Positions 1 through 64,000 of a stretch of 64,000 bases of DNA are shown here, in pieces. The stretch lies in NCBI GenBank assembly GCA_001898505.1, contig MKTZ01000004.1:310001-374000 (forward strand), read 5' to 3'. Every line of letters starts with the position of its first letter. Position 1 is the first letter of the stretch. Made by a program: the position numbers and the translations under genes. The stretch is from Sphingobacteriales bacterium 50-39. GTDB taxonomy: Bacteria; Bacteroidota; Bacteroidia; Chitinophagales; Chitinophagaceae. The notes below the pieces were generated by a model. It worked only from the letters and a program-made list of their open reading frames with translations, did not search any database and was not told the DNA's origin.

Positions 1-1
1 T

Positions 2-1288
2 TTCAATACGTATCCGCCCGAGTTCAAAAGCGATTATGCCAAGGCGGTAGAGGGAATGCCCGTACCGCTGATCATACATGAGATGGGCCAGTATTCCGTC
101 TACCCCGACATGCGGGAGATAGACAAATATACCGGCGTGCTGGACCCTCTGAACTTTTCAGCCATCCGCAGGGATCTGGAGCGGAAGGGGATGCTCGATC
201 TGTCCCCGGCCTTTACGAGGGCCAGTGGAAAGTTCGCTGCGCGGCTATATAAGGAGGAAATAGAAAGAGTATTGAGGACACCCGGCGCCAGTGGGTTCCA
301 GCTGTTGGACTTGCATGATTTCCCCGGTCAGGGCACCGCCCTTATTGGTATGTTGGATGCTTTTTGGGATAGCAAGGGGCTGGTGACACCAGCGCAGCAT
401 CGGATGTATTGCTCCGCTGTGGTGCCGCTGATAAGATTCGACAAGGCCGTTTATACCAATAATGAGCAGTTTACCGCTACCGTGGAAGTTGCCAATTTTG
501 GCAAGGGCGTGCTGAAGGGCGTGACCCCCGAGTGGACCGTTGAAGATGCGGGTGGCCGGCGGATTGCCGGTGGTGTGCTGGCCGTCCAGGATATTGCCAT
601 GGGGAATGGGCATGGGATCGGCTCCTTCTCTTTTGCGTTGGGGGAAGTGAAACAGGCGGCACAATTGACCATTGTGTTGCGGTTGAAGGGGACCTCTTAT
701 AAGAATGAATGGAATATATGGGTGTATCCGGAGCTGCTTACTGAACCATCTGTGGTTTTTGATAGTACTTTAGAGGATGCACTACATCATCTGCAACAAG
801 GCAAGGACGTCCTGTTTAACCCAGACACTGTCTGTCTCAATGGCGTTACCGGCAGATTTGCCCCCGTGTTCTGGAGTCCCGTGCATTTCCCCGATCAGCC
901 CGGCACTATGGGATTGTTGATGCGGTCCGACCATCCCGCGCTGAAAGATTTTCCGACGGAGGCATATTCCGACTGGCAGTGGTGGGACCTTGTTACCTCT
1001 TCGAAGACGATGATCCTGGATTCACTACCGGCCATCGATCCTATTGTCCGGGTGATCGACAATTTTGTCAGGAACAGGAAGATGGCAGAGATCATAGAAG
1101 CGAAAGCAGGCAAAGGGAGACTGGTGCTTGTGTCTGCGGATATAAAACATGATCTCGATCACCGGCCCGCGGCGAGACAGTTGCGATACAGCCTGGAGAA
1201 ATATATGAGAGGGGCGGCGTTCCATCCTGCTGTTGAGCTGAACGCCGTGCAATTGGAGCGACTGGCCGGTGTGGTTCGGAAATTTTAA
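2..1288 (+). CDS. Glycoside hydrolase family 2-type protein, C-terminal part (5' truncated by window)
   Basis: The reading frame is open from the first bases of the window, so the start and N-terminal domains lie upstream. About 429 residues are visible. The opening segment with HEMGQYSVYPD and a later FQLLDLHDFPGQG stretch resemble the end of the TIM barrel in Bacteroidota GH2-like enzymes. A beta-rich accessory region follows (NNEQFTATVEVANFGKG, an immunoglobulin-like fold). The protein probably acts on a glycosidic substrate in the periplasm, but the catalytic acid/base is outside the window and the substrate cannot be read. The PSCyt operon starts 60 bases downstream on the same strand. 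Confidence 0.7.
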   Translation, partial: FNTYPPEFKSDYAKAVEGMPVPLIIHEMGQYSVYPDMREIDKYTGVLDPLNFSAIRRDLERKGMLDLSPAFTRASGKFAARLYKEEIERVLRTPGASGFQLLDLHDFPGQGTALIGMLDAFWDSKGLVTPAQHRMYCSAVVPLIRFDKAVYTNNEQFTATVEVANFGKGVLKGVTPEWTVEDAGGRRIAGGVLAVQDIAMGNGHGIGSFSFALGEVKQAAQLTIVLRLKGTSYKNEWNIWVYPELLTEPSVVFDSTLEDALHHLQQGKDVLFNPDTVCLNGVTGRFAPVFWSPVHFPDQPGTMGLLMRSDHPALKDFPTEAYSDWQWWDLVTSSKTMILDSLPAIDPIVRVIDNFVRNRKMAEIIEAKAGKGRLVLVSADIKHDLDHRPAARQLRYSLEKYMRGAAFHPAVELNAVQLERLAGVVRKF

Positions 1289-1348
1289 TGCAATCGGTGT
1301 AAGGGAATAAGAATTTTTTGTAAATTCGCCATGTTCATACAATAGAAC

Positions 1349-3676
1349 ATGTCTGCTAGAATACCAACGATACTTGCCGCTATAGCGATAGGGATATGCA
1401 TTATCTCTTCCTGCCTTCATCATGACAAAAGTGCGCAGCATTCAGACGCCTTACCCGACGTGGTAAGCTTTAATTTCGACATACGTCCCATACTATCGGA
1501 CAAGTGTTTCAAATGCCATGGACCAGATGGGAGTCACCGTGAAGCTGGTCTCCGCCTGGATATTGCCGACAGCGCCTATGCACCGTTGAAAAATTTAAAA
1601 GGCGCCTTTGCCATCGTGCCCGGCAAGCCCGGTCAGAGCGAGCTTGTAAAAAGGGTGACGTCCAGCGACCAGACCTATATGATGCCCCCTCCCGACGCGC
1701 ATTTAGGGATGTTGACCGAACGTGAGAAAAAGCTGTTTACCAGATGGATCGAGCAGGGTGCGAAATACCAGCGGCATTGGGCCTTTACGCCTCCTGTCGC
1801 AGCGCCGCTGCCAGATGTGCACGACAAGACATGGCCTGCCAACGAGATCGATCATTTTATCCTTCATAAGCTTGAGTCGGCGGGGCTCACGCCCAATGCG
1901 CCTGCCGACAAGGAACGTCTGCTCAAAAGAGTGTGCATGGATATCACCGGACTTCCACCCACGCTTGACATGATGGACCATTACATGGCCGACAATGATG
2001 GGCACGCTTATGAAAAGATAGTCGATGACCTGCTGAATACGGATCAATACGGCGAAAAGATGGCCGTGCATTGGCTGGACGTGGCCCGCTATGCAGACAG
2101 TTATGGTTACCAGGATGACAATATACGGACGCAATGGCCCTGGCGCGACTGGGTGATCCATGCATTCAATAAAAATTTATCGTATGATCAATTTGTCGCC
2201 TGGCAGATAGCGGGTGATATGTTGCCCAATGCCACAAAGGAGCAGATACTGGCCACCGGCTTTTTCAGAAATCATAAGTATACGGAAGAGGGTGGGGTAG
2301 TACCGGAAGAATACCGTATCGAATACCTTGTCGACAAGACCAAGACATACGGGAAGGGCATGCTGGGCGTAACCATCGAATGCGCGCAATGCCACGATCA
2401 TAAATACGATCCCTTTAGTCAAAAGGACTATTACAGTCTGCTGGCCTTCTTCAATAATACCAAGGAGGTTGGTTATGAAGGGGACGTCGGCGTATCGAAG
2501 CCAGCCAAGATGCCGAAGATGTCCATTGACAGTAATGACAGAAAGAATCTTCTCTCCTTCATGTACAATAAGGATACGGGTACTTTGTCCGTGTCCGTGA
2601 TGGGAGAGCGGGACACTGTCCGGAAGTCCTATCTGCTCAAAAGGGGCCGCTATGATATGCCGGGCGACGAGGTGCGGCCCAATGCATTGCCTGCCGTGAT
2701 GAAATACGACACGGTGGAATATCCCCGCAACCGGATGGGACTGGCCAAATGGACCGTCAGCAGGAATAACCCGCTCACGGCAAGGGTCTTTGTCAACCAG
2801 ATCTGGCAGGAATTCTTTGGCAGAGGCATCGTAAAGACCGCCGGGGATTTTGGCATGCAGGGTGAGCTCCCTACGCATCCGGAATTATTGGACTGGCTGG
2901 CCGTGGATTTTATGGATCATGGGTGGGACATCAAGCGGCTGGTAAAACAAATTGTTCTTTCGTCGACCTACAGGCAATCGGCTGTCATTACGCCCGAAAA
3001 ACTGGCCATGGACCCGGACAATGCCTTGCTGTCGAGAGGGCCACGTAACAGATTGTCCGCAGAGTTTATAAGAGATCTTGTACTCTCCAGCAGCGGGCTG
3101 CTTGTGCGTACCATCGGAGGCCCCAGCGTAAAGCCCTATCAGCCTGACGGCCTTTGGGAGAGCGCTACCTCCGGCAGAGGCGTACTGGCGACCTACCGGC
3201 AGGATCATCATGACAGCCTTTACCGGCGCGGTATGTATACCTTTATAAAGCTCACCGTGCCACCTCCATCCATGATCATGTTCGACGCCAGCAACCGCGA
3301 TCAATGCGAAGTCAAAAGATTGAAGACCAATACACCCTTGCAGGCGTTGATCATGCTGAACGACCCTACCGTGCTGGAAGCTTCCCGGGTGCTGGCGGAG
3401 CGATTGTCGATGGAGCGCGGTACGCCACAGGAAAAGATAACGGAGGCTTTCCGGCGGATAGTTTGCCGCAAGCCTGCAGAAAAAGAACTAAAGACGCTGG
3501 TGGACTATTATAACGAGCAATTAGAGCAACTCACCAGCCGGAAGCTGGATGCCGGCAAAACCCTTGCAGAAGGGGAATACCCGCATGAAAAGAATGTGGA
3601 TGTGAACAACGCGGCTGCCCTTATGAAACTGATCACAGTAATTTACAACCTGGAAGAGGCTATCACAAAAACCTGA
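1349..3676 (+). CDS. PSCyt/DUF1549-DUF1553 (PSD1) di-haem lipoprotein
   Basis: This 775-residue protein starts with a lipoprotein signal (cysteine 22 in IISSCLHH). A planctomycete-type cytochrome c domain follows, with haem motif CFKCH at residues 53-57. Next come a DUF1549 (PSCyt2) region with a second CxxCH, CAQCHDHKYDPF near residue 345, and a DUF1553 (PSD1) region with NPLTARVFVNQIWQEFFGRG. The usual role is unknown; the family is thought to be exported redox proteins linked to polysaccharide or sugar oxidation. It is followed after 8 bases by the DUF1501 gene, its standard partner, so the two form an operon. The typical LamG insertion is absent. The family call is firm; the function is inference. 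Confidence 0.9.
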   Translation: MSARIPTILAAIAIGICIISSCLHHDKSAQHSDALPDVVSFNFDIRPILSDKCFKCHGPDGSHREAGLRLDIADSAYAPLKNLKGAFAIVPGKPGQSELVKRVTSSDQTYMMPPPDAHLGMLTEREKKLFTRWIEQGAKYQRHWAFTPPVAAPLPDVHDKTWPANEIDHFILHKLESAGLTPNAPADKERLLKRVCMDITGLPPTLDMMDHYMADNDGHAYEKIVDDLLNTDQYGEKMAVHWLDVARYADSYGYQDDNIRTQWPWRDWVIHAFNKNLSYDQFVAWQIAGDMLPNATKEQILATGFFRNHKYTEEGGVVPEEYRIEYLVDKTKTYGKGMLGVTIECAQCHDHKYDPFSQKDYYSLLAFFNNTKEVGYEGDVGVSKPAKMPKMSIDSNDRKNLLSFMYNKDTGTLSVSVMGERDTVRKSYLLKRGRYDMPGDEVRPNALPAVMKYDTVEYPRNRMGLAKWTVSRNNPLTARVFVNQIWQEFFGRGIVKTAGDFGMQGELPTHPELLDWLAVDFMDHGWDIKRLVKQIVLSSTYRQSAVITPEKLAMDPDNALLSRGPRNRLSAEFIRDLVLSSSGLLVRTIGGPSVKPYQPDGLWESATSGRGVLATYRQDHHDSLYRRGMYTFIKLTVPPPSMIMFDASNRDQCEVKRLKTNTPLQALIMLNDPTVLEASRVLAERLSMERGTPQEKITEAFRRIVCRKPAEKELKTLVDYYNEQLEQLTSRKLDAGKTLAEGEYPHEKNVDVNNAAALMKLITVIYNLEEAITKT

Positions 3677-3684
3677 CAGCGTAC

Positions 3685-5130
3685 ATGGAAAAAGAGATCA
3701 TCGAACACGCCCTTCGTATCAATCGACGCAAGTTCCTGTCGAGGCTGAGCCTTGGCATCGGCAGCGTTGCGCTGGGCTCCCTGCTTATACCCGATCTGTT
3801 CAAGGGAGGGGAAGAAGAGGCTATTATGGCAGGGCTGCCCCATTTTGCCCCTCGTGCCAAACGGATCATCTATCTCTTTCAGAATGGAGCGCCGTCGCAG
3901 TTGGACCTCTTCGACTATAAGCCATTGTTACAAAAGATGCAGGGAGAGGACCTGCCGGCTTCTATTCGAAATGGACAGCGACTTACGGGTATGACAGCTG
4001 ACCAGGTCAAGTTCCCGCTGGCTGGCACCGCATTCCAATTCAATCAGTACGGACAGTCACGGGCATGGCTGAGCGAATTGCTGCCTCATACCGCCAAGGT
4101 GGTGGATGATATATGTTTTATAAAGACCATGTACACCGAAGCCATCAACCATGACCCCGCGCTGACCTTTTTCCAAACAGGCGCGCAGCAGGGCAATCGT
4201 CCCAGCATGGGTTCCTGGCTTAGCTATGGGCTTGGCAGCGAGAACAAAAACCTTCCCGCGTTTTGTGTATTGCTGTCGAAAGGGAAGGGGAATGGCCAGG
4301 GTGTATATTCCAAGCTCTGGTCCAATGGATTTTTGGATTCCATCCATCAGGGTGTCCAGTTCAGCAGCGGGGAGAACCCCGTATTGTACCTGAGCGATCC
4401 TGCCTCCATGACCCGGGATGACAGGAGAAAGATGCTCGATAAGATAGCCGAGCTGAATGATGACTCCTATAAAGAATTTGGCGACCCCGAGATCAATACC
4501 AAGATACAGCAATATGAAATGGCCTATCGGATGCAGACCATCGTGCCCGAGATAACGGACACTTCCAAAGAGCCCGAGGATACGCTGAAGCTGTACGGAC
4601 CGGAATGTATTATGCCGGGAACCTTTGCCGCCAATTGTCTCCTTGCGCGGAAGCTATCGGAGAGTGGCGTCCGGTTTGTTCAATTATATCACCAGGGATG
4701 GGATGGGCACAGCAATCTTCCCGGGGAGATAAAGGGACAGGCCAGGGATGTGGACCAGGCTTCGGCCGGATTGATCACCGACCTCAAGCAAAGGGGGCTG
4801 CTCGACGAGACACTGGTCATCTGGGGAGGAGAGTTTGGAAGGACCAACTATTGTCAGGGGCGGCTTACGAGAGACAACTACGGCCGTGACCATCATCCGC
4901 GCTGTTTCACCATCTGGATGGCAGGCGGGGGCGTGCGGCCCGGTGTATATGGCGAAACCGATGATTTCGGCTATAACATAGCCAAAGATCCTGTTCACGT
5001 GCATGATTTTCATGCCACCGTACTTTATCTTATGGGATTGGATCATGAAAAACTTACTTTCAAGCACCAGGGACGGCGCTACCGGCTCACCGATGTGGCA
5101 GGCAAGGTCGTCAATGGATTGATTGCTTAA
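3685..5130 (+). CDS. DUF1501 protein with twin-arginine signal
   Basis: This 481-residue protein has an N-terminal Tat-like signal, NRRKFLSRLSLGIGS near residues 13-27, followed by a hydrophobic stretch. The body carries the DUF1501 pattern: a sulfatase or alkaline-phosphatase-like fold with GAPSQLDLFDYKP, MYTEAINHDPA and a C-terminal GGEFGRTNY and GRDHHP block. Such proteins are almost always encoded beside PSD1 proteins, as here, and are probably folded with a metal in the cytoplasm before export. The substrate is unknown. It lies 8 bases after the PSCyt gene and 2 bases before the next gene, so all three should be co-transcribed. Confidence 0.92.
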   Translation: MEKEIIEHALRINRRKFLSRLSLGIGSVALGSLLIPDLFKGGEEEAIMAGLPHFAPRAKRIIYLFQNGAPSQLDLFDYKPLLQKMQGEDLPASIRNGQRLTGMTADQVKFPLAGTAFQFNQYGQSRAWLSELLPHTAKVVDDICFIKTMYTEAINHDPALTFFQTGAQQGNRPSMGSWLSYGLGSENKNLPAFCVLLSKGKGNGQGVYSKLWSNGFLDSIHQGVQFSSGENPVLYLSDPASMTRDDRRKMLDKIAELNDDSYKEFGDPEINTKIQQYEMAYRMQTIVPEITDTSKEPEDTLKLYGPECIMPGTFAANCLLARKLSESGVRFVQLYHQGWDGHSNLPGEIKGQARDVDQASAGLITDLKQRGLLDETLVIWGGEFGRTNYCQGRLTRDNYGRDHHPRCFTIWMAGGGVRPGVYGETDDFGYNIAKDPVHVHDFHATVLYLMGLDHEKLTFKHQGRRYRLTDVAGKVVNGLIA

Positions 5131-5132
5131 CA

Positions 5133-7367
5133 ATGCACATGAACTGGAAAAATATTCTTAGCAGCCTGACGATTGCTGCCAATTGCCTTCTTGTTTTTTT
5201 CCTGCTTTTCTATGACCGCCTGGTCGTACCTCCCGTGCTGCAGGTTGCAGGCAGAGCGCATCCGCTGTTCCTTCATTTTCCCATTGTTCTTTTTGCATTG
5301 TGGCTGATCTGGATATGGATCATTCCCAAACAACAGGCCTCCGGATTGGCTGGGCACATCGGTGAATGGCTTTTATTGTCGGTGGCATTTACCGCCGCCC
5401 TCACCGCCCTGATGGGTATCCTTCTCTCGAAGGAGGCAGGTTATAACCCTGAATCTCTCAGCTGGCATAAATGGAGCGGCGCCTGTTTGTCATTTATCCT
5501 CTTGTTATGGTATGTGTTCTATCAGCGATGGAACAGGCCAGGGCTGGCTTTGGCGTCAGTGAGCTTGTTGAGCTTAGGGATATTGCTAATTGCCGGGGAC
5601 CAGGGTGCGGCCATCACGCATGGAGATAATTTTTTATTAGGTCCCGTGTATAAGGGCAAGGTGAAAGAAAAAGTTCCCCTTGATGAGGCCATCGTCTATC
5701 GGGACATGGTGGAACCTGTGCTGGAGGCAAAATGTATGAGCTGTCACAACAGCACCAAATCCAAGGGCGGGCTTGTGATGACCTCGTCGGAGCTGTTGCT
5801 GAAAGGGGGTAAGAGCGGCGCCGTGCTCGATACTTCCGACGCCAATATGAGCCTTTTATTGCAACGCGTCCATCTGCCGGAAGAGGACAAAAAGCATATG
5901 CCTCCGCTGGGCAAGCCACAATTAAATGACCAGGAGCTCGCTATCCTGTATAATTGGATCAGGCGGGGGGCAAACTTTACGGTGAAAGTCACCGAGCTTG
6001 ATCCGACGGATACCTTGAGGACCATTGCAGGCAATATATTCAAGACCTCCGGCGAGCAGGAAGTTTATGACTTCTCCGCAGCCAGCGAGGATAAGATCCG
6101 GCAATTGAATACGAACTACCGGGCCGTCTATCCATTGGCAATCGGCTCTCCCGCCATCGCCGTCGACTTTTTTGGCGCAGCCTTTTACAAACCCGATCAG
6201 TTGAAAGAGCTGCTTCCTGTAAAGACGCAGCTTGTCTCTTTAAACCTTGCTAAAATGCCCGTGACGGATGATGAGCTGTCTACCATCGGGGAATTTGCCA
6301 ACCTGCGGGAGCTCGATCTTTCATTTACGAAAGTGACAGGGCGTGGCCTGGCAGCCCTGGGAAAGCTGCAACACCTGAAACGCATCTCGCTGACCAATAC
6401 GGCCGTCCATCGGGATGATGTGCAGAAATTACTGACGCTGAAAGAGCTTCGTGAGATCTATGTTTGGAATTCGGGGCTGAGCTATGCAGAGGCAGCAGAG
6501 ATAAAAAAGAAATATCCGCTGCTGGATATCCAGACGGGCGCCCGTACGGATACCCTGTTCGAGAAAATAAATCCACCCGTCAATCAGACGGCGGGGCAGG
6601 TGATCAGCGATACGCCGATTGCGCTGCGGCTTAAACACTTTGTTCCCGGGACATCGATCCGGTATACCGTGGACGGTACTGATCCGGACAGTACACATTC
6701 TATTGCGTACGACAACCGGGCATTTATCGACAGCCAGGTGCTGGTGAAAGCAAGGGCGTTCCGGAAGGGATGGCGCCCCAGCGACGTGATGCAGTATCAA
6801 TTCTACCGTGCCACCTATCGGCCCGACACCGTCATCCTGGTGACTCCTACCGATTTGTCGTACAAAGGCAAGGGCGGAGCGACCTTGAACGACCTGCAAA
6901 AGGGATCGCAGAATTTCGGAGATGGGAAATGGATAGCGTACAGGCGCCGTATGGAATGCCTGTTGAAGTTTCCCAAGCCCGTACGCGCCCGGAGTGTTAC
7001 GGTAAGCAGCCTGGTGAATGTGGGTAGTATGATATTTCCCCCGAAAAGCATCCGTATCATGGGAGGGGATGATCCCGGGAATCTGCGGGTGCTTTATCAG
7101 CTGGTACCACCGATGGATACGATGCCCCAGTCCAATTACCTCATCCCTTATGAATGTAAGTTCCCGCCGACCGTTGTAAAATATATCCGGGTGATGGTCG
7201 AGCCTATCGGCCAGTTGCCGCCGTCCTTGTTGCCGCCGCCGCCACCGCCTCCCAAGAAAGATGAAAAATCCAAACTGCCTTCGAAGACGCCGCCAAAAAA
7301 GAAGGAAAAGCCAAACCCCGACAAGGACAAGGGCTGGTTCTTTGTCGATGAATTGTTTGTGAATTAG
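5133..7367 (+). CDS. Membrane-anchored c-type cytochrome with LRR and chitobiase-C domains
   Basis: This 744-residue multidomain protein opens with about four membrane segments (residues 10-160) resembling DUF2231. A planctomycete-type cytochrome domain follows, with CMSCH at residues 201-205 and KHMPPLGKPQL. Then come a short leucine-rich region (LKRISLTNTAVHRDD), a chitobiase/beta-hexosaminidase C-terminal-like domain (IRYTVDGTDPDSTHS, about 485-560) and a discoidin-like end. A proline/lysine-rich tract interrupts the discoidin-like part near residues 690-733, just before the terminal WFFVDELFVN. It starts 2 bases after the DUF1501 gene. It probably tethers the PSCyt complex to the inner membrane with sugar-binding modules outside; the function is inferred. 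Confidence 0.82.
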   Translation: MHMNWKNILSSLTIAANCLLVFFLLFYDRLVVPPVLQVAGRAHPLFLHFPIVLFALWLIWIWIIPKQQASGLAGHIGEWLLLSVAFTAALTALMGILLSKEAGYNPESLSWHKWSGACLSFILLLWYVFYQRWNRPGLALASVSLLSLGILLIAGDQGAAITHGDNFLLGPVYKGKVKEKVPLDEAIVYRDMVEPVLEAKCMSCHNSTKSKGGLVMTSSELLLKGGKSGAVLDTSDANMSLLLQRVHLPEEDKKHMPPLGKPQLNDQELAILYNWIRRGANFTVKVTELDPTDTLRTIAGNIFKTSGEQEVYDFSAASEDKIRQLNTNYRAVYPLAIGSPAIAVDFFGAAFYKPDQLKELLPVKTQLVSLNLAKMPVTDDELSTIGEFANLRELDLSFTKVTGRGLAALGKLQHLKRISLTNTAVHRDDVQKLLTLKELREIYVWNSGLSYAEAAEIKKKYPLLDIQTGARTDTLFEKINPPVNQTAGQVISDTPIALRLKHFVPGTSIRYTVDGTDPDSTHSIAYDNRAFIDSQVLVKARAFRKGWRPSDVMQYQFYRATYRPDTVILVTPTDLSYKGKGGATLNDLQKGSQNFGDGKWIAYRRRMECLLKFPKPVRARSVTVSSLVNVGSMIFPPKSIRIMGGDDPGNLRVLYQLVPPMDTMPQSNYLIPYECKFPPTVVKYIRVMVEPIGQLPPSLLPPPPPPPKKDEKSKLPSKTPPKKKEKPNPDKDKGWFFVDELFVN

Positions 7368-7389
7368 GGGCAGGATTGCCTTATCTTTA
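7356..7389 (+). promoter_or_regulatory. Candidate Bacteroidota-type promoter for the sigma/FecR operon
   Basis: TTTG at 7356-7359 and TATCTTTA at 7382-7389 approximate the -33 TTTG and -7 TAnnTTTG elements of Bacteroidota housekeeping promoters. The 22-base spacing is slightly longer than the usual 19-20. The ATG of the sigma gene follows 23 bases later. The -33 element lies inside the 3' end of the preceding gene. Confidence 0.35.
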
Positions 7390-7412
7390 TCCGGAAAGGC
7401 ACAACTGAGAAA

Positions 7413-8000
7413 ATGATCGATATAAACCAAGATGGGGCATCTGATGAACGGAGTACCCTGGCAGCTGTGGCGGCGGGTGATGAAAAAGCCTTCCGGACGC
7501 TGGTGGATGCCTATTGGAGCCGGGTATATTTCAATACGCTGACCCTGGTGAAATCCCCTGCCGTTGCACAGGACCTTACGCAGGATATTTTTTTGAAGAT
7601 ATGGCTGCAGCGGGAGCGGCTTACGGAAGTGGTGAGCTTTAAAAATTATATCTATGTGGTTGGACGCAACCAGGTCATAGCTGCTCTGCGGAAAAAGATC
7701 ATAGAGACGGCCGATGCGGATATGGCGATGCTGCGCGAGGATATGCAGGCGCCGGATGTGCAGCTGGAGGGCAAGGATGCATACAGGGTCCTGATGGAGG
7801 GAGTTGAAAGATTAACGCCGCAACAAAAGATCATCTTTAAAATGAGCAGGCTGGAGGGGCTTTCGCATGAACAGATCGCTCAGAACCTGGGACTCTCGAA
7901 AAATACCGTCAAAGTACATATGGTCATAGCCCTGAACTTTTTGCGGGGCTGGCTTCGCGACCTGGGCTATCTTTCTCTTCTTATTTTATTGTATTGTTAA
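7413..8000 (+). CDS. ECF RNA polymerase sigma factor (FecI-like)
   Basis: This 195-residue protein has sigma region 2 (FRTLVDAYWSRVYFNTLTLVKSPAVAQDLTQDIFLKIW) and sigma region 4 (LTPQQKIIFKMSRLEGLSHEQIAQNLGLSKNTVKVHM). That is the organisation of Bacteroidota extracytoplasmic-function sigma factors paired with SusC/SusD systems. A hydrophobic C-terminus (LSLLILLYC) is common in this subgroup. An anti-sigma FecR gene follows after 96 bases and then a SusC with a signalling domain. It therefore probably directs transcription of the SusC/D-rhamnosidase locus when FecR is signalled by the outer-membrane transducer. Confidence 0.93.
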   Translation: MIDINQDGASDERSTLAAVAAGDEKAFRTLVDAYWSRVYFNTLTLVKSPAVAQDLTQDIFLKIWLQRERLTEVVSFKNYIYVVGRNQVIAALRKKIIETADADMAMLREDMQAPDVQLEGKDAYRVLMEGVERLTPQQKIIFKMSRLEGLSHEQIAQNLGLSKNTVKVHMVIALNFLRGWLRDLGYLSLLILLYC

Positions 8001-8051
8001 AAAAAATTACGCCGGACTAATCCTTCTGCCTCCGGGGGAGCGTCCTATTAT

Positions 8052-8077
8052 AGAACGGGCCGAAGGCCTCAGACATT
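8052..8077 (+). repeat. Possible short variant of the three-hairpin repeat in the sigma-FecR gap
   Basis: GGCCGAAGGCC, a four-base-pair stem with a GAA loop, is followed two bases later by AGACATT. The full repeat copies at 24804 and 35252 have GTCCGAAGGAC followed directly by AGACATTAG. The T-A pair in the stem is replaced by a G-C pair, so the helix is kept. AGAACGGGCC upstream also matches the first copy. The flanking hairpins of the full element are not present, so relatedness is uncertain. Confidence 0.35.
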
Positions 8078-8096
8078 TATGTAACCACCACATATT

Positions 8097-9302
8097 ATGG
8101 ACAACCAGGAACTGGGAATTTTATTGGAAAAATATATCACGGGAGATCTTAGCCCGGCCGAAAGAATGCGTTTAGCGCAGCTGATAGGGCAGCCCGGACA
8201 ACAGGAAAACCTGGAGGGGTTTGTACGCCAGGTGATGATGTCCGATGATTTTGCAGGCGGGGACGATGTGCGTATAAAAGAGGCGATCATGGCCCGGCTG
8301 GAGAAAGGGATGGCTGAACTGCCAGGAGAGAAAGCGTCGCGTGTGTTCTTTATCCGGTGGGCTGCTGCCGCAGCCGTAGTGATCCTGCTGGCGGGCGGAG
8401 CCTGGCTATGGCATGCCGGAACATCGGAAAAACCGCCGTCCGTGGCGCAACAACCCGTACATGATGTGCTCCCGGGGCATGAAGGGGCCATTCTTACCCT
8501 GGCCGACGGCCGGCAGATCGTGCTGGACAGCAGCGGCAATGGAGCGCTGGTCCGGCAAGGTAATGCATCAGTGACAAGGGTCAGCGCCGGGGAGCTGAGC
8601 TATCGGGCTGAAAGTACGAGTGAAAGCGCCGGCGCCGGAATGGTATACAATACGCTGACCACGCCCCGCGGGAGAAGGACAAGTGTCCTGCTGTCCGATG
8701 GTACACGGGTTTGGTTGAATGCGGCTTCTTCCATCCGATACCCCACCGTATTTTCCGGAAAGAACAGGACTGTAGAAGTATCCGGTGAAGCGTATTTCGA
8801 AGTGGCGAAAGGCCCTGCTATGCCATTTATTGTGCGGACGATGGGATCTTCCTCACGGCTGCCGGTGGAGATACAGGTGCTGGGCACAAGCTTCAATATC
8901 ACGGCTTATAGCGATGATGATGAGATCAGCACGACGCTGACAGAGGGATCGGTGAAAGTGATCAATGGCGCTGCTGCGGTGCTGATGGCTCCGGGCCAGC
9001 AGATGGTAGCGAAAGACAAGGGAAAGCTGGAGCCCAATCCCGGAGTAGATGTAGAAAAGGTCGTCGCATGGAAGGATGGATATTTTCTTTTCCATAATGA
9101 TGATCTCCCCACTATTATGAAACAGCTATCGCGCTGGTACGACATCGAAGTGCATTTCGATGGGACTGTCAGTGGCCACTATACAGGAAAAATAAGCCGC
9201 CAGGTGAATATTTCGCAGGTATTGAACATATTCCAGGCCGTAGGAGGCGTAAAGTTCTCCGTACAGAACAAAGAAGTCAGCGTGCTGCCGCCAGCCAGGT
9301 GA
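8097..9302 (+). CDS. FecR-family anti-sigma factor
   Basis: This 401-residue protein has a short cytoplasmic N-terminus, one membrane segment near residues 82-104 (AAAAAVVILLAGGAWLW) and a periplasmic FecR domain (LTTPRGRRTSVLLSDGTRVWLNAASSIRYP, AYFEVAKG). A C-terminal DUF4974 domain ends the protein (PTIMKQLSRWYDIEVHF). It probably holds the upstream ECF sigma factor inactive and releases it on a signal from the N-terminal STN domain of the downstream SusC. It is encoded between those two genes, in the standard order. Confidence 0.94.
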   Translation: MDNQELGILLEKYITGDLSPAERMRLAQLIGQPGQQENLEGFVRQVMMSDDFAGGDDVRIKEAIMARLEKGMAELPGEKASRVFFIRWAAAAAVVILLAGGAWLWHAGTSEKPPSVAQQPVHDVLPGHEGAILTLADGRQIVLDSSGNGALVRQGNASVTRVSAGELSYRAESTSESAGAGMVYNTLTTPRGRRTSVLLSDGTRVWLNAASSIRYPTVFSGKNRTVEVSGEAYFEVAKGPAMPFIVRTMGSSSRLPVEIQVLGTSFNITAYSDDDEISTTLTEGSVKVINGAAAVLMAPGQQMVAKDKGKLEPNPGVDVEKVVAWKDGYFLFHNDDLPTIMKQLSRWYDIEVHFDGTVSGHYTGKISRQVNISQVLNIFQAVGGVKFSVQNKEVSVLPPAR

Positions 9303-9367
9303 TCTTCATCTAGCCATTGTTGCACTTATCTTATCCATGACACTGTCATTCGCACGTGTATTGCCGA

Positions 9368-9425
9368 TATTGGACGGCCCGATTGAGGGCGGCCAATAAA
9401 AACCGGGAACGATGCCGCGTCCCCG
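9368..9425 (+). promoter_or_regulatory. SusC leader with two imperfect hairpins
   Basis: The 191 bases between fecR and the chosen susC start hold an imperfect inverted repeat with arms TATTGG (9368-9373) and CCAATA (9393-9398). They also hold a second pair, CCGGG near 9402 and CCCGG near 9421. The first hairpin is followed by A residues on the plus strand, so it is not a classical terminator for fecR. It may be a processing or attenuation structure in the susC leader. Confidence 0.3.
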
Positions 9426-9493
9426 GTGAAATGTCGGTAAAACAGGTGAAGCGCTATTGCATTGCTTATTGTTTAACCAAACTAACCAAAGGT

Positions 9494-12400
9494 ATGAAAT
9501 TAATTACCAGGAGTATGAGATTAACTGCAGCCATCTTGCTTTTCGCCGTTCTACATGTCAGTGCCAGCGGGTATTCCCAGCGCATAACGCTGACCATGCA
9601 CGACGAGCCTCTCGAAAAAGTGCTAAAAGCGATAGAGAAACTCGGGAATGTCGAGATATTGTATAATAATGATCTTGTCCGGCAGGTAGAGCATGTTACC
9701 GTAGTAGTTAAAGACGCGGGTGTGGATGAGGCGCTGACCATGGCCCTGGCCAGGACGAAATTCGACTTCAAGGTGGTGGAAGGTATACTGATCATCAGTC
9801 CGAGGGAGGAGCCTGCACCGGTGAAGCCGGAGGCTACTGCTCCGCCCGATGAGATCACCGGGAAAGTCACGGGTTTGGACGGCAAGCCGCTGGCTGGGGT
9901 CTCGGTGGTGAACAAGACGCGGAAGTATGGTACGCAGACGGATGGCGCGGGCGTTTTTACCATTGCCGCGGGTGAGAAGGATGTCATTGAATTCACCTTT
10001 GTCGGATATGGGACGCAGGTGTACAGAGTCACCGGGAAAGCCGCCAGCATATCCGTTGTAATGGCGCCGCAGGCTTCCAATCTGAATGAGGTGGTGATGA
10101 TCGGCTATGGCTCTTCGCAGCGCAGGGACCTTACGGGTTCGGTGTCTACCATTTCGGGCAAGACCGTGCAGGATATTCCTTTCAATACCGTGGACAATGC
10201 CATTGCCGGCAAGGCGGCCGGTGTACAGGTGACCAAGACAGACGGGACGCCCGGCGGCGCTGTACGTATCCGGGTCCGGGGTACCGCTTCCATCATCGGT
10301 GGGAATGACCCGCTGTATGTCATCGACGGAGTACCCATGCAGGTGCAGTCGAGCTATGTCAACCAGGGCTATGATGTAAGCAATCCGGTGGGGAATGACA
10401 TTACCGGCCAGGGCGGTGTCAGCCAGGGTATGTCCACCGCCTTTGTCAACGGGCTCAACAGCCTGGGCGGGCTTAACCCGGATGATATCGAATCCATCTC
10501 GATATTGAAGGATGCCAGCGCCTCGGCCATCTATGGAGCCAAGGCCGCGAACGGGGTAGTGATCATTACCACCAAAAGAGGCAAAAAAGATGCGAAACCG
10601 CAGATAACAGCCAATTATTATACGACAGTGACCGGCATTATGAAGAGGCCAAAGGTGCTGGATGCGCAGCAATATAAGATGCTGCTGACGGAGGCGGCGA
10701 CAAACGACAATGCGGCACGGGACAAGGCCAGTATGAAGCATCTTCCACAGGCCGACACGATCGTCAACGATCCCGGTCATTTCTTTGGCGCATCCAATAC
10801 CGACTGGGTGAAGGAGGTGACGCGTACCAGCGTTTCCCATACGGCCGAGATCGCCATACAGGGCGGGGGGAACGCTTCCCGGTATTATTCCTCGATTTCC
10901 TTTACCAGCATGCCTGGCATCGTAAAGGGCACAGACTATAAGAGGGTAGTGGGAAAGATCAACCTGGAGAATGAGATCAGCAGGAAATTCCGTATCCTCA
11001 CCAATTTCAACATCGGCTATACGAACCAGAACATCGCCAACGGGGCTTATGACCAGGCATTGAAGGCAAGGCCCGACTACACGCCTTATGACTCCACGGG
11101 CAATTTTTATAATTTTTCCAATGTGGGATACAGCTACCAGGGATTTCAGAATCCAGTGGCGTTGCTGACGGCTATCAACAACTCGAAGACGACCAGCCTG
11201 CTGGGGTCCCTGAGCGCCGTGTATGACATCATTCCCGGATTGCAGTTCAAGAGCACCGTATCGTTGAACAACCAGATCTACAACCAGCGTCTTTATACAC
11301 CCAGCTATTTGCAGATCGGCAGTTTCTACGGCAATATCTCCTCCAACGGGGGCATTGGCGGTAACACCAACAGCCGTTTTGCCGACTGGTTTGTAGAAAA
11401 TACATTGGGCTATACAAAAGAATGGAATGAAAAGCACTCGTTGAACATCCTGGCGGGAACGTCGTATGAGACGTTGAAGACGAGTTTTTTTAGCGCTACG
11501 GCAACGGGGTATCCCAACGACAATGTCCTGAACAGCCTGAGCTCGGCCATCACGCCATTGTATACGAAGGGAGACGAGCCTTCCAGACCGCAGAGCTATT
11601 TGGTGTCGTATTATCTGCGTGCCAATTACACCTTTATGGACAGGTATCTTTTTACATTCACGGGCCGTACGGATGGCAGTTCTAAATTCGGTCCGGACAA
11701 CAAGTTCGGCTATTTCCCATCCGGCGCTATTGCCTGGCGGCTGTCGAAAGAGAAATTCCTTGCGCCTGTCAAATGGATCGAGGACATCAAGCTGCGGGGC
11801 AGCTATGGATTGACGGGCAACCAGAACATCGGCGACCAGAAATACAGGACCCTCTATACGCCCTATTCCTATGCGGGCAACAACGCCCTTGTGCCGGATC
11901 AGCTAGGAAATCCTGCCGTGAAATGGGAGACCACCAAACAGACCGACCTGGGACTTGACTTTTCATTGTTCCAGAGCAGACTGCAGGGAACGTTCGACTA
12001 TTACAACAAGCAGACGGACGATGCGCTGTTGTCGCTGCCTGTTCCTCCCAGCAGCAGCTACTCTTCGTTGTTGGGAAATGTGGTGGGGATACGGAACCGT
12101 GGCGTAGAGCTGATGCTCCAGGGAGATATCATCCGGACAAAGGATTTTCGCTGGAATATGTCCGCCAATATTTCGTGGAACCGTTCAATCATCACCAAAT
12201 TGAACAAGATGGCCAATCTCGACGGGCAATTGCTCAATCCCACCGGGCTGGAGTACCAGAATACCACGCTTGTCGAGGGGCAGCCGCTGGGCCTTATCAC
12301 AGGGATGAAGGTCACGGGTATCATCAAGACGCAGAAGCAGCTGGCTGATTACAAAAGCAAGCTGGGCTTTTTTGCAGGTTATATTTTCCCCACCCTGGAC

Positions 12401-12994
12401 ATTGGCGACCCAATGTACCAGCTGGACACTGTTTCCTATGCCCAGTATGGCGCGGCATATCCCGACTTCCATGTGATCATCGGCCAGGGGGCGCCTAAAT
12501 ATTTCGGCGGCTTCACCGAGAGCTTCAGCTATAAGAATTTCGATCTGAACCTTTATTTCCTGTATTCGCAAGGGGGCAAGCTCATGTGGGCGGATGATGT
12601 CAGCAGCACCACTTTCGTGGGGACATCGAATGCCAATGTCAGCATGCTGAAGCGTTATACGGCACAGAACACGAATGCGGACAGGCCGCGTCTGCTACTG
12701 GGAGGAGACCAACTGATGTACAACACGAACCTGAGCATTTACAACAGCTCGTACCTGAAGCTGCGAACAGCTACGCTCAATTACAGGTTTGACAAGTCCG
12801 GCTGGATGACCAGGGCCGGCATACAGTCGGCTGCGGTCTATTTGTCCGCCACGAACCTGTTCACGATTACTAAATACCCGGGCAATGACCCAGAAACTTC
12901 CGACGACAGCTATAGCGTTGCCGGAGGGTATTTCGACGTGAGCAATTATCCTGCTGTCAGGACTTTTTCCATGGGTATCAAGATCGCTTTTTAA
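9494..12994 (+). CDS. SusC/RagA-family TonB-linked outer-membrane transporter with STN domain
   Basis: From the chosen start this is 1166 residues. The frame extends upstream to 9356, but the signal peptide MKLITRSMRLTAAILLFAVL begins at 9494, so that ATG is preferred. Domains in order are: an STN signalling domain (about 30-95, MHDEPLEKVLKAIEKLGNVE), a carboxypeptidase-like beta-sandwich (ITGKVTGLDGKPLAGVSVV), a plug with LNEVVMIGYGSSQRRDLTGS and the DPLYVIDGVPM motif, and a 22-strand barrel ending in phenylalanine. It imports oligosaccharides with its SusD partner 17 bases downstream. The STN domain should also signal to FecR. Confidence 0.95.
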   Translation: MKLITRSMRLTAAILLFAVLHVSASGYSQRITLTMHDEPLEKVLKAIEKLGNVEILYNNDLVRQVEHVTVVVKDAGVDEALTMALARTKFDFKVVEGILIISPREEPAPVKPEATAPPDEITGKVTGLDGKPLAGVSVVNKTRKYGTQTDGAGVFTIAAGEKDVIEFTFVGYGTQVYRVTGKAASISVVMAPQASNLNEVVMIGYGSSQRRDLTGSVSTISGKTVQDIPFNTVDNAIAGKAAGVQVTKTDGTPGGAVRIRVRGTASIIGGNDPLYVIDGVPMQVQSSYVNQGYDVSNPVGNDITGQGGVSQGMSTAFVNGLNSLGGLNPDDIESISILKDASASAIYGAKAANGVVIITTKRGKKDAKPQITANYYTTVTGIMKRPKVLDAQQYKMLLTEAATNDNAARDKASMKHLPQADTIVNDPGHFFGASNTDWVKEVTRTSVSHTAEIAIQGGGNASRYYSSISFTSMPGIVKGTDYKRVVGKINLENEISRKFRILTNFNIGYTNQNIANGAYDQALKARPDYTPYDSTGNFYNFSNVGYSYQGFQNPVALLTAINNSKTTSLLGSLSAVYDIIPGLQFKSTVSLNNQIYNQRLYTPSYLQIGSFYGNISSNGGIGGNTNSRFADWFVENTLGYTKEWNEKHSLNILAGTSYETLKTSFFSATATGYPNDNVLNSLSSAITPLYTKGDEPSRPQSYLVSYYLRANYTFMDRYLFTFTGRTDGSSKFGPDNKFGYFPSGAIAWRLSKEKFLAPVKWIEDIKLRGSYGLTGNQNIGDQKYRTLYTPYSYAGNNALVPDQLGNPAVKWETTKQTDLGLDFSLFQSRLQGTFDYYNKQTDDALLSLPVPPSSSYSSLLGNVVGIRNRGVELMLQGDIIRTKDFRWNMSANISWNRSIITKLNKMANLDGQLLNPTGLEYQNTTLVEGQPLGLITGMKVTGIIKTQKQLADYKSKLGFFAGYIFPTLDIGDPMYQLDTVSYAQYGAAYPDFHVIIGQGAPKYFGGFTESFSYKNFDLNLYFLYSQGGKLMWADDVSSTTFVGTSNANVSMLKRYTAQNTNADRPRLLLGGDQLMYNTNLSIYNSSYLKLRTATLNYRFDKSGWMTRAGIQSAAVYLSATNLFTITKYPGNDPETSDDSYSVAGGYFDVSNYPAVRTFSMGIKIAF

Positions 12995-13011
12995 CCGCAA
13001 AAAAACAGACA

Positions 13012-14427
13012 ATGAATCGACTCAATATACGATGGTTTTTGGCGCTGGCACTGTTGCTGGGCGCATGCAAGAAGCAGCTGAATGTTTATCCCACCACGCA
13101 GGAGGTGGATGGGAACATCATCACGGATGAGAAAAGCGCCGTGGCGGTGCTGAATGGGGTGTATTACCGGCTGGCCGCGGGCGGTGCAGACTATAACGGT
13201 GTGCCGTCGACGAACTGGCATTCCACCGTTGAGGAGACATCTTCCCAGCTGAGCGGTCTGCTGTCCTATACTTTCGGCGGCGGTGGGCTGGACGAGCACA
13301 AGTACAAGGCGACGGATAACGTAGTTGGAGTAATATGGAACTATGGCTATGACCTGGTCAATGCGGCCAACGGCTTTTTGAAGAATATCGCTTCGCCGGG
13401 AACGATCTCTGCCTCGGAGAAAACACGTATGATCGCGGAGGCGAAGTTCCTGCGGGCATTTGGGAATACTCAGCTATTGTTATATTACGGGCAGTTCTAC
13501 GATACGACCAGCGCTTACGGCATTATTCTTCATGATGAGTTCGTACAGCCGGATAATATTTACCTGGCGCGGGCCACCGTAGGGGCCGGCTATGATGCCA
13601 TCCTCGGCGACATAGAGGCGGCAATACCCGATCTGCCCTCCATGAACTCCTCCATTGCCTATGCCAACACCTGGGCGGCCAGGCTCCTTGAAGCAAGGGT
13701 GCTGATCAACCGCGGAACGGCGGCCGACTATGCAAAAGTTGTCAGCATCACGAAGGACATCATCGCGAACAGCCCCTTCAGCCTCGAGGGGAATGTAAAG
13801 GATCTCTTCTGGACAAATGGCCTGGGCAGCAGCGAGGTCATGCTGGGGATCCAGCCTTACAGCACGCAAAATATCAAGTGGAAAGATTATATCTATTATG
13901 ATAGCTACGGGCCGAACAGCTTTATGGACTCGCTGTTCAATGGCGATCCCCGTGCGGACTGGCAGATCCAGACGGTGAATAGCGGTTATGGACCAAATGT
14001 GGCGCTGACAAAATACTACCCTGGTTCCATCAACAATATTGCCGCTGCGGCCATTACAGAAAATAACTATGTCTTCCGGCTGACGGAAGCGTATTTACTG
14101 GAGGCCGAAGCCATCGTTGCCTCCGGCGGCAGCCTGGATGATGCAAAAGGGCTGTTGAAGACGGTGATGGGGCATGCCGGCTTCACCGACATGAGCACGG
14201 TGGACGCTGCTGCTACGGCGGCGGAGCTGCAGTTGCTGATCATTGCAGAGGAAATGAAGAGCTTTGTAGCGGAGGGTGGTCAGGACTGGTTTGCCCTGCG
14301 CCGTCTGCCTTTTGCCACTGTACAAAGCATGCTGCCCAGTATCAAGGACAAGAGTCTGATGATATTCCCCATACCCGATGCGGAGATCATTTCCAATAGC
14401 AAGATCAAACAAAATCCTAATTATTAA
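13012..14427 (+). CDS. SusD/RagB-family glycan-binding lipoprotein
   Basis: This 471-residue lipoprotein has its lipobox cysteine at residue 19 (LLLGACKKQ). It shows the SusD helical TPR-like core (MIAEAKFLRAFGNTQLLLYYG) and the C-terminal pattern ITENNYVFRLTEAYLLEAEA with the PIPDAEI ending. It is the surface lid that binds glycan for the SusC transporter just upstream. The GH78 gene downstream suggests a rhamnose-containing ligand, but that is inferred from context only. Confidence 0.94.
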   Translation: MNRLNIRWFLALALLLGACKKQLNVYPTTQEVDGNIITDEKSAVAVLNGVYYRLAAGGADYNGVPSTNWHSTVEETSSQLSGLLSYTFGGGGLDEHKYKATDNVVGVIWNYGYDLVNAANGFLKNIASPGTISASEKTRMIAEAKFLRAFGNTQLLLYYGQFYDTTSAYGIILHDEFVQPDNIYLARATVGAGYDAILGDIEAAIPDLPSMNSSIAYANTWAARLLEARVLINRGTAADYAKVVSITKDIIANSPFSLEGNVKDLFWTNGLGSSEVMLGIQPYSTQNIKWKDYIYYDSYGPNSFMDSLFNGDPRADWQIQTVNSGYGPNVALTKYYPGSINNIAAAAITENNYVFRLTEAYLLEAEAIVASGGSLDDAKGLLKTVMGHAGFTDMSTVDAAATAAELQLLIIAEEMKSFVAEGGQDWFALRRLPFATVQSMLPSIKDKSLMIFPIPDAEIISNSKIKQNPNY

Positions 14428-14437
14428 ACACTGTCAG

Positions 14438-16702
14438 ATGAAATCATTGATCATATCATGCTGTGTATTTATGCTGGCGATGACCGCCACAGCCCAGAAT
14501 ACCACCATACATGCCACTATCAAGGACCTGGCGCCCGGCCAGTGGGTATATTACTATTCCATGGCGAACAGCTTGCAGAAGGATTCGGTACAGACCGTTG
14601 CCGGTGGATTTACCATACATTTTAATATAGCATCCGGCGAAGGCGATGCATATATCTTCCGCATCGGCGCGCAGTATGTGGAAAATTCTATGATGTTGCT
14701 GTACCTGGAGCCGGGCGATGTGGAGATAAATGGAGAAGGGCCGCTGTTGAAGGATGTAAAGGTTTCCGGTGAGCCCTGTCTGGCTGACCGGGAGGCATAT
14801 AGAAAGATCGCTGACGACGACCCCGTGCTCAAGGGCAGAGAGGCCCTGCATAAAAAGGCCAATGAACTATATGCACAAAAAGACTCTGCCGGACTTGCTG
14901 CATTGCAGCCCGAGCTGGATAAGGTGGATTCGGTAGATAAGGCGTTGACCCGGCAATGGATCGCGGGGCATCGCGATGCGCCCTATAGCGCGTTCCTGTT
15001 ATCCTATCAACTGGGAAACCTGGAGCTGGATGAAAAGGAAAAGATACTGAAAACCCTGACACCGGCTGCCCGCAACAATTCGCCTGCGCGACGCATCGAG
15101 GAGAGCACTCGTATCAATAACCTCACCGGCATTGGCAAACAAGCGTTGGATTTCACACAGAACGACACGTTGGGCAAGCCCGTATCGCTAAGCAGCTTCA
15201 GGGGGAAATATGTGCTGGTGGATTTCTGGGCCAGCTGGTGCGGCCCCTGCCGTGCCGAGAACCCCAATGTGGTGGCGGCTTATCAGCAATTCAAGGACAA
15301 GAATTTCACGGTGCTCGGCGTATCGCTCGACCGGCCCGATGGAAAGGAAAAATGGCTGAAGGCCATACACGATGATCATCTCACCTGGACCCAGGTGTCG
15401 GACCTGAAATTCTGGAACAACGCTGTTGCCAAACAATACGACATCAATTCCATTCCTTCCAACCTGCTGATCGGGCCCGATGGGAAGATCGTGGCAAAAA
15501 GCCTGCATGGGGATGAGCTGACCAAAAAACTGAGCGAGCTGCTGGGCGGCGGAGGACATTTTTCCTTGAATGGCACGCTACCGGTCGCTCCGGTGATGCT
15601 GAAGCTATATTATGCAGGCAGTGATGGCAAGCGCAAAGTGGACAGTGTTCGGGTACGGGACGGGAAGTTCAGCTTCCACGGTGATATAACGGAGCCGACC
15701 ATGGCTTATCTCACGGGTACTGTCCGGCCCACGGGTATGGACGATCCTCATTCCATCGACTTTTTCCTTGAGCCCGGCGATATGACCATCGCCTTGCCGG
15801 CAGACAACTACAAAAAGGCTGTCGTCACCGGCTCCGTCTCCCAGCAGGAGTATGAGGCGCTGCGCAGAGAGAAAGAACCCGTGTACAAGGAAATGGAGCC
15901 TTTGTCCAAAGAGTACGAAGAGGCGGGTGAGGCATTGCGTGTGGCGGAGAAGGCTAAAAAAAGTGAGAAGTATATCGACACTTTGAAGTACCGGGCTGCC
16001 GCGATACATGACCGGTTTGAACCATATTTTGAAAGGACCAGGCGGATAGACTATGCCTTTTTTGCCAGCCATCCGCAGTCGTTTGTGACGGCCTTCCAAC
16101 TGCGGTTCTATACCAGCCAGCTGTCGCTGGATTCCGCGCGGCTGTTCTATTCCAGGCTGGGGGAGAAGGTGCAGCAAAGCGCTGCCGGGAAGAACATTGC
16201 CGATGAGATCGAAAAGCTGGAGGCCGGCTGGCCGGGTAGCATGGCAAAGGATTTTAAAGCACAAGAGCTCGGCGGCGGGACCCTATCGCTGTCCGCTTTA
16301 AAAGGGAAATATGTCCTTATCGACTTTTGGGCCAGTTGGTGTGTTCCCTGCAGAAAAAGCATGCCGCATGTAAAAGAGCTGTATGCTCAATACAAGGACA
16401 AGGGGCTCGAGGTCATCGGGGTTTCTGATGACGACCGGGATAGCACCGCCTGGAAGAAGGCGCTGGCAAAGGACGGGACCGGCATTTGGCATAATGTGCT
16501 GAGAGGGCTGGATATGGATAAGATCGAGCGTGGGGAAAAGAATGAGAAGGACATCAGCGAGAAATTTGGGATACATTCCCTGCCGACAAAAATATTGATC
16601 GACCGGGAGGGGCGGATCATTGGACGGTACGACAAAGGGACGGACGAAGAGGCTGCGGAGCTGGACAGGAAGCTGGCGGAGGTGCTCGCGAAGGGGAGTT
16701 GA
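14438..16702 (+). CDS. Exported protein with two TlpA-like thioredoxin domains
   Basis: From the chosen start (MKSLIISCCVFMLAMTATAQ, a signal peptide) the protein is 754 residues. It consists of two copies of one module: a DUF4369-like beta-rich and helical N-part, then a TlpA/AhpC-TSA thioredoxin domain. The active sites are WCGPC at C268/C271 and WCVPC at C635/C638. Each module resembles a complete single-domain relative, so it probably arose by tandem duplication and fusion. It should act as a periplasmic thiol-disulfide oxidoreductase. It is encoded 10 bases after susD, which suggests it maintains cytochromes or secreted enzymes of this locus; that part is inference. Confidence 0.9.
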   Translation: MKSLIISCCVFMLAMTATAQNTTIHATIKDLAPGQWVYYYSMANSLQKDSVQTVAGGFTIHFNIASGEGDAYIFRIGAQYVENSMMLLYLEPGDVEINGEGPLLKDVKVSGEPCLADREAYRKIADDDPVLKGREALHKKANELYAQKDSAGLAALQPELDKVDSVDKALTRQWIAGHRDAPYSAFLLSYQLGNLELDEKEKILKTLTPAARNNSPARRIEESTRINNLTGIGKQALDFTQNDTLGKPVSLSSFRGKYVLVDFWASWCGPCRAENPNVVAAYQQFKDKNFTVLGVSLDRPDGKEKWLKAIHDDHLTWTQVSDLKFWNNAVAKQYDINSIPSNLLIGPDGKIVAKSLHGDELTKKLSELLGGGGHFSLNGTLPVAPVMLKLYYAGSDGKRKVDSVRVRDGKFSFHGDITEPTMAYLTGTVRPTGMDDPHSIDFFLEPGDMTIALPADNYKKAVVTGSVSQQEYEALRREKEPVYKEMEPLSKEYEEAGEALRVAEKAKKSEKYIDTLKYRAAAIHDRFEPYFERTRRIDYAFFASHPQSFVTAFQLRFYTSQLSLDSARLFYSRLGEKVQQSAAGKNIADEIEKLEAGWPGSMAKDFKAQELGGGTLSLSALKGKYVLIDFWASWCVPCRKSMPHVKELYAQYKDKGLEVIGVSDDDRDSTAWKKALAKDGTGIWHNVLRGLDMDKIERGEKNEKDISEKFGIHSLPTKILIDREGRIIGRYDKGTDEEAAELDRKLAEVLAKGS

Positions 16703-16796
16703 CGAAAGGGAGTTGGCCGGGACTGACCAGGGCCGTTCGGGGCAGGTAGGTGCAGGATGGATGTTCCAGGGAAGATGTCCTATCTTAGGCGCCATT

Positions 16797-19418
16797 ATGA
16801 AAGCCATCTACCTCCTTTTGTTTGCCTTTTCTTTTGGCGTGCAGGCCGCTGCGCCTCCCTGTCAGCCTGTGTATCTGCGATGTGAATATTTAGTGAACCC
16901 GCTGGGTATCGATGCGTCACATCCCCGGCTGTCGTGGCGGCTGGAAGATAAGCGTGCGGGTGCAGTTCAGACCGCGTATGCGGTGACGGTGGGGGCGGAC
17001 TCGGCTGCTTTGGCGGGCGGGGGGCTTTGGTCTACGGGACGCCGCGCTTCTTCCGATCAGCTGACCACCTATGAGGGTCCGGCGCTACAGCCTTTCACGC
17101 GATACTACTGGCGCGTGGATGTCTGGGATAAAGATGGGCAGATGAATTCGAGCCCGATAAGCTCCTTCGAGACAGGCATGATGAACACTGCCAGCTGGAA
17201 GGGCGCATGGATCAGTGATTCGCGCGATCGCGATCTGCGGCGGGCGCCTTATTTCCGAAAAACCTTTCAACTCTCGCGGCGGATCCGGTCTGCACGGGCA
17301 TATATAGCTGCAGCGGGTTTGTATGAACTATATATAAATGGGAAAAAAGCCGGTGATCACCGCCTGGACCCCATGTATACACGCTATGACAGACGGAACC
17401 TTTATGTCACCTACGATGTCACTTCGGCGCTACAGTCGGGGGACAATGCGCTGGGGGTGTTATTGGGCAATGGCTGGTACAATCATCAATCTACTGCCGT
17501 ATGGTTTTTTCATGAAGCGCCCTGGCGATCCAGACCTTCTTTCTGTATGGATCTCCGTATCGTTTATGAGGATGGATACGAGGAGACGATAAGTTCCGAC
17601 AAGAGTTGGAAGACGTCACTAAGTCCTATTTTGCTGAACAGCATTTATACGGGCGAGCATGTGGATGACCGCCTGGAGCAGCCGGGATGGAATAGGGTGG
17701 GGTTTGCCGACAGCGCGTGGAAAGAAGTGATATTTCGTCCCGCCCCCTCTCAACTTATTGCAGCGCAGGCATTGCATCCTATCCGGGATGTAGAAGAAGT
17801 CCGTCCCGTGTCCGTGACCAGGATCGGCGATAGCGTATGGGTATTCAATTTAGGACGGAATATTGCCGGGGTGAGCCGCCTGCGTGTGCATGGACCCGCC
17901 GGGACCATGTTGACACTGAAACATGGCGAATATCTTTATCCCAACGGGCGGGTCGATCAGACAAATATCGCCGTGCATTATCGCCCCACTGATGACACTG
18001 ATCCTTTTGGGACGGATATATATATCCTGAATGGGAAAGGGGAGGAGGTGTTCATGCCAAAATTCAATTACAAAGGATTTCAGTATGTGGAGGTGGTCAC
18101 GTCGCCAGGGATACAGCTTTCGAAAGAAAGCCTGACTGCCTACTTTATGCACAGCGATGTGCCTTCGGCCGGGACCATCAGGACTTCGAACCCGCTGATG
18201 GATAAGATATGGAAGGCTACCAACAATTCCTATCTGTCGAACCTTTTTGGCTATCCCACCGACTGTCCGCAACGGGAAAAGAATGGATGGACCGGTGACG
18301 CGCATATTGCTGTGGAGACTGGTCTCTACAATTTCGATGGCATCACCATTTACGAGAAGTGGCTGGCCGATCACCGGGATGAGCAGCAGCCCGATGGGGT
18401 ATTGCCTGCTATCATTCCCAGCAGCGGCTGGGGTTATGAATGGGCTAACGGGCCAGACTGGACGAGCACCATCGCCATCATACCCTGGAATATCTATCTG
18501 TTCTATGGAGATAAAAAGCTGCTGGCAGATTGTTATGATAATATCCGGCGGTATGTAGATCATATCGCCGACATCAGTCCATCGGGGCTCACTACATGGG
18601 GATTGGGTGACTGGATACCTGTCAGCACCAAGCCGCCCGTGATCTTTAGTTCCTCTATATATTATTATACGGACGCATCCATTCTTTCCAGGGCGGCTGC
18701 GCTGTTGGGCAATGAGGAAGATAGCAGGAAATATGCTGCGCTGGCAGAGAAGATCAAAAATGCATTCAACTCAACGTTTTTAGACAAAAACACCGGTATT
18801 TATGGGCAGGGTATGCAAACGGAGCTGTGCATGCCATTGTACTGGGGGCTCGTGCCCGACGATATGAAAAGCAAGGTGGCTGCCAACCTGGCCAGAAAGG
18901 TGGAGGCTGATAGCGGGCATCTTAATGTCGGTCTGTTAGGGACCAAGGCGCTTCTGAATGCATTGAGCGAGAATGGGTATGCGGATCTGGCCTATAAGGT
19001 GGCTTCCAGCGAGACCTTTCCCAGCTGGGGATGGTGGATGGTGCATGGCGCTACTACCCTGTATGAGAACTGGTCCCTCGATGCAAAAAGTGATATGTCC
19101 ATGAATCATATTATGTTTGGCGAAATAGGCGCCTGGATGTACAAGGGGCTGGCCGGTATATTCCCCGATGCTGCGCAGCCCGGGTTCAGACATATTTTGC
19201 TGCGTCCGCATTTTGTAAAAGGTCTGCCGCAATTCGAGGCGACGCATGAAGGGCCGTATGGTACGATACGGAGTGCGTGGCGGACGGAAGGGCGTGTAAT
19301 TGTTTATACGGCAGTGATCCCGCCAAACTGCACGGCTACGCTGCAACTGCCAGGCGGGGCGAGCAAGCCAATGCGGGAGATACAGCTTACTGCGGGCGAA
19401 CATAGCTTCAGACTATAG
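16797..19418 (+). CDS. Alpha-L-rhamnosidase, GH78
   Basis: The signal peptide MKAIYLLLFAFSFGVQAA marks the start at 16797, giving 873 residues; the longer open frame upstream lacks a signal. Domains run from an N-terminal fibronectin-like part (LVNPLGIDASHPRLSWRLED) through jelly-roll domains to an (alpha/alpha)6 barrel. The barrel contains the conserved GH78 block DCPQREKNGWTGDA near residues 489-502, whose glutamate is the expected general acid. It should release terminal L-rhamnose from rhamnogalacturonan-type glycans or glycosides. It is the only glycosidase of this SusC/D locus. TATCTTAG at 16781-16788 could be a weak local -7 box. Confidence 0.93.
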   Translation: MKAIYLLLFAFSFGVQAAAPPCQPVYLRCEYLVNPLGIDASHPRLSWRLEDKRAGAVQTAYAVTVGADSAALAGGGLWSTGRRASSDQLTTYEGPALQPFTRYYWRVDVWDKDGQMNSSPISSFETGMMNTASWKGAWISDSRDRDLRRAPYFRKTFQLSRRIRSARAYIAAAGLYELYINGKKAGDHRLDPMYTRYDRRNLYVTYDVTSALQSGDNALGVLLGNGWYNHQSTAVWFFHEAPWRSRPSFCMDLRIVYEDGYEETISSDKSWKTSLSPILLNSIYTGEHVDDRLEQPGWNRVGFADSAWKEVIFRPAPSQLIAAQALHPIRDVEEVRPVSVTRIGDSVWVFNLGRNIAGVSRLRVHGPAGTMLTLKHGEYLYPNGRVDQTNIAVHYRPTDDTDPFGTDIYILNGKGEEVFMPKFNYKGFQYVEVVTSPGIQLSKESLTAYFMHSDVPSAGTIRTSNPLMDKIWKATNNSYLSNLFGYPTDCPQREKNGWTGDAHIAVETGLYNFDGITIYEKWLADHRDEQQPDGVLPAIIPSSGWGYEWANGPDWTSTIAIIPWNIYLFYGDKKLLADCYDNIRRYVDHIADISPSGLTTWGLGDWIPVSTKPPVIFSSSIYYYTDASILSRAAALLGNEEDSRKYAALAEKIKNAFNSTFLDKNTGIYGQGMQTELCMPLYWGLVPDDMKSKVAANLARKVEADSGHLNVGLLGTKALLNALSENGYADLAYKVASSETFPSWGWWMVHGATTLYENWSLDAKSDMSMNHIMFGEIGAWMYKGLAGIFPDAAQPGFRHILLRPHFVKGLPQFEATHEGPYGTIRSAWRTEGRVIVYTAVIPPNCTATLQLPGGASKPMREIQLTAGEHSFRL

Positions 19419-19433
19419 GTAATCCGAAATTAT

Positions 19434-19513
19434 CGTAAGGCGAGTCGGTATTGGTATATTATAAATATTTACATATATTTATGATATATATGTGACCTTA
19501 TACTTCCCTTACG
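19434..19513 (+). promoter_or_regulatory. AT-rich intergenic region with nested inverted repeats
   Basis: Upstream of the cytochrome gene, ACATATAT at 19471-19478 pairs with ATATATGT at 19486-19493. An outer pair CGTAAGG (19434-19440) and CCTTACG (19507-19513) brackets it. The block is far richer in A+T than its surroundings. It may hold a regulator site and the promoter of the cytochrome gene. Confidence 0.35.
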
Positions 19514-19562
19514 GCTACCTGTGGCTCCACAAAATGTATTTTAACCCCCAAAAATCACTACA

Positions 19563-20183
19563 ATGAGGAAAGCCACTTTTTTTTCAGGTAGCTTCATGCT
19601 AATGATAGCTTGCCTGACGCTGTCTCAGTACGGATGCAATCAGCCCGCCCAGGAAAAAGCACAGGTCGACCCGGCTCCCAAAACAATGTCTCATGCCGAA
19701 CTCATCGACAGGGGAAATTATCTTGCCTCCGCCTTCTGTTTTCATTGCCATTCTCCTAAAAAAATGACACCGATGGGCCCTGTACCGGATTCTTCCAGAT
19801 GGTTGTCCGGGCATCCTTCCGGAGGCCCATTGCCATCCATCGACAAAAAGGTAGTAACGTCGGGGAATTGGATACTCTTCGCGCCGGACCTGACCAGCTT
19901 TGTAGGCCCATGGGGTATTTCCTACGCCGCCAATATCACACCGGACTCTGCTACCGGCATCGGCGCCTGGAGCGTGGATGATTTTATCGGCACCATGAGG
20001 ACGGGTAAACACCTTGGGCAAGCCGGCGGTCGTCCCATACTGCCCCCGATGCCATGGGATGGCATTAGGTTGTACACGGATGAGGACCTGAAGGCGATTT
20101 ATACATATTTGCAGTCTTTGCCGCCTATCAGCAACAAAGTGCCGGCTCCGGTTCCTCCTGGTGACATGGCTAAAATGCCATAG
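19563..20183 (+). CDS. Mono-haem c-type cytochrome lipoprotein
   Basis: This 206-residue protein has a lipoprotein-type signal ending at LSQYGCNQ. It carries one haem motif, CFHCH at residues 59-63, and methionine-rich candidates for the sixth ligand (PPMPWDG). The pattern GNYLASAFCFHCHSPK with TGIGAWSVDDFIGTMRTGKH resembles small cytochromes that serve membrane-bound sugar or alcohol dehydrogenases. No dehydrogenase lies next to it. The gene is alone after the rhamnosidase, separated by an AT-rich gap with its own inverted repeats, so it is probably transcribed separately. Confidence 0.88.
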   Translation: MRKATFFSGSFMLMIACLTLSQYGCNQPAQEKAQVDPAPKTMSHAELIDRGNYLASAFCFHCHSPKKMTPMGPVPDSSRWLSGHPSGGPLPSIDKKVVTSGNWILFAPDLTSFVGPWGISYAANITPDSATGIGAWSVDDFIGTMRTGKHLGQAGGRPILPPMPWDGIRLYTDEDLKAIYTYLQSLPPISNKVPAPVPPGDMAKMP

Positions 20184-20290
20184 GGGTTCCGTGATCATAC
20201 GGCGTACTCAATTCACGACTCTTTTTGAACAACTGATACATCTCCTTCTTCCGGATGGCGGATGCCGGCGCTAGCTTGGCGAAAAAAAAG

Positions 20291-21229
20291 ATGAAAATAC
20301 TTTTCGCCAACTTCCCGGGGGAGGGACATTTCAATCCACTGACCGGGCTGGCCGCTCACCTGAAGCGCCAGGGTCATGATGTAAGATGGTATACTTCGAA
20401 GATCTATGCCGACAAGCTGCGGCGGCTGCAGATAGCCCGGTTGAAGTTCGACATGATCAATGCTTTTATCCTGCGCGGGCCGGAATACTATGCGGACATA
20501 CTGGAGATATACAAGACATTCAGGTTTGACCTGCTGGTGGCCGACTGCGCCTTCACCGGTATTCCCTTTGTAAAGGAGCTGATAAAAGTGCCTGTCGTGT
20601 CGGTTGGTTTGTTCCCGCTGACCGAGACCTCCAGGGACCTTCCACCTGCCGGGCTGGGGATGACGCCTTCCCAATCGTTTATAGGACGGGTCCGTCAGTC
20701 CCTTTTACGAGGTATAGCACGGCGGGTGATCTTTGGCGAGCCCCACCGGGTGATGTACCAGCTCCTCGACCAGTATAAGATACCTCATCAGCGTGAGAGC
20801 CTTTTCGATATGATCATTCGCAAGTCGGACCTGCTGCTGCAGATAGGGACTCCGGGTTTTGAATATTACCGCAGCGATCTGGGGGAGAATATACGTTTTG
20901 TAGGGGCGCTGCTGCCACATGACGGAGCAAAGGAAGGGCCCCGCTGGTTTGATGCGGGAGCGTATGTCACCAATGGAGGATATGGCGGCACCATGCTGGG
21001 GATCAACCTCGGTGTGGAAAGACCGACATCGCTGCAGGTGCGGCAGGCCGTAGAGAAGGTATTTTCCGACGACGTATACAGAAGGAAGGTGAAGGAACTG
21101 GCGCTGGAGTTCTCCAAATATGATGCTTATGAGCGTTGCAGCCGGCATATTTCCAGCGTGGTCAAAAAAGCCAGCATCAATTCATCCAAAGTTACAGACA
21201 ATTCATACGTCATCCCATTTTCAAGCTGA
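20291..21229 (+). CDS. Macrolide-type UDP-glycosyltransferase (GT-B, GT1-like), internally deleted
   Basis: The start at 20291 gives KILFANFPGEGHFNPLTGLA at once; an in-frame ATG at 20255 is also possible. The protein is 312 residues, whereas relatives I recall are about 420-430. The sequence matches the family closely in blocks (TPGFEYYRSDLGENIRF, YVTNGGYGG, NLGVERPTS). It lacks a block after ADKLRRLQI, the whole VTQGT nucleotide-binding region before YVTNGGYGG, and the PLVVAG-HEGKNEI-AR segment before GINL. All three junctions keep the frame. Without the donor-sugar pocket it is unlikely to transfer sugar normally. It may be a decaying gene, a binding protein, or an assembly collapse. Confidence 0.75.
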   Translation: MKILFANFPGEGHFNPLTGLAAHLKRQGHDVRWYTSKIYADKLRRLQIARLKFDMINAFILRGPEYYADILEIYKTFRFDLLVADCAFTGIPFVKELIKVPVVSVGLFPLTETSRDLPPAGLGMTPSQSFIGRVRQSLLRGIARRVIFGEPHRVMYQLLDQYKIPHQRESLFDMIIRKSDLLLQIGTPGFEYYRSDLGENIRFVGALLPHDGAKEGPRWFDAGAYVTNGGYGGTMLGINLGVERPTSLQVRQAVEKVFSDDVYRRKVKELALEFSKYDAYERCSRHISSVVKKASINSSKVTDNSYVIPFSS

Positions 21230-21240
21230 TCAGTGCATCA

Positions 21241-21248
21241 CATCTTTG
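21241..21248 (+). promoter_or_regulatory. Candidate -7 box CATCTTTG
   Basis: CATCTTTG differs by one base from the TAnnTTTG consensus and lies 37 bases upstream of the next ATG. The same octamer occurs on the minus strand ahead of the SusC gene at 63656. No clear -33 TTTG is seen. Confidence 0.3.
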
Positions 21249-21284
21249 CGGACATTTTAAAAATATCAATTCAACGTATTAACA

Positions 21285-22064
21285 ATGAAAAAAGCGTTTC
21301 TTTTATTGGCAGTGGCAATCATCGGCCTGACATCCTGTAAAAAGGATCATGATCATCTGCAGGCGCGGATCTTCAAGGGACCTGTGTCCCAATTCCAGGA
21401 CGGGCATGCCTGGACCTGGTATCAAGTGGATGGAAAGAACAAACCCTTGCGTCTTGGCGCCACCATCGATGCAAAGGCAATGAGCTCTTTGGACACAGGC
21501 GGCATGGAAATGCCCGATCATGAGGACATGCTTTCTATCCTATTCCCCGTGCAGGCGAAGGACACCGTACCATTTATTCATTTCGGACTGGACTGGAATC
21601 CGCATGGTCATGAGCCGGCCGGTATCTATGACAAGCCGCACTTCGACTTCCACTTCTATATGATCAGCGAGGAGTACCGGGAGTCTATTCCCACCTACGA
21701 GACAGCGCAGGAGAAGTTCGACAATTTCCCGGATGCTGCGTATATGCCGCAGAACTATATAGCGATACCTGGCGGTGTGCCCCAGATGGGAGCGCATTGG
21801 GTGGATGTGACCTCTCCCGAGCTGAATGGTCAGCTGTTCACACAGACCTTTCTTATGGGGTCTTATGACGGGAGGGTGATCTTTTATGAACCTATGATCA
21901 CGAGGGCTTTTATCCTCTCGCATGACAGCTATGAAAGGGCTGTTCCGAAACCTGCCAAGGTGCAGAAGAATGGATACTATCCTACGAAGATGCGGCTGGA
22001 AAGAGCTGCCGATGGGAGCGTAAACATTATTCTCGAAGCGTTCGAGTATCGTACCCAATCTTAG
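21285..22064 (+). CDS. DUF5602-like (TTHB210-like) lipoprotein
   Basis: This 259-residue protein has a lipobox at cysteine 18 (IGLTSCKKD). Central histidine-rich segments (PHGHEPAGIY, PHFDFHFYMIS) and GGVPQMGAHWVDVTSPE resemble the DUF5602 or TTHB210-like family, whose function is unknown. The clustered histidines suggest metal or small-ligand binding, but this is inference. A strong hairpin directly follows the stop codon, so transcription should end there. Confidence 0.72.
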   Translation: MKKAFLLLAVAIIGLTSCKKDHDHLQARIFKGPVSQFQDGHAWTWYQVDGKNKPLRLGATIDAKAMSSLDTGGMEMPDHEDMLSILFPVQAKDTVPFIHFGLDWNPHGHEPAGIYDKPHFDFHFYMISEEYRESIPTYETAQEKFDNFPDAAYMPQNYIAIPGGVPQMGAHWVDVTSPELNGQLFTQTFLMGSYDGRVIFYEPMITRAFILSHDSYERAVPKPAKVQKNGYYPTKMRLERAADGSVNIILEAFEYRTQS

Positions 22065-22072
22065 AAATATAG

Positions 22073-22099
22073 GTCCCCCGTCGCAGAGTGACGGGGGAC
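22073..22099. terminator. Bidirectional terminator hairpin
   Basis: GTCCCCCGTC (22073-22082) pairs perfectly with GACGGGGGAC (22090-22099) across a seven-base loop. It lies between two convergent genes, and its right arm touches the stop codon of the minus-strand regulator. No long T-run is present on either side. Confidence 0.7.
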
Positions 22100-22704
22100 T
22101 AATTGACACCGAATAGACTTGCAAGCTCCTTCAGCTGCAGGATATTTTCCGTATTGGTTTTTGAATAAATGCTTTTCTTCATTGTGGAGACCGTGTTCCA
22201 CTTGATATTGAGCGCTTTGCCTATGGCGACGCTTCCCATTCCCTTCAACAGATAATGAAGCACCTGCAGTTCCCTGGTGGTAAAGCCATCGAACGGGTTC
22301 GCCAAACCTGCGTCCTTTTTCCTGCGGGCGGAATGATCGCCGTTTAGGAATTGCCGCAACAACAGGATCGTTTCTTCTTCCGGGGCCGACTTGGCGATGT
22401 ATTGCGAGATACCCAACCGTCGCATGGCCCGTGTATAGATCTCGGCAGGCTGCATCGAAAGGATGATGATCTTCAGCTCGGGATATAAATTTCTGATATT
22501 GGGTAATATTTCCAGCGAATTGCCATCTGACAGGTTGATATCCAGGATCAGATGGGTAAATTTTGTCCTGGCCAGGGACCGCATCAGCTCGTTGCAGTTC
22601 GTCACTTCCTCCACCCCCTTGTAGCCGAGATTGTGCTCACATAGAATTTTAATTCCCTTTCTGATCATGCTATGGTCATCCGCCAGCAATATTTTGGGAG
22701 GCAT
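22099..22704 (-). CDS. NarL/FixJ-type response regulator with LuxR HTH
   Basis: This 201-residue protein has a receiver domain (KILLADDHSMIRKGIKIL, phospho-acceptor aspartate in HLILDINLSDGNS). Its C-terminal LuxR-type helix-turn-helix reads FTTRELQVLHYLLKGMGSVAIGKALNI. It should bind DNA when phosphorylated by a histidine kinase. It is divergent from the terpene synthase gene, with a 247-base intergenic region between them. The nearest kinase is the hybrid kinase on the far side of the terpene gene, so it may control that gene; this is inferred from context. Confidence 0.9.
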   Translation of the reverse strand: MPPKILLADDHSMIRKGIKILCEHNLGYKGVEEVTNCNELMRSLARTKFTHLILDINLSDGNSLEILPNIRNLYPELKIIILSMQPAEIYTRAMRRLGISQYIAKSAPEEETILLLRQFLNGDHSARRKKDAGLANPFDGFTTRELQVLHYLLKGMGSVAIGKALNIKWNTVSTMKKSIYSKTNTENILQLKELASLFGVN

Positions 22705-22951
22705 AAGGAAAAATGGTTATTATAAAATAAGGTTAAACTGTTAACGCGCTACGGACTTACCCGCCAATGGTTTAAAGGTACACAGAAGGATTGATATCTC
22801 CCTGCATCCACAGCGCAGTGTACTACTTCCAAACACTTAGGCACACCTAAAAAATACCCTAAAGGATAGCCTATGGATTAACTTCTATACACTCGGCATG
22901 CGTTGAACAATAAGTCTACGTATTTCCATTTAATAACTAAAACCTTGTATT
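22705..22951. promoter_or_regulatory. Divergent promoter region of the LuxR regulator and terpene synthase
   Basis: No coding sequence is seen in these 247 bases. They hold a loose inverted pair TAGGC/GCCTA between about 22839 and 22872 and AT-rich blocks near both ATGs. This is where a regulator controlling the terpene gene would be expected to bind. Confidence 0.4.
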
Positions 22952-24121
22952 ATGAAGCAAGCACCTAACCTCCTCGATGTCAGCAACTCCATTACCCGCA
23001 AGATCAAACATGACTATGACCGGCTCCTGGAAATGCCAGCTTTGTCCATTACCCGATTGTTGTCCTCTCCCGGTGTGTCATTGGCCGGATTTTCCCGGGG
23101 ATTTACCCCGCATCCGCGACTGGCAGATCTCAAAGCCGACGCCAATGCCTTTATCGACGGGTATCATCAGTGGTTAGATCCCATCCGGCCATTTGTCAAT
23201 TGTGCCGGATATCTGTTCCCCGGCGCCTTGTACGACCGGCTGCTGTTGATGACCAACTCCCTCAGCATCGGGTTCTATCTGAACGATGTCATGGGCCGTG
23301 ACGTATTTCCCAATTTGTCGATCGATGACCAGCAGGCTGCTATGAGGTTGATCGATAACATGTCCCTGGTTACGGAAGATCTGGACCTGTCTTCGGATGC
23401 ACACCCTCTGGAAATCGCCAATACCCGGATACTCGAGGTGTTCAAAGAGCAGAGCCCGGATGAATGGTTCAGCCGCTGGCTAAAGCTGTTCTGCTATCAT
23501 CTGTCCATTACTCATCGGGATCGCAATGCCCGCGCGCTCGGTTATATTCCCGGCGTGCATGAGTACATGGATGTTCGCTGCCATTATGCTGCCGTTCACC
23601 ATCTCATCCTGTGGGTCGAGTATTGCACCGACAACTACGTAGACTGGCGTTTCCTTACCAGGACCAATCTTCTTCAAAAGATGGAACGGCTGCATTGGAC
23701 CACCGCCGCCTTTCCGGCCCTGGCCAACGACCTGTTCTCCTTTGAGCAGGAGGTGATCGACAACCAGTGCGATTCGAACCTGATCATGGTCATCCTGCTT
23801 AATCACCCCGAGTGGCCGCTCGGGCGGGCTATCGAGGCGGCGGCGGAGATCGTACAGAACATCCTTTTTGAACAGCAGGCCCTCACGCAGGAACTAAGGG
23901 TGGAGATCGACAACTATCCACCATCCTTATCGGCGGAAAAAGAGAAGCTTATCCGTCACCTGGACGATCTTATGTCGTTCACAAAAGCCAGCTGGTTATG
24001 GCAATTCGGCACCAAACGCTATAAGAGGCCGAAAACTATCTGGCTGGAGACCGCCCTTTCGAAGGTCCCGACCGGAGAGGACCGTGGCGAAGCAAGTCCG
24101 ACGAAGGCCAATGGACATTAG
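22952..24121 (+). CDS. Class I terpene synthase family protein
   Basis: This 389-residue protein has the class I terpene cyclase signature. The NSE triad is NDLFSFEQE at residues 259-267 (N259, S263, E267). The first metal motif is NDVMGRD at residues 111-117 instead of a canonical DDxxD, so it is a variant. The end reads WQFGTKRYKRP. It should cyclise a prenyl diphosphate such as farnesyl or geranylgeranyl diphosphate with magnesium in the cytoplasm; the product cannot be predicted. No prenyltransferase or P450 lies nearby. It is flanked by two-component genes on both sides, and its stop codon overlaps that of the convergent hybrid kinase. Confidence 0.85.
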   Translation: MKQAPNLLDVSNSITRKIKHDYDRLLEMPALSITRLLSSPGVSLAGFSRGFTPHPRLADLKADANAFIDGYHQWLDPIRPFVNCAGYLFPGALYDRLLLMTNSLSIGFYLNDVMGRDVFPNLSIDDQQAAMRLIDNMSLVTEDLDLSSDAHPLEIANTRILEVFKEQSPDEWFSRWLKLFCYHLSITHRDRNARALGYIPGVHEYMDVRCHYAAVHHLILWVEYCTDNYVDWRFLTRTNLLQKMERLHWTTAAFPALANDLFSFEQEVIDNQCDSNLIMVILLNHPEWPLGRAIEAAAEIVQNILFEQQALTQELRVEIDNYPPSLSAEKEKLIRHLDDLMSFTKASWLWQFGTKRYKRPKTIWLETALSKVPTGEDRGEASPTKANGH

Positions 24122-25935
24122 TTTTGGGGTAGCCGTTGGAGATAGAGAAGGATGGTCTTTCTTAAAGCCTGATGATCGATGGGCTTCTTGAGGAAAGAAT
24201 TGGCGCCTGCGGCCAGCATCCGATCCACCGTGTCCGAATACAGATCCCCCGTGGTGATGATGATCGGTATGTGCATCAGCTTAGGGGTTTGTTTCAGCCG
24301 TCGTATGGTCTCCACCCCGTCCAGAATGGGCATATGACAATCCAGGATGATAATGTCCGGACATTCGTCCGGGCATTTTTTTTGAGCGAGCTCTATCAGT
24401 TCCTGGCCATTTCTTGTCATCGTATGGGAACAGCCCATTTCTTTTAGCGACCGCGAGAGCAGATATGCCGTAAGCTTATCGTCTTCCGCCGCCAATACAT
24501 AAACTTTTTGCAGATCGCCGATCTCCGGGTCCGTTCCCGCCGGGTCGGGCAGGTCTCTCAGCTTACCTTCCCTGAGGGGCAAGGACACTGCGAACGTTGT
24601 CAGGGAAGTCTCTTCACTCTCGTAACGCACCGTACCGCCCATGGCTTCCACCTTTGATCGGACAATATATAGTCCAAGTCCCGAGCCCTGGATATGCCCC
24701 CTGCTATTTGTCACAAAGGGATCGAACACCGAATGAGCTCTGTCTGCCGGCAACCCTGCTCCATCGTTCGTTACCCGGATCTGCCAGTGAGGCGTATTAT
24801 CAGAACGGGCCGGAGGCTCGTTGTCCGAAGGACAGACATTAGACGTTTCCGGAAAACGGGCTATATTTCCCCGGAGGCCCGTTTTCTGGACACTATTGCC
24901 GATGGTCATTTTGATCGTCGTCCGCCGCTCACCGTATTTTATCGCATTGGAAAGCAGGTTTGTCACGATCTGCGTGATAGCCAGCGGGTCGCCGAAGATC
25001 ACTTCCGGCATATTGTCGTCTATTTCCAGATGGAGCTTCATTTCTTCCCGTCGGGCCATGATCACAAACACTTCCATGATCTTTTCAAAGAAAGGGCGGA
25101 CCTTAAATGCTTCGTTGACAATGGTGATGGATTTTCCGGCTTCGATCTCCGCCAGCTGTAAGACATTGTTTACGATGTTTCTTGCGTTGGAGCTCACCGT
25201 CCAGCCGATGTCTGCCAGCGGCTTGATTTTATTCAGGCTGGGGTCCCGCCGCACCTCTCCCCGTAAAAGTTGTGTTACGTGATGGATGTTGTCAAGTGGC
25301 GTCCTCAGCTCATGCGTTATCTGCGCCACAAATATCTTTATCAGGTGGTTGGCCCGTTTTAATTCCTCATTCGTGTCGTGGCTCTTTACATAAGGAGCGC
25401 TTATGAGGACCGTTATCAGCGTCATGATAACAATGACGGACATCTGGATGACAAACACTGTGTTGTAAGGAAGACTTATCGGGAGCTCAAAAGGGTTCCG
25501 GTAATACAGGACCTCGATGATGACCAGGTCAAGGAGGGCTGCTGCAATACCGAGCGTGCGCAGCTTCTTAGTTTTAAACAGTAAAAAGGTAATGGCAAAG
25601 AGCAGCACGATGACGATGTCGAGTCTAAGCAGCTTGCCCAGGACCGCGCTCAGGTAAATGATCATTACCGATTGCAGGAAATACAGGATGATGGCGGCCG
25701 TCGTATATTTACGCCACTTATTGAAAAGGAGGATGCTGGCATTGATGATAAATTCCAGGACAAAAGGTATGACCAGTAAAGGCCGCCAGTTGAAGCAGGC
25801 GCATATCGTGGCGCCGACGCCGATAATAGAGCACCCCGTCACCACGCAAAGCGTGTTCACGAGGATGATCCTGTTCCTGTCCGCCTGGTCCAAAACACCG
25901 GCTGTCCCTATCCGAAAGAGTCCAATTCGTTTCAT
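24118..25935 (-). CDS. Hybrid sensor histidine kinase with C-terminal receiver
   Basis: This 605-residue protein has about six membrane segments in residues 22-180. A HisKA domain follows with H208 (FVAQITHELRTPLDN), then a HATPase domain with N-box LLSNAIKYG, G1 TNDGAGLP and G2 GSGLGLYIV. A C-terminal receiver has acceptor D532 (IIILDCHMPILDG). Between the N-box and G1 there is an extra, low-complexity segment of about 33 residues (about 349-381). It is encoded by a copy of the structured repeat described at 24804. The gene is convergent with the terpene synthase and shares four bases with it. It probably starts a phosphorelay for this cluster. Confidence 0.93.
   Translation of the reverse strand: MKRIGLFRIGTAGVLDQADRNRIILVNTLCVVTGCSIIGVGATICACFNWRPLLVIPFVLEFIINASILLFNKWRKYTTAAIILYFLQSVMIIYLSAVLGKLLRLDIVIVLLFAITFLLFKTKKLRTLGIAAALLDLVIIEVLYYRNPFELPISLPYNTVFVIQMSVIVIMTLITVLISAPYVKSHDTNEELKRANHLIKIFVAQITHELRTPLDNIHHVTQLLRGEVRRDPSLNKIKPLADIGWTVSSNARNIVNNVLQLAEIEAGKSITIVNEAFKVRPFFEKIMEVFVIMARREEMKLHLEIDDNMPEVIFGDPLAITQIVTNLLSNAIKYGERRTTIKMTIGNSVQKTGLRGNIARFPETSNVCPSDNEPPARSDNTPHWQIRVTNDGAGLPADRAHSVFDPFVTNSRGHIQGSGLGLYIVRSKVEAMGGTVRYESEETSLTTFAVSLPLREGKLRDLPDPAGTDPEIGDLQKVYVLAAEDDKLTAYLLSRSLKEMGCSHTMTRNGQELIELAQKKCPDECPDIIILDCHMPILDGVETIRRLKQTPKLMHIPIIITTGDLYSDTVDRMLAAGANSFLKKPIDHQALRKTILLYLQRLPQN
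24804..24886 (+). repeat. Three-hairpin structured repeat, copy 1 (inside kinase gene)
   Basis: Hairpin 1 has an eight-base-pair stem 24804-24811 with 24815-24822 and loop GGA, including one G-T pair. Then comes GTCCGAAGGACAGACATTAG at 24823-24842, with a small GTCC/GGAC stem. After eight bases, hairpin 3 has stem 24852-24859 with 24879-24886 and a loop starting GCTATATTTCC. Copy 2 at 35252 aligns without gaps up to that loop, with the same loops and linker but different, still complementary stems. It lies antisense to the kinase gene and is translated in frame as a loop insertion. Confidence 0.8.
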
Positions 25936-25970
25936 AGATAATGTAAGGGTTAATGGTAATGACTAATTCT

Positions 25971-26690
25971 TCATTGGTCGTTCAGGAGGTGCAAATTGGT
26001 TGGCAGGGATACTTCCGCGATCGGACCGAAGTCCTGCCTTGTCTTGAAAACCAATTTTCCGCCAAAGATCTGTTCAACCAGGTATTCGGTCACGGTTTGG
26101 TCCAAACCATGGGTCCTGCCGGAAGGTTCTCCCGTCGGCTGCTCCGGAGTGTACCAATGTTTGGATATCACTGCCTCGGGTGCTTTTTCCCTATTGCTCA
26201 AAAAAAGCGTGATACTTTCCCTGGTATCCGACCCGATGGCCAGCAGCACCTGGCCTCCGGCGGGTGTCGATGTAATAGCGGACTTTAATAGGTTATTGAT
26301 AACAATGGCCAGCCGGAATTCATCCGATAGGATCGTTTCAGGGACTGCGTCGGCCCACCGGGTATCGATCCTTACGCCATATTCTCCCGCAAAGGAGAGG
26401 CATTCCGTGACCACTCTCGATATAAAGGGCTTGAATTGCACTGTATCCAGCCGGGTGTCCAACAGTCCCGCACGGCACTTCGTGTATTCCACGAGATTGC
26501 CCAGCCGGTATTTGAAATCCTGGCAGGCCTCGACCAAATGTTCGGCAATGACAGTGATATCCTCTTCCTTGTCCAGCGACATTTTTAACATCGCCGCCGC
26601 GTTTGAAATACTGAAAAATGACCCGGCAATTTCGTGTGTAGCTTTTCTGACGGATTCGGTAACGACCTTATGAGGATATTCAGGCGTCAT
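25971..26690 (-). CDS. Soluble histidine kinase-like protein with degenerate ATPase
   Basis: This 239-residue protein has no membrane segment or sensor domain. A HisKA-like region carries a candidate phospho-histidine in RKATHEIAGSFFSISNAAAM. An N-box-like INNLLKSAI and a late GRTHGLDQTVTEYLVEQIFGG resembling G2 are visible, but the G1 motif DxGxG is missing from the SNREKAPEAV stretch. It may therefore fail to hydrolyse ATP and act instead as a histidine phosphotransfer or scaffold protein. It is encoded 35 bases upstream of the hybrid kinase on the same strand, so the two are probably co-transcribed. Family membership is clear; loss of catalysis is inferred. Confidence 0.78.
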   Translation of the reverse strand: MTPEYPHKVVTESVRKATHEIAGSFFSISNAAAMLKMSLDKEEDITVIAEHLVEACQDFKYRLGNLVEYTKCRAGLLDTRLDTVQFKPFISRVVTECLSFAGEYGVRIDTRWADAVPETILSDEFRLAIVINNLLKSAITSTPAGGQVLLAIGSDTRESITLFLSNREKAPEAVISKHWYTPEQPTGEPSGRTHGLDQTVTEYLVEQIFGGKLVFKTRQDFGPIAEVSLPTNLHLLNDQ

Positions 26691-27013
26691 TTAAGTCTAA
26701 AGTAGTATTAAAATCAGTAATACGCAAAAAGTATCCTGTTGAGTCATTTTTGACCGCAGATGAGGTCTTCCCCTGTCGGGTAACTGCAGTAGTTTAAAAA
26801 AATGGGGCTTTTCCAAAAACTTCGACATATGTCGGGTCTTCTTGCAATCGGGCGGTCTAAATTTAGGTTCTAATAGGATAAGGTTTAATGGTTATGGTAT
26901 TTGATTAGTGCATCCCCGGCGTCAGCCGGGGATTTATTGTCTGGTTACGGCTTTGATTAGGACCTTTGGGCGCAGGTTTTTATACACCATACACCTCTGA
27001 TACATCCATTCCT
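26691..27013. promoter_or_regulatory. Divergent intergenic region with palindrome and tiny ORF
   Basis: These 323 bases between the degenerate kinase and the lone receiver contain no convincing gene. A 23-codon ORF at 26802-26873 on the plus strand has no recognisable product. It is followed by the perfect nine-base-pair palindrome at 26912-26933. Together they could be a leader peptide plus attenuator for the receiver gene, but nothing further supports this. Confidence 0.35.
26912..26933 (+). terminator. GC-rich hairpin in the leader of the receiver gene
   Basis: ATCCCCGGC (26912-26920) pairs perfectly with GCCGGGGAT (26925-26933) around a four-base loop, followed by TTATTGT. A terminator is not expected between two divergent genes. 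It may therefore end a short leader transcript or act as an attenuator for the gene starting at 27014. Confidence 0.45.
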
Positions 27014-27409
27014 ATGGGAGAAAAAATGCACATCATCGCTGTTGTTGACGACCATCCGTGGTTTAGAAAAATATTGGTGGAGATCATCAAGCAACATGTA
27101 CCTCAATGCACCGTCAGCCTGCAGGCGGGCAACGGTAAAGAACTGATAAACATATTATCCTCCGGTGAATACCACTTGCCTGAATTGATCCTGCTGGACC
27201 TGCAAATGCCTTTCATGAATGGCTACGAGACAATGGAGTATTTAATGGCAAATTATCCCCAGATCAAAGTAATGGTCCTCACGCTGGACCAGAAAGAGCC
27301 TCCCGCCTGGATCGTGCAAAAAAACAATGTAGTGGGCTGGCTTTATAAAAATATTGAAGCTCCAACGCTCATCGATACTATCCGCGGCTTTTTTTTAATG
27401 AGAACCTGA
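27014..27409 (+). CDS. Single-domain response regulator (receiver only)
   Basis: From the ATG at 27014 the protein is 131 residues; an ATG at 27026 with GGAG just upstream is equally possible. It is a bare receiver domain: IIAVVDDHPWFRKILVEIIK, phospho-acceptor in ELILLDLQMPFMNG, then VMVLTLDQKEP and the conserved lysine in VGWLYKNIEAP. No output domain follows. Such proteins shuttle phosphate or bind partners. Beside a hybrid kinase and a degenerate kinase it fits a multi-step relay. Its last 15 bases overlap the end of the convergent hydrolase gene. Confidence 0.88.
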   Translation: MGEKMHIIAVVDDHPWFRKILVEIIKQHVPQCTVSLQAGNGKELINILSSGEYHLPELILLDLQMPFMNGYETMEYLMANYPQIKVMVLTLDQKEPPAWIVQKNNVVGWLYKNIEAPTLIDTIRGFFLMRT

Positions 27410-29566
27410 AATAAGCTCTTCAAAGGGGATATCCATCACCGGGTAGGCCTTCCATCCGGCGAAGTCGAAATGCCACCATTCGCTGGGATAGATGACAAAG
27501 CCGTGCTGCAACATCACATCCTGCAATAATTTTCTATTCTTCCGCGCCAGCCCGGTGACATCGGACCAGGTAGCGGAAGCCTCTTTTGTAAAGGCGTCGT
27601 AAGGGGTGGGCATCTCCAGATCCTTGCCTGTCCGCAGATCGATGAGTGTCAGGTCCACCGCGCAGCCCCTGTTGTGACGGGAGCCTGTATAGGGAGAGGC
27701 TACGAAGTTGGAGTCGTGGTAGGCTTCGTAGAAATCCACTGTGACGCGATAGGGTCTGTAGCCGTCGTATATCTTCAGGCCGTAGCCCATGGGCTTTAGC
27801 TGTTGCTGTATATCCTTCAGGGCTTTGGCGGCTGGCAGACGAAGGAAGGCCGCTGCCGTATGATAGACCGGCCGGTGCATGATGTTGTTGGAAGTAGCAT
27901 AGCGGATGTCCAGGCGGATGCCTGGAATGAATTTGTCGAGAGACACTATTTCCTGGTTGGGGTCGGAGGCGACCTGGTTACGGTAGTCGGTCAGGGAGGC
28001 GGGTTTGAGGCCATATTTGGTGTATGGAGAACCGGGCAATGCCTGAGATATCGTTGCCGGCCTGTCCGCGGCCAGCCGGATGAAATAAGCCTGGATCAGG
28101 GCGGGATTTTCCGGGGACAGCGTGAATCGTACTTCGATGTCCTTTTTCTCTCCTATGATGCGGAAGGCGCCCCGGAGCTGGTTCTCGGGTTTTATCTCTT
28201 CCACGCGTATGATCCTGCCAGCGGCGGCAAATATCTCGCGGGCCTCTTTTCTCAGGGAGTCGATGAGGTAATCGTCAAAGAAGTTGACGCTGAAAATACC
28301 GCTGTTAGCGGCGTCCTTCCAGTCGGGCAGTAGGGCCATCAACTGTTGCTGTCTCTTTTTTAGTATGTCCGATGCAGGGAGCTGCCGGGGTTTTAGCCCC
28401 GCGAGGCTGATAAGGGTGTCGAGTATACGGTAATTGAGGGCGCCGGTGCCTTCGTAGGTGGCATTGCAGAAGCTGACAATGCCGATGCCATATTCCGGGA
28501 TGATGGCCCAATTGCTGCCAAAGCCCGGCAGGCCGCCGCTGTGGCCGATCCATTCCTTCCCCGTACAGTCCTTGTTCCAGCCGAGGCCGAAGTTATAAGC
28601 AGATATGCGGGGGCAGAGCACGCCGGAACTGTTGCGCGCCTGGGTATTGAAACCGCTGAACTTCCCCGGCAGCTGCATTTCTCTCACGGAGCTGCGACGA
28701 ATAGGGATACCTTTGTCAGAACCATCCCGGGGCGGCCAGGCAGACAGGTGGAAGAGCATATAGCGGCTGAAGTCTTCTATGGAGGTCAGCATACCACCCA
28801 TGGCGCCATAGGCTCCGCTGTGCAGCATCTCTTCTTCTTTCCAGTCATTGTTGAGCCAGCGATAGCCATGAGCCAGGTCCGTTGGTGTCACGTCCGTGTA
28901 TTCCCAATAAGTATGGATCATGCCCAGGGGCTGAAGGATGGTGCGGGTGATATATTTTTCAAAGGGCTCCCCGGATACTTTGGAGACGATGTGCCCTAAG
29001 AGGGCAAAGCCCAGGTTGCTGTATTCATAAGCCAGCCCGGGAGTATTGGACAGGGAGACGCCATTTTTTATAAAGTCGATGAGCTCCTGATCTGTGCGTT
29101 GCAGCTGTCTGTCACCCCAGGGGTTGTCTTCCGGAAAGCCTGCCGAGTGGCTTAGCAGCTGACGGATCGTGATAGGAGGGCTGTCGTCCGTCAAAGGTCG
29201 TATCTGCGTCATCTCGGGGATATATTTTGATACCGGATCGTCCAGGTCCAGCTTGCCCGCGTCGCGGAGGGAGAGGATAGCCATGGCCGTAAAGCTTTTT
29301 GTCATGGAGGCAATGCGGTATACGCTCTGTGCTGTGGCGGAGATATTCCGGGCGATGTTGGCATGGCCGAAGGCGCCTGTATGTATCAGCCTGCCGTCCG
29401 CTACGATGCCATATACCAGGCCAGGGACATGATGGGTGGCAGCATAGGTCTTGTAAATGCTGTCAACCGTGGACCATACGGACTCTAAGGGATTTTGGGC
29501 TTGAGATAGTTGAGCTTGCAGGACATGTGCAAGCAGGATTCCGAAGGCTATGATGGATCTTCTCAT
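27395..29566 (-). CDS. Fusion of serine beta-lactamase-like hydrolase and VanX-type D-Ala-D-Ala dipeptidase
   Basis: This is a 723-residue exported protein with signal peptide MRRSIIAFGILLAHVLQAQL. Residues 30-390 form a class C beta-lactamase/DD-peptidase fold with SMTK (S87-K90), YSN (Y182-N184) and HSG (H341). Residues 400-510 are a linker domain. Residues 540-715 are an M15D dipeptidase like VanX or DdpX, with zinc ligands in SRHNRGCAVD (H631, D638) and EWWHFDF (E696, H699). It probably cleaves murein-derived peptides in the periplasm and releases D-Ala. It follows the RpiR gene by 9 bases in one operon. The two activities are usually on separate proteins. Confidence 0.92.
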   Translation of the reverse strand: MRRSIIAFGILLAHVLQAQLSQAQNPLESVWSTVDSIYKTYAATHHVPGLVYGIVADGRLIHTGAFGHANIARNISATAQSVYRIASMTKSFTAMAILSLRDAGKLDLDDPVSKYIPEMTQIRPLTDDSPPITIRQLLSHSAGFPEDNPWGDRQLQRTDQELIDFIKNGVSLSNTPGLAYEYSNLGFALLGHIVSKVSGEPFEKYITRTILQPLGMIHTYWEYTDVTPTDLAHGYRWLNNDWKEEEMLHSGAYGAMGGMLTSIEDFSRYMLFHLSAWPPRDGSDKGIPIRRSSVREMQLPGKFSGFNTQARNSSGVLCPRISAYNFGLGWNKDCTGKEWIGHSGGLPGFGSNWAIIPEYGIGIVSFCNATYEGTGALNYRILDTLISLAGLKPRQLPASDILKKRQQQLMALLPDWKDAANSGIFSVNFFDDYLIDSLRKEAREIFAAAGRIIRVEEIKPENQLRGAFRIIGEKKDIEVRFTLSPENPALIQAYFIRLAADRPATISQALPGSPYTKYGLKPASLTDYRNQVASDPNQEIVSLDKFIPGIRLDIRYATSNNIMHRPVYHTAAAFLRLPAAKALKDIQQQLKPMGYGLKIYDGYRPYRVTVDFYEAYHDSNFVASPYTGSRHNRGCAVDLTLIDLRTGKDLEMPTPYDAFTKEASATWSDVTGLARKNRKLLQDVMLQHGFVIYPSEWWHFDFAGWKAYPVMDIPFEELISGSH

Positions 29567-29575
29567 GTGGTAAAT

Positions 29576-30424
29576 TTAGTTATAATAGACATTCTCTTCT
29601 TCCACCAGCTTCTGATAGGCCCTGGACTGACGGGTGGAGGTAGGTTTCGTCATCTCCACGATACAATGTTTGAGCGCGTTGCAGATGCTGAAGGCTCCGA
29701 TGAGAGGGCTGAGAAAGTAATGGGGGGCAGGGTGTACGAACAGGTTGTATTTGCTGTAGGTGCATAAGGGTGAGTATTCGCTGTCCGTGAGCGCGATGGC
29801 CGTTGCCCCTCTATCTTTCCCTTTTTTCAGCGCTTTTATCGTCTGGTTCTGGCACTGGTCGAAGCCGATGGCGAGGACAACGTCGCCTTTTCCAAAATGC
29901 CCCATATAGTCGAAGAGCATTCCGTTGTATTCCGTGACGGCATGGACCTTCGGAAGATGGCTGCGGAGGATACTTTGCAGGTAGGTAGCTACAGCGCCGA
30001 TGTATCCTAATCCGATGATATAGGTCTGCCGGGACGTTATGATCGCCTGGCAGGTCTGTGTGATCTTTTCGAATGAAACTTTTTCGATGGTGCCGGTGAG
30101 CATCTCGAGGTCCCTGGATAATGCGTTACGGATGGCCTCATCCGTGGTCGTGCTGACTTCAAATTCACTAAGGACCTGGGTAAAGGAGCTTTTTTTCTCC
30201 TGGTTGCGGACCGTGTCCTTTAATCTTTTTTTCAGGTCGTGAAAGCCGGCGAGGCCAATGCTCTGGCAGGCTTTTATGATGGTCACCGGGTCGACCTTCA
30301 GTTTTGCGGCCAGGTCGGCTGTATTTAAGGATATGACCTCATCGGGATGATCTAAAATGTATTTGATTACCCGGTATTTTTTCTTGGGGAGTGTGTCGAG
30401 ATCGATGTGCTTGAAGAAATCCAT
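29576..30424 (-). CDS. RpiR/MurR-family regulator with SIS domain
   Basis: This 282-residue protein has an N-terminal HTH_6 domain (YRVIKYILDHPDEVISLNTADLAAKL, VDPVTIIKACQSIGLAGFHDLKKRL). Its C-terminal SIS sugar- or ligand-binding domain reads YIIGLGYIGAVATYLQSIL and DVVLAIGFDQCQNQTIKALK. RpiR regulators sense phosphosugars or, in some systems, amino-acid derivatives. It is divergent from the DUF1611/epimerase pair and in an operon with the dipeptidase fusion, so it very likely controls both through the shared 131-base intergenic region, which holds perfect palindromes. Confidence 0.92.
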   Translation of the reverse strand: MDFFKHIDLDTLPKKKYRVIKYILDHPDEVISLNTADLAAKLKVDPVTIIKACQSIGLAGFHDLKKRLKDTVRNQEKKSSFTQVLSEFEVSTTTDEAIRNALSRDLEMLTGTIEKVSFEKITQTCQAIITSRQTYIIGLGYIGAVATYLQSILRSHLPKVHAVTEYNGMLFDYMGHFGKGDVVLAIGFDQCQNQTIKALKKGKDRGATAIALTDSEYSPLCTYSKYNLFVHPAPHYFLSPLIGAFSICNALKHCIVEMTKPTSTRQSRAYQKLVEEENVYYN

Positions 30425-30445
30425 TTTTTTATTGATGATGCTGTT

Positions 30446-30486
30446 CCAAGGTAATCATCCTTTTGCAATAATCAATAAAAATATTG
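30446..30486 (-). promoter_or_regulatory. Candidate promoter of the RpiR operon with overlapping operator
   Basis: On the minus strand TTG (30475-30473) is separated by 19 bases from TACCTTGG (30453-30446), close to the -33/-7 consensus. The -33 element overlaps the inverted repeat CAATA/TATTG at 30473-30486, which matches the core of the palindrome at 30499. That is consistent with autorepression by RpiR. Confidence 0.5.
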
Positions 30487-30498
30487 CTTTTTTATTAT

Positions 30499-30522
30499 TG
30501 TCAATATTGACATGTACTTTTG
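30499..30522 (+). promoter_or_regulatory. Operator palindrome and -7 box of the DUF1611 operon
   Basis: TGTCAATATTGACA at 30499-30512 is a perfect 14-base palindrome. Three bases later TACTTTTG at 30515-30522 matches the Bacteroidota -7 consensus TAnnTTTG exactly, 34 bases before the chosen ATG. A repressor bound to the palindrome would block the promoter. The divergent RpiR gene is the obvious candidate. Confidence 0.6.
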
Positions 30523-30555
30523 CCCGCCCGGTCAACGGGCCGGAAAAATTTCGTT

Positions 30556-31614
30556 ATGAAAGACAATGCAATCATACTCACGGCCGGCGTCCTCACGGGC
30601 GCCAATGCCAAGACGGCTCATGGGTTGATAAGATCCAGCTCGAGATACACCATTATTGGCGTAATAGACAGCGCTTCGGCGGGCCAGGATGCGGGCCATC
30701 TGTTGGACAAGGTTCAACGGGATATTCCTGTATATGCGACTATCGGGGACTTTGTCGCACAGTCGGAGAGACGTGCGAAATATGCCATTGTTGGGGTCGC
30801 CTTTGCCGGTGGCAGGCTGCCGGAGCCGATAGTGGCGCAGATAAAGGAAGCCATTGCGGCAGGCATTTCCGTCGTATCGGGGGCGCATGACTTTTTATCG
30901 GATATGCTCGAGGTGCGGGAGTTGGCGGAGCGGAATGGGGTAACGCTCCTGGATATTCGCAAACCGAGACCAAAGGACAAACTAAAATTCTGGTCGGGAG
31001 AGATCATGCAGGTGACTGCGCCTGTTATTGCCGTCATGGGCACCGACTGCGCCCTGGGCAAGCGGACGACGGCCGTGATGATCACAGAGGCTATGAAAAG
31101 CAAGGGCATGAAGGGGGAGATGGTATTCACGGGGCAGACAGGCTGGTTGCAGGGACATCGTTACGGTTTTGTACTGGATTCGACGTACAACGATTTTATT
31201 TCAGGAGAGTTGGAGAATGCCGTCGTGACCTGCTGGCGGGAGACCAGTCCCGATGTCATCTTTGTCGAAGGCCAATCCGCATTGTGCAATCCAAGCGGAC
31301 CATGTGGCTCGGAGTTCCTGCTGTCCGCGCAGTGCAAGGGAGTGATCTTGCAGCATTCACCTGCCAGGGAGTTCTATAAGGGACAGGAGCATACGGGGAT
31401 AAAGATCTCCTTAGTGCGGGAACTGGAGCTGATCCGCCTGTACGGCAGCCGCGTGTTGGCCATCACATTGAATACGTCAAGGCTGACCATGAGTGAGGCG
31501 AGGATATTCCAGGAGAAGATAGCGCAAGAGACGGGACTGCCCGTGATACTGCCTTTGGAAGATGGCATGGACAGATTGTCGGATATTGTAAAAGCATATA
31601 TTACCAACCAATGA
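30556..31614 (+). CDS. DUF1611 protein (DgcN-like, candidate D-amino acid N-acetyltransferase)
   Basis: The start at 30556 begins MKDNAIILTAGVLTGANAKT, giving 352 residues; the frame extends 12 codons further upstream without support. It has a Rossmann-like N-terminal domain and a P-loop-like C-terminal domain with GTDCALGKRTTAV at 162-174. Other conserved blocks are GQTGWLQGHRYG and EGQSALCNPSG. From memory, DgcN, a DUF1611 member, acetylates D-glutamate and its partner DgcA epimerises the product in some proteobacteria and archaea. Here too it overlaps an enolase-superfamily epimerase gene by four bases (ATGA). The same pairing could instead serve murein dipeptide recycling. Confidence 0.82.
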   Translation: MKDNAIILTAGVLTGANAKTAHGLIRSSSRYTIIGVIDSASAGQDAGHLLDKVQRDIPVYATIGDFVAQSERRAKYAIVGVAFAGGRLPEPIVAQIKEAIAAGISVVSGAHDFLSDMLEVRELAERNGVTLLDIRKPRPKDKLKFWSGEIMQVTAPVIAVMGTDCALGKRTTAVMITEAMKSKGMKGEMVFTGQTGWLQGHRYGFVLDSTYNDFISGELENAVVTCWRETSPDVIFVEGQSALCNPSGPCGSEFLLSAQCKGVILQHSPAREFYKGQEHTGIKISLVRELELIRLYGSRVLAITLNTSRLTMSEARIFQEKIAQETGLPVILPLEDGMDRLSDIVKAYITNQ

Positions 31615-32678
31615 AGATACAACGCATCAATGTCAGTAAAGAGGATCTCCTGCTGACCAGGCCTTATACGATTGCCTTCAAGACGGTGGATGCCGTGGAG
31701 AATGGCATCATCGAGATCGTAGCGGATAATGGACTTTGCGGGTATGGTTCTTTCAACCCCAGCTACCAGGTAGTGGGGGAGCATTTGGAAGACGCCCTGG
31801 CCATTCTCAATGAGGATAACCTTTCCGTGCTGATAGGGAAGGAGCTGGATGATATAAATGCCTTGTGTGATCTCGTTCAACGAACCTTTAGCCGGAGCCC
31901 TACCGCGCGCACCGGGCTGGAGGTCGCGCTCTATGATCTCGTTGCGCAGGGGAAGGGGGTCCCATTGGTGCGATTGTTGGGACAAAAGATCCAATCCATG
32001 CCTACATCGATCACCATTGGCATAAAAGGAGTAGCGGAGACATTGGAAGAAGCCAGGGAGTATATAGGCCGCGGCTTCAGGATATTAAAAGTCAAGCTGG
32101 GCATCTCTCTCGAGGAGGACCTGGAAAGACTGGTGCGTCTGCGGGAGGTCTTTGGTTACAGCATCGGGATCATCATCGATGCCAACCAGGGGTATGATGC
32201 GGAGCAATTGGCGAGATTTGCGGCGCAGACTGCCGGATTGAATATAGGGCTGATCGAGCAGCCTTTGAAGGTGGGGCAGGAAAATGAGATGCGGAAACTG
32301 TCTCCGGAGATTAAAAAACTGGTGGCGGCCGATGAGTCGTGTGTTACACCGGAAAATGCATTGCAGCTGGCCACGGCGCCCGCTGCCTGTGGGTTCTTCA
32401 ATATCAAACTCATGAAATGCGGGGGTATCAGCCAGGCGCAGAAGATAGCGGACACCGCCTCCAGGCATTCCATCGACCTGATGTGGGGATGTAATGACGA
32501 GAGCATCATCAGCATCACAGCGGCCTTGCATACGGCGTTCTCTTTTTCGCATACGAAGTTCATCGACCTGGACGGGAGTTTGGATCTGGCGAGAGATGTG
32601 GTCGCCGGGGGCTTTATTTTAAAAGACGGGATCATGTCCATATCGGATAAGCCCGGACTGGGGCTGAAGAGACTGTAG
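31611..32678 (+). CDS. Enolase-superfamily epimerase (L-Ala-D/L-Glu epimerase-like or DgcA-like)
   Basis: This 355-residue protein has the muconate-lactonizing-enzyme fold. Catalytic lysines are in ILKVKLG (K162) and FNIKLMKCGG (K266). Metal ligands are D190 (DANQG), E216 (EQP) and D241 (DES). The FIDLDGS motif (D319, D321) near the C-terminus is the signature by which dipeptide epimerases bind the free amino group of L-Ala-D/L-Glu. That favours a murein dipeptide over an N-acetylated amino acid as substrate. The DUF1611 partner, whose stop codon overlaps this start, argues the other way. The product should be an epimerised glutamyl compound fit for catabolism. Confidence 0.9.
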   Translation: MKIQRINVSKEDLLLTRPYTIAFKTVDAVENGIIEIVADNGLCGYGSFNPSYQVVGEHLEDALAILNEDNLSVLIGKELDDINALCDLVQRTFSRSPTARTGLEVALYDLVAQGKGVPLVRLLGQKIQSMPTSITIGIKGVAETLEEAREYIGRGFRILKVKLGISLEEDLERLVRLREVFGYSIGIIIDANQGYDAEQLARFAAQTAGLNIGLIEQPLKVGQENEMRKLSPEIKKLVAADESCVTPENALQLATAPAACGFFNIKLMKCGGISQAQKIADTASRHSIDLMWGCNDESIISITAALHTAFSFSHTKFIDLDGSLDLARDVVAGGFILKDGIMSISDKPGLGLKRL

Positions 32679-32707
32679 ACCGGCCCTGTAAAAGGGGCAG
32701 AGGCACA

Positions 32708-34441
32708 TTATTGCTGGTCACCTGAATCACCTGTGTAGTATATATTTCCATCTGTATCTACCACGCATGCATTCGTGTTAACCAGTCCATTGGCTGCAAA
32801 TGTCCATTTAAGCGAAAGGTTCGCGGCATCGAAAACATATAATTTATTGTCTTCCCGGTTGGTGTACACCATGCCATTTGCTACTACAGGAGCAGGAGAA
32901 GTATTTTTTATTTCAAGGATATTGGGATAAGGGTAGCTGGCCTTTAAGACTCCCGTCCCGGCGTCTATGGCATAGGTCAGATTGTCGTCATTCCCGGCAT
33001 AAAGGATGCCGTGGGAAACAACAGATGCAGAAAAATGCCCTCTTGTCGAATGTGTATTATCTCCAATTCCATATTCCCCTCCCCGGGCCTGGTATTTCCA
33101 TTTCAACGTGCCGTCTGCCTTGTTAATGGCATACATATATGTATTGGCCCCGATATAAACGGCATCTCCTGCCACAGTGGCGCTGCCATTGGAATTTGCT
33201 TCATTGTTGCTAAAAGACCATTTGACGCTGCCTGTTGCGGCATCCAGAGCTGTCAAGACGGTGACTTCCGTACCTATATAAACCACGCCATCCGCCATTG
33301 CGGGGCTGGATGCGCTCAATCCGGCTCTGTACGACCATTTTAACGCTCCACTTACGGCATCAAAGACGAATAAGCCGGAGCTCCAGCTGTTGATATAAAT
33401 GACTCCATCGACAAAAGTGGGGTTAAAAAGAGTGCTGGGATAGTTGTTATACGCTATATGCTGTTCCCAGATCAAACCCCCATTGACCGCGTCAAGTGCC
33501 AGCAGGGAATGAGTTTGAACGACGCCGGATGTGGCATATCCGACGTAGAGCTTATTATCGTGCAGGGTGGGAATTGTAAAGGTGCCAAGTGTTTTTTGAA
33601 AGGTCCATTTGACAGCGCCCGTCAGCATATCAAATGCATATAGGGTCCCATTGGCATTGCCGGCATAAACCACACTATTGGACACCGTTATTCCGGTGAC
33701 CTGGCTTCCGAGATTGTATTTCCAGTATAAATTTCCCGTTACACCGTTGATCGCATATAGATATCCATCACTGCTGCCGAAAAAGACCCCCAGATTTTTG
33801 CCCGCTATAACAGTATATTTTTTTGTTGTACCGTCTTCCGCCTGTACGATGTAGGCCACCGGAGAGGTAAAGTCTAGCGGCTGACCCGCCGGAGGGGTAA
33901 TGGATTTTCCTTCATATGTGATCGTTGCCTTCAAATGCGTGATGTCTTGTGCAGAAGGTATAAAAACAACAATGGTATCTTCTCCAATGATGCCGGGAAC
34001 ATCTTTGCTCAAACCTGTATTGTCGGCAGCCTTGAACAAAAATGAGGTAATTCGCTTTGCGGTAGATAAATAGGTAACGATGGCTGTGTAGGTTGCCGTG
34101 GTGCCATCCTCCGCTGTTACCATGTATTTCACCGGCTTGCTGAAATCCTGTTGGACCTGATTGCCCGGAGCGATGCTTTTCCCCTTGAAGGTGATAGAAG
34201 GAACCAATCGGGTCAGCACCGTATTTATAGGAACGAGCAGGTATATTGAATCATTGTGGATATCACCGCTGATGTCCTGCAGCAGGACGCCAGGATTGTC
34301 ACTGGCTTTGAGATAAAAAGATTCGATTGTTTTTACGGCGCTTTTTACCGGCGGATCGCTCTTTTTGCAGGCGAATAGCAGGCTGCAGGTCAGCGCCATA
34401 ATCAATATAATACGGCAGGGTAAGGTGTGGAGGTCCAACAT
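32708..34441 (-). CDS. PQQ-repeat beta-propeller lipoprotein with DUF5018-like N-terminal domains
   Basis: The ATG at 34441 gives 577 residues with lipobox LLFACKKSD. Two DUF5018-like immunoglobulin-type repeats follow (SIAPGNQVQQDFSKPVKYMV and SITPPAGQPLDFTSPVAYIV). Then comes a beta-propeller of PQQ-like repeats, each with an A-x-D-x-x-T/S-G-x-x-x-W core (YAINGVTGNLYWKYNLG, YAFDMLTGAVKWTFQK, TALDAATGSVKWSFS). It should be attached to a membrane facing the periplasm or surface. No enzyme partner is adjacent. It could bind a ligand or scaffold proteins, as BamB does. It converges on the epimerase gene. Confidence 0.85.
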   Translation of the reverse strand: MLDLHTLPCRIILIMALTCSLLFACKKSDPPVKSAVKTIESFYLKASDNPGVLLQDISGDIHNDSIYLLVPINTVLTRLVPSITFKGKSIAPGNQVQQDFSKPVKYMVTAEDGTTATYTAIVTYLSTAKRITSFLFKAADNTGLSKDVPGIIGEDTIVVFIPSAQDITHLKATITYEGKSITPPAGQPLDFTSPVAYIVQAEDGTTKKYTVIAGKNLGVFFGSSDGYLYAINGVTGNLYWKYNLGSQVTGITVSNSVVYAGNANGTLYAFDMLTGAVKWTFQKTLGTFTIPTLHDNKLYVGYATSGVVQTHSLLALDAVNGGLIWEQHIAYNNYPSTLFNPTFVDGVIYINSWSSGLFVFDAVSGALKWSYRAGLSASSPAMADGVVYIGTEVTVLTALDAATGSVKWSFSNNEANSNGSATVAGDAVYIGANTYMYAINKADGTLKWKYQARGGEYGIGDNTHSTRGHFSASVVSHGILYAGNDDNLTYAIDAGTGVLKASYPYPNILEIKNTSPAPVVANGMVYTNREDNKLYVFDAANLSLKWTFAANGLVNTNACVVDTDGNIYYTGDSGDQQ

Positions 34442-34500
34442 AAAAAACAGGGTTTGGGTTCGCAAAATTACGTTTTACAGGTTAAATATGGACAGAAATC

Positions 34501-34593
34501 CCCGGCAGCCGCCGGGCATGCTCCTGACACTGATCCGGAATATTTTGCGGCAGCAGGCGCCTGCTGCCAACCTGGCCATTTAATGTATATTTG
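34501..34593. promoter_or_regulatory. Divergent region with hairpin, 20-base palindrome and -7 box
   Basis: CCCGGC (34501-34506) pairs with GCCGGG (34511-34516). A perfect 20-base palindrome, GGCAGCAGGCGCCTGCTGCC, lies at 34549-34568. TATATTTG at 34586-34593 matches the -7 consensus exactly and precedes the DUF6624 ATG by 16 bases. The palindrome lies where a -33 box would be, so it could be an operator. Confidence 0.45.
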
Positions 34594-34609
34594 GGCATAT
34601 GACCCGCTT

Positions 34610-35239
34610 ATGAGAAAATTATTACTCCTTCTCTTTTTATGCCTTTCAGCCGTTGCATGGAGCCAGGACTCCGCCGTGGCAAAGAAAGATACGCCCTGGG
34701 CGTTGTATCATAGCATCGAGGCACGACTCGACACCGTATACGGGGATGATCAGTCCGGCCGCCAGATGATCGAAACCATACAAAAGAAGTATGGCATGCG
34801 TTCCAGGCAAATGGATTCGTTGTACAAGGCCATGGGGAAGAAGGATTCGATCAATCGGATCAAGGTGAAGGGGATCCTGGGCCAGTATGGATGGCTTGGC
34901 ATAAACGAAATAGGGGAAAAGGCCAACCTGGCCATCTTTCTCGTGATCCAGCATTCCGACAGTCTCACGCAGGTGACCTATCTGCCTGTGATGCGGCAGG
35001 CGGTGAAGGATAAAAAGGCCAGGGCAGCCGATCTTGCATTGTTGGAGGACAGGGTTCTCTGTATGCAGGGAAAGCCACAGTTGTATGGCAGCCAGGTGCG
35101 GGTGCTAAAGACCGGTAAGTACGCCCTATTTCCCATACAGGACGAACCCAATGTCGATCGGCGGAGGGCTGAGGTAGGTTTGGAGCCGTTGGAAGCCTAT
35201 GCCCGGTATTTTGGCATCGACTATCATTTGCCTAAGTGA
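34610..35239 (+). CDS. DUF6624-like exported protein
   Basis: The signal peptide MRKLLLLLFLCLSAVAWSQ sets the start at 34610 and gives 209 residues; a longer frame begins far upstream but has no signal. The C-terminal pattern LEDRVLCMQGKPQLYGSQV and VDRRRAEVGLEPLEAYARYFGI resembles DUF6624, a family of unknown function. An aspartate-rich N-terminal half (LDTVYGDDQSGRQM) is also typical. It stands alone, divergent from the propeller gene. A copy of the three-hairpin repeat begins 13 bases after its stop codon. Confidence 0.72.
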   Translation: MRKLLLLLFLCLSAVAWSQDSAVAKKDTPWALYHSIEARLDTVYGDDQSGRQMIETIQKKYGMRSRQMDSLYKAMGKKDSINRIKVKGILGQYGWLGINEIGEKANLAIFLVIQHSDSLTQVTYLPVMRQAVKDKKARAADLALLEDRVLCMQGKPQLYGSQVRVLKTGKYALFPIQDEPNVDRRRAEVGLEPLEAYARYFGIDYHLPK

Positions 35240-35251
35240 GCCTGGTCGAAT

Positions 35252-35333
35252 GAACCGCTGGAAGCGGTTCGTCCGAAGGACAGACATTAGCGATATGCGG
35301 GAATTGGGCTATCTTTCCGGTAAGACCAATTCC
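35252..35333 (+). repeat. Three-hairpin structured repeat, copy 2
   Basis: Hairpin 1: 35252-35259 pairs with 35263-35270 over loop GGA, eight perfect pairs. Linker: GTCCGAAGGACAGACATTAG at 35271-35290, identical to copy 1. Hairpin 3: 35300-35307 pairs with 35326-35333 over a loop beginning GCTATCTTTCC. Both stems differ in sequence from copy 1 yet stay complementary. The left part could act as a terminator of the DUF6624 gene. The right part forms the last codons of the minus-strand DUF3472 gene, whose stop codon lies in the conserved loop. Confidence 0.8.
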
Positions 35334-36439
35334 TGCACTTTATCGGGCGGGGCCTCGTTGGGCGAAGGATGTCGTTCCCACCAGGTGTCCAGAGGTGTAT
35401 AGTTCGAGAAGAACCCGCAATTCTGTAAGAAGAAGGCATTCCCTTTTACCCCTCCTGCATAATCCATTCTATAACCTTTACGCGCAGTATTGTCTCCTGT
35501 AAACCGCGCTTTTGTCAGCTGGATCCATTGTCCCTGGTCCGTACGTACCCATTGGTGGTCGAACAGCACGTAGCGGATCTTGTCGCCATTAGCGGGTTCA
35601 AAATTTTCCAGGAAGGAATGCAGACCCGTGAGCCAGGCATGGGTCTGCGGGCGCAGGAAGCTGGCGATGAGCCGCCATTTGCCTTCCTCAGGCGCAAAGA
35701 ACCAGGCCGTGAATTCAGTCTTATTATGCTCCCGGGGCCGGGCATGTATAAGGAAGCGATAGGTATTACCCGCCCGCCAGGGATAATTGAGATAGCTCTG
35801 TCCGCCTGACCCTTCGTTGCCGAATTCGCCGGCGTGTACGGATGGTCCTTTTGCCACGAGCTCTATCTTCTGGCTATCGGGGATCTTTTTCGGATCGTCG
35901 GTGCTGAACGGGCTCCATACGGAAAAGAGGATATGTCTTTCGGTGGGAGAGTTCACCTGCATCCCAAAATAGCCCTGTGAAAAACCGCCGGCCATGAAGT
36001 AAGAACCCTGGATATCATATCCTGAGGGTACGAAGACCTCGTTGTAAAACCATTCGGCGTTTGTGCCTTCGGGTAAGGGGTAGTTGAGATGCACTGAGGG
36101 GCCCCGTCTGCCCCAGTAAAAGAAATCTCCTTCGTTGTTGGGGACGAAGGTGGCATCCCGTGTAGCCGCGCCTGTCAGGGTAATGGTCTCTACTTCGCGG
36201 CCTGACAGGGTGAGACCCACATAACCCGTGTCCTTTATGTTATAGGTAGAGATATAAGAGGGTCCTGTAGTAACACGTATCGTGCCCGTGTGTCTCAATC
36301 GGAAAAAAACGGTATGCGTGTTGGCAGAGGTGCTCCAGGAGTTGCCTTCCATGGGGATGACGATGGAGTCAGTGGAGATCTGGGTGCGACCCGTCAGGCT
36401 TGTTGCAATGAGGAGCAGGATCGTGTATAGCGTCTTCAT
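35309..36439 (-). CDS. DUF3472 exported protein
   Basis: This 376-residue protein has signal peptide MKTLYTILLLIATSLTG. A DUF5077-like N-terminal region precedes the DUF3472 domain, with YFMAGGFSQGYFGMQVNS, ILFSVWSPF, GEFGNEGSGGQSYLNYPWRAGNTY and a final GYRMDYAGGVKGNAFFLQNCGFF. These proteins are thought to bind or process carbohydrates; the activity is not established. The last residues, VQELVLPER, and the stop codon come from hairpin 3 of the repeat at 35252, so the C-terminus may have been replaced. No operon partner is evident. Confidence 0.85.
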   Translation of the reverse strand: MKTLYTILLLIATSLTGRTQISTDSIVIPMEGNSWSTSANTHTVFFRLRHTGTIRVTTGPSYISTYNIKDTGYVGLTLSGREVETITLTGAATRDATFVPNNEGDFFYWGRRGPSVHLNYPLPEGTNAEWFYNEVFVPSGYDIQGSYFMAGGFSQGYFGMQVNSPTERHILFSVWSPFSTDDPKKIPDSQKIELVAKGPSVHAGEFGNEGSGGQSYLNYPWRAGNTYRFLIHARPREHNKTEFTAWFFAPEEGKWRLIASFLRPQTHAWLTGLHSFLENFEPANGDKIRYVLFDHQWVRTDQGQWIQLTKARFTGDNTARKGYRMDYAGGVKGNAFFLQNCGFFSNYTPLDTWWERHPSPNEAPPDKVQELVLPER

Positions 36440-36454
36440 CGGGATAAAGATAGA

Positions 36455-37264
36455 TTAAATATCGATCGTTCCTTCTATCACCGTAACCGCCTCGCCGGAT
36501 AAGGACACCCTATCGTTCCGGAGCGAGATCCTCAGCTCACCGCCACGGGGAGACGCCTGGTAGGCGAAGAAGGTTGTTTTTTTCAGCCGCTGTGCCCAAT
36601 AGGTGGCCAGGCTGCAATGTGCCGTGCCTGTAACCGGGTCTTCTGGTACGCCTACCGGATGAGCGAAGTAGCGGGATATGAAATCATAGGGGGTATGTTT
36701 TTCTGCCGTACTGGTGATGACGAGGCGATGTTGCCGGAGAAAGGGCGCGTCGGGTGTAAATGTTCTAACCGCAGCAGCGGAGGGCAGCTCTACGATATAT
36801 CTGTCCACGCTGTATACGATATCGAGATACCCGCCGGGGAAGAGCTGTTCCAGTTCCTTCGGGACGGGGCGGTGTTCATTGTTACGAGCGGGGAAGTCCA
36901 GCTCGATCCAGCCATCCTGTTGCGTGGCTGTCAGTATGCCGCTGAGCGTATCGAATTGAAGGGGCTTGCCATGTGGCTCTCTGCCCGTCTCCCAGAGGAT
37001 ATGTGCGGTGGCAAGGGTCGCGTGACCACAGAGCGGCATTTCTTTTTTGGGAGAGAACCAGCGCAGGCTGTATCCTTCCGGGCGTGGCGAAGAACCGACC
37101 ACAGGGCTGGAAATAAGAAAGGCTGTCTCGGCCAGATTGTTCTCTATGGCGATGGCTTGCATGAGCGGGTCGGTGATGGGTGTATCGAGCAGACAGATCG
37201 CGGCCGGATTGCCTTTGAAGGGCTGATGAGTAAAGGCGTCTACCTGATAAAAGGGGATATTCAT
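36455..37264 (-). CDS. PhzF-family isomerase-like protein
   Basis: The ATG at 37264 begins MNIPFYQVDAFTHQPFKGNP, giving 269 residues; the open frame upstream has no support. It has the PhzF diaminopimelate-epimerase-like fold, with the glutamate in IENNLAETAF, CGHATLATAHILW and the second-half motif GVPEDPVTGTAHCSLATYW. PhzF proteins isomerise small metabolites by acid-base catalysis; most members, as here, lack phenazine genes, so the substrate is unknown. It is divergent from a cupin gene, and a perfect inverted repeat lies between their starts. Confidence 0.92.
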   Translation of the reverse strand: MNIPFYQVDAFTHQPFKGNPAAICLLDTPITDPLMQAIAIENNLAETAFLISSPVVGSSPRPEGYSLRWFSPKKEMPLCGHATLATAHILWETGREPHGKPLQFDTLSGILTATQQDGWIELDFPARNNEHRPVPKELEQLFPGGYLDIVYSVDRYIVELPSAAAVRTFTPDAPFLRQHRLVITSTAEKHTPYDFISRYFAHPVGVPEDPVTGTAHCSLATYWAQRLKKTTFFAYQASPRGGELRISLRNDRVSLSGEAVTVIEGTIDI

Positions 37265-37282
37265 CGTGCCGGTTTTTTGGTT

Positions 37283-37309
37283 AGAACAATTGGTCCATAG
37301 AATTGTTCT
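37283..37309. promoter_or_regulatory. Operator-like inverted repeat between phzF-like and cupin genes
   Basis: AGAACAATT (37283-37291) and AATTGTTCT (37301-37309) are perfect inverted nine-base arms with a nine-base spacer. The repeat fills the centre of the 69-base divergent intergenic region, so one bound regulator could control both genes. No regulator gene is adjacent. Confidence 0.6.
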
Positions 37310-37333
37310 GGTTTGCAAATTTATCATCGATCT

Positions 37334-37675
37334 ATGGCTGAGAACACCATTATTCGCCGTCATGTGCTGACGGCAGATACCGGGACGCGTACCATCACCT
37401 CCGTGCAGGCGCATGAGATACATTTTGCTCCCGGGCAAAAAGGAGGATTGCATTTTCATCCCTGTCCCGTCACGGGCTATATCATCGAAGGAACGGCTAT
37501 GTTGCAGGTGGATGGCGAGGGGGAACAGGTGTTGCCGGCGGGAAGCGCTTTTTTCGAGCCCGCCGATGCCCGTATCCTGCATTTCGACAATCATTCCGAC
37601 ACCGAACCGATGGTCTTTGTCGCCTTTTATCTGCTGAATGGGGAACAAAAACTGATCGAGATGCTGGATGCGTGA
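37334..37675 (+). CDS. Cupin-domain protein
   Basis: The ATG at 37334 gives 113 residues. A single small cupin barrel is seen, with motif 1 GGLHFHPCPVTGYIIEGTA and motif 2 LPAGSAFFEPADARILHFDN. Histidines in HFHP and the glutamate in the following strand are candidate metal ligands. No substrate can be inferred. It is divergent from the PhzF-like gene and 38 bases ahead of the GH32 gene on the same strand, though a functional link to fructan use is not obvious. Confidence 0.85.
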   Translation: MAENTIIRRHVLTADTGTRTITSVQAHEIHFAPGQKGGLHFHPCPVTGYIIEGTAMLQVDGEGEQVLPAGSAFFEPADARILHFDNHSDTEPMVFVAFYLLNGEQKLIEMLDA

Positions 37676-37713
37676 GGGCAATTGCATATATTTAAAGGGC
37701 AAAAACCTCGTTA

Positions 37714-39231
37714 ATGACCCTGATCAAATGGTCCCTCGTGGGAGGATTGACGTTGCTGTCCTTCAAAACATTCGCTCAGCGTACCGTTTCAGCCTATAAA
37801 GAGCTTTTTCGTCCTCAGCTGCATTTTTCTCCCAGGGAAAAATGGACCAATGATCCCAATGGGCTCGTATATTACCAGGGCACTTATCATCTTTTTTTCC
37901 AGTATTATCCCGGCGACATTATCTGGGGGCCGATGCATTGGGGGCATGCTACCAGCAGGGACCTGATCCATTGGAAGCAGCAGCCCATCGCCTTGTATCC
38001 GGACAGTCTGGGATATATTTTCTCAGGCAGCGCTGTCGTCGACTCGGGCAATACCAGCGGTCTGGGGCGGAATGGGAAACCTTTTTTGGTGGCGATATTT
38101 ACACATCATGATCCGGTGGGAGAAAAGAAAGGTTCAGCAGACTATCAGAACCAGAGTCTGGCGTACAGCCTGGACAACGGCAATACATGGACTAAATACA
38201 AGAATAATCCGGTGCTGAAGAACCCGGGCATTACGGATTTTCGCGATCCGAATGTCATGTGGTACCGGCCGGGCAGGAAATGGGTGATGTCGCTGGCGAC
38301 AAAGGACAAGATCAGCTTCTATTCTTCTCCTGACCTGAAGAGTTGGACGAAGGAGAGTGATTTTGGCCAGGACCTGGGCGCTCATGGCGGGGTATGGGAA
38401 TGTCCGAATCTTTTCCCCATGCAGCTGAATGGGGTGACCTGGTGGGTATTGCTGGTAAGCACCAATCCCGGCGGCCCCAACGGAGGGTCGGGGACCCAAT
38501 ATTTTATCGGCCAGTTTGACGGCAGGAAATTTTATCCCAATGGCAGCACCACTAAGTGGGTGGATTATGGGCCGGACGATTATGCGGGGATCACCTGGAA
38601 CAATACGGGTCAGCGAAAGATATTTTTAGGATGGATGAGCAACTGGATCTACGCCAACCAGGTGCCTACCGCTGTCTGGCGCAATGCGATGACGCTCCCC
38701 CGGGAGCTGAAGCTGGTGCATGCCAAAGACGAGATATATCTGAGCTCGATCCCGATACGGGAGTTAGACAGGCTGGCCCTGGAGAAGCCCCGGGTCATAA
38801 GGGATATAGCCGTGGACACGATGACGGAAATTTTCGGTGGTCTTTCCGGGGCTCAGTACAAGTTAGAACTGCATGCCGACACGCTTCAGGATTTCTTTAT
38901 TACCTTCTCCAATTCCATGGGACAGCAGATGGTATTGGGATATGACAAGGCTTCCAACGAATGGTACACCGATCGTGCCTTGTCCGGGCGGACGGATTTT
39001 AACAAGGAGTTCTCCAAGAGATCCTTTTCCCCCAGGATTGCTACAGGCAAGGAGATGGACCTGACCGTGGTCATGGATGCCAGCTCGCTGGAAATGTTTG
39101 CGGACAAGGGGTTGACCGTAATGACGTCCGCATTCTTCCCGGACAGTCCATTGATACGGCTGCATGTTGGATCGAGGGAGCCGTGGAAGATACAGCGGTT
39201 GTCGTATACGCCGTTGCGATCCATCTGGTGA
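37714..39231 (+). CDS. Glycoside hydrolase family 32 (fructanase/invertase-like)
   Basis: This 505-residue exported enzyme has a five-bladed propeller with the GH32 triad: nucleophile D47 in KWTNDPNGL, transition-state stabiliser D178 in FRDPNVMW, and acid/base E229 in GVWECPNLF. A C-terminal beta-sandwich follows (MTEIFGGLSGAQYKLELHAD, SLEMFADKGLTVMTS). It should hydrolyse beta-fructosyl linkages in levan, inulin or sucrose in the periplasm. Unlike many fructan loci there is no SusC/D, fructokinase or transporter beside it. A strong hairpin after the stop should end transcription. Confidence 0.95.
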   Translation: MTLIKWSLVGGLTLLSFKTFAQRTVSAYKELFRPQLHFSPREKWTNDPNGLVYYQGTYHLFFQYYPGDIIWGPMHWGHATSRDLIHWKQQPIALYPDSLGYIFSGSAVVDSGNTSGLGRNGKPFLVAIFTHHDPVGEKKGSADYQNQSLAYSLDNGNTWTKYKNNPVLKNPGITDFRDPNVMWYRPGRKWVMSLATKDKISFYSSPDLKSWTKESDFGQDLGAHGGVWECPNLFPMQLNGVTWWVLLVSTNPGGPNGGSGTQYFIGQFDGRKFYPNGSTTKWVDYGPDDYAGITWNNTGQRKIFLGWMSNWIYANQVPTAVWRNAMTLPRELKLVHAKDEIYLSSIPIRELDRLALEKPRVIRDIAVDTMTEIFGGLSGAQYKLELHADTLQDFFITFSNSMGQQMVLGYDKASNEWYTDRALSGRTDFNKEFSKRSFSPRIATGKEMDLTVVMDASSLEMFADKGLTVMTSAFFPDSPLIRLHVGSREPWKIQRLSYTPLRSIW

Positions 39232-39239
39232 GATGCAAT

Positions 39240-39265
39240 GCAACCGATCCATTCGGGTCGGTTGC
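39240..39265. terminator. Terminator-like hairpin between convergent genes
   Basis: GCAACCGATCC (39240-39250) pairs with GGGTCGGTTGC (39255-39265) through an eleven-pair stem with one T-G pair and a four-base loop. It lies between the GH32 stop and the stop of the convergent YHS gene. There is no long T-run, so termination strength is uncertain. Confidence 0.6.
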
Positions 39266-39273
39266 GAGGGGTG

Positions 39274-39720
39274 TTATTGGTCCTTGCTCTTCAATGCCGG
39301 CCAGTTCTTATCGGCTTTTTGAATATATCCTGTCTGATCTTTGTTCCATGTAGCTTTTATGGAGGAGCTATAGTTCAGATAGAGCTTGCCACCCACGATG
39401 GTGAATGCTTGCGGATCTATAGGGGCTTTGTGGTTCTGCGACGTGCCATAGGCGCAGTAGCCTCCATACTGAGGTGCGTATTGTTCCGGGCTGGCTTTGA
39501 AAAGGTCCAGGTTCTTCTGGGTGGAGAAGAGCCATTTGGCGTCATGCCAGGTGTAGGCCAGCTGGGGACTGCCCTTTACAGCCTTCCCCTCTTTGAAATA
39601 GGCCACCGGGTCATAGCCGCGGATGGCGCCGTCGGATGTTTGAAATACCTCCGCCGTCTGAGCAAACGAGGATACGGCAATAGCGAGGATAAAACCTGTC
39701 AGTAAAGCTAACTTCTGCAT
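39274..39720 (-). CDS. YHS-domain exported protein
   Basis: This 148-residue protein has signal peptide MQKLALLTGFILAIAVSSFA. A YHS-type core follows: GAIRGYDPVAYFKEGKAVKG, AKWLFSTQKNLDLFKASPEQYAPQYGGYCAYG and GKLYLNYSSSIKATW. Members of this exported subgroup often sit near metal-handling proteins, but their function is not established. The YGGYCAYG motif is the likely metal or ligand site. A near-perfect 22-base palindrome lies upstream in the divergent region shared with the next gene. Confidence 0.9.
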   Translation of the reverse strand: MQKLALLTGFILAIAVSSFAQTAEVFQTSDGAIRGYDPVAYFKEGKAVKGSPQLAYTWHDAKWLFSTQKNLDLFKASPEQYAPQYGGYCAYGTSQNHKAPIDPQAFTIVGGKLYLNYSSSIKATWNKDQTGYIQKADKNWPALKSKDQ

Positions 39721-39745
39721 AATCGGTGAATTTTTTATAAAGGTA

Positions 39746-39767
39746 GCAGGCCGGCTCGCCGGCCTGC
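39746..39767. promoter_or_regulatory. GC-rich palindrome in a divergent promoter region
   Basis: GCAGGCCGGC (39746-39755) pairs perfectly with GCCGGCCTGC (39758-39767), with only TC between the arms. It lies 25 bases upstream of the minus-strand YHS gene and 55 bases upstream of the plus-strand DUF6515-like gene. A terminator is not expected here, so it may be an operator or a transcript-stabilising 5' structure. Confidence 0.45.
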
Positions 39768-39822
39768 GTCAACCATTTGACAATTCAACAATTAAAACGG
39801 GCGCGTGTGCGTTCTGGAAAAT

Positions 39823-40338
39823 ATGCAAAAAAACCTGTGGTATTGTTTGTCCGTTGTATTGTTGATCGGCCTGTCTGAAACCAGCCGGGCCCAGACGCAC
39901 AAGCGGAAACATCGTGCTGCCCATAAACCTGCCGCACCTATCAATTATCGCCCTGCGGGATGGAGCAGCAGCCGTTCGGCCTATACACATGCTCCTGTTC
40001 TATGGGAGGGCTATCGTTATTATACCTATCATAGATATTACGCGCATCCTTATGTGCCTGCCGTGGCGGCTGACACTGTCCCCGTGAGGGTAGGGGATGA
40101 GACTTATTACTATTATGCGGGTAAGTTCTATACACCCGTGCAGGAGCAAAATGGTTATCAGCTGGTAAAGGCGCCGGCGGGCGCCTATGTTTATGACCTG
40201 CCCCCGGGATGTACGCAGATACATGCAGGGTCTGTTATTTTTCTTCAATATAACGGTGACTATTTCCTACCCGTCATGGTGGGTGGGCGGCTGGGTTATG
40301 AGGTGGTCAATATTGAGGCGTCATCTCCTCAGTGGTAA
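39823..40338 (+). CDS. DUF6515-like exported protein
   Basis: The ATG at 39823 gives 171 residues with signal peptide MQKNLWYCLSVVLLIGLSE. A basic stretch (KRKHRAAHK) and a tyrosine-rich segment (YRYYTYHRYYAHPY) follow. The conserved part VGDETYYYYAGKFYTPVQE, with PPGCTQIHAG and YFLPVMVGGRLGYEVV, resembles DUF6515. This is a small cell-envelope family without known function. Its last 32 bases overlap the end of the convergent membrane protein gene. Confidence 0.75.
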   Translation: MQKNLWYCLSVVLLIGLSETSRAQTHKRKHRAAHKPAAPINYRPAGWSSSRSAYTHAPVLWEGYRYYTYHRYYAHPYVPAVAADTVPVRVGDETYYYYAGKFYTPVQEQNGYQLVKAPAGAYVYDLPPGCTQIHAGSVIFLQYNGDYFLPVMVGGRLGYEVVNIEASSPQW

Positions 40339-41023
40339 CGTATACACGAACTTGTTGTGGCGCTACCACGGAAACGCTTTTGGGGGCTGCTTTGGGCCGT
40401 ACAGGCATAGGTGGCGGCGCAGATAAGGCCGTACATACCGGAGCTTCCTGGCGGATGGTTGCGGGACGTGCCTGCGGCATAGGCTCGGGCTCCGGCGGGA
40501 GGGCCACCGGGTGCGCAATCGCAGCCCGGCGGATCCTTTTTAAAAGGGTACGCCCGCCGAGAATAAAACAAGCCAACAGGATAAAGCCACCCCTCAGGTG
40601 GAGAATGCTATACTCCGAAAAAGGGGTATTGATATCTGCGTTGATACCAAAGGAATCGATGCCTTTACGTATTTCCCGGGGCAGGAATCCCTCTATGAAA
40701 TGATAGAGCAGCGCCCCGGCCGCCATCCAGCAGGCCAGGATAATGACGCCTCCCCAGATGCTGCTCAATCTTCCTTCCTCTGCGCCGGCCTGCCGGACGG
40801 GCGTCATGGAATAAAAAAGCGAGAAAAGTACTGCCACCGGCAGGGGGTCGATCAGAGGTAATGCCACGGGTATATCCAGGAATACGATCATCAGGCTTGT
40901 GCCCCCCAGCGTGGGCATCCAGGGACAGAGGACGGATACAAGGTATCTATCCAATAATATCGATATCGCCAATAATACCAATACAATAAGCAAGGGCCGG
41001 TAGCGGCCATGATCGGCTGGCAT
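40307..41023 (-). CDS. Uncharacterised membrane protein with proline-rich tail
   Basis: The ATG at 41023 gives 238 residues. Four to five hydrophobic segments are visible: PLLIVLVLLAISILL, an amphipathic part around SLMIVFLDIPVALPL, SIWGGVIILACWMAAGALL and HLRGGFILLACFILGG. A cytoplasmic or periplasmic tail rich in proline and alanine follows (PPEPEPMPQARP, APPPMPVRPKAAP). No family is recognised. The gene lies alone and converges on the DUF6515-like gene with a 32-base overlap. Confidence 0.65.
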   Translation of the reverse strand: MPADHGRYRPLLIVLVLLAISILLDRYLVSVLCPWMPTLGGTSLMIVFLDIPVALPLIDPLPVAVLFSLFYSMTPVRQAGAEEGRLSSIWGGVIILACWMAAGALLYHFIEGFLPREIRKGIDSFGINADINTPFSEYSILHLRGGFILLACFILGGRTLLKRIRRAAIAHPVALPPEPEPMPQARPATIRQEAPVCTALSAPPPMPVRPKAAPKSVSVVAPQQVRVYVTTEEMTPQY

Positions 41024-41224
41024 GTACAAATTTTAAGATGTGATGGTGTAGAGATTGGATCGATAGCTATTTCAGGGGATCTTGGAGGGCATCCTGGTAA
41101 TAACGGGCGCCGGCGGGATTATTGTACAAATGAATTGCCAAAATAGCGTTAAAGTCCCCCGATCGTATGCAAAATATTCGGTGGCTGCATCTTTCCGGAA
41201 ATTATTCGTATGCAAGCCACCCAT

Positions 41225-42379
41225 ATGAGGATCGTTCTTATCATAATACTGTCTATAAAGCTATTGTCTGTACAAGCCCAGACGCCTGTTATGAAAGTGG
41301 AGGGTAAGGAGTCCAATCTTGTGTATTTGGAGAAACTGGTCGTGGATGTACGTATTCACGGTGCTGTGGCTACCACGACCTGGACCATGACCTTTAAGAA
41401 CACCACCAGCCGTATCCTGGAGGGAGAGCTCAATTTCCCCCTGGCGGAGGGGATCAGTGTTGCCCGTTATGCCCTGGACATCAATGGGCATCTCCGGGAG
41501 GCCGTGCCTGTGGAAAAAGAGAAGGGGACCATGGTCTTTGAAAGTATCGTACGTCGCGGGGTTGACCCGGGCCTTTTGGAAAAAGTGGAAGGCAGTGGGT
41601 TCCGGACCCGGATCTATCCCATCAATCCCGGTGGGACGCGAACTGTGCTGATCGGGTATGATGAAGAACTTGCTATGGGGCAGGGGGACGCGCTTCGATG
41701 GCATTTGCCCCTGGCATTTGCTCATCCGTTAGAGGAGTTCCGTCTCAATGTGCAGGTGCTCAAAGGGTGTATCAAACCCAGGATAGAAGAGAATATCGAT
41801 GACGGGTTCCAGTTCTCCGATTGGCAGGATGTCTGGTCAGCCTCACAGCAATGGAAACAGTTCAAGGGGGACAGGTCACTGACCGTAGCAATACCCAAGG
41901 CGACGGACGACCAGGAGGTGGCCATGCAGCCGTCCGGCAATCATTATTTGTACTTGCTCAGCGCCTTTCCGCAGGGGAAAAAAAACGCAAAGCCAAAGCC
42001 TCACCGGCTGACTATTTTCTGGGATGCCAGTCTCAGCGGTCTCGACAGGGATCATGAAAAAGAGCTGAAGCTGCTGGATGCATATTTCAATGAGCTGAAG
42101 GAGGCAGAGGTGACGCTGGTGCCTTTCCATTATACCGTGGGCGCCGTAAAGGTTTTTACCGTGGCGGGAGGGAAGTGGGATGTGCTGCGGGATACCCTCG
42201 GGCATATGGTTTATGACGGCGGAACACAATTCGGGAAGCTCCGGCCGGAGGAATATCCCGGTGACGAGTACCTGCTGTTCAGCGATGGACGGAGTAATTT
42301 TGGCAGTGACAGGATGGGTATCCCTTCGAAGCCCTTGTATGCCATTGTCGCTACAGGGGGCGGTATAAGGTGGAGGTAA
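41225..42379 (+). pseudogene. VIT-domain protein, truncated by internal deletion and frameshift
   Basis: The signal peptide MRIVLIIILSIKLLSVQA supports the ATG at 41225 (an ATG at 41210 is in frame). The 384-residue product has a VIT domain (MTFKNTTSRILEGELNFPL, EKVEGSGFRTRIYPINPGG) and the first half of a von Willebrand A-like region (LTIFWDASLSGLDRDHEKE, DEYLLFSDGRSNFG). It then runs into GGGIRWR and stops. Full-length Bacteroidota relatives, as I recall them, are about 1000 residues or more and end in a DUF2135 domain. That end is present immediately downstream in another frame, so roughly 600 codons are missing between about 42350 and 42361. Confidence 0.75.
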
Positions 42380-42540
42380 ACTATTATGGGGACAGGCAGA
42401 CCAAGCTGGCCGGGCCAACTACGGTCATGCTGGAAGTGTATATGCATTATGGCACGGAGCGGCAGACGCGTAAGTTAATACCCTTACAGATGCAGGAGAG
42501 CGATGAAAGGACGGTATTGATAGGGGAGTTCGATCTTTAG
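42361..42540 (+). pseudogene. Detached DUF2135-like C-terminus of the VIT protein
   Basis: Read from 42361 in the next frame, the sequence encodes RYKVEVNYYGDRQTKLAGPT, then TVMLEVYMHYGTE and RKLIPLQMQE, and ends at a stop at 42540. This is the DUF2135-type end expected of VIT-domain proteins of this group. It has no start codon or signal of its own and overlaps the tail of the truncated upstream ORF. It is therefore read as the remnant of one gene split by a deletion. Confidence 0.75.
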
Positions 42541-42872
42541 CAGGGAGGAAACTGCACGGTTATTGGCAAATTCGACACGTCTATTGCCGAAACTGCACGT
42601 TTATGAAATGGGACTTCCACATATATGTATTATGACTAAATTGTTAGCGATTAGAGCCGATGTTGTCATGATTTAGGTAGATGATGTGACAATTTTGATA
42701 GAGGTTAAGTCTCGAAAGCATAGGTTTGAATAATTTGCTTTGTTCAAGACTCACTTTTAGCGGTAAGTCTTTTCTGGGGGGAGTTCTCTCCCTTTAGATC
42801 ATCATGCCAGAGGGGCCGTCCATGTAATTTTTTTACGGGTCGGCCTCTTGCTATTTTTACTACTTTTATCAG
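42541..42872. other. Gene-free region with direct repeats and hairpins
   Basis: These 332 bases contain no convincing gene. GAAACTGCACGGTTAT at 42548-42563 is repeated as GAAACTGCACGTTTAT at 42589-42604, one mismatch in 16. A weaker copy of the flanking TATTG sequence lies between them. Farther on, AAGACT (42746-42751) pairs with AGTCTT (42766-42771), and GGGAG (42779-42783) pairs with CTCCC (42788-42792), followed by TTT. The region is richer in A+T than its neighbours. It may be the scar of a mobile element or hold a small RNA. Confidence 0.5.
42548..42604. repeat. Pair of 16-base direct repeats
   Basis: The two copies share GAAACTGCACG and TTAT, with starts 41 bases apart, just after the stop of the DUF2135 remnant. 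Repeated short motifs of this kind occur at the ends of some transposons, such as IS21-type elements. No transposase is present, so their origin is not established. Confidence 0.5.
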
Positions 42873-44306
42873 ATGACGATCCATTCTTTTCGAAGAACAG
42901 CGCTGATAGCCGCTGTTGCGACAATAGTGCAATTCTTTCTATTTAAACACTTCTATCCATTCCCCTCTTTTTTTCAGGACAGCTATACGTATCTCGATGT
43001 TGCCGCACATGGGTATTCTATCAGCTACCGGCCTGTCGGGTATTCCATGTTCCTTATCCTGATCCATTTTATTACATCTTCCGACACAGCCCTCGTCTTT
43101 GTTCAATACTGTACTTTACAGCTGGCGGGATTGTACCTATACCGTTCCATCGGGCTGTTGTATAGCCCCTGGAAGGTGGTGAGGAATATCCTCTTCCTTG
43201 TGCTTTTTTTCAATCCTCTCAGCCTGTATCTGGCCAATTTAGTGTCCAGCGATGCGTTGTTCACGGCGCTGACCCTCGTCTGGCTGACGGAGCTGCTATG
43301 GCTCATGCACGAGCCGTCGTGGGGGCGTCTGATACGGCAGCTGGTGCTGCTGGTGGTAATATTTTACATCAGATACAACGCGCTATGCTATCCTGTCATT
43401 ACCGCGGCTGCTTTTTTGTTCACCCGTAAGGGGCCAGGGTTTAAGATTGCGGGGATCGCTTCCAGTGTCCTGACGCTGGTGTTGGGAGCGATGGTGATCG
43501 GGCAGCTGACGAAAGAGCAGACAGGCGTGCGGGTCTTTTCCGCCTTCAGCGGGTGGCAGATGGCCAACAATGCGCTCTATGTTTATCCGTATGTCAAGGT
43601 GGAGAGGGATCGTCTGCCGTCCCCGGAATGCAGGGAGCTGGACAGCGTGGTCGCTGCATACTTCGATGCATCGGGTCCTGGTCGCCGGGGGCATCAGCTT
43701 GTGGACACCTGGTATATGTGGGATCCCGGCGCCCCTTTGAAGGGGTATATGCGTCTGCGTCAGCGGCGGGAACATACCTCTTATTTTACGGCCTGGAATA
43801 GGGTGGGGCCCGTGTTCTCCCAATACGGATTTTATTTGTTGAGCCATCATCCGCTGGTATTCAGCCGGGAGTATGTCTGGCCGAGTGCCCGTATGTTCTT
43901 TTATCCGCCGCTGGATGTGCTGGGGCGGTACAATGAGGGCGAGGGAGAAGTAGACGTCCTTGCCAGGGAATGGTTCCGTATGAAGAGCACGAAGGTGTGG
44001 GCAAGATCCTTTACAGCGCAGGGTTTTGTCCTTGGGTGGGCGCCCGCTCTTTATCTGGTATTGAATGTGGCGTTTGCAATAGCGGCTTTACTCTTGCTGC
44101 TGAAATATGGAAAGGGGGAGTTCAGGGCGGCCATGGTGCTGACCGGCGTTTATTTTTTGGTGAATGCTGCCTTTTGCATATTCTCTACGCCCAATGTGTT
44201 CCGCTACCAGGCGGCGCCGCTGATCTGGCTTTTTGTCTTCACCTTACTGGCGTATCACCGCGTGTTCAGCCCGTGGAATCCCGTACCTGCAGCTCGGAAG
44301 GGATAA
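42873..44306 (+). CDS. Multi-pass membrane protein, GT-C glycosyltransferase-like
   Basis: This 477-residue protein has about ten hydrophobic segments. After the first segment an acidic loop, FFQDSYTYLDVAAHGY, carries the aspartate typical of GT-C lipid-linked sugar transferases. Further segments include FVQYCTLQLAGLYLY and NLVSSDALFTALTLVWLTEL. A large exported loop lies around residues 235-360. Neither a defined family nor the substrate can be named. It would sit in the inner membrane with catalysis on the periplasmic side. The end overlaps the convergent LacI gene by 41 bases. Confidence 0.75.
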   Translation: MTIHSFRRTALIAAVATIVQFFLFKHFYPFPSFFQDSYTYLDVAAHGYSISYRPVGYSMFLILIHFITSSDTALVFVQYCTLQLAGLYLYRSIGLLYSPWKVVRNILFLVLFFNPLSLYLANLVSSDALFTALTLVWLTELLWLMHEPSWGRLIRQLVLLVVIFYIRYNALCYPVITAAAFLFTRKGPGFKIAGIASSVLTLVLGAMVIGQLTKEQTGVRVFSAFSGWQMANNALYVYPYVKVERDRLPSPECRELDSVVAAYFDASGPGRRGHQLVDTWYMWDPGAPLKGYMRLRQRREHTSYFTAWNRVGPVFSQYGFYLLSHHPLVFSREYVWPSARMFFYPPLDVLGRYNEGEGEVDVLAREWFRMKSTKVWARSFTAQGFVLGWAPALYLVLNVAFAIAALLLLLKYGKGEFRAAMVLTGVYFLVNAAFCIFSTPNVFRYQAAPLIWLFVFTLLAYHRVFSPWNPVPAARKG

Positions 44307-45270
44307 CGACTTGTGAAAGGTCAGCGCCCTTATTACCCAGGGCTTTGAACAGGAGGGTGGCGGCTGCGCGACCCATTTCAAAGGCGGGCTGTGTGATGGT
44401 AGTGAGGGAAGGATTTAACAGCGAGGCTGTAACGAGATTGGAGAAGCCAATGACCTTGACATCTTCGGGTATCTTCAGGCCCAGTTCGTGGCAGGCCTGG
44501 TAGACCTGAACGGCCAGCTTTTCCACGGAGGCGATGATGCCATCGGGATGGTCCTTTTTGCCGAGTATTTTTTTTAACAGATGTATGTTGTCCTCCGCGT
44601 GGTGTGTGCAGGGGATAATATCCGTCATTTTGAATTTTATTCCTCTCTCATCGAGAGCGTGCTTATATCCTTCTATGCGTTCGTGACTGATGGAAAGATT
44701 TTCGGAGATGGTGAGGAAGGCGATCTCCCGGCAGCCGCTGCGTATAAGGTGATCGGTGGCCTTGTAGGCGCTGTTGCGATCGTCCGTCACTACTTTGGCA
44801 GTGTCCAGCTCTTCGCATATCCTGTCGAAGAATACTACGGGAACTCCTTTCTCCTGCAATTCCAGGATGGAAGAAGGATCGGTGGTCTCTGAGCAGGAGG
44901 AGATGAGGATGCCGTCGGCCCGTCCTCCCAGCATCTCGTGCAGAATGGCCTGTTCCTTGAGCGCGCGTTCATGTGTGAGACATACCAGGACATGGTAGCC
45001 TTTATCCTGTGCGATGGCTTCGATGCCGTCGATGGCCTGCGAGAAAAAGCTATCGGCTACTTCGGGAAGCACCACGGCGATGGTATTGCTTTTTTTTCTG
45101 CGAAGGCTGCTGGCGTAGGGGTTGGGTGTATAGTTGAGCGCAGCCGCCATTTCCAGCACTCTTTTTTTTGTCGATTGGCTGATCTCATGGCTATCCGCCA
45201 GCGCCTTGGAGACAGTGGCTGCGGACAGCTGTAATTCACGGGCTAATATGCGAATCGTTACGTTCCCCAT
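44266..45270 (-). CDS. LacI-family transcriptional regulator
   Basis: This 334-residue protein has an N-terminal HTH (TIRILARELQLSAATVSKAL) with hinge region ALNYTPNPYASSLRRKKS. The periplasmic-binding-like sensor domain reads TIAVVLPEVADSFFSQAIDG, GIEAIAQDKGYHVLV and EDVKVIGFSNLVTASLLNPS. It should respond to a sugar or polyol. It is divergent from the inositol oxygenase gene with an 83-base gap, so myo-inositol or its product is a reasonable effector; that is inference. A loose palindrome around GAAAACGGTTAAG lies just upstream of its start. Confidence 0.94.
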   Translation of the reverse strand: MGNVTIRILARELQLSAATVSKALADSHEISQSTKKRVLEMAAALNYTPNPYASSLRRKKSNTIAVVLPEVADSFFSQAIDGIEAIAQDKGYHVLVCLTHERALKEQAILHEMLGGRADGILISSCSETTDPSSILELQEKGVPVVFFDRICEELDTAKVVTDDRNSAYKATDHLIRSGCREIAFLTISENLSISHERIEGYKHALDERGIKFKMTDIIPCTHHAEDNIHLLKKILGKKDHPDGIIASVEKLAVQVYQACHELGLKIPEDVKVIGFSNLVTASLLNPSLTTITQPAFEMGRAAATLLFKALGNKGADLSQVVIPSELQVRDSTG

Positions 45271-45353
45271 TTACGAAAACGGTTAAGTAAATAAAGATAG
45301 GTTCTTATTCGTACAATCGTCAAAAGTTTATCATATTTACCGTGATTAAAAAC
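45271..45353. promoter_or_regulatory. Divergent region of LacI regulator and inositol oxygenase
   Basis: The region contains an imperfect palindrome centred on a CG step, GAAAACGGTTAAG near 45275-45287, of the shape many LacI proteins bind. It lies directly ahead of the regulator start. No other clear signal is seen. Confidence 0.35.
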
Positions 45354-46241
45354 ATGCATGCCATGAGCGCGACTAATATTCCCGAAAATAATCCTCTCTC
45401 CTCGCTGGATGTCTGGGAAGACGACCTGTTACAAAGATATCCTGATCCTGAGACCATTGCAAAGGAAAAAACTACAGAAGAATACCGCAATTACGAAGCT
45501 CCCGCCAGGGACTCCGTCCGCGAGTTCTACCGTCTGAACCACACTTATCAAACATATGACTTCGTACAGCAAAAGAAGGCGGAGTTCCTGAAATTTGATA
45601 AGAAAGAAATGTCTGTGTGGGGAGCCTTCGACTTTTTGAATCAGCTGGTGGATGATTCGGACCCCGATACCGACCTGGATCAGTTCCAGCATTTATTACA
45701 GACCTCCGAGGCTATTCGCGCCGATGGTCATCCCGACTGGATGGTATTGGCCGGATTGTTCCACGATATGGGTAAAGTGCTTTGTCTGTTCGATGAGCCG
45801 CAATGGGCCGTGGTGGGAGATACTTTCCCTGTAGGCTGCGCCTATTCCGACAAGATCGTATATCCGGAGTTCTTTGTGAACAATCCTGACTACAATCATG
45901 CAGTTTACAGTACAAAATATGGCGTGTATTCGCATGGATGCGGACTTCGTGCCGTTGACATGTCTTGGGGACATGATGAATATGTTTATCAGATGATGAA
46001 AGATCATCTGCCGGAACCAGCTTTATATATGTTGCGTTACCACTCCTTCTATTCCCAGCACCGGGAGAATGCTTATGACCATCTCATGGATGATCATGAC
46101 AGGGAGATGTTCCGTTGGGTGAAGCTGTTCAATCCATATGATCTTTATTCGAAGAACCCGACACCTCCGAATTGGAATGAGCTACGTCCTTATTACGAAG
46201 ACCTGGTGGCTAAATACCTGCCGGCTACGTTGAGATTCTGA
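45354..46241 (+). CDS. Inositol oxygenase (MIOX)
   Basis: The protein is 295 residues from the ATG at 45354; an ATG at 45363 is also possible. It closely follows the MIOX family. Di-iron ligands are recognisable in [28 protein letters not shown] (HD pair), [20 protein letters not shown] and [13 protein letters not shown]. The enzyme oxidises myo-inositol to D-glucuronate with molecular oxygen in the cytoplasm. Length matches the eukaryotic enzyme (about 285). Genes for glucuronate use are not in the window. The divergent LacI regulator probably controls it, and a GC-rich terminator follows the stop. Confidence 0.95.
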
Positions 46242-46267
46242 TATAGAACTTGTCAAGTTTGTTATGT

Positions 46268-46291
46268 GGGCCCGAAAGGGCCCTATTTTTT
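46268..46291 (+). terminator. Rho-independent terminator after inositol oxygenase
   Basis: GGGCCC (46268-46273) pairs with GGGCCC (46278-46283) over a GAAA loop, followed by TATTTTTT. This is a classical intrinsic terminator on the plus strand. The palindrome may also stop transcription of the convergent ArsR gene. Confidence 0.85.
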
Positions 46292-46318
46292 ATTTGACTC
46301 TTTCCGGCGCTCCGAGGC

Positions 46319-46636
46319 TCACTTCTTTTTCTTTTCCTTTTCGAGGAATTCCTCCAGGTCATCCAGCTTTTTGGTCCAGAATTCCCTATACCTGTCTGTC
46401 CAGTCGGAGACTTGCTTCAGTTTTCTCAGATCGGCCTGGCAATAGCGTTCGCGCCCTTCTTTACGGATGACCAGCAGTCCGCATTCCGTAAGTATACGAA
46501 CGTGCCGGGAAATGGCGGGTCGGCTGATATCGAAGTTATCGGCTACTGCATTTACATTTAGGGACTGCCGGGCCAGCAGATGGAGGATCTCCCTGCGGGT
46601 GGGGTCGGCGATAGCTTGAAAAACATCTCTTCTCAT
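46319..46636 (-). CDS. ArsR-family transcriptional regulator
   Basis: Starting at 46636 with MRRDVFQAIADPTRREILHL the protein is 105 residues; an ATG at 46663 would add nine. The winged helix reads LNVNAVADNFDISRPAISRHVRILTECGLL and the wing VIRKEGRERYCQ. There are no cysteine metal motifs (no ELCVCDL), so it is probably of the SdpR/YceK-like type rather than a metal sensor. The charged C-terminus EEFLEKEKKKK is typical of this subgroup, which often pairs with an SRPBCC protein that is absent here. It is divergent from an ECF sigma gene. Confidence 0.9.
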   Translation of the reverse strand: MRRDVFQAIADPTRREILHLLARQSLNVNAVADNFDISRPAISRHVRILTECGLLVIRKEGRERYCQADLRKLKQVSDWTDRYREFWTKKLDDLEEFLEKEKKKK

Positions 46637-46672
46637 ACCAATATTTGATTTAACTTCCTGCATGCAAAGATA

Positions 46673-46690
46673 GGTAACTCATCGGTTACG
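46673..46690. promoter_or_regulatory. Candidate ArsR operator
   Basis: GTAAC (46674-46678) and GTTAC (46685-46689) are inverted half-sites with a six-base spacer, 37 bases upstream of the ArsR start. The layout fits autoregulation. The site is also upstream of the divergent sigma factor gene. Confidence 0.4.
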
Positions 46691-46770
46691 TCATCTTCAG
46701 CAACATAACAATACGGTAATATGCCTTATTTTCATTTTAGAGTTTGACCTTCGGATATTTGCTTCCGGCT

Positions 46771-47283
46771 ATGAGCGAAATAGTATGCAATATTAAAAGT
46801 GGGCATATTGACACATTCCAGACGGTGTACCGCCAATACCATCCTAAACTATATTTCTACGTATTAAAGCATACGAAATCTCCTTATCTGGCTGAAGAGA
46901 CGGTCCAGCTGACATTTATAAAACTTTGGGAAAAAAGGGCAACCCTGTCGGAAGATGTCGATATCTCTCTCCAGATATTCAGGATCGCCAAAAGTCTCAT
47001 GTTCGACCTGCTCAGAAAAGAAACCAGCACGCGCGAGTCCATGGCTGTCCTGGCCAGGGACAACAAAACGGTTCAGACCGACCCGGAAGTCTATAAAAAG
47101 ACTGAATTGCAGGACGTATATGAAACGATCGAACAGATGTCACCTGTCCGCCAGGAGGTATTCAAACTCAGCCGCATCCATGGGTTGCCATATAAAGCCA
47201 TCGCCGAGCAACTCTCCATTTCTCCCAAAACAGTTGAAAATCACATCGGAAGAGCCTTACGTGAATTGAAGGACGCACACTGA
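46771..47283 (+). CDS. ECF RNA polymerase sigma factor
   Basis: The ATG at 46771 gives 170 residues (MSEIVCNIKSGHIDTFQTVY). Sigma region 2 (YHPKLYFYVLKHTKSPYLAEETVQLTFIKLWE) and region 4 (MSPVRQEVFKLSRIHGLPYKAIAEQLSISPKTVENHI) are complete. It is the Bacteroidota FecI-like type. A FecR anti-sigma gene begins 82 bases later, followed by SusC, SusD, GH29 and GH2 genes on the same strand, so it probably switches on that polysaccharide locus. Confidence 0.93.
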   Translation: MSEIVCNIKSGHIDTFQTVYRQYHPKLYFYVLKHTKSPYLAEETVQLTFIKLWEKRATLSEDVDISLQIFRIAKSLMFDLLRKETSTRESMAVLARDNKTVQTDPEVYKKTELQDVYETIEQMSPVRQEVFKLSRIHGLPYKAIAEQLSISPKTVENHIGRALRELKDAH

Positions 47284-47365
47284 CCTCACTCAGCGGACCA
47301 CCCCTGTAAATAAATATTTTTTTGGACGCTGGGGGTTTCGGTCCTTTACAACGAATACTATATAT

Positions 47366-48424
47366 ATGAATGTGACGGAGACAATGATCCAGGCATTTTT
47401 CAGGGATGAGCTGAATGCAAACGAACAGGCTCTTGTGGAAGAGTATTTCAGGCAGCACCCTGAGCGGCTGCAATCTTATCTTACGGACAAAAGCTGGGAA
47501 GATTTTTCCGGACCCGAGACGATGGAGCCCGCCGTGTCCGACAAGATGCTGGATGTTATATCGTCCGCCACTTATGGGAAAGGCAGGGTAAGAAGGATGA
47601 TCTATCGTTGGGCATCCGTCGCTGCGGTGTTATTCATCATCGTCGTCAGTGTTTTCCTGCTGACGGACAAAAAGTCCACAGGCGATGTCAAACCTGTCTT
47701 GGCTGAGGAGACCCCCGCACCCGGCAGGGATAATGTGGAATGGCGTACGGACAGCAACAGCACGGGCGGAAAACTACGGCTGTCCCTGGAAGACGGCAGC
47801 GTAGTGGAGCTATCGAAAGGCAGCCGGATACGTTATAGAAAATATTTCGAACCGGACAGCAGGAACATCTGGTTGACAGGCAGCGCCTTGTTCGATGTCG
47901 GCAAGGATAAGGCCAGGGCTTTTACCGTGCATGCAGAGGGCCTCGATGTGACGGCATTAGGTACGGTATTCAGGATATACGGATCTGCAGGTAGTGATGA
48001 CCGAAAGACGTTGGAAGTGAGTTTGCTCAGCGGAAAGATCATGGTGAGCCCGGACAGCCTGCTGGCAATAAAAGGGCTAAAACCTGTATACATGCTGCCC
48101 GGACAGACCCTGGTGGTAGACAAGCAGCTGGGTTCGATGGCCTTTGCCCGTCCTGCAGAGAAGGCCCGCAAAGTCAATGACCGTACTTTGTCAAAAATTA
48201 CGACACTTACCTTTAATAATGAACCGCTGGTAAATATTTTAGATACGCTGAGCGTTGCTTACGGACTAAAGCTGATCTACAGGCAGGAACTATTAAAGGA
48301 TATGCGTTTCACAGGTGCATTTAACAGTCGCCGGGAAACATTGGAAAGCTTCCTTGGCACCCTGGCAGTTCTTTATAACCTTACCATTAAGCAGGATAAA
48401 AATATTATCCGCATCACCCAGTAA
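47366..48424 (+). CDS. FecR-family anti-sigma factor
   Basis: This 352-residue protein has a membrane segment near residues 77-97 (ASVAAVLFIIVVSVFLL) and a periplasmic FecR domain (LSLEDGSVVELSKGSRIRYRK, ALFDVGKDKARAFTVHAEG). Its C-terminal DUF4974 domain reads LTFNNEPLVNILDTLSVAYG. It should sequester the sigma factor upstream. The SusC just downstream has no obvious STN signalling domain, so the activating partner is unclear. Confidence 0.93.
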   Translation: MNVTETMIQAFFRDELNANEQALVEEYFRQHPERLQSYLTDKSWEDFSGPETMEPAVSDKMLDVISSATYGKGRVRRMIYRWASVAAVLFIIVVSVFLLTDKKSTGDVKPVLAEETPAPGRDNVEWRTDSNSTGGKLRLSLEDGSVVELSKGSRIRYRKYFEPDSRNIWLTGSALFDVGKDKARAFTVHAEGLDVTALGTVFRIYGSAGSDDRKTLEVSLLSGKIMVSPDSLLAIKGLKPVYMLPGQTLVVDKQLGSMAFARPAEKARKVNDRTLSKITTLTFNNEPLVNILDTLSVAYGLKLIYRQELLKDMRFTGAFNSRRETLESFLGTLAVLYNLTIKQDKNIIRITQ

Positions 48425-48509
48425 TCCAGGTTAACATATAAAAGGTCCCTGAGGGAAATTGCATCCAGGCGATGCCAGGGGATTCTTTATTATCAAAACT
48501 CAACGCAAA

Positions 48510-51500
48510 ATGAAAGAGAAAATGAACCCATTATCACGTGTTTTCAAAGCCTTTTGGCTCTCGGTATTGCTGCTGGCGGGCGTTCGTTCCCTGCAGGCGC
48601 AGAGCCCCGGGCCTGTAGCCACCGGAATTATCAGGAATGAGCAGGGCGAAGTCATCAGCGGTGCTGTCGTTCAGGCCGAAGATGAGAGCAATAACAAAAT
48701 TGCCGCGGTCACGAGCAATCAAAAAGGACTGTTTGTCTTTGCGAAGCTGCCTTTAGGGGGACCTTATTATTTTATCACAAGCCATGTAGGATATACATCC
48801 GATACGTTGAGGGGCTACCAGATCGATGCGAACAGTAAACTGGCGTTGTCGGTGACCCTGCATACGAAGAACCAGGAGCTGGGGCAGGTGGTCGTGACGG
48901 CGCTGGGCATTGTCCAGAAAAAGATATCGCTGGGTTATGCCAGCCAGGAAGTAAAGGGGGCGGTTTTGAATGAAGCCAGGGATAATAATTTTGTCAATTC
49001 CCTCTCCGGCAGAGTGGCAGGCGTCAATATTATTTCCGGCAACGGCGTAGGTAGTTCGGCGCGTATCACCATCCGTGGTGAATCTTCCCTGAATTACCAG
49101 AAGAATCAGCCCCTCGTCGTCGTGGATGGCATTCCGGTGGGAAACGATCCGGTGCAGAACAGCGGGGGCACCGTGCCCGACTTTGGCAGTTCCATAGGTG
49201 AATTCAATCCCGCCGATATAGAGTCTGTCAACGTATTGAAAGGCGCAGCCGCCTCCGCGTTATATGGATCGAGAGCCGCCAATGGGGTACTGGTCATCAC
49301 CACCAAATCGGGTAGGGGAAAAAGAGGATTGGGAGTGACTTACACCGGCGGGTACACCTGGGAGAACCCTTTGAGACTACCCAAGTTCCAAAACTCATTT
49401 GGAGCCGGGACGGATGGCACGTATAAAGGATCCAATTTCGGCTTTAGCAATGGCGGTCTGTATCCCGATGGTATTCATGAAGACTGGGATGAAAGCTGGG
49501 GCCCGCGGTTCGACGGCTCGCCGATGACGCAGTTCGATGGCCCTACTACCAATGGTTTCCGGGGCGGGGATGTCTACTTGCCCAACAGGGGAGATATCAT
49601 TGCTACTCCCTGGATTGCTCATCCGGACAATATGAAGGATTTTTTTGTCACCGGTCACACGCGGTTCAATACGGTAGCGCTGGCGGGGAGCAATGAATTG
49701 TCTTCTTTTCGTCTGGCCTACACGAATAACGAACAGCTGGGGATCACACCCAATAACAACCTCACCCGGAATGTATTCAATCTGAAGGCCGATTATAAAT
49801 TGTCCGCTGATCTCACAGCCGCGGTAGCAGCCAATTATACCAAGACCCTCAGTTCGAGCCGCCCCGACCTTGGATATGGTCAGGGAACTCCCATGTATGA
49901 GTTCGTGTGGCTGGACAGGAATGTCAACATCAACAGTCTGCGGAAGTACTGGCAGCCGGGCCTGGAAGGGCTGCAGCAGTTCACTCAGGACTATGCCAAC
50001 GGCCATGACAATCCTTTCTTTTATGCATATGAAAATACCAGCGGGCAGAACAAGGATCAGCTTTTCGGCAATATCAAGCTGACGTATAAGATATTGGAGA
50101 ACCTGTCCATCATGGGGCGCGCGGGCACGGACTATTTCAATGATTTCAGACCAAGGAGGATGGCCTTCAGCACTTTCAATTACCCACAGGGGTATTACCA
50201 GGAGCTGACGTTGAAATATCAGGAAGATAATTACGACTTCCTGGTGAATTATAAGGCGAACTATAAGGACATTCGTTTCGACGTTTCAGCCGGCGGCAAT
50301 ATAATGGAAAGAACCAGGAGCAGCAAAGGTATTGCCGCGGGGCAGCTCCTGACGCCGGGGATCTACAGCCTGAGCAATACGGCTGTTCCGCTCCAGTCCA
50401 TCGCCAATTCGGATGAGCGGCGCAGAACCAACAGCTTGTACGCCTATTTTCAAATGGATTACCAGGGAAAGGTGTTTGTAAATATCACCGGGCGTAATGA
50501 CTGGTCCAGCACGCTGCCGGCGGCACATAATTCCTACTTCTATCCATCCGTCAACACCAGCCTGCTTCTCAACAAGCTGTTCCAACTGTCGCCCAATATA
50601 GACCTCTTAAAGCTGAGATTGGCCTATGCACAGGCCGGTAATGACGCCGACCCGTACAGCACCACTACTCCTTATCTCTATCAGACCTTATACGGAGGGC
50701 TGCCCTCCCTGTCGGAAAGCTCCCAGTTGAACAACGCGAACATCAAGCCGGAGAAAAGCAGCACTGCTGAAGTGGGCGCCGAGCTGCAGATATTCAAAGG
50801 CCGGCTGGGCATCGATCTTACCCTTTATTCAACCAGTTCCAAAAACCAGATCCTCGCTTTGCCGACCGCTACTTCTTCCGGATATGACGCCCGCTCCATC
50901 AATGCAGGTGAAATATCCAATAAAGGCGTGGAAGTGCAGCTCAATGCCATTCCTGTACGTCTGCAAAATGGATTTGAATGGGATATGAGTGTCAATTTTG
51001 CAAAGAACTTCAGTAAGATCGTGTCGCTGTACCCCGGCGTGGAAAAGATCGTACAGGAAGCTCCCGGCGAGGACGCTACCATCGAGGCGCATGTAGGTCA
51101 GCGCATGGGCGCTTTATATGGTCCCGGCTTTCAGCGGGTGACGACGGACAAGGGCGGAATGAAGGGTATGATCATCATCGGCGCGAATGGCCGTCCCCAG
51201 ATCACCGCGGCCTCTATGTACCTGGGTAATATCAATCCCGACTGGACAATGGGCATCAACAACAGATGGTCCTATAAAGGTGTTTATTTGGAATGCCTTT
51301 TCGATATCAGTAAAGGCGGTGTCATGGTATCCCGTTTTATCAATAAAGCCATTGGCGCCGGTCAGTTGATAGAGACGGCTGACGTGAGGCTGAAAAGGGC
51401 CGCCGGGCAGGAGTATAACGCCGACTACTACCGGGATGGCGCTGTGCTGCAGCCGGATGGGAGCTATAAACGCAATCTCGAAGTATTTGACGGTACCTAT

Positions 51501-51827
51501 AGCAAGGGACTGAATGGGACAGGTCCTCGTGATTTTTACAAACGCTATTATGACCATAATTCCGAGGCGCAGCTCATCGACAGATCCTTTGTCAAGCTCC
51601 GGGAACTCAAAATTGGCTATAGCATTCCCAAAAGAATGTATGCGGCTATTCCCGTACAGAATATATCTTTTTCATTGGTAGGGCGTAACCTGGCCCTCTG
51701 GACAAAGAACCAGCATTTCGATCCCGAGACAGGCGCCTCTACAGGCCAGGGCCTGGTAGGCGGCTTTGAAAACCTCAGTCTTCCTACAACGAGGAGCCTC
51801 GGTGTCAATCTGAATATTAATTTTTAA
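48510..51827 (+). CDS. SusC/RagA-family TonB-linked outer-membrane transporter (no STN domain)
   Basis: From the chosen ATG at 48510 the protein is 1105 residues; 48522 is an alternative. The signal peptide (FKAFWLSVLLLAGVRSLQAQ) leads directly into a carboxypeptidase-like beta-sandwich (ATGIIRNEQGEVISGAVVQA). The plug follows (LGQVVVTALGIVQKKISLGY, QPLVVVDGIPVGND, ASALYGSRAANGVLVITTKSG), then the barrel ending LNINF. There is no STN domain between signal and beta-sandwich. It imports oligosaccharides with the SusD encoded 19 bases downstream. The locus enzymes suggest fucose- and galactose-containing glycans. Confidence 0.95.
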   Translation: MKEKMNPLSRVFKAFWLSVLLLAGVRSLQAQSPGPVATGIIRNEQGEVISGAVVQAEDESNNKIAAVTSNQKGLFVFAKLPLGGPYYFITSHVGYTSDTLRGYQIDANSKLALSVTLHTKNQELGQVVVTALGIVQKKISLGYASQEVKGAVLNEARDNNFVNSLSGRVAGVNIISGNGVGSSARITIRGESSLNYQKNQPLVVVDGIPVGNDPVQNSGGTVPDFGSSIGEFNPADIESVNVLKGAAASALYGSRAANGVLVITTKSGRGKRGLGVTYTGGYTWENPLRLPKFQNSFGAGTDGTYKGSNFGFSNGGLYPDGIHEDWDESWGPRFDGSPMTQFDGPTTNGFRGGDVYLPNRGDIIATPWIAHPDNMKDFFVTGHTRFNTVALAGSNELSSFRLAYTNNEQLGITPNNNLTRNVFNLKADYKLSADLTAAVAANYTKTLSSSRPDLGYGQGTPMYEFVWLDRNVNINSLRKYWQPGLEGLQQFTQDYANGHDNPFFYAYENTSGQNKDQLFGNIKLTYKILENLSIMGRAGTDYFNDFRPRRMAFSTFNYPQGYYQELTLKYQEDNYDFLVNYKANYKDIRFDVSAGGNIMERTRSSKGIAAGQLLTPGIYSLSNTAVPLQSIANSDERRRTNSLYAYFQMDYQGKVFVNITGRNDWSSTLPAAHNSYFYPSVNTSLLLNKLFQLSPNIDLLKLRLAYAQAGNDADPYSTTTPYLYQTLYGGLPSLSESSQLNNANIKPEKSSTAEVGAELQIFKGRLGIDLTLYSTSSKNQILALPTATSSGYDARSINAGEISNKGVEVQLNAIPVRLQNGFEWDMSVNFAKNFSKIVSLYPGVEKIVQEAPGEDATIEAHVGQRMGALYGPGFQRVTTDKGGMKGMIIIGANGRPQITAASMYLGNINPDWTMGINNRWSYKGVYLECLFDISKGGVMVSRFINKAIGAGQLIETADVRLKRAAGQEYNADYYRDGAVLQPDGSYKRNLEVFDGTYSKGLNGTGPRDFYKRYYDHNSEAQLIDRSFVKLRELKIGYSIPKRMYAAIPVQNISFSLVGRNLALWTKNQHFDPETGASTGQGLVGGFENLSLPTTRSLGVNLNINF

Positions 51828-51846
51828 CCGACGAATCCGCATTAAT

Positions 51847-53424
51847 ATGAAACGAACATTTAACAAGACAAATAAGCATATGCGTACAAAATCGTTGCTT
51901 ACTGCCTGCGGCCTGCTATGGATACTTCTTTTTTCCGAAGGCTGCGGTAAGAACCTGGCCAGCATCAATGTAGATCCTAACTCGCCGCAGAGCGTGGAAA
52001 ACCCGCAACTGTTGATACCGTCCATTATCAAGAATGCCATGCGTAATTACTCCTATACCGCCGAATTTACGGCCAGTGTCTGCGGGGATTATTACGCCAA
52101 CCAATATACCAGCGGATTCGACGATGCCTGGACTCCCGGGCAGACCACGGGCAACTTCCTCTGGAATCTCTACGAACAGCTGAGGGATGTGGAAAACCTC
52201 CGCATTTTGAGCCATACAAAGGGCTTTAGCAATAATGAAGGCGTTGCGCTGGTGCTGAAAGCCTGGATGTTCCAGGTGTTGACCGATAATTTCGGGGATA
52301 TTCCTTTTAGCGAAGCATTGGCGGGCAAGACCAGCGGAAATTTTGCGCCTAAGTTCGACAGCCAGAAAGATGTCTATGTCGGATTGCTGGACATGTTAAA
52401 GACGGCCAATACCTTGCTGTCGTCAGGGAAAGACCCTATCAATTCGGATATTCTCATGGGAGGAAGCGCCTTGCTCTGGAGAGAGTTTGCCAACGGTCTC
52501 AGTCTGCGGCTGCTGATGCGTATGTCCTCCACCACCGGATCAGGTATCGACATCGCGGCAGAAATGAGCAAGATAGCGGGCGACCCGGCAACCTATCCTT
52601 TGTTCACTTCTTATGCCGACCAGGCTGCCCTCAGCTTTCTGAATGAGCTGAACAACGAATTTCCCGCCTATCACAACAACCCCATCGGGGATTATCATCT
52701 GAGCACTACCTTTGAAACGAACCTGAAGAACCTCAACGACCCCCGCATTGCCTATTATGCCACCCGGACTCCTGCCAGCATTGCTTCCGGAACTCCTGCT
52801 TTCGGCGGGGTGCCCAATTGCATCGGCACCTCCGAGTCGTCCTATAACGGGGGCACGGCCAACCAGTCACAGGTTGCTCCCGTACTTCAGCCTCTGGCCA
52901 ATTCCGCCGGCCTTCCTGCTTCTCCGACGGCTGCACAGGGCATGATACTCACGTATTCGGAAGTGCAATTCATCTTAGCCGAAGCCAGGGAGCGGGGGCT
53001 GATCACCGTGGGCGTTGCCGATTCATTCTATTACCGCGGCATCAGGGACCAGTTTGCCTATTTGCAAAGCCGCCTGGCCATCGCGGGTTTTGCTTATCCC
53101 CAGCCCTCGGATATAGCCCCTGCATCTTCCTATTACCAGCAGGCAGGCGTAGCGTACACCGGTACTACGGACCAAAAACTGTATATGATACGTCTTCAGA
53201 AATGGTTTGCCTTGTTCTACAATGGATTTGAAGGATGGTCAGAATGGAGAAGGACCGGCGTCCCGAAAGAGACAAAGACCGGACCCAATAGCGCGATCTC
53301 CGAATGGCCCCGCCGCACAAGATACCCGCTGTCGGAACAGACGATCAATTCGGATAATTACAAGACAGCCGTACAGGCCATGGGCGCCGATGATCTTATC
53401 ACGCGGGTGTGGTGGAATAAATAA
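51847..53424 (+). CDS. SusD-like nutrient-binding lipoprotein
   Basis: This 525-residue protein has lipobox FSEGCGKN near residue 33 (an in-frame ATG at 51880 gives a more compact signal). It is of the SusD_2 type: NVDPNSPQSVENPQLLIPSI, TGNFLWNLYEQLRDVENL, LVLKAWMFQVLTDNFGDIPFSEAL and the closing EGWSEWRRTGVP. It pairs with the preceding SusC as the surface glycan-binding lid. An intrinsic terminator follows, so the glycosidase genes beyond use another promoter. Confidence 0.94.
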   Translation: MKRTFNKTNKHMRTKSLLTACGLLWILLFSEGCGKNLASINVDPNSPQSVENPQLLIPSIIKNAMRNYSYTAEFTASVCGDYYANQYTSGFDDAWTPGQTTGNFLWNLYEQLRDVENLRILSHTKGFSNNEGVALVLKAWMFQVLTDNFGDIPFSEALAGKTSGNFAPKFDSQKDVYVGLLDMLKTANTLLSSGKDPINSDILMGGSALLWREFANGLSLRLLMRMSSTTGSGIDIAAEMSKIAGDPATYPLFTSYADQAALSFLNELNNEFPAYHNNPIGDYHLSTTFETNLKNLNDPRIAYYATRTPASIASGTPAFGGVPNCIGTSESSYNGGTANQSQVAPVLQPLANSAGLPASPTAAQGMILTYSEVQFILAEARERGLITVGVADSFYYRGIRDQFAYLQSRLAIAGFAYPQPSDIAPASSYYQQAGVAYTGTTDQKLYMIRLQKWFALFYNGFEGWSEWRRTGVPKETKTGPNSAISEWPRRTRYPLSEQTINSDNYKTAVQAMGADDLITRVWWNK

Positions 53425-53458
53425 GAAACGATCCTGTCGCCCCCAACCTATAAACCCC

Positions 53459-53490
53459 GGCGTCTTCCCATTAGCGGGAGACGCCTTTTT
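53459..53490 (+). terminator. Rho-independent terminator after SusD
   Basis: GGCGTC and following bases (from 53459) pair with GGGAGACGCC (53476-53485), with one bulged T, over a loop ATTAGC. A run of five T follows at 53486-53490. This should end most transcripts of the SusC/D genes. Confidence 0.85.
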
Positions 53491-53491
53491 G

Positions 53492-53522
53492 TTGCCTCAA
53501 ACTGTAAAAACGCTTACCTTTC
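53492..53522 (+). promoter_or_regulatory. Candidate promoter of the GH29-GH2 operon
   Basis: TTG at 53492-53494 and TACCTTTC at 53515-53522 are separated by 20 bases, close to the -33/-7 consensus. The -7 box ends only four bases before the ATG at 53527. If used, the transcript would be leaderless or nearly so. It lies directly after the terminator. Confidence 0.4.
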
Positions 53523-53526
53523 CCCT

Positions 53527-55692
53527 ATGAGAAACTACCTGCTTGTATGCATCTTTTTTTTCATGAATGCCCTTCTGCACGCGCAAACCTGGCAGGCCAA
53601 CTGGGGATCGCTGGATCAGCGTCCTGTGCCGCAATGGTTCAGGGATGCCAAGTTTGGCATATTTATCCATTGGGGAGTATATTCCGTACCCGGGTGGAGC
53701 AGCAAAGGACAATATGCGGAATGGTATCAGCAAGGGTTGAACAGCGGCGACAGCGCCCGTATCCGATACCATAAAAAGAAATTTGGGGACCTTACGTATT
53801 ATCAATTGGCGGACCGGTTCAAGGCAGAGCTATACAACCCGGATGAATGGGCCCATATCATCGAACAGTCGGGCGCGAAATATGTCGTCCTCACTTCCAA
53901 GCATCATGACGGGTGGGCCAACTGGCCCAGCGCGCTGACGGCAACGACCTGGAGCATGCCCTGGAATGCAGGTGTGGCGGGACCGCACCGGGATCTGTTA
54001 GGCGACCTTTTTACGGCCCTGCGGAAGACTTCCGTGCATCCGGGGATGTATTATTCTCTTTATGAGTGGTTCAATCCCCTCTACAAGAAGGACAGGCGGG
54101 CCTATGTGTCGGACTATATGTGGCCGCAGATGAAGGAGCTGATCAATACCTATCGTCCTGATGTCTTTTGGACGGATGGGGAGTGGGATGGCCCCGACAC
54201 GTTGTGGAGGTCCACACAATTCCTGGCATGGCTGTACAATGAAAGCCCTGTGAAGGACAGGGTCGTCACCTACGACCGCTGGGGCGCCGGCATCCGGTTC
54301 CACCACGGCGCGGTATATACGCCCGAATATCAGCCTAATGCGGATTTCGAGGACCATGCGTGGGAGGAGAGCCGCGGAATGGGTTTCTCCTATGGATATA
54401 ACAGGGGGGAAGATTCCTGGGATTATAATTCGACGCAGTCGCTGGTGCTGCAGCTGATCGACAAGGTCAGCCGGGGTGGTAATTTCCTGCTGGACATCGG
54501 ACCGGACGAGCATGGCAAGATACCCCCGATCATGGAGGAGCGTTTGTTGCAGATTGGGGATTGGATGAAGATCAACAGCGAGGCGATCTATAATACCGTC
54601 CGCTGGCGGGAGCCATCTCAATGGAGCGCGGGACGACAGGATTATACGCCCAATAACGGGGGTGGTGATCTTCTGTTGAAGCTGACCGTTGACCCTGATC
54701 CGGGCTATGCCGTAAAAGAGTGTTTTTATACGTACAATGCGTCACACAATGATCTGTACGTGCTGCTGCCCAAGTGGCCGGCTGTTGGCCCGACCGGTAC
54801 AGCCACTTTTACCATACATGACCTGGCGCCCGCGGCCGGCACGCGGATAGAGCTGTTGGAGACACATCAGCCCCTAAGCTGGCATCAGCAGGGAGGTGAT
54901 TGCATCATCGAGCTGCCTGTCTATGATCCTTCCAAAATGAAGAGCAGCTATGCCTATGTCATCAAGCTGTTCAATACCGGGGCTTTTGCGCCGCGTCCGG
55001 CCGTCACCATAGACTATCCCAACAAGGCTATACACCCCCTGGTCACCGTACAGCCCCGCACCGATACAAAATATTTTTATACACTGGATGGTACATTTCC
55101 CACGGAAAGCTCCTCTTTATACACGGAACCGTTTGCCGTGAGTAAGACCGCAACGGTGATGGTGCGGGGATTCAAATCCGGAGGGCTGCCCGGCGCCGTG
55201 GCAACACTGCCGCTGCAGGTTTTCGACTGGATGCCTGCCATCCGACCCCGAAAGGTAATGCCCGGCTTGCATTATACGGCCTATGAAGGGCCTGATGGGG
55301 GGCTGCACTCGATAAAGCAGCTGTTTGATCTAAAGCCCGTAGGCAATGGGACAGCCGTTGCGATCGACAGGGCGCGGATGCCGCGGAAGGAGCAGGCGGG
55401 ATTGATATTCTATGGCTATCTGAAAGTGCCGGCGGACGGGATCTATACGTTGTATCTTGCTTCCGATGATGGCAGCGGACTGTGGATAGACGGACAGGCC
55501 GTCATCGATAACGACGGAGCCCATGCCTCCGATGACCGTTCCATCCGGATGCCGCTGAAAAAAGGGTTTCACTCATTGCTTCTGGCTTATTTCAATGGCG
55601 CGGGTGAGGCCGACCTTTCGTTGCAATACAGCCTGGAGGGCGGGAAAAAGGCCCCGGTACCCAATGAATTTTTCTTTCAACTTGTAAAGTAA
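53527..55692 (+). CDS. Alpha-L-fucosidase, GH29, with C-terminal PA14-like module
   Basis: This 721-residue exported enzyme has the GH29 barrel: WFRDAKFGIFIHWGVYSVPG, YVVLTSKHHDGWANW and nucleophile D217 in DVFWTDGEW. A beta-sandwich follows, then a chitobiase-C-like domain (YFYTLDGTFPTESSSLY) and a C-terminal PA14-like module (GYLKVPADGIYTLYLASDDG, SGLWIDGQAVIDNDG). It should remove terminal L-fucose from glycans, with PA14 helping binding. The GH2 gene follows after 7 bases, so both enzymes act on the same substrate, perhaps fucosylated and galactosylated plant or host glycan. That substrate is inferred. Confidence 0.95.
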   Translation: MRNYLLVCIFFFMNALLHAQTWQANWGSLDQRPVPQWFRDAKFGIFIHWGVYSVPGWSSKGQYAEWYQQGLNSGDSARIRYHKKKFGDLTYYQLADRFKAELYNPDEWAHIIEQSGAKYVVLTSKHHDGWANWPSALTATTWSMPWNAGVAGPHRDLLGDLFTALRKTSVHPGMYYSLYEWFNPLYKKDRRAYVSDYMWPQMKELINTYRPDVFWTDGEWDGPDTLWRSTQFLAWLYNESPVKDRVVTYDRWGAGIRFHHGAVYTPEYQPNADFEDHAWEESRGMGFSYGYNRGEDSWDYNSTQSLVLQLIDKVSRGGNFLLDIGPDEHGKIPPIMEERLLQIGDWMKINSEAIYNTVRWREPSQWSAGRQDYTPNNGGGDLLLKLTVDPDPGYAVKECFYTYNASHNDLYVLLPKWPAVGPTGTATFTIHDLAPAAGTRIELLETHQPLSWHQQGGDCIIELPVYDPSKMKSSYAYVIKLFNTGAFAPRPAVTIDYPNKAIHPLVTVQPRTDTKYFYTLDGTFPTESSSLYTEPFAVSKTATVMVRGFKSGGLPGAVATLPLQVFDWMPAIRPRKVMPGLHYTAYEGPDGGLHSIKQLFDLKPVGNGTAVAIDRARMPRKEQAGLIFYGYLKVPADGIYTLYLASDDGSGLWIDGQAVIDNDGAHASDDRSIRMPLKKGFHSLLLAYFNGAGEADLSLQYSLEGGKKAPVPNEFFFQLVK

Positions 55693-55699
55693 TCTATCG

Positions 55700-58141
55700 A
55701 TGCGTTTTCTTTCTTTCATTCTCCTGCTGGGGATCATCCTTCTGCTGGGGATCACCGGCACAGCATTTTCGCAGTCTGTACGCGAGCACCGCAATTTCGA
55801 CGAAGGCTGGAGATTTCATTTGGGGCATGCTTCGGACCCGTACAGAGATTTTAATTACGGTATAGCCAATATACTGGCCAAGACGGGCGATCCCGGCCAT
55901 AATACTGCCATTAACATGGACTTTGACGACAAGGGCTGGGCTTCCGTTCAGCTGCCGCATGACTGGGTCGTGGGGCTTCCCTTCGAGCATGTATCCAACG
56001 GGGATGTGGATGCGCATGGTTATCATGCCGTGGGTGGTCTTTTTCCCGAGAACAGCATCGGGTGGTATCGCAAGACCTTCACTATCGACAGGGCCGACTC
56101 CGGCCGGCGGTTTGTCATCCAGTTCGACGGTATCTTCCGGGATAGCAAGGTCTGGATCAACAACTGTTATTTAGGAAGCCATTTCAGCGGCTACTCCGGG
56201 TCATCGTATGATATCACCGACTTTATAAGATTCAATGGGAAGAATACCATCGTGGTACGTGCCGACGCCAGTCAGTATGAGGGCTGGTTCTATGAGGGGG
56301 CTGGTATCTATCGTCATACCTGGCTGAATGTATTCGACGACCTGCATATTGCGCAGGATGGGGGTGTGTATGTCCGGACTGCCTCTGCGGGGGACAAGAC
56401 TACCGTCACTGTCACGACGCGGGTAGAGAACAGGGGGTTGGGAGCTACTGCCGCCACTGTCAGCGCATATATCACCGACAGGGCCGGTAAAGAGCTGGCC
56501 CGGACAAAGGAGCAATCGCTGAGCCTGGCTATCAACGGCATCGGGTCAGTGACCGACGCACTGGAGCTGTCCGCGCCGCAGCTATGGTCATTGGACAACC
56601 CTTATCTCTACCGGCTCGTGGCCGTCGTACACGATGCTTCGGGTAAGGTGGTGGATCAGCAGACTGTAAAGTTCGGCGTACGCACCATCACGGTGGACAA
56701 GGACAAGGGGCTTTTTCTAAACGGCAAACCCGTGAAAATACAGGGTGCCTGCTGTCACCAGGATCATGCGGGGGTGGGCAGCGCATTGCCGGACTATTTA
56801 CAATATTACCGGATACAATTGTTGAAAGAGATGGGCGTGAATGGTTATCGAACGAGTCATAACCCTCCAACTCCCGAGTTGCTGGACGCCTGTGACAGCC
56901 TGGGTATGCTGGTGCTGGATGAGACACGGCTGCTGAATAGTGGGTCCGAATATGGCGCTGAATGGGAAAAGCTGATCCTGCGGGACAGGAATCATCCTTC
57001 CGTCTTCATGTGGTCCATTGGTAATGAAGAATGGATGATCCAGGAATCCAACTGGGGTAAGCGCATCGCGCAGAACCAGGTGCTGAAACAACAGGAGCTG
57101 GACCCTTCGCGTACATCGACCTACGCCGCCAATGTGGGAAATACATGGCATGGGGTCAATGAAGTAATACCTGTCCGGGGTTTCAATTATAATTTGTTTG
57201 GTCTCGATGGCTATCGCAAGGAGCATCCTGACCAGCCGATCATGGGTACAGAAGTAGCGAGCACTGTCAGCACGCGAGGCATCTATTACAAGGACACCGT
57301 CAACGCCTATGTGCCGGATTATGATAGCGTGGCGCCACCTTGGGCCAGCACCGCCGAGTATTGGTGGAAGATCGCTGCCGATAGGGAATGGTTCATGGGC
57401 GGATTTGCTTGGACTGGTTTCGACTACCGGGGCGAGCCTACGCCGTACGCCTGGCCGGATATCAATTCTCATTTTGGCATTATGGATATGTGCGGATTTC
57501 CAAAAACCGTATATTACTATTATCAATCCTGGTGGACGGACAAGGATGTGCTGCATATTGCGCCGCATTGGAACTGGAAGGGTAAAGAAGGGCAGCCCAT
57601 ACCGGTGTGGGTCCACAGCAATGCTGATAACGTAGAGCTGCTGCTGAATGGGAAGAGCCTTGGGAAAAAGGACATGCCGCGAAACGGACATTTGGAGTGG
57701 ATGGTGAATTATGCTCCTGGTAAATTAGAAGCTATTGCTTATAAGAAAGGAAAGAAACTGACTGCCGTGGTACAGACTACGGGAGAAGCGAATCGTATTA
57801 TTGTTAGGGCTGCCAAGGGCAGCCTCACCCTGGATGGCAAGGATGCCACTGTATTCAATATCACCGTGGTGGACAAGCAGGGGCTGGAAGTGCCGGATGC
57901 GTCCAACCTGCTTCATTTCTCACTTACGGGCAGCGCCCATATCGTTGGCGTAGGCAATGGCGATCCCAGCAGTCATGAGCCCGATAAGTTTGCCGCCCGG
58001 GACTGGCAGCGGAAGCTGTTCAGCGGCAAATGCCAGGTCATTATACAGTCGGATGCGGTGAGGTCACCGGGTGATGTTCTTTTCCGGGCAGAAAGCGAGG
58101 GGCTTGTTTCGGGGACTTCGACAGTGCATGGGGTCTTGTAG
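55700..58141 (+). CDS. Beta-galactosidase-like glycoside hydrolase family 2 (DUF4982)
   Basis: This 813-residue exported enzyme has the GH2 sugar-binding domain (VQLPHDWVVGLPFEH, SIGWYRKTF), an immunoglobulin-like domain and a TIM barrel. The acid/base is E443 in MWSIGNEEW and the nucleophile E518 in IMGTEVAS. A DUF4982 domain (VWVHSNADNVELLLNGKSLG) and an Invasin/Big-like end follow. It probably cleaves terminal beta-galactose. Length is typical of Bacteroidota family members. It is co-transcribed with the fucosidase upstream. Confidence 0.95.
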   Translation: MRFLSFILLLGIILLLGITGTAFSQSVREHRNFDEGWRFHLGHASDPYRDFNYGIANILAKTGDPGHNTAINMDFDDKGWASVQLPHDWVVGLPFEHVSNGDVDAHGYHAVGGLFPENSIGWYRKTFTIDRADSGRRFVIQFDGIFRDSKVWINNCYLGSHFSGYSGSSYDITDFIRFNGKNTIVVRADASQYEGWFYEGAGIYRHTWLNVFDDLHIAQDGGVYVRTASAGDKTTVTVTTRVENRGLGATAATVSAYITDRAGKELARTKEQSLSLAINGIGSVTDALELSAPQLWSLDNPYLYRLVAVVHDASGKVVDQQTVKFGVRTITVDKDKGLFLNGKPVKIQGACCHQDHAGVGSALPDYLQYYRIQLLKEMGVNGYRTSHNPPTPELLDACDSLGMLVLDETRLLNSGSEYGAEWEKLILRDRNHPSVFMWSIGNEEWMIQESNWGKRIAQNQVLKQQELDPSRTSTYAANVGNTWHGVNEVIPVRGFNYNLFGLDGYRKEHPDQPIMGTEVASTVSTRGIYYKDTVNAYVPDYDSVAPPWASTAEYWWKIAADREWFMGGFAWTGFDYRGEPTPYAWPDINSHFGIMDMCGFPKTVYYYYQSWWTDKDVLHIAPHWNWKGKEGQPIPVWVHSNADNVELLLNGKSLGKKDMPRNGHLEWMVNYAPGKLEAIAYKKGKKLTAVVQTTGEANRIIVRAAKGSLTLDGKDATVFNITVVDKQGLEVPDASNLLHFSLTGSAHIVGVGNGDPSSHEPDKFAARDWQRKLFSGKCQVIIQSDAVRSPGDVLFRAESEGLVSGTSTVHGVL

Positions 58142-58151
58142 ACAGGATATG

Positions 58152-58682
58152 TTAGATGGGCGCGGCTGGGTTCTGCATCCTGATGAGGGAAAAGTGCAGC
58201 GTGGAACTAGCGACTGCACCAGCCAGGCTGTTCAATTCCGGTGTAAACCGCAGCTCGACGTTCCTTTTTAGCAATTCTTCCATCACATTGTATATGGGGC
58301 GTACCGAAAGGGGAGTGACGGGCTTATAGGAGATATAGTAGCCGGCATTCCTGTCAAACAGCGAGAATGTCTCCATGGGGAATTCATAGCTATAGAGTAT
58401 GGCGCGTTGTATCTCATGCAGCCAGCCCGATTCCACCGTAATGATATATTTGGCGGCGCTGAACCCGAAGAACCTTGTCTTGTCGTCTGAAGATGTTCCC
58501 CGGCCTGCGTAATAGGTTATGCGTGGGCAATCTCTTGGCAACAGGTAATTGTGCAGCAATGTATCTGTAATGGCGAAGACGACATTGCGCCTTATGATGC
58601 CCGAATAGAAATGGGCGGGTCTGGGTTCGAATGTGCCGATCCTGGGCTGATCGCTGATGTGATACAATTTATTAGGCCTCAT
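58152..58682 (-). CDS. DUF6886-like protein
   Basis: The ATG at 58682 begins MRPNKLYHISDQPRIGTFEP, giving 176 residues. Conserved features are the LYHISDQP start, NYLLPRDCPRITYYAG and ETFSLFDRNAGYYISYKP. It resembles DUF6886, which has no known function. The N-terminal Y-H-I-S pattern faintly recalls ADP-ribosyltransferase folds, but no complete catalytic triad is seen and this should not be relied on. It follows the minus-strand SusC/SusD genes beyond a strong hairpin, so it is probably separate from that operon. Confidence 0.72.
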   Translation of the reverse strand: MRPNKLYHISDQPRIGTFEPRPAHFYSGIIRRNVVFAITDTLLHNYLLPRDCPRITYYAGRGTSSDDKTRFFGFSAAKYIITVESGWLHEIQRAILYSYEFPMETFSLFDRNAGYYISYKPVTPLSVRPIYNVMEELLKRNVELRFTPELNSLAGAVASSTLHFSLIRMQNPAAPI

Positions 58683-58700
58683 GCAGTAGATACAGTAGAT

Positions 58701-58730
58701 ATGGCAAACGGGCTCAAGCCCGTTTGCCAT
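58701..58730 (-). terminator. Perfect 14-base-pair hairpin after minus-strand SusD
   Basis: The arms 58701-58714 and 58717-58730 are perfectly complementary with a two-base CA spacer between them. It starts nine bases after the SusD stop on the minus strand, where a terminator is expected. It could also stop read-through toward the DUF6886-like gene. Confidence 0.75.
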
Positions 58731-58739
58731 TAGTTTAAT

Positions 58740-60326
58740 TTATTTAAGCAGCCACATTTTTGCGTTCACGTCATCTGTACCTCCGAACTGGGAGGTGATG
58801 GCCGTATTGTAGTTACTGCCGTTGTACGCGATCTCGTCCTGTGGGTATTGCCAGCGCAGAGGGATCTGGTTATTGGGTGTGCCGATGCCTACGCCGCCCT
58901 GACTGAAGGCCGGGATGCCCGTCCGGCGCCAGTTATAAAAGGATTCATACCCGGAGTTCATAAAGAATGCCACATATTTCTGGGTTAGTATCTGGGTCAG
59001 CCCATTGGCGGGGTTGTAAACAACATTGGGATTGGCTAAAAATCCATTGATGTCCACCGTCGCTGTACCCAGAACTTTTGATCCGTCTACATTGCTGATC
59101 GTCACCGTCTGGCCCTGGGTCAGGCCGTAGACTTTCATGGAGGCATTGATGCCATTCAGATACCATACAGCCGGATCGACGCCCGTAATCCAGCCTCTGT
59201 AAGCTGCTTCGGCGATGTTGAAACACATTTCCGGGTACCCGACCACGATATAGGGTTCGGCATTGGCGCCGGATGCGGATGACATATACCGGGTATAGCT
59301 TAGGTTGGAGTACTTGCCGTCGGCAGAGAAATTGGACATAAGCCCCTGGGATTTACTGATGTCTTCCCCGACATAAGCGGTGAAGTCGCTGGCCTGTTTA
59401 CCGCCGGTGATCTGCGCGGGTGCAGGTATTGTCAATGTATATACCCGGGGGTCACTATAGGCCGCCGTCACATTAAAGAACACCTGGGCGATGTTTTCAC
59501 AGTTGTTGTACGGTGCGTAGCCTGAGCGATTGGGAGGATACAGGGTTGTAGCCGTATAGCGATACACCATATTGTCGCTGTTGGAGGTCATAATGGGGTA
59601 GGTGGCAGGATTGCTGATGATGTTCGCAAACTGGGTTTTGATATTCAGGTCCGCGTTGTCGTCCGCCCTTTTGCTAAGGCTGATCAATACCCGCAGCTTG
59701 TACGTGTTGATCAGTTTCTGCCATTGCAGGTATGTCAGGCCGTAAATGTCTCCGACAGCGTCCACCAGTTTGCCTGAATTGCCGGCGGCTGCTACCAGGG
59801 TGCCCATCAATGTGTTGGCGGTATCCAGCAGCGCCAGGCAGTTTTTGTAGACGTCATGCTGTTTGTCGTACACCGGGGTGAGACTGCCGGTGCCTGCCTG
59901 GGACATGGGTATATCTCCCACCCGCTGTGTCAGCCAGATAAAGGCATAAGCTTTATAGAATTTGCTCAATGCAAAATAGACATTGGTGGTGTTGCCATAT
60001 TGTTTCAGCGCCTGCTCTTCGAGCTTGTTGCAATACCGGATGACGTCATAGGTGTGGTTGGTATTGGACCAGTTGTAAGAATTGGACCCGAAATAGTAGG
60101 CGTAATTGGAGACGATGTTCTGGTTATACTTGTACACCTGGGATATGATGGGCTCTTCCTCCCGCATCGTGTTGGCGGTGATGTGATTGAGGATGAGCGA
60201 CACAGGGACCGTGGAGTTTTCCGGCGCCACATTGGGATTGGACAGCAGATCGCCCTTCTGGCAGCTGCTGGCTCCCATTAGGATGACCGATAAAACTATA
60301 AAGAGATTTCTATATGTTGTTCTCAT
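58740..60326 (-). CDS. SusD-like nutrient-binding lipoprotein
   Basis: This 528-residue lipoprotein has lipobox LMGASSCQKG (cysteine near residue 22). It is of the SusD_2 type: LLSNPNVAPENSTVPVSLIL, YFALSKFYKAYAFIWLTQRV, GDIPMSQA and a terminal SGYESFYNWRRTGIPAF. It is encoded 18 bases after the SusC gene at 60345 and forms its surface partner. No glycosidase lies in this operon within the window, so the ligand cannot be inferred. Confidence 0.94.
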   Translation of the reverse strand: MRTTYRNLFIVLSVILMGASSCQKGDLLSNPNVAPENSTVPVSLILNHITANTMREEEPIISQVYKYNQNIVSNYAYYFGSNSYNWSNTNHTYDVIRYCNKLEEQALKQYGNTTNVYFALSKFYKAYAFIWLTQRVGDIPMSQAGTGSLTPVYDKQHDVYKNCLALLDTANTLMGTLVAAAGNSGKLVDAVGDIYGLTYLQWQKLINTYKLRVLISLSKRADDNADLNIKTQFANIISNPATYPIMTSNSDNMVYRYTATTLYPPNRSGYAPYNNCENIAQVFFNVTAAYSDPRVYTLTIPAPAQITGGKQASDFTAYVGEDISKSQGLMSNFSADGKYSNLSYTRYMSSASGANAEPYIVVGYPEMCFNIAEAAYRGWITGVDPAVWYLNGINASMKVYGLTQGQTVTISNVDGSKVLGTATVDINGFLANPNVVYNPANGLTQILTQKYVAFFMNSGYESFYNWRRTGIPAFSQGGVGIGTPNNQIPLRWQYPQDEIAYNGSNYNTAITSQFGGTDDVNAKMWLLK

Positions 60327-60344
60327 ATAATTCGATTTTTTTTA

Positions 60345-63300
60345 TTAAAAGGATACGTTGATGTTGAAACCAAAACGCCTGCCTGTCATGCTTTGCAATG
60401 AACCGCCGTTGTTGAGGCTCCGGTCGGTGTCGTTGTACCCGGATGCAAACGCATCGAGATCGATGTCCTTCCTCTTGGCAAAATACAGGAGGTTCCTGCC
60501 TACGAGGGAGAAGGTGAGGCCTTTGATATAACGGCTGCCGGACAGGAACTTTTCCGGAAGTGAGTATCCCAGCGACACTTCCCGCAATTTGGCGAAACTG
60601 CGGTCTGTCATCCAATATTCGGTGACGTTGCCTATGCCGGAGGAGATGAACTGCTGCACGGTGGTGGCAACATCGTTGTCTGCAAGGTTGAGGTCTTTCA
60701 GGTTGGTGATCTCTCCTCCGCTGTATACGGGCGTACCGGAAACGATCTTTTTACCTGGTGCTATATACTTTGGGGTAGGCGCCACAGTTCCGGTGGAAGT
60801 GGTCTGCCATTCCGCCAGGCGGGCTTGCCCAAAGGCGCCGGATGCGCTCTCGATAGCGGTGCCGCCGTTCATGCCGTCCTTGTATACCTCATCCCAGATC
60901 CTGCCGCCAATCCTTCCGTCGAACTGGAAGCTGAAGATAAAGTTGTGATAGGTGAACTTGTTGCCAAAACCAAAGGTATAATCAGGGTTGGCATATCCCA
61001 GGAATGTATTGTTGCCGATGTCCGAAGGACCTCTCAGCGGCAAACCCCCACTATAAATGATGTTTTTATCGGCATCCCTTACAAAGCCACCGCCATAGAT
61101 GGCATCGAGTCTTTCTCCTTTCTTATAGTAATGTCCGTTGATCCCGATATCAGGCATGTTGCCATAGATCTCATCCAGGGTCTCTTTATATGTAGAGAAA
61201 TTGATCATCACGTCCCAGTTCAGGCCCCTGTTGCTTCGTAATGGCGAGCCCGTAAGCGATACTTCGAACCCTTTCTTCATGGACGTGATGGCATTTACAT
61301 TCTCATTAGTATAGGTCGTAGATGAGGCAATGGGTAAGGCGAATATCTGGGGACCATTTTTGCTGGTGAAGTAGGTCACGTCGAGGCCAAGCCTGTTCTT
61401 CAGGAATTTCATATCGATACCTGCCTCATAAGAAGTAACCTGGAAGGGCTTCAGGGCAGGGTCGGCTATGATACTGCTGAAACTGACTCCGGGAGCATTG
61501 TTATAATAGGACACCAGGCTATAGGCATTCTGATTGGCATAAGTTGGACCGTCATAGGAGCTATAAAGGTCCGTTCCATATCCCAGCAGGGAGTTGGTGC
61601 TGGAGCCTGTGACCTGGGTATAGGCAGAAGCAACCGTGGGCGAGGTCAGGCCACCCTTGACCGCTGCGAAAGAGCCGCGTACCTTCAGGAAGGAAATGGC
61701 CGTCGGCAGCTGGACATAGTCGCTGACCACCGAACTGAGCGATACCGATGGATAGAAGAAGGTATTGTTACCCGAAGGCAGGGTGGAGAGATGGTCCACA
61801 CGTCCCGTATTGGACAGGGTCAGGTATTTGTCAAATGTCAGGTCGAAAGAATAGAATCCGCTGTAGACCTGCATTTTGGATCCCCAGGTAAAGGGCGAGT
61901 ACGGCTGCTGCGAGTTGGTCAATGCATAGACGTTCGGGACAGCGAGGGCTTTGGTAGTGCCATATAGCGAGTTGTAGGTAAAGGAACGTTCGCTGCCGCC
62001 GGCAAATGCTGCAATATTGAATCGTCCGAGCTTTTTGGCGTAGTTCAGGATCAGGTCCGTATTGTTCTCGAAAAGGTGGCGCCTGTCTTCGCGATAGTCG
62101 CCATACCATCCAAAATAATACCAGGGGGTATAGGTATTCAGGTTGATGCCCGCCGGAACCTGCTCCGTGCGTGTTTGGTCCCAGGTGGTTACCTGTGTAC
62201 GCAGGGCCAGGTTCAGGTCCTTGTTGAATTTATAGATCAGACGGGCATAGCCGTTGATGTCCGTCTTGTCATGGGAACGCAGCCATTTTTTGGCAATGAA
62301 CCAGGCGCTGTTCTCCCGTCCATACTCCTGGGCATAGGGTATCAGGTCGGGAACTCCCTGGGGACCTTTATAGATATTTTTCAGGTCATCGATGTTATAA
62401 TCAACCGAGCCATATACTTTGAACATGTAGATATAAGAGTTGGGGCCGTAATTCGCATCCGGGATATTGGGCGAATACTGTTTGTTGAGATTTACACTGA
62501 CCTCAAAGCGCAGTTTGTCGGAAAGATCGTATCCTGTATTGACAGCCAGGCTGTAGGAATGCAGTTTTGTATTCGGGGCCGTACCTTTCTGGTTCATGTT
62601 TGATATGGATATCCGCGTGTCGGAACGATCGGTGGCCGTGGTGAGGGATACATTGTTGGTATTGATGATCCCGGTCTCCATAAACTTGTGGAAGTTATTC
62701 ACTCCACGTGCGATCCAGGGAGTAGCCGTTCTGACGCCTTTGACAGGGTCCCAGGCCCCATCGTATTGTTTGACAGGCTGACCTTCGAAGCGGGGCCCCC
62801 ATTCGGGCAAACGTTGTTTATTGTCATACAATACGTCGCCATAGCTATACGCAAAGGCCTTGCCGCGACCATATTCCACCTGGGACTTTGGCTCGGCGAT
62901 GAACCCATTTTCGAACATAGTGCTGCTATTGACATCCACCTGCCAGCCATGCGTACTTTTCCCGCCCCGTTTGGTGGTGATGACGATGGCGCCATTCAAT
63001 CCTCTGAAGCCGTATACAGCCGCTGCGTTGGCTCCTTTCAGGACCGTATAGGATTCGATGTCGTCCGGGTTGATATTCCAGGTGTCCGTGTTCACGGGCA
63101 CGCCGTCTATAACGAACAAAAGGTCTTTACTGCCACGAAGGACCAGGTCGGGGCGACCCAGCATTTCCGTGTTGGCGCCTACCGACAGGCCGGCGATCTT
63201 ACCCGCCAGGGAGTTGATGGGGTTGGCGTCACGCGCTTTCGTGAGGTCGGCGCCTTTGACTTCCTGCACGGAGTAACCCAGCCTCTTTGCTTCTTTTCTA

Positions 63301-63656
63301 ACACCCATGGCAGTGACGACTACTTCGGACATCTGTTTGTTGTCTTCTAACAACTGTACGCTTAGCGTCGTCTGATCACCTACCGACACTTCCTGGGTAG
63401 CCAATCCGATGTAGGAAATCACCAGGATGGGGTTTGCTCCGCTGACCCGGACAGTGAACTCTCCATTTCCATTGGTCTGTGTACCTCCTTTGCTTCCTTT
63501 CTCCCTTACTGTTGCGCCTTCAATTGCTTTGCCTGCGGAAGTGGTGACTGTACCTTGCACCGTCCTGTTCTGGGCATAAGAGCTGCCCATCATAAAGACA
63601 AGAATGAGCAAAAAAGCAACACTCCTGCCACATAAGCTAATTAGTCTCTTGTTCAT
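60345..63656 (-). CDS. SusC/RagA-family TonB-linked outer-membrane transporter
   Basis: This 1103-residue protein has signal peptide SVAFLLILVFMMGSSYAQ and a carboxypeptidase-like beta-sandwich (VQGTVTTSAGKAIEGATVRE). The plug reads MSEVVVTAMGVRKEAKRLGY, LLFVIDGVPVNTDTW and AAAVYGFRGLNGAIVITTKR, and the barrel ends INVSF. No STN domain is present, which fits control by the AraC-type regulator upstream rather than by a sigma/FecR pair. It imports a glycan or other ligand together with the SusD that follows. Confidence 0.95.
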   Translation of the reverse strand: MNKRLISLCGRSVAFLLILVFMMGSSYAQNRTVQGTVTTSAGKAIEGATVREKGSKGGTQTNGNGEFTVRVSGANPILVISYIGLATQEVSVGDQTTLSVQLLEDNKQMSEVVVTAMGVRKEAKRLGYSVQEVKGADLTKARDANPINSLAGKIAGLSVGANTEMLGRPDLVLRGSKDLLFVIDGVPVNTDTWNINPDDIESYTVLKGANAAAVYGFRGLNGAIVITTKRGGKSTHGWQVDVNSSTMFENGFIAEPKSQVEYGRGKAFAYSYGDVLYDNKQRLPEWGPRFEGQPVKQYDGAWDPVKGVRTATPWIARGVNNFHKFMETGIINTNNVSLTTATDRSDTRISISNMNQKGTAPNTKLHSYSLAVNTGYDLSDKLRFEVSVNLNKQYSPNIPDANYGPNSYIYMFKVYGSVDYNIDDLKNIYKGPQGVPDLIPYAQEYGRENSAWFIAKKWLRSHDKTDINGYARLIYKFNKDLNLALRTQVTTWDQTRTEQVPAGINLNTYTPWYYFGWYGDYREDRRHLFENNTDLILNYAKKLGRFNIAAFAGGSERSFTYNSLYGTTKALAVPNVYALTNSQQPYSPFTWGSKMQVYSGFYSFDLTFDKYLTLSNTGRVDHLSTLPSGNNTFFYPSVSLSSVVSDYVQLPTAISFLKVRGSFAAVKGGLTSPTVASAYTQVTGSSTNSLLGYGTDLYSSYDGPTYANQNAYSLVSYYNNAPGVSFSSIIADPALKPFQVTSYEAGIDMKFLKNRLGLDVTYFTSKNGPQIFALPIASSTTYTNENVNAITSMKKGFEVSLTGSPLRSNRGLNWDVMINFSTYKETLDEIYGNMPDIGINGHYYKKGERLDAIYGGGFVRDADKNIIYSGGLPLRGPSDIGNNTFLGYANPDYTFGFGNKFTYHNFIFSFQFDGRIGGRIWDEVYKDGMNGGTAIESASGAFGQARLAEWQTTSTGTVAPTPKYIAPGKKIVSGTPVYSGGEITNLKDLNLADNDVATTVQQFISSGIGNVTEYWMTDRSFAKLREVSLGYSLPEKFLSGSRYIKGLTFSLVGRNLLYFAKRKDIDLDAFASGYNDTDRSLNNGGSLQSMTGRRFGFNINVSF

Positions 63657-63696
63657 TTAGATTGTTAGTTAAATAGTTTAGAATGTAAATCAGGAG

Positions 63697-63815
63697 CAAA
63701 GATGAAATCAGGGTGTAACGATTACGACATTGCCAGCAGGGAAGGACGGGGAAAGGTATTTCCCGTGTGGGAAAAACGTCAATTATTCGTAAATAATTGA
63801 TTTGTAAATAGTTGA
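63697..63815 (-). promoter_or_regulatory. Upstream region of minus-strand susC with -7 box and tandem repeats
   Basis: The 196 bases between the AraC gene and susC contain CATCTTTG on the minus strand (63704-63697), a -7-like box. An inverted repeat TTTCCC/GGGAAA lies at 63759-63774. Two direct repeats, GTAAATAATTGA (63789-63800) and GTAAATAGTTGA (63804-63815), have a 15-base period. AraC-type regulators often bind directly repeated sites upstream of promoters, so these are candidate operators. Confidence 0.45.
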
Positions 63816-63852
63816 AGTATTAACGAACTATTGCCTTATTGTTACCAAACCA

Positions 63853-64000
63853 TTACGATGCCAGTTGGCCTTCTTCTAAAAGGAGCGAGACCTGCACTTT
63901 GCGATAGGCGGATGGAGTAAGATTGGTGACTTTTTTGAAGTAGTTATTGAAGGATGATTTTGAGTTAAAGCCGCAATCGTATGCCAGGGAGAGAATGCTG
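63853..64000 (-). CDS. AraC-family regulator, C-terminal end (5' part beyond window)
   Basis: The minus strand encodes 48 residues up to a stop at 63853-63855. It shows the second helix-turn-helix of AraC regulators, LAYDCGFNSKSSFNNYFKKV with TPSAYRKVQV. The frame is open to the window edge, so the N-terminal sensor is not visible. It is encoded just upstream of the SusC/SusD pair on the same strand and probably regulates it. Confidence 0.88.
   Translation of the reverse strand, partial: SILSLAYDCGFNSKSSFNNYFKKVTNLTPSAYRKVQVSLLLEEGQLAS

Follow-up and report, generated by a model that had tools for sequence, protein, structure and literature searches.

Three-hairpin elements with lineage-specific insertions in the genus of Puia dinghuensis and a co-occurring RAYT-related gene pair

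Two element copies in the window

The window, a 64,000-nt stretch of contig MKTZ01000004.1 of Sphingobacteriales bacterium 50-39 (genome G000), contains two copies of an element composed of three hairpins (H1, H2 and H3) around conserved loops and a conserved linker, as recognised in the sequence-only reading. Copy 1 lies within a histidine-kinase gene, antisense to it, and copy 2 directly past the stop of a plus-strand ORF (end 35239), overlapping the 3' end of a minus-strand ORF (35309-36439). The features are as follows:

24802..24892, + strand: element copy 1, complete (H1-H2-linker-H3 plus 2-nt flanks); covariance-model match, 93.8 bits
24804-24890, + strand: copy 1, foot to foot of the hairpins
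24804..24822, + strand: copy 1 hairpin H1, 8 bp, GGA loop; predicted ssDNA and RNA folds
24823..24833, + strand: copy 1 hairpin H2, GTCC-GAA-GGAC; sequence and predicted ssDNA fold
24834..24842, + strand: copy 1 single-stranded linker AGACATTAG, conserved; sequence
24848..24890, + strand: copy 1 hairpin H3, 12 bp (longer still here), conserved loop opening GGCTATnTTT; predicted fold
24118..25935, - strand: histidine-kinase/receiver gene, 605 codons, frame left open by copy 1; ORF
35250..35339, + strand: element copy 2, complete; covariance-model match, 101.1 bits
35252-35337, + strand: copy 2, foot to foot of the hairpins
35252..35270, + strand: copy 2 hairpin H1, 8 bp, GGA loop; predicted ssDNA and RNA folds
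35271..35281, + strand: copy 2 hairpin H2, GTCC-GAA-GGAC; sequence and predicted ssDNA fold
35282..35290, + strand: copy 2 single-stranded linker AGACATTAG, conserved; sequence
35296..35337, + strand: copy 2 hairpin H3, 12 bp, conserved loop opening GGCTATnTTT; predicted fold

The stem length of eight base pairs initially given for both stems holds for H1, whereas H3 has 12 bp and H2 has 4 bp. Comparison of the two copies shows differences at 5 of the 8 H1 pairs, at none of the 4 H2 pairs and at 4 of the 12 H3 pairs, and the earlier description of stems differing in nearly every pair was overstated for these two copies. All three hairpins were predicted in both, in the ssDNA fold (z of -3.41 for copy 1 and -6.10 for copy 2) as well as in the RNA fold (-3.35 and -4.62, respectively). 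A 20-nt linker sequence is the same in both copies; with up to 3 mismatches allowed it matches at two places in the window, compared with 0.02 on average in shuffled sequence. By position arithmetic copy 1 spans approximately residues 348-378 of the histidine kinase, for which PDB matches stop at about residue 339 and restart at 382-386, so that the element falls in the gap between two kinase-domain matches.

Family size, layout and covariation

A search of the 7.9-Mb genome with a covariance model, as proposed in the sequence-only reading, returned at least 144 copies (E ≤ 1e-3) with covarying stems, and not the window pair alone. Elements were found in 15 of the 33 genomes of the source genus, which is that of Puia dinghuensis. 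The layout is CAG-H1-H2-AGACATTAG-N5-H3-CATTT, with CAG and CATTT as boundaries in 75 copies, those among 86 with a clear H3. The AGACATTAG linker is invariant in 22 aligned copies, which were picked for an exact core. In these 22 copies 16 of 24 pairs show changes on both sides, a number reached by none of 500 shuffles, and the covariation suspected from two copies thus proved very strong over many. Among 185 distinct copies (from 187 matches at E ≤ 1e-8), the 4360 filled paired cells, 80 gapped cells being left out, comprise 4155 Watson-Crick (95%), 85 G-T, 28 A-C and 92 other mismatched cells, and 23 of the 24 pairs are found in at least two Watson-Crick types, in stem alignments that were fitted to the covariance model and are therefore biased towards its structure. 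H1 and H3 types are partly swapped among copies, 28 of the 131 typed copies (out of 185) being mixed.

The searches made are consistent with the earlier remark that the layout matches no named element: the curated covariance models of Rfam gave no match at gathering score in the window and, in the surroundings of either copy, none with an E value up to 1, and the literature searched contained no description of elements of this kind from Puia or the family Chitinophagaceae. Viral contigs had no exact match to the element core. A structure-only scan, in which sequence was ignored, produced 33 hits in G000 windows centred on elements (600 kb in total) and none in 200 kb of shuffled sequence. The surroundings of 28 RayA-like genes from other genera, 97 kb in all, yielded no hit either, a length too short to exclude cognate families there (RayA is described below).

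Insertion sites and orientation

The unit of about 90 nt is inserted in a lineage-specific manner and with no target-site duplication visible in 7 aligned sites. In all sequence at hand, 45 of 56 cross-species site comparisons were empty, and reciprocally so: sites of G000 elements were empty in G028 in 10 of 11 cases and in G017 in 6 of 7, while 6 of 9 G028 element sites and 5 of 5 G017 element sites were empty in G000. Sites were likewise empty for all 7 elements tested in G028 and for all 6 tested in G017, and the site of copy 2 is empty in both relatives compared. An old, immobile repeat passed on vertically could be reconciled with the one orthologous site common to two genomes (L282 in G000, L152 in G028), but losses in one lineage cannot account for reciprocal absence, which makes this explanation virtually untenable. 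The family is almost certainly mobile and REP-like, the mobilised part of the earlier proposal of a REP-like mobilised palindrome family being borne out by the empty sites. Both window copies belong to this non-autonomous family, with many independent insertions in the genus.

The shared L282/L152 site also bears on how the compensatory changes arose. Its G000 stems are still nearly perfectly paired although the linker there has decayed, and H2 differs as T-A versus G-C, as might be expected if template-switch correction of quasi-palindromes during replication, rather than structural selection, had produced the changes. However, this is a single site, perfect stems are equally expected if intact copies alone move, and template switching leaves the conserved unpaired linker and loops and the three-part layout unexplained; we regard it as improbable.

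Of the 185 copies, 154 lie outside and 31 inside called genes, the calls for orientation and context coming from a codon-usage caller trained on 17 long window ORFs and not from annotation. Some elements insert in frame within genes. In gaps between co-directional genes, sense copies outnumber antisense ones by 65 to 23 (p 8.5e-6), with a median of 18 nt from a sense element to both genes; within genes the ratio is 22 to 9 (p 0.03), many of the sense copies sitting at the extreme 5' end of an ORF, where they may be start-site artefacts. Convergent gaps hold 15 copies and divergent gaps 26. Across 80 windows, none longer than 20 kb, elements point the same way as the local genes in 41 of 56 cases (p 7e-4), while orientation agrees with GC skew, normalised for genes, in 43 of 74 (p 0.2); at sites without co-directional genes orientation agrees with this skew in 12 of 23, and where gene direction and skew conflict the element follows the gene 13 times and the skew 7 times. 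The direction of nearby genes is thus a better predictor of orientation than replication skew, and the lagging-strand orientation typical of IS200/IS605 was rejected as the main rule. A replication component may still exist, because raw skew agrees with orientation when G000 is taken by itself (39 of 60, p 0.027) and like-oriented neighbouring elements are in excess in G000 (57 of 96 pairs, p 0.037), G017 (10 of 12, p 0.02) and G001 (7 of 8, p 0.03), though not in G028 (12 of 19, p 0.22); for G017, G001 and G028 this comparison covers the best-scoring copies or most of the copies of each genome.

This sense bias, the adherence to gene direction rather than skew and the short distance to both genes would also fit a structured RNA, the other option named in the sequence-only reading, acting in cis as an operon attenuator, stabiliser or processing signal, that was spread by mobility and kept where it acts in a transcript, and the excess of G-T over A-C cells points the same way. 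G-T is, however, the mildest mismatch in DNA too, and wobble cells are rare (85 of 4360). Most sites differ between species, which argues against a conserved site-specific regulatory role; copies also occur in convergent and divergent gaps, and no Rfam family corresponds. On balance a cis-acting RNA appears quite unlikely.

The RayB-RayA pair and comparison with known systems

The copying of REP-like elements is attributed to HUH enzymes that depend on a Tyr, the residue normally used for DNA cutting. The check for a REP-type transposase recommended in the sequence-only reading revealed a relative of the REP-associated tyrosine transposases (RAYTs), a two-gene, single-locus pair, RayB-RayA. 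Within the genus the element is present if and only if this pair is present (15 of 15 versus 0 of 18 genomes; Fisher value 9.6e-10, which overstates the evidence because the co-occurrence may be one evolutionary event). RayA carries the HUH motif as HLH in all 15 genomes, but its catalytic-Tyr position is occupied by His (12), Ser (2) or Glu (1) and never by Tyr, and RayB lacks both HUH and Tyr in all 15. In other genera Tyr is kept in 19 of 27 readable relatives, genomes G180 and G102 among them retaining a RayB-RayA tandem with Tyr, and the source genus also has homologues, about 35% identical, with the full motif. The dN/dS values of 0.04-0.11 for RayA and 0.06-0.15 for RayB (8 comparisons each; dS mostly near or above 1) indicate, at the level of coding sequence, that both are under purifying selection. 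Against NCBIfam REP_Tyr_transpos (NF047646) RayA scored 65.4 and RayB 53.1 bits, both under the cut-off of 80; against PF01797 RayA scored 27.2, above the cut-off of 23, and RayB had no match. RayA is predicted to adopt the Y1 transposase fold (pLDDT 73.8, pTM 0.75), the best structural matches of the model being the IS608, 4er8 and ISDra2 transposases (Z 10-11), with Z 10.5 over 129 residues at 3.0 Å for the E. coli REP transposase 4er8. The RayB prediction (pLDDT 47.3) was too poor for use.

Within the flanks covered, an element lies near the Ray locus in 1 of 15 genomes (L130, 561 nt downstream), some contigs ending close by. A second genus also has elements, at least 11 in G096, near-identical to one another and of their own type, and at least 3 in G175; neither genome has a PF01797 match at E ≤ 0.1 or a RayA-profile match at E ≤ 10. 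The G175 assembly is 91% complete. The other Y1 protein of G000, L031, encoded between two shikimate-pathway genes, was rejected as mobiliser: its motif, FIEKQ, has no Tyr, and such proteins also occur in element-free genomes and were not seen in G001, G007, G030 and G031.

The elements are REP-like in layout and behaviour yet not canonical REPs, because the defining tests fail. Canonical REPs are marked by GT[AG]G at the hairpin foot and by repeats beside the RAYT gene (~1 kb). Among 177 of the 185 copies (84-96 nt), GTAG was found twice and GTGG never near the H1 foot, neither at the H3 foot, and the reverse complements near the 3' end 4 and 3 times, respectively; flanking of the gene is as rare as given above. 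The earlier label REP-like therefore stands for copy number, hairpin layout, dispersed and mainly extragenic location in gene gaps and the perfect match, across the genus, between presence of the element and presence of the gene pair derived from a RAYT, but not in the canonical sense, the RAYT relative being Tyr-less, seldom element-flanked and undetectable in the second genus. RAYTs are single copy and vertically inherited, according to PMC8049555. Like the REP/REPIN and RAYT systems of Proteobacteria, the elements are short, high-copy hairpins, mostly in gene gaps, with covarying structure, and are tied to a single-copy, vertically inherited Y1-type protein. In contrast to the one hairpin or inverted pair of REP/REPINs, they have three unequal hairpins, and RayA without catalytic Tyr is accompanied by a second, HUH-less partner.

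Closer in phylum is TnpA-Y1 subclass 2.6 (RAYT group 5, Bacteroidetes), which has "atypical secondary structures" and the motif YIH[QN]NP (PMC6006769). RayA shares with it the motif context (WQ; IH..P), and both are associated with non-GTAG structures with genomic copies, those of subclass 2.6 being compared by text description, whereas the RayA motif is [HSE]IHE[ND]P. Of the marks of RAYTs and subclass 2.6, RayA has the HUH motif and the predicted Y1 fold but neither the Tyr nor a score above the NF047646 cut-off. The tree of PMC6006769 was limited to proteins with HUH and Y, and Tyr-less members would therefore be left out. CGTC-tagged REPs and Rickettsia palindromic elements are likewise palindromic repeats without dedicated transposase, some inside genes (PMC3733652); the present element differs in its 90 nt and three hairpins, and CGTC occurs at the 5' end of 1 of 177 copies and at no 3' end. 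MITEs are also small, non-autonomous and multi-copy, but the ends here are not inverted repeats (28.8% versus 26.3% for random pairs, 177 copies) and no target duplication was seen.

A RAYT-descended RayA-RayB pair may be the recognition machinery that binds the element hairpins. It would read the folded single strand and not the stem sequence, and the stems would stay perfect because the fold is what is read, with the unpaired GAA, ACATTAG and GGCTAnnTTT providing sequence-specific contacts. Cutting and joining would be performed by RayA through another nucleophile, or by a second enzyme, since the catalytic Tyr is missing from RayA, and both HUH and Tyr from RayB. We lean slightly towards RayA-RayB as the cognate binding partner; that it is itself the catalyst is unlikely. 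The Tyr-less RayA, the elements of G096 and G175 without RAYT and the single element-flanked locus were counted against the partner role.

These same observations, together with a co-occurrence that may stem from one clade, speak for the elements being moved by another enzyme, with RayB-RayA marking the same clade. A Tyr-less pair kept at one locus under purifying selection in every element-bearing genome of the genus, and in none of the 18 others, would then need another reason, and G096 and the incomplete G175 may have lost the genes; we consider such an enzyme somewhat doubtful, if a serious contender. Movement by a Tyr-free HUH pair, through a chemistry that forms no covalent Tyr-DNA link, or a domesticated hairpin reader combined with another sense-biased route of movement, is a rather unlikely explanation.

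The stems of this family constitute a natural data set for structure-preserving change. Its lineage-specific insertions are seen in genomes in which the corresponding proteins, although under purifying selection, are Tyr-less in 15 of 15 cases; another genus carries the element without any detectable RAYT-type protein. The family thus offers a testable case of Tyr-free HUH transposition, of a domesticated two-protein hairpin reader or of an unknown mobiliser.

Architecture and covariation of the element

The two covariance-model matches in the window (the element, model R1) both fold into three hairpins, H1, H2 and H3, arranged as follows:

24802-24892, + strand: element copy 1, covariance-model match
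35250-35339, + strand: element copy 2, covariance-model match
H1, both copies: 8-bp stem, 3-nt loop
H2, both copies: GTCC-GAA-GGAC
H2-H3 spacer, both copies: AGACATTAG followed by five variable bases
H3, both copies: 12-bp stem, loop of about 18-20 nt starting with GGCTAT

The three-hairpin description of the sequence-only reading holds, but H3 is longer than it stated and the copies differ at 9 of 24 stem pairs; a 20-nt linker stretch is identical between them. The covariance model was built from 22 copies selected because their linker matched exactly and H3 was visible. In these, 96.0% of cells were paired and both sides changed in 16 of 24 pairs; none of 500 shuffles reached the covariation score, and sliding the partner abolished the signal. 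Among 185 distinct copies from several genomes, 4,155 of 4,360 cells were Watson-Crick (85 G-T, 28 A-C and 92 other mismatches), and the H1, H2 and H3 stems were perfect in 122, 171 and 88 copies, respectively. H2, invariant in the 22 chosen copies, yet covaries across the 185, its second pair being T-A (124), G-C (25), A-T (15) or C-G (14); only the third pair of H2 showed a single Watson-Crick type. Eight of the first 30 copies (L002, L012, L014, L015, L020, L023, L024 and L030) have a perfect H1-H2-linker without a proper H3, several breaking exactly at the H3 foot, which gives H1-H2 the look of a separate unit.

Distribution and insertion sites

In the window's genome (G000), the linker with up to three mismatches gave 108 matches versus one for the reversed control, and the model scored at least 150 places, at least 144 of them at E ≤ 1e-3. 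A scan of the Puia genus (132 places scored in G000) found matches at this threshold in 15 of 33 genomes and none in the other 18. The search bore out the sequence-only reading, which had proposed a REP-like mobilised palindrome family or a structured RNA, in that many copies with covarying stems exist in this genome and its relatives.

Covariance-model matches per genome at E ≤ 1e-3 (G001, Puia dinghuensis CGMCC 1.15448; G028, Flavitalea sp. BT771)
G000, at least 131; G027, 123; G017, 104; G001, 91; G003, 50
G028, 44; G022, 43; G002, 41; G008, 37; G016, 32
G020, 29; G015, 10; G031, 7; G007, 6; G030, 2

A family-wide scan of 195 sampled genomes, run under stricter filters with no more than 22 places scored per genome, matched only G000, G030, G096 (at least 11) and G175 (at least 3), the last two from another genus. 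The G096 elements (L342-L349, L179, L181, L182) have a GGCGCC-type H1, a GCCC/GGCC H2, mostly the linker CATCATTAG, and a GC-rich H3 common to the copies.

Orthologous sites of G000 elements, located through their flanks, lacked the element in 7/7 cases in G028 and 6/6 in G017, window copy 2 included. A wider test of 56 element-by-genome comparisons gave 45 empty, eight possibly filled and three other; within it, G000 was conversely empty at 6/9 sites of G028 elements and 5/5 of G017 elements, a reciprocal absence that rules out loss in a single lineage as its cause. Two of the eight possibly filled rows represent one true shared site, L282 (G000:C4:43897-45587) and L152 (G028:C12, 1501-1591); four hold different-looking elements in the same gap (L302/L071 in two rows, L159/L082, L327/L060), and the remaining rows are L070, without alignment to its partner, and L170/L023. 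At L282/L152, the only clearly shared site, flanks match, stem changes are compensated (H2 T-A versus G-C) and the linker of the G000 copy is decayed. Inserts measure about 90 nt, bounded by a weak CAG on one side and CATTT on the other (75 copies), and no target duplication was visible in aligned sites, where flank identity of 70-85% means that short ones could be missed.

Copy 1 lies inside a 605-codon histidine-kinase frame, which stays open, at a gap in kinase-domain matches to solved structures (approximately residues 339 to 382). The ORF beside the kinase (22952-24121, +) is presumably a class I terpene synthase, judged by eye from an NDLFSFEQE motif. Another G000 copy (L041) is in frame and open in the early part of a gene for an ABC-transporter-type ATPase (type read from sequence); the G028 relative of this gene has no element. 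Orientation was counted for 185 copies, 25 of them beside an uncalled neighbour: the element was sense in 65 versus antisense in 23 gaps between co-directional genes (p = 8.5e-6) and 22 versus 9 inside genes, with 15 copies in convergent and 26 in divergent gaps. The bias tracks local genes more than replication skew, with some regional clustering, and suggests either transcription-coupled insertion or RNA-level selection.

The RayB-RayA gene pair

All 15 element-bearing genus genomes encode a RayA homologue (55-100% identity) and, in tandem upstream, its diverged paralogue RayB; neither occurs in the 18 element-free genomes, where no full-length homologue exceeds 35% identity. Among the loci listed, the pair is flanked by a UvrD-type helicase gene on one side and ArsC-like and sigma-factor genes on the other. 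Both genes are under purifying selection, and the predicted RayA fold resembles Y1 transposases, including 4er8. The sequence-only reading had suggested a check for a REP-type transposase; a RAYT relative, RayA, is present and keeps H-L-H in 15/15 genomes, but its catalytic Tyr is absent from all 15 (His 12, Ser 2, Glu 1). RayB has neither the HUH nor the Tyr motif. Two control RAYTs from the genus read YIHNNP at the Tyr motif, and PMC6006769 gives the motif as YIH[QN]NP. The position is Tyr in 19, His in five and Phe in three of 27 readable RayA relatives from other genera; Tyr-to-Phe is the catalytic mutant used for RAYTs of E. coli and others, according to PMC8266576.

Two genomes of genus g71 (L183, L184) carry a RayB-RayA tandem (~51% and ~54% identity) with the RayA catalytic Tyr intact, and neither yielded an R1 element. 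Immediately upstream of RayB (L120-L122), a 160-nt stretch contains palindromes around GGGAATTTTTCCC in G017, similar but weaker in G028 and G000, which could be flanking structures of subclass 2.6 genes. A 160-aa Y1-type protein between DAHP-synthase-like and aroB-like genes (L031, G000:C25:34261-37593, match 1501-1833) has FIEKQEEHH versus YIDKQEEHH in G028 (L104), a further Tyr loss in the same superfamily.

The co-occurrence of element and gene pair may stem from a single phylogenetic event, and the element adjoins RayB-RayA in only one of 15 loci (the 15 named loci, of 5-10 kb, hold seven good element matches, spread over five). Elements are also present in G096, where the type is recently amplified, and in G175, and no RAYT was found in either genome. 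For these reasons, a role of RayA-RayB as partner is about evenly balanced, and direct catalysis is less probable. The three-hairpin family is a new, REP-like, mobile one, and a Tyr-less, two-protein relative of RAYT is its likely, though unproven, partner.
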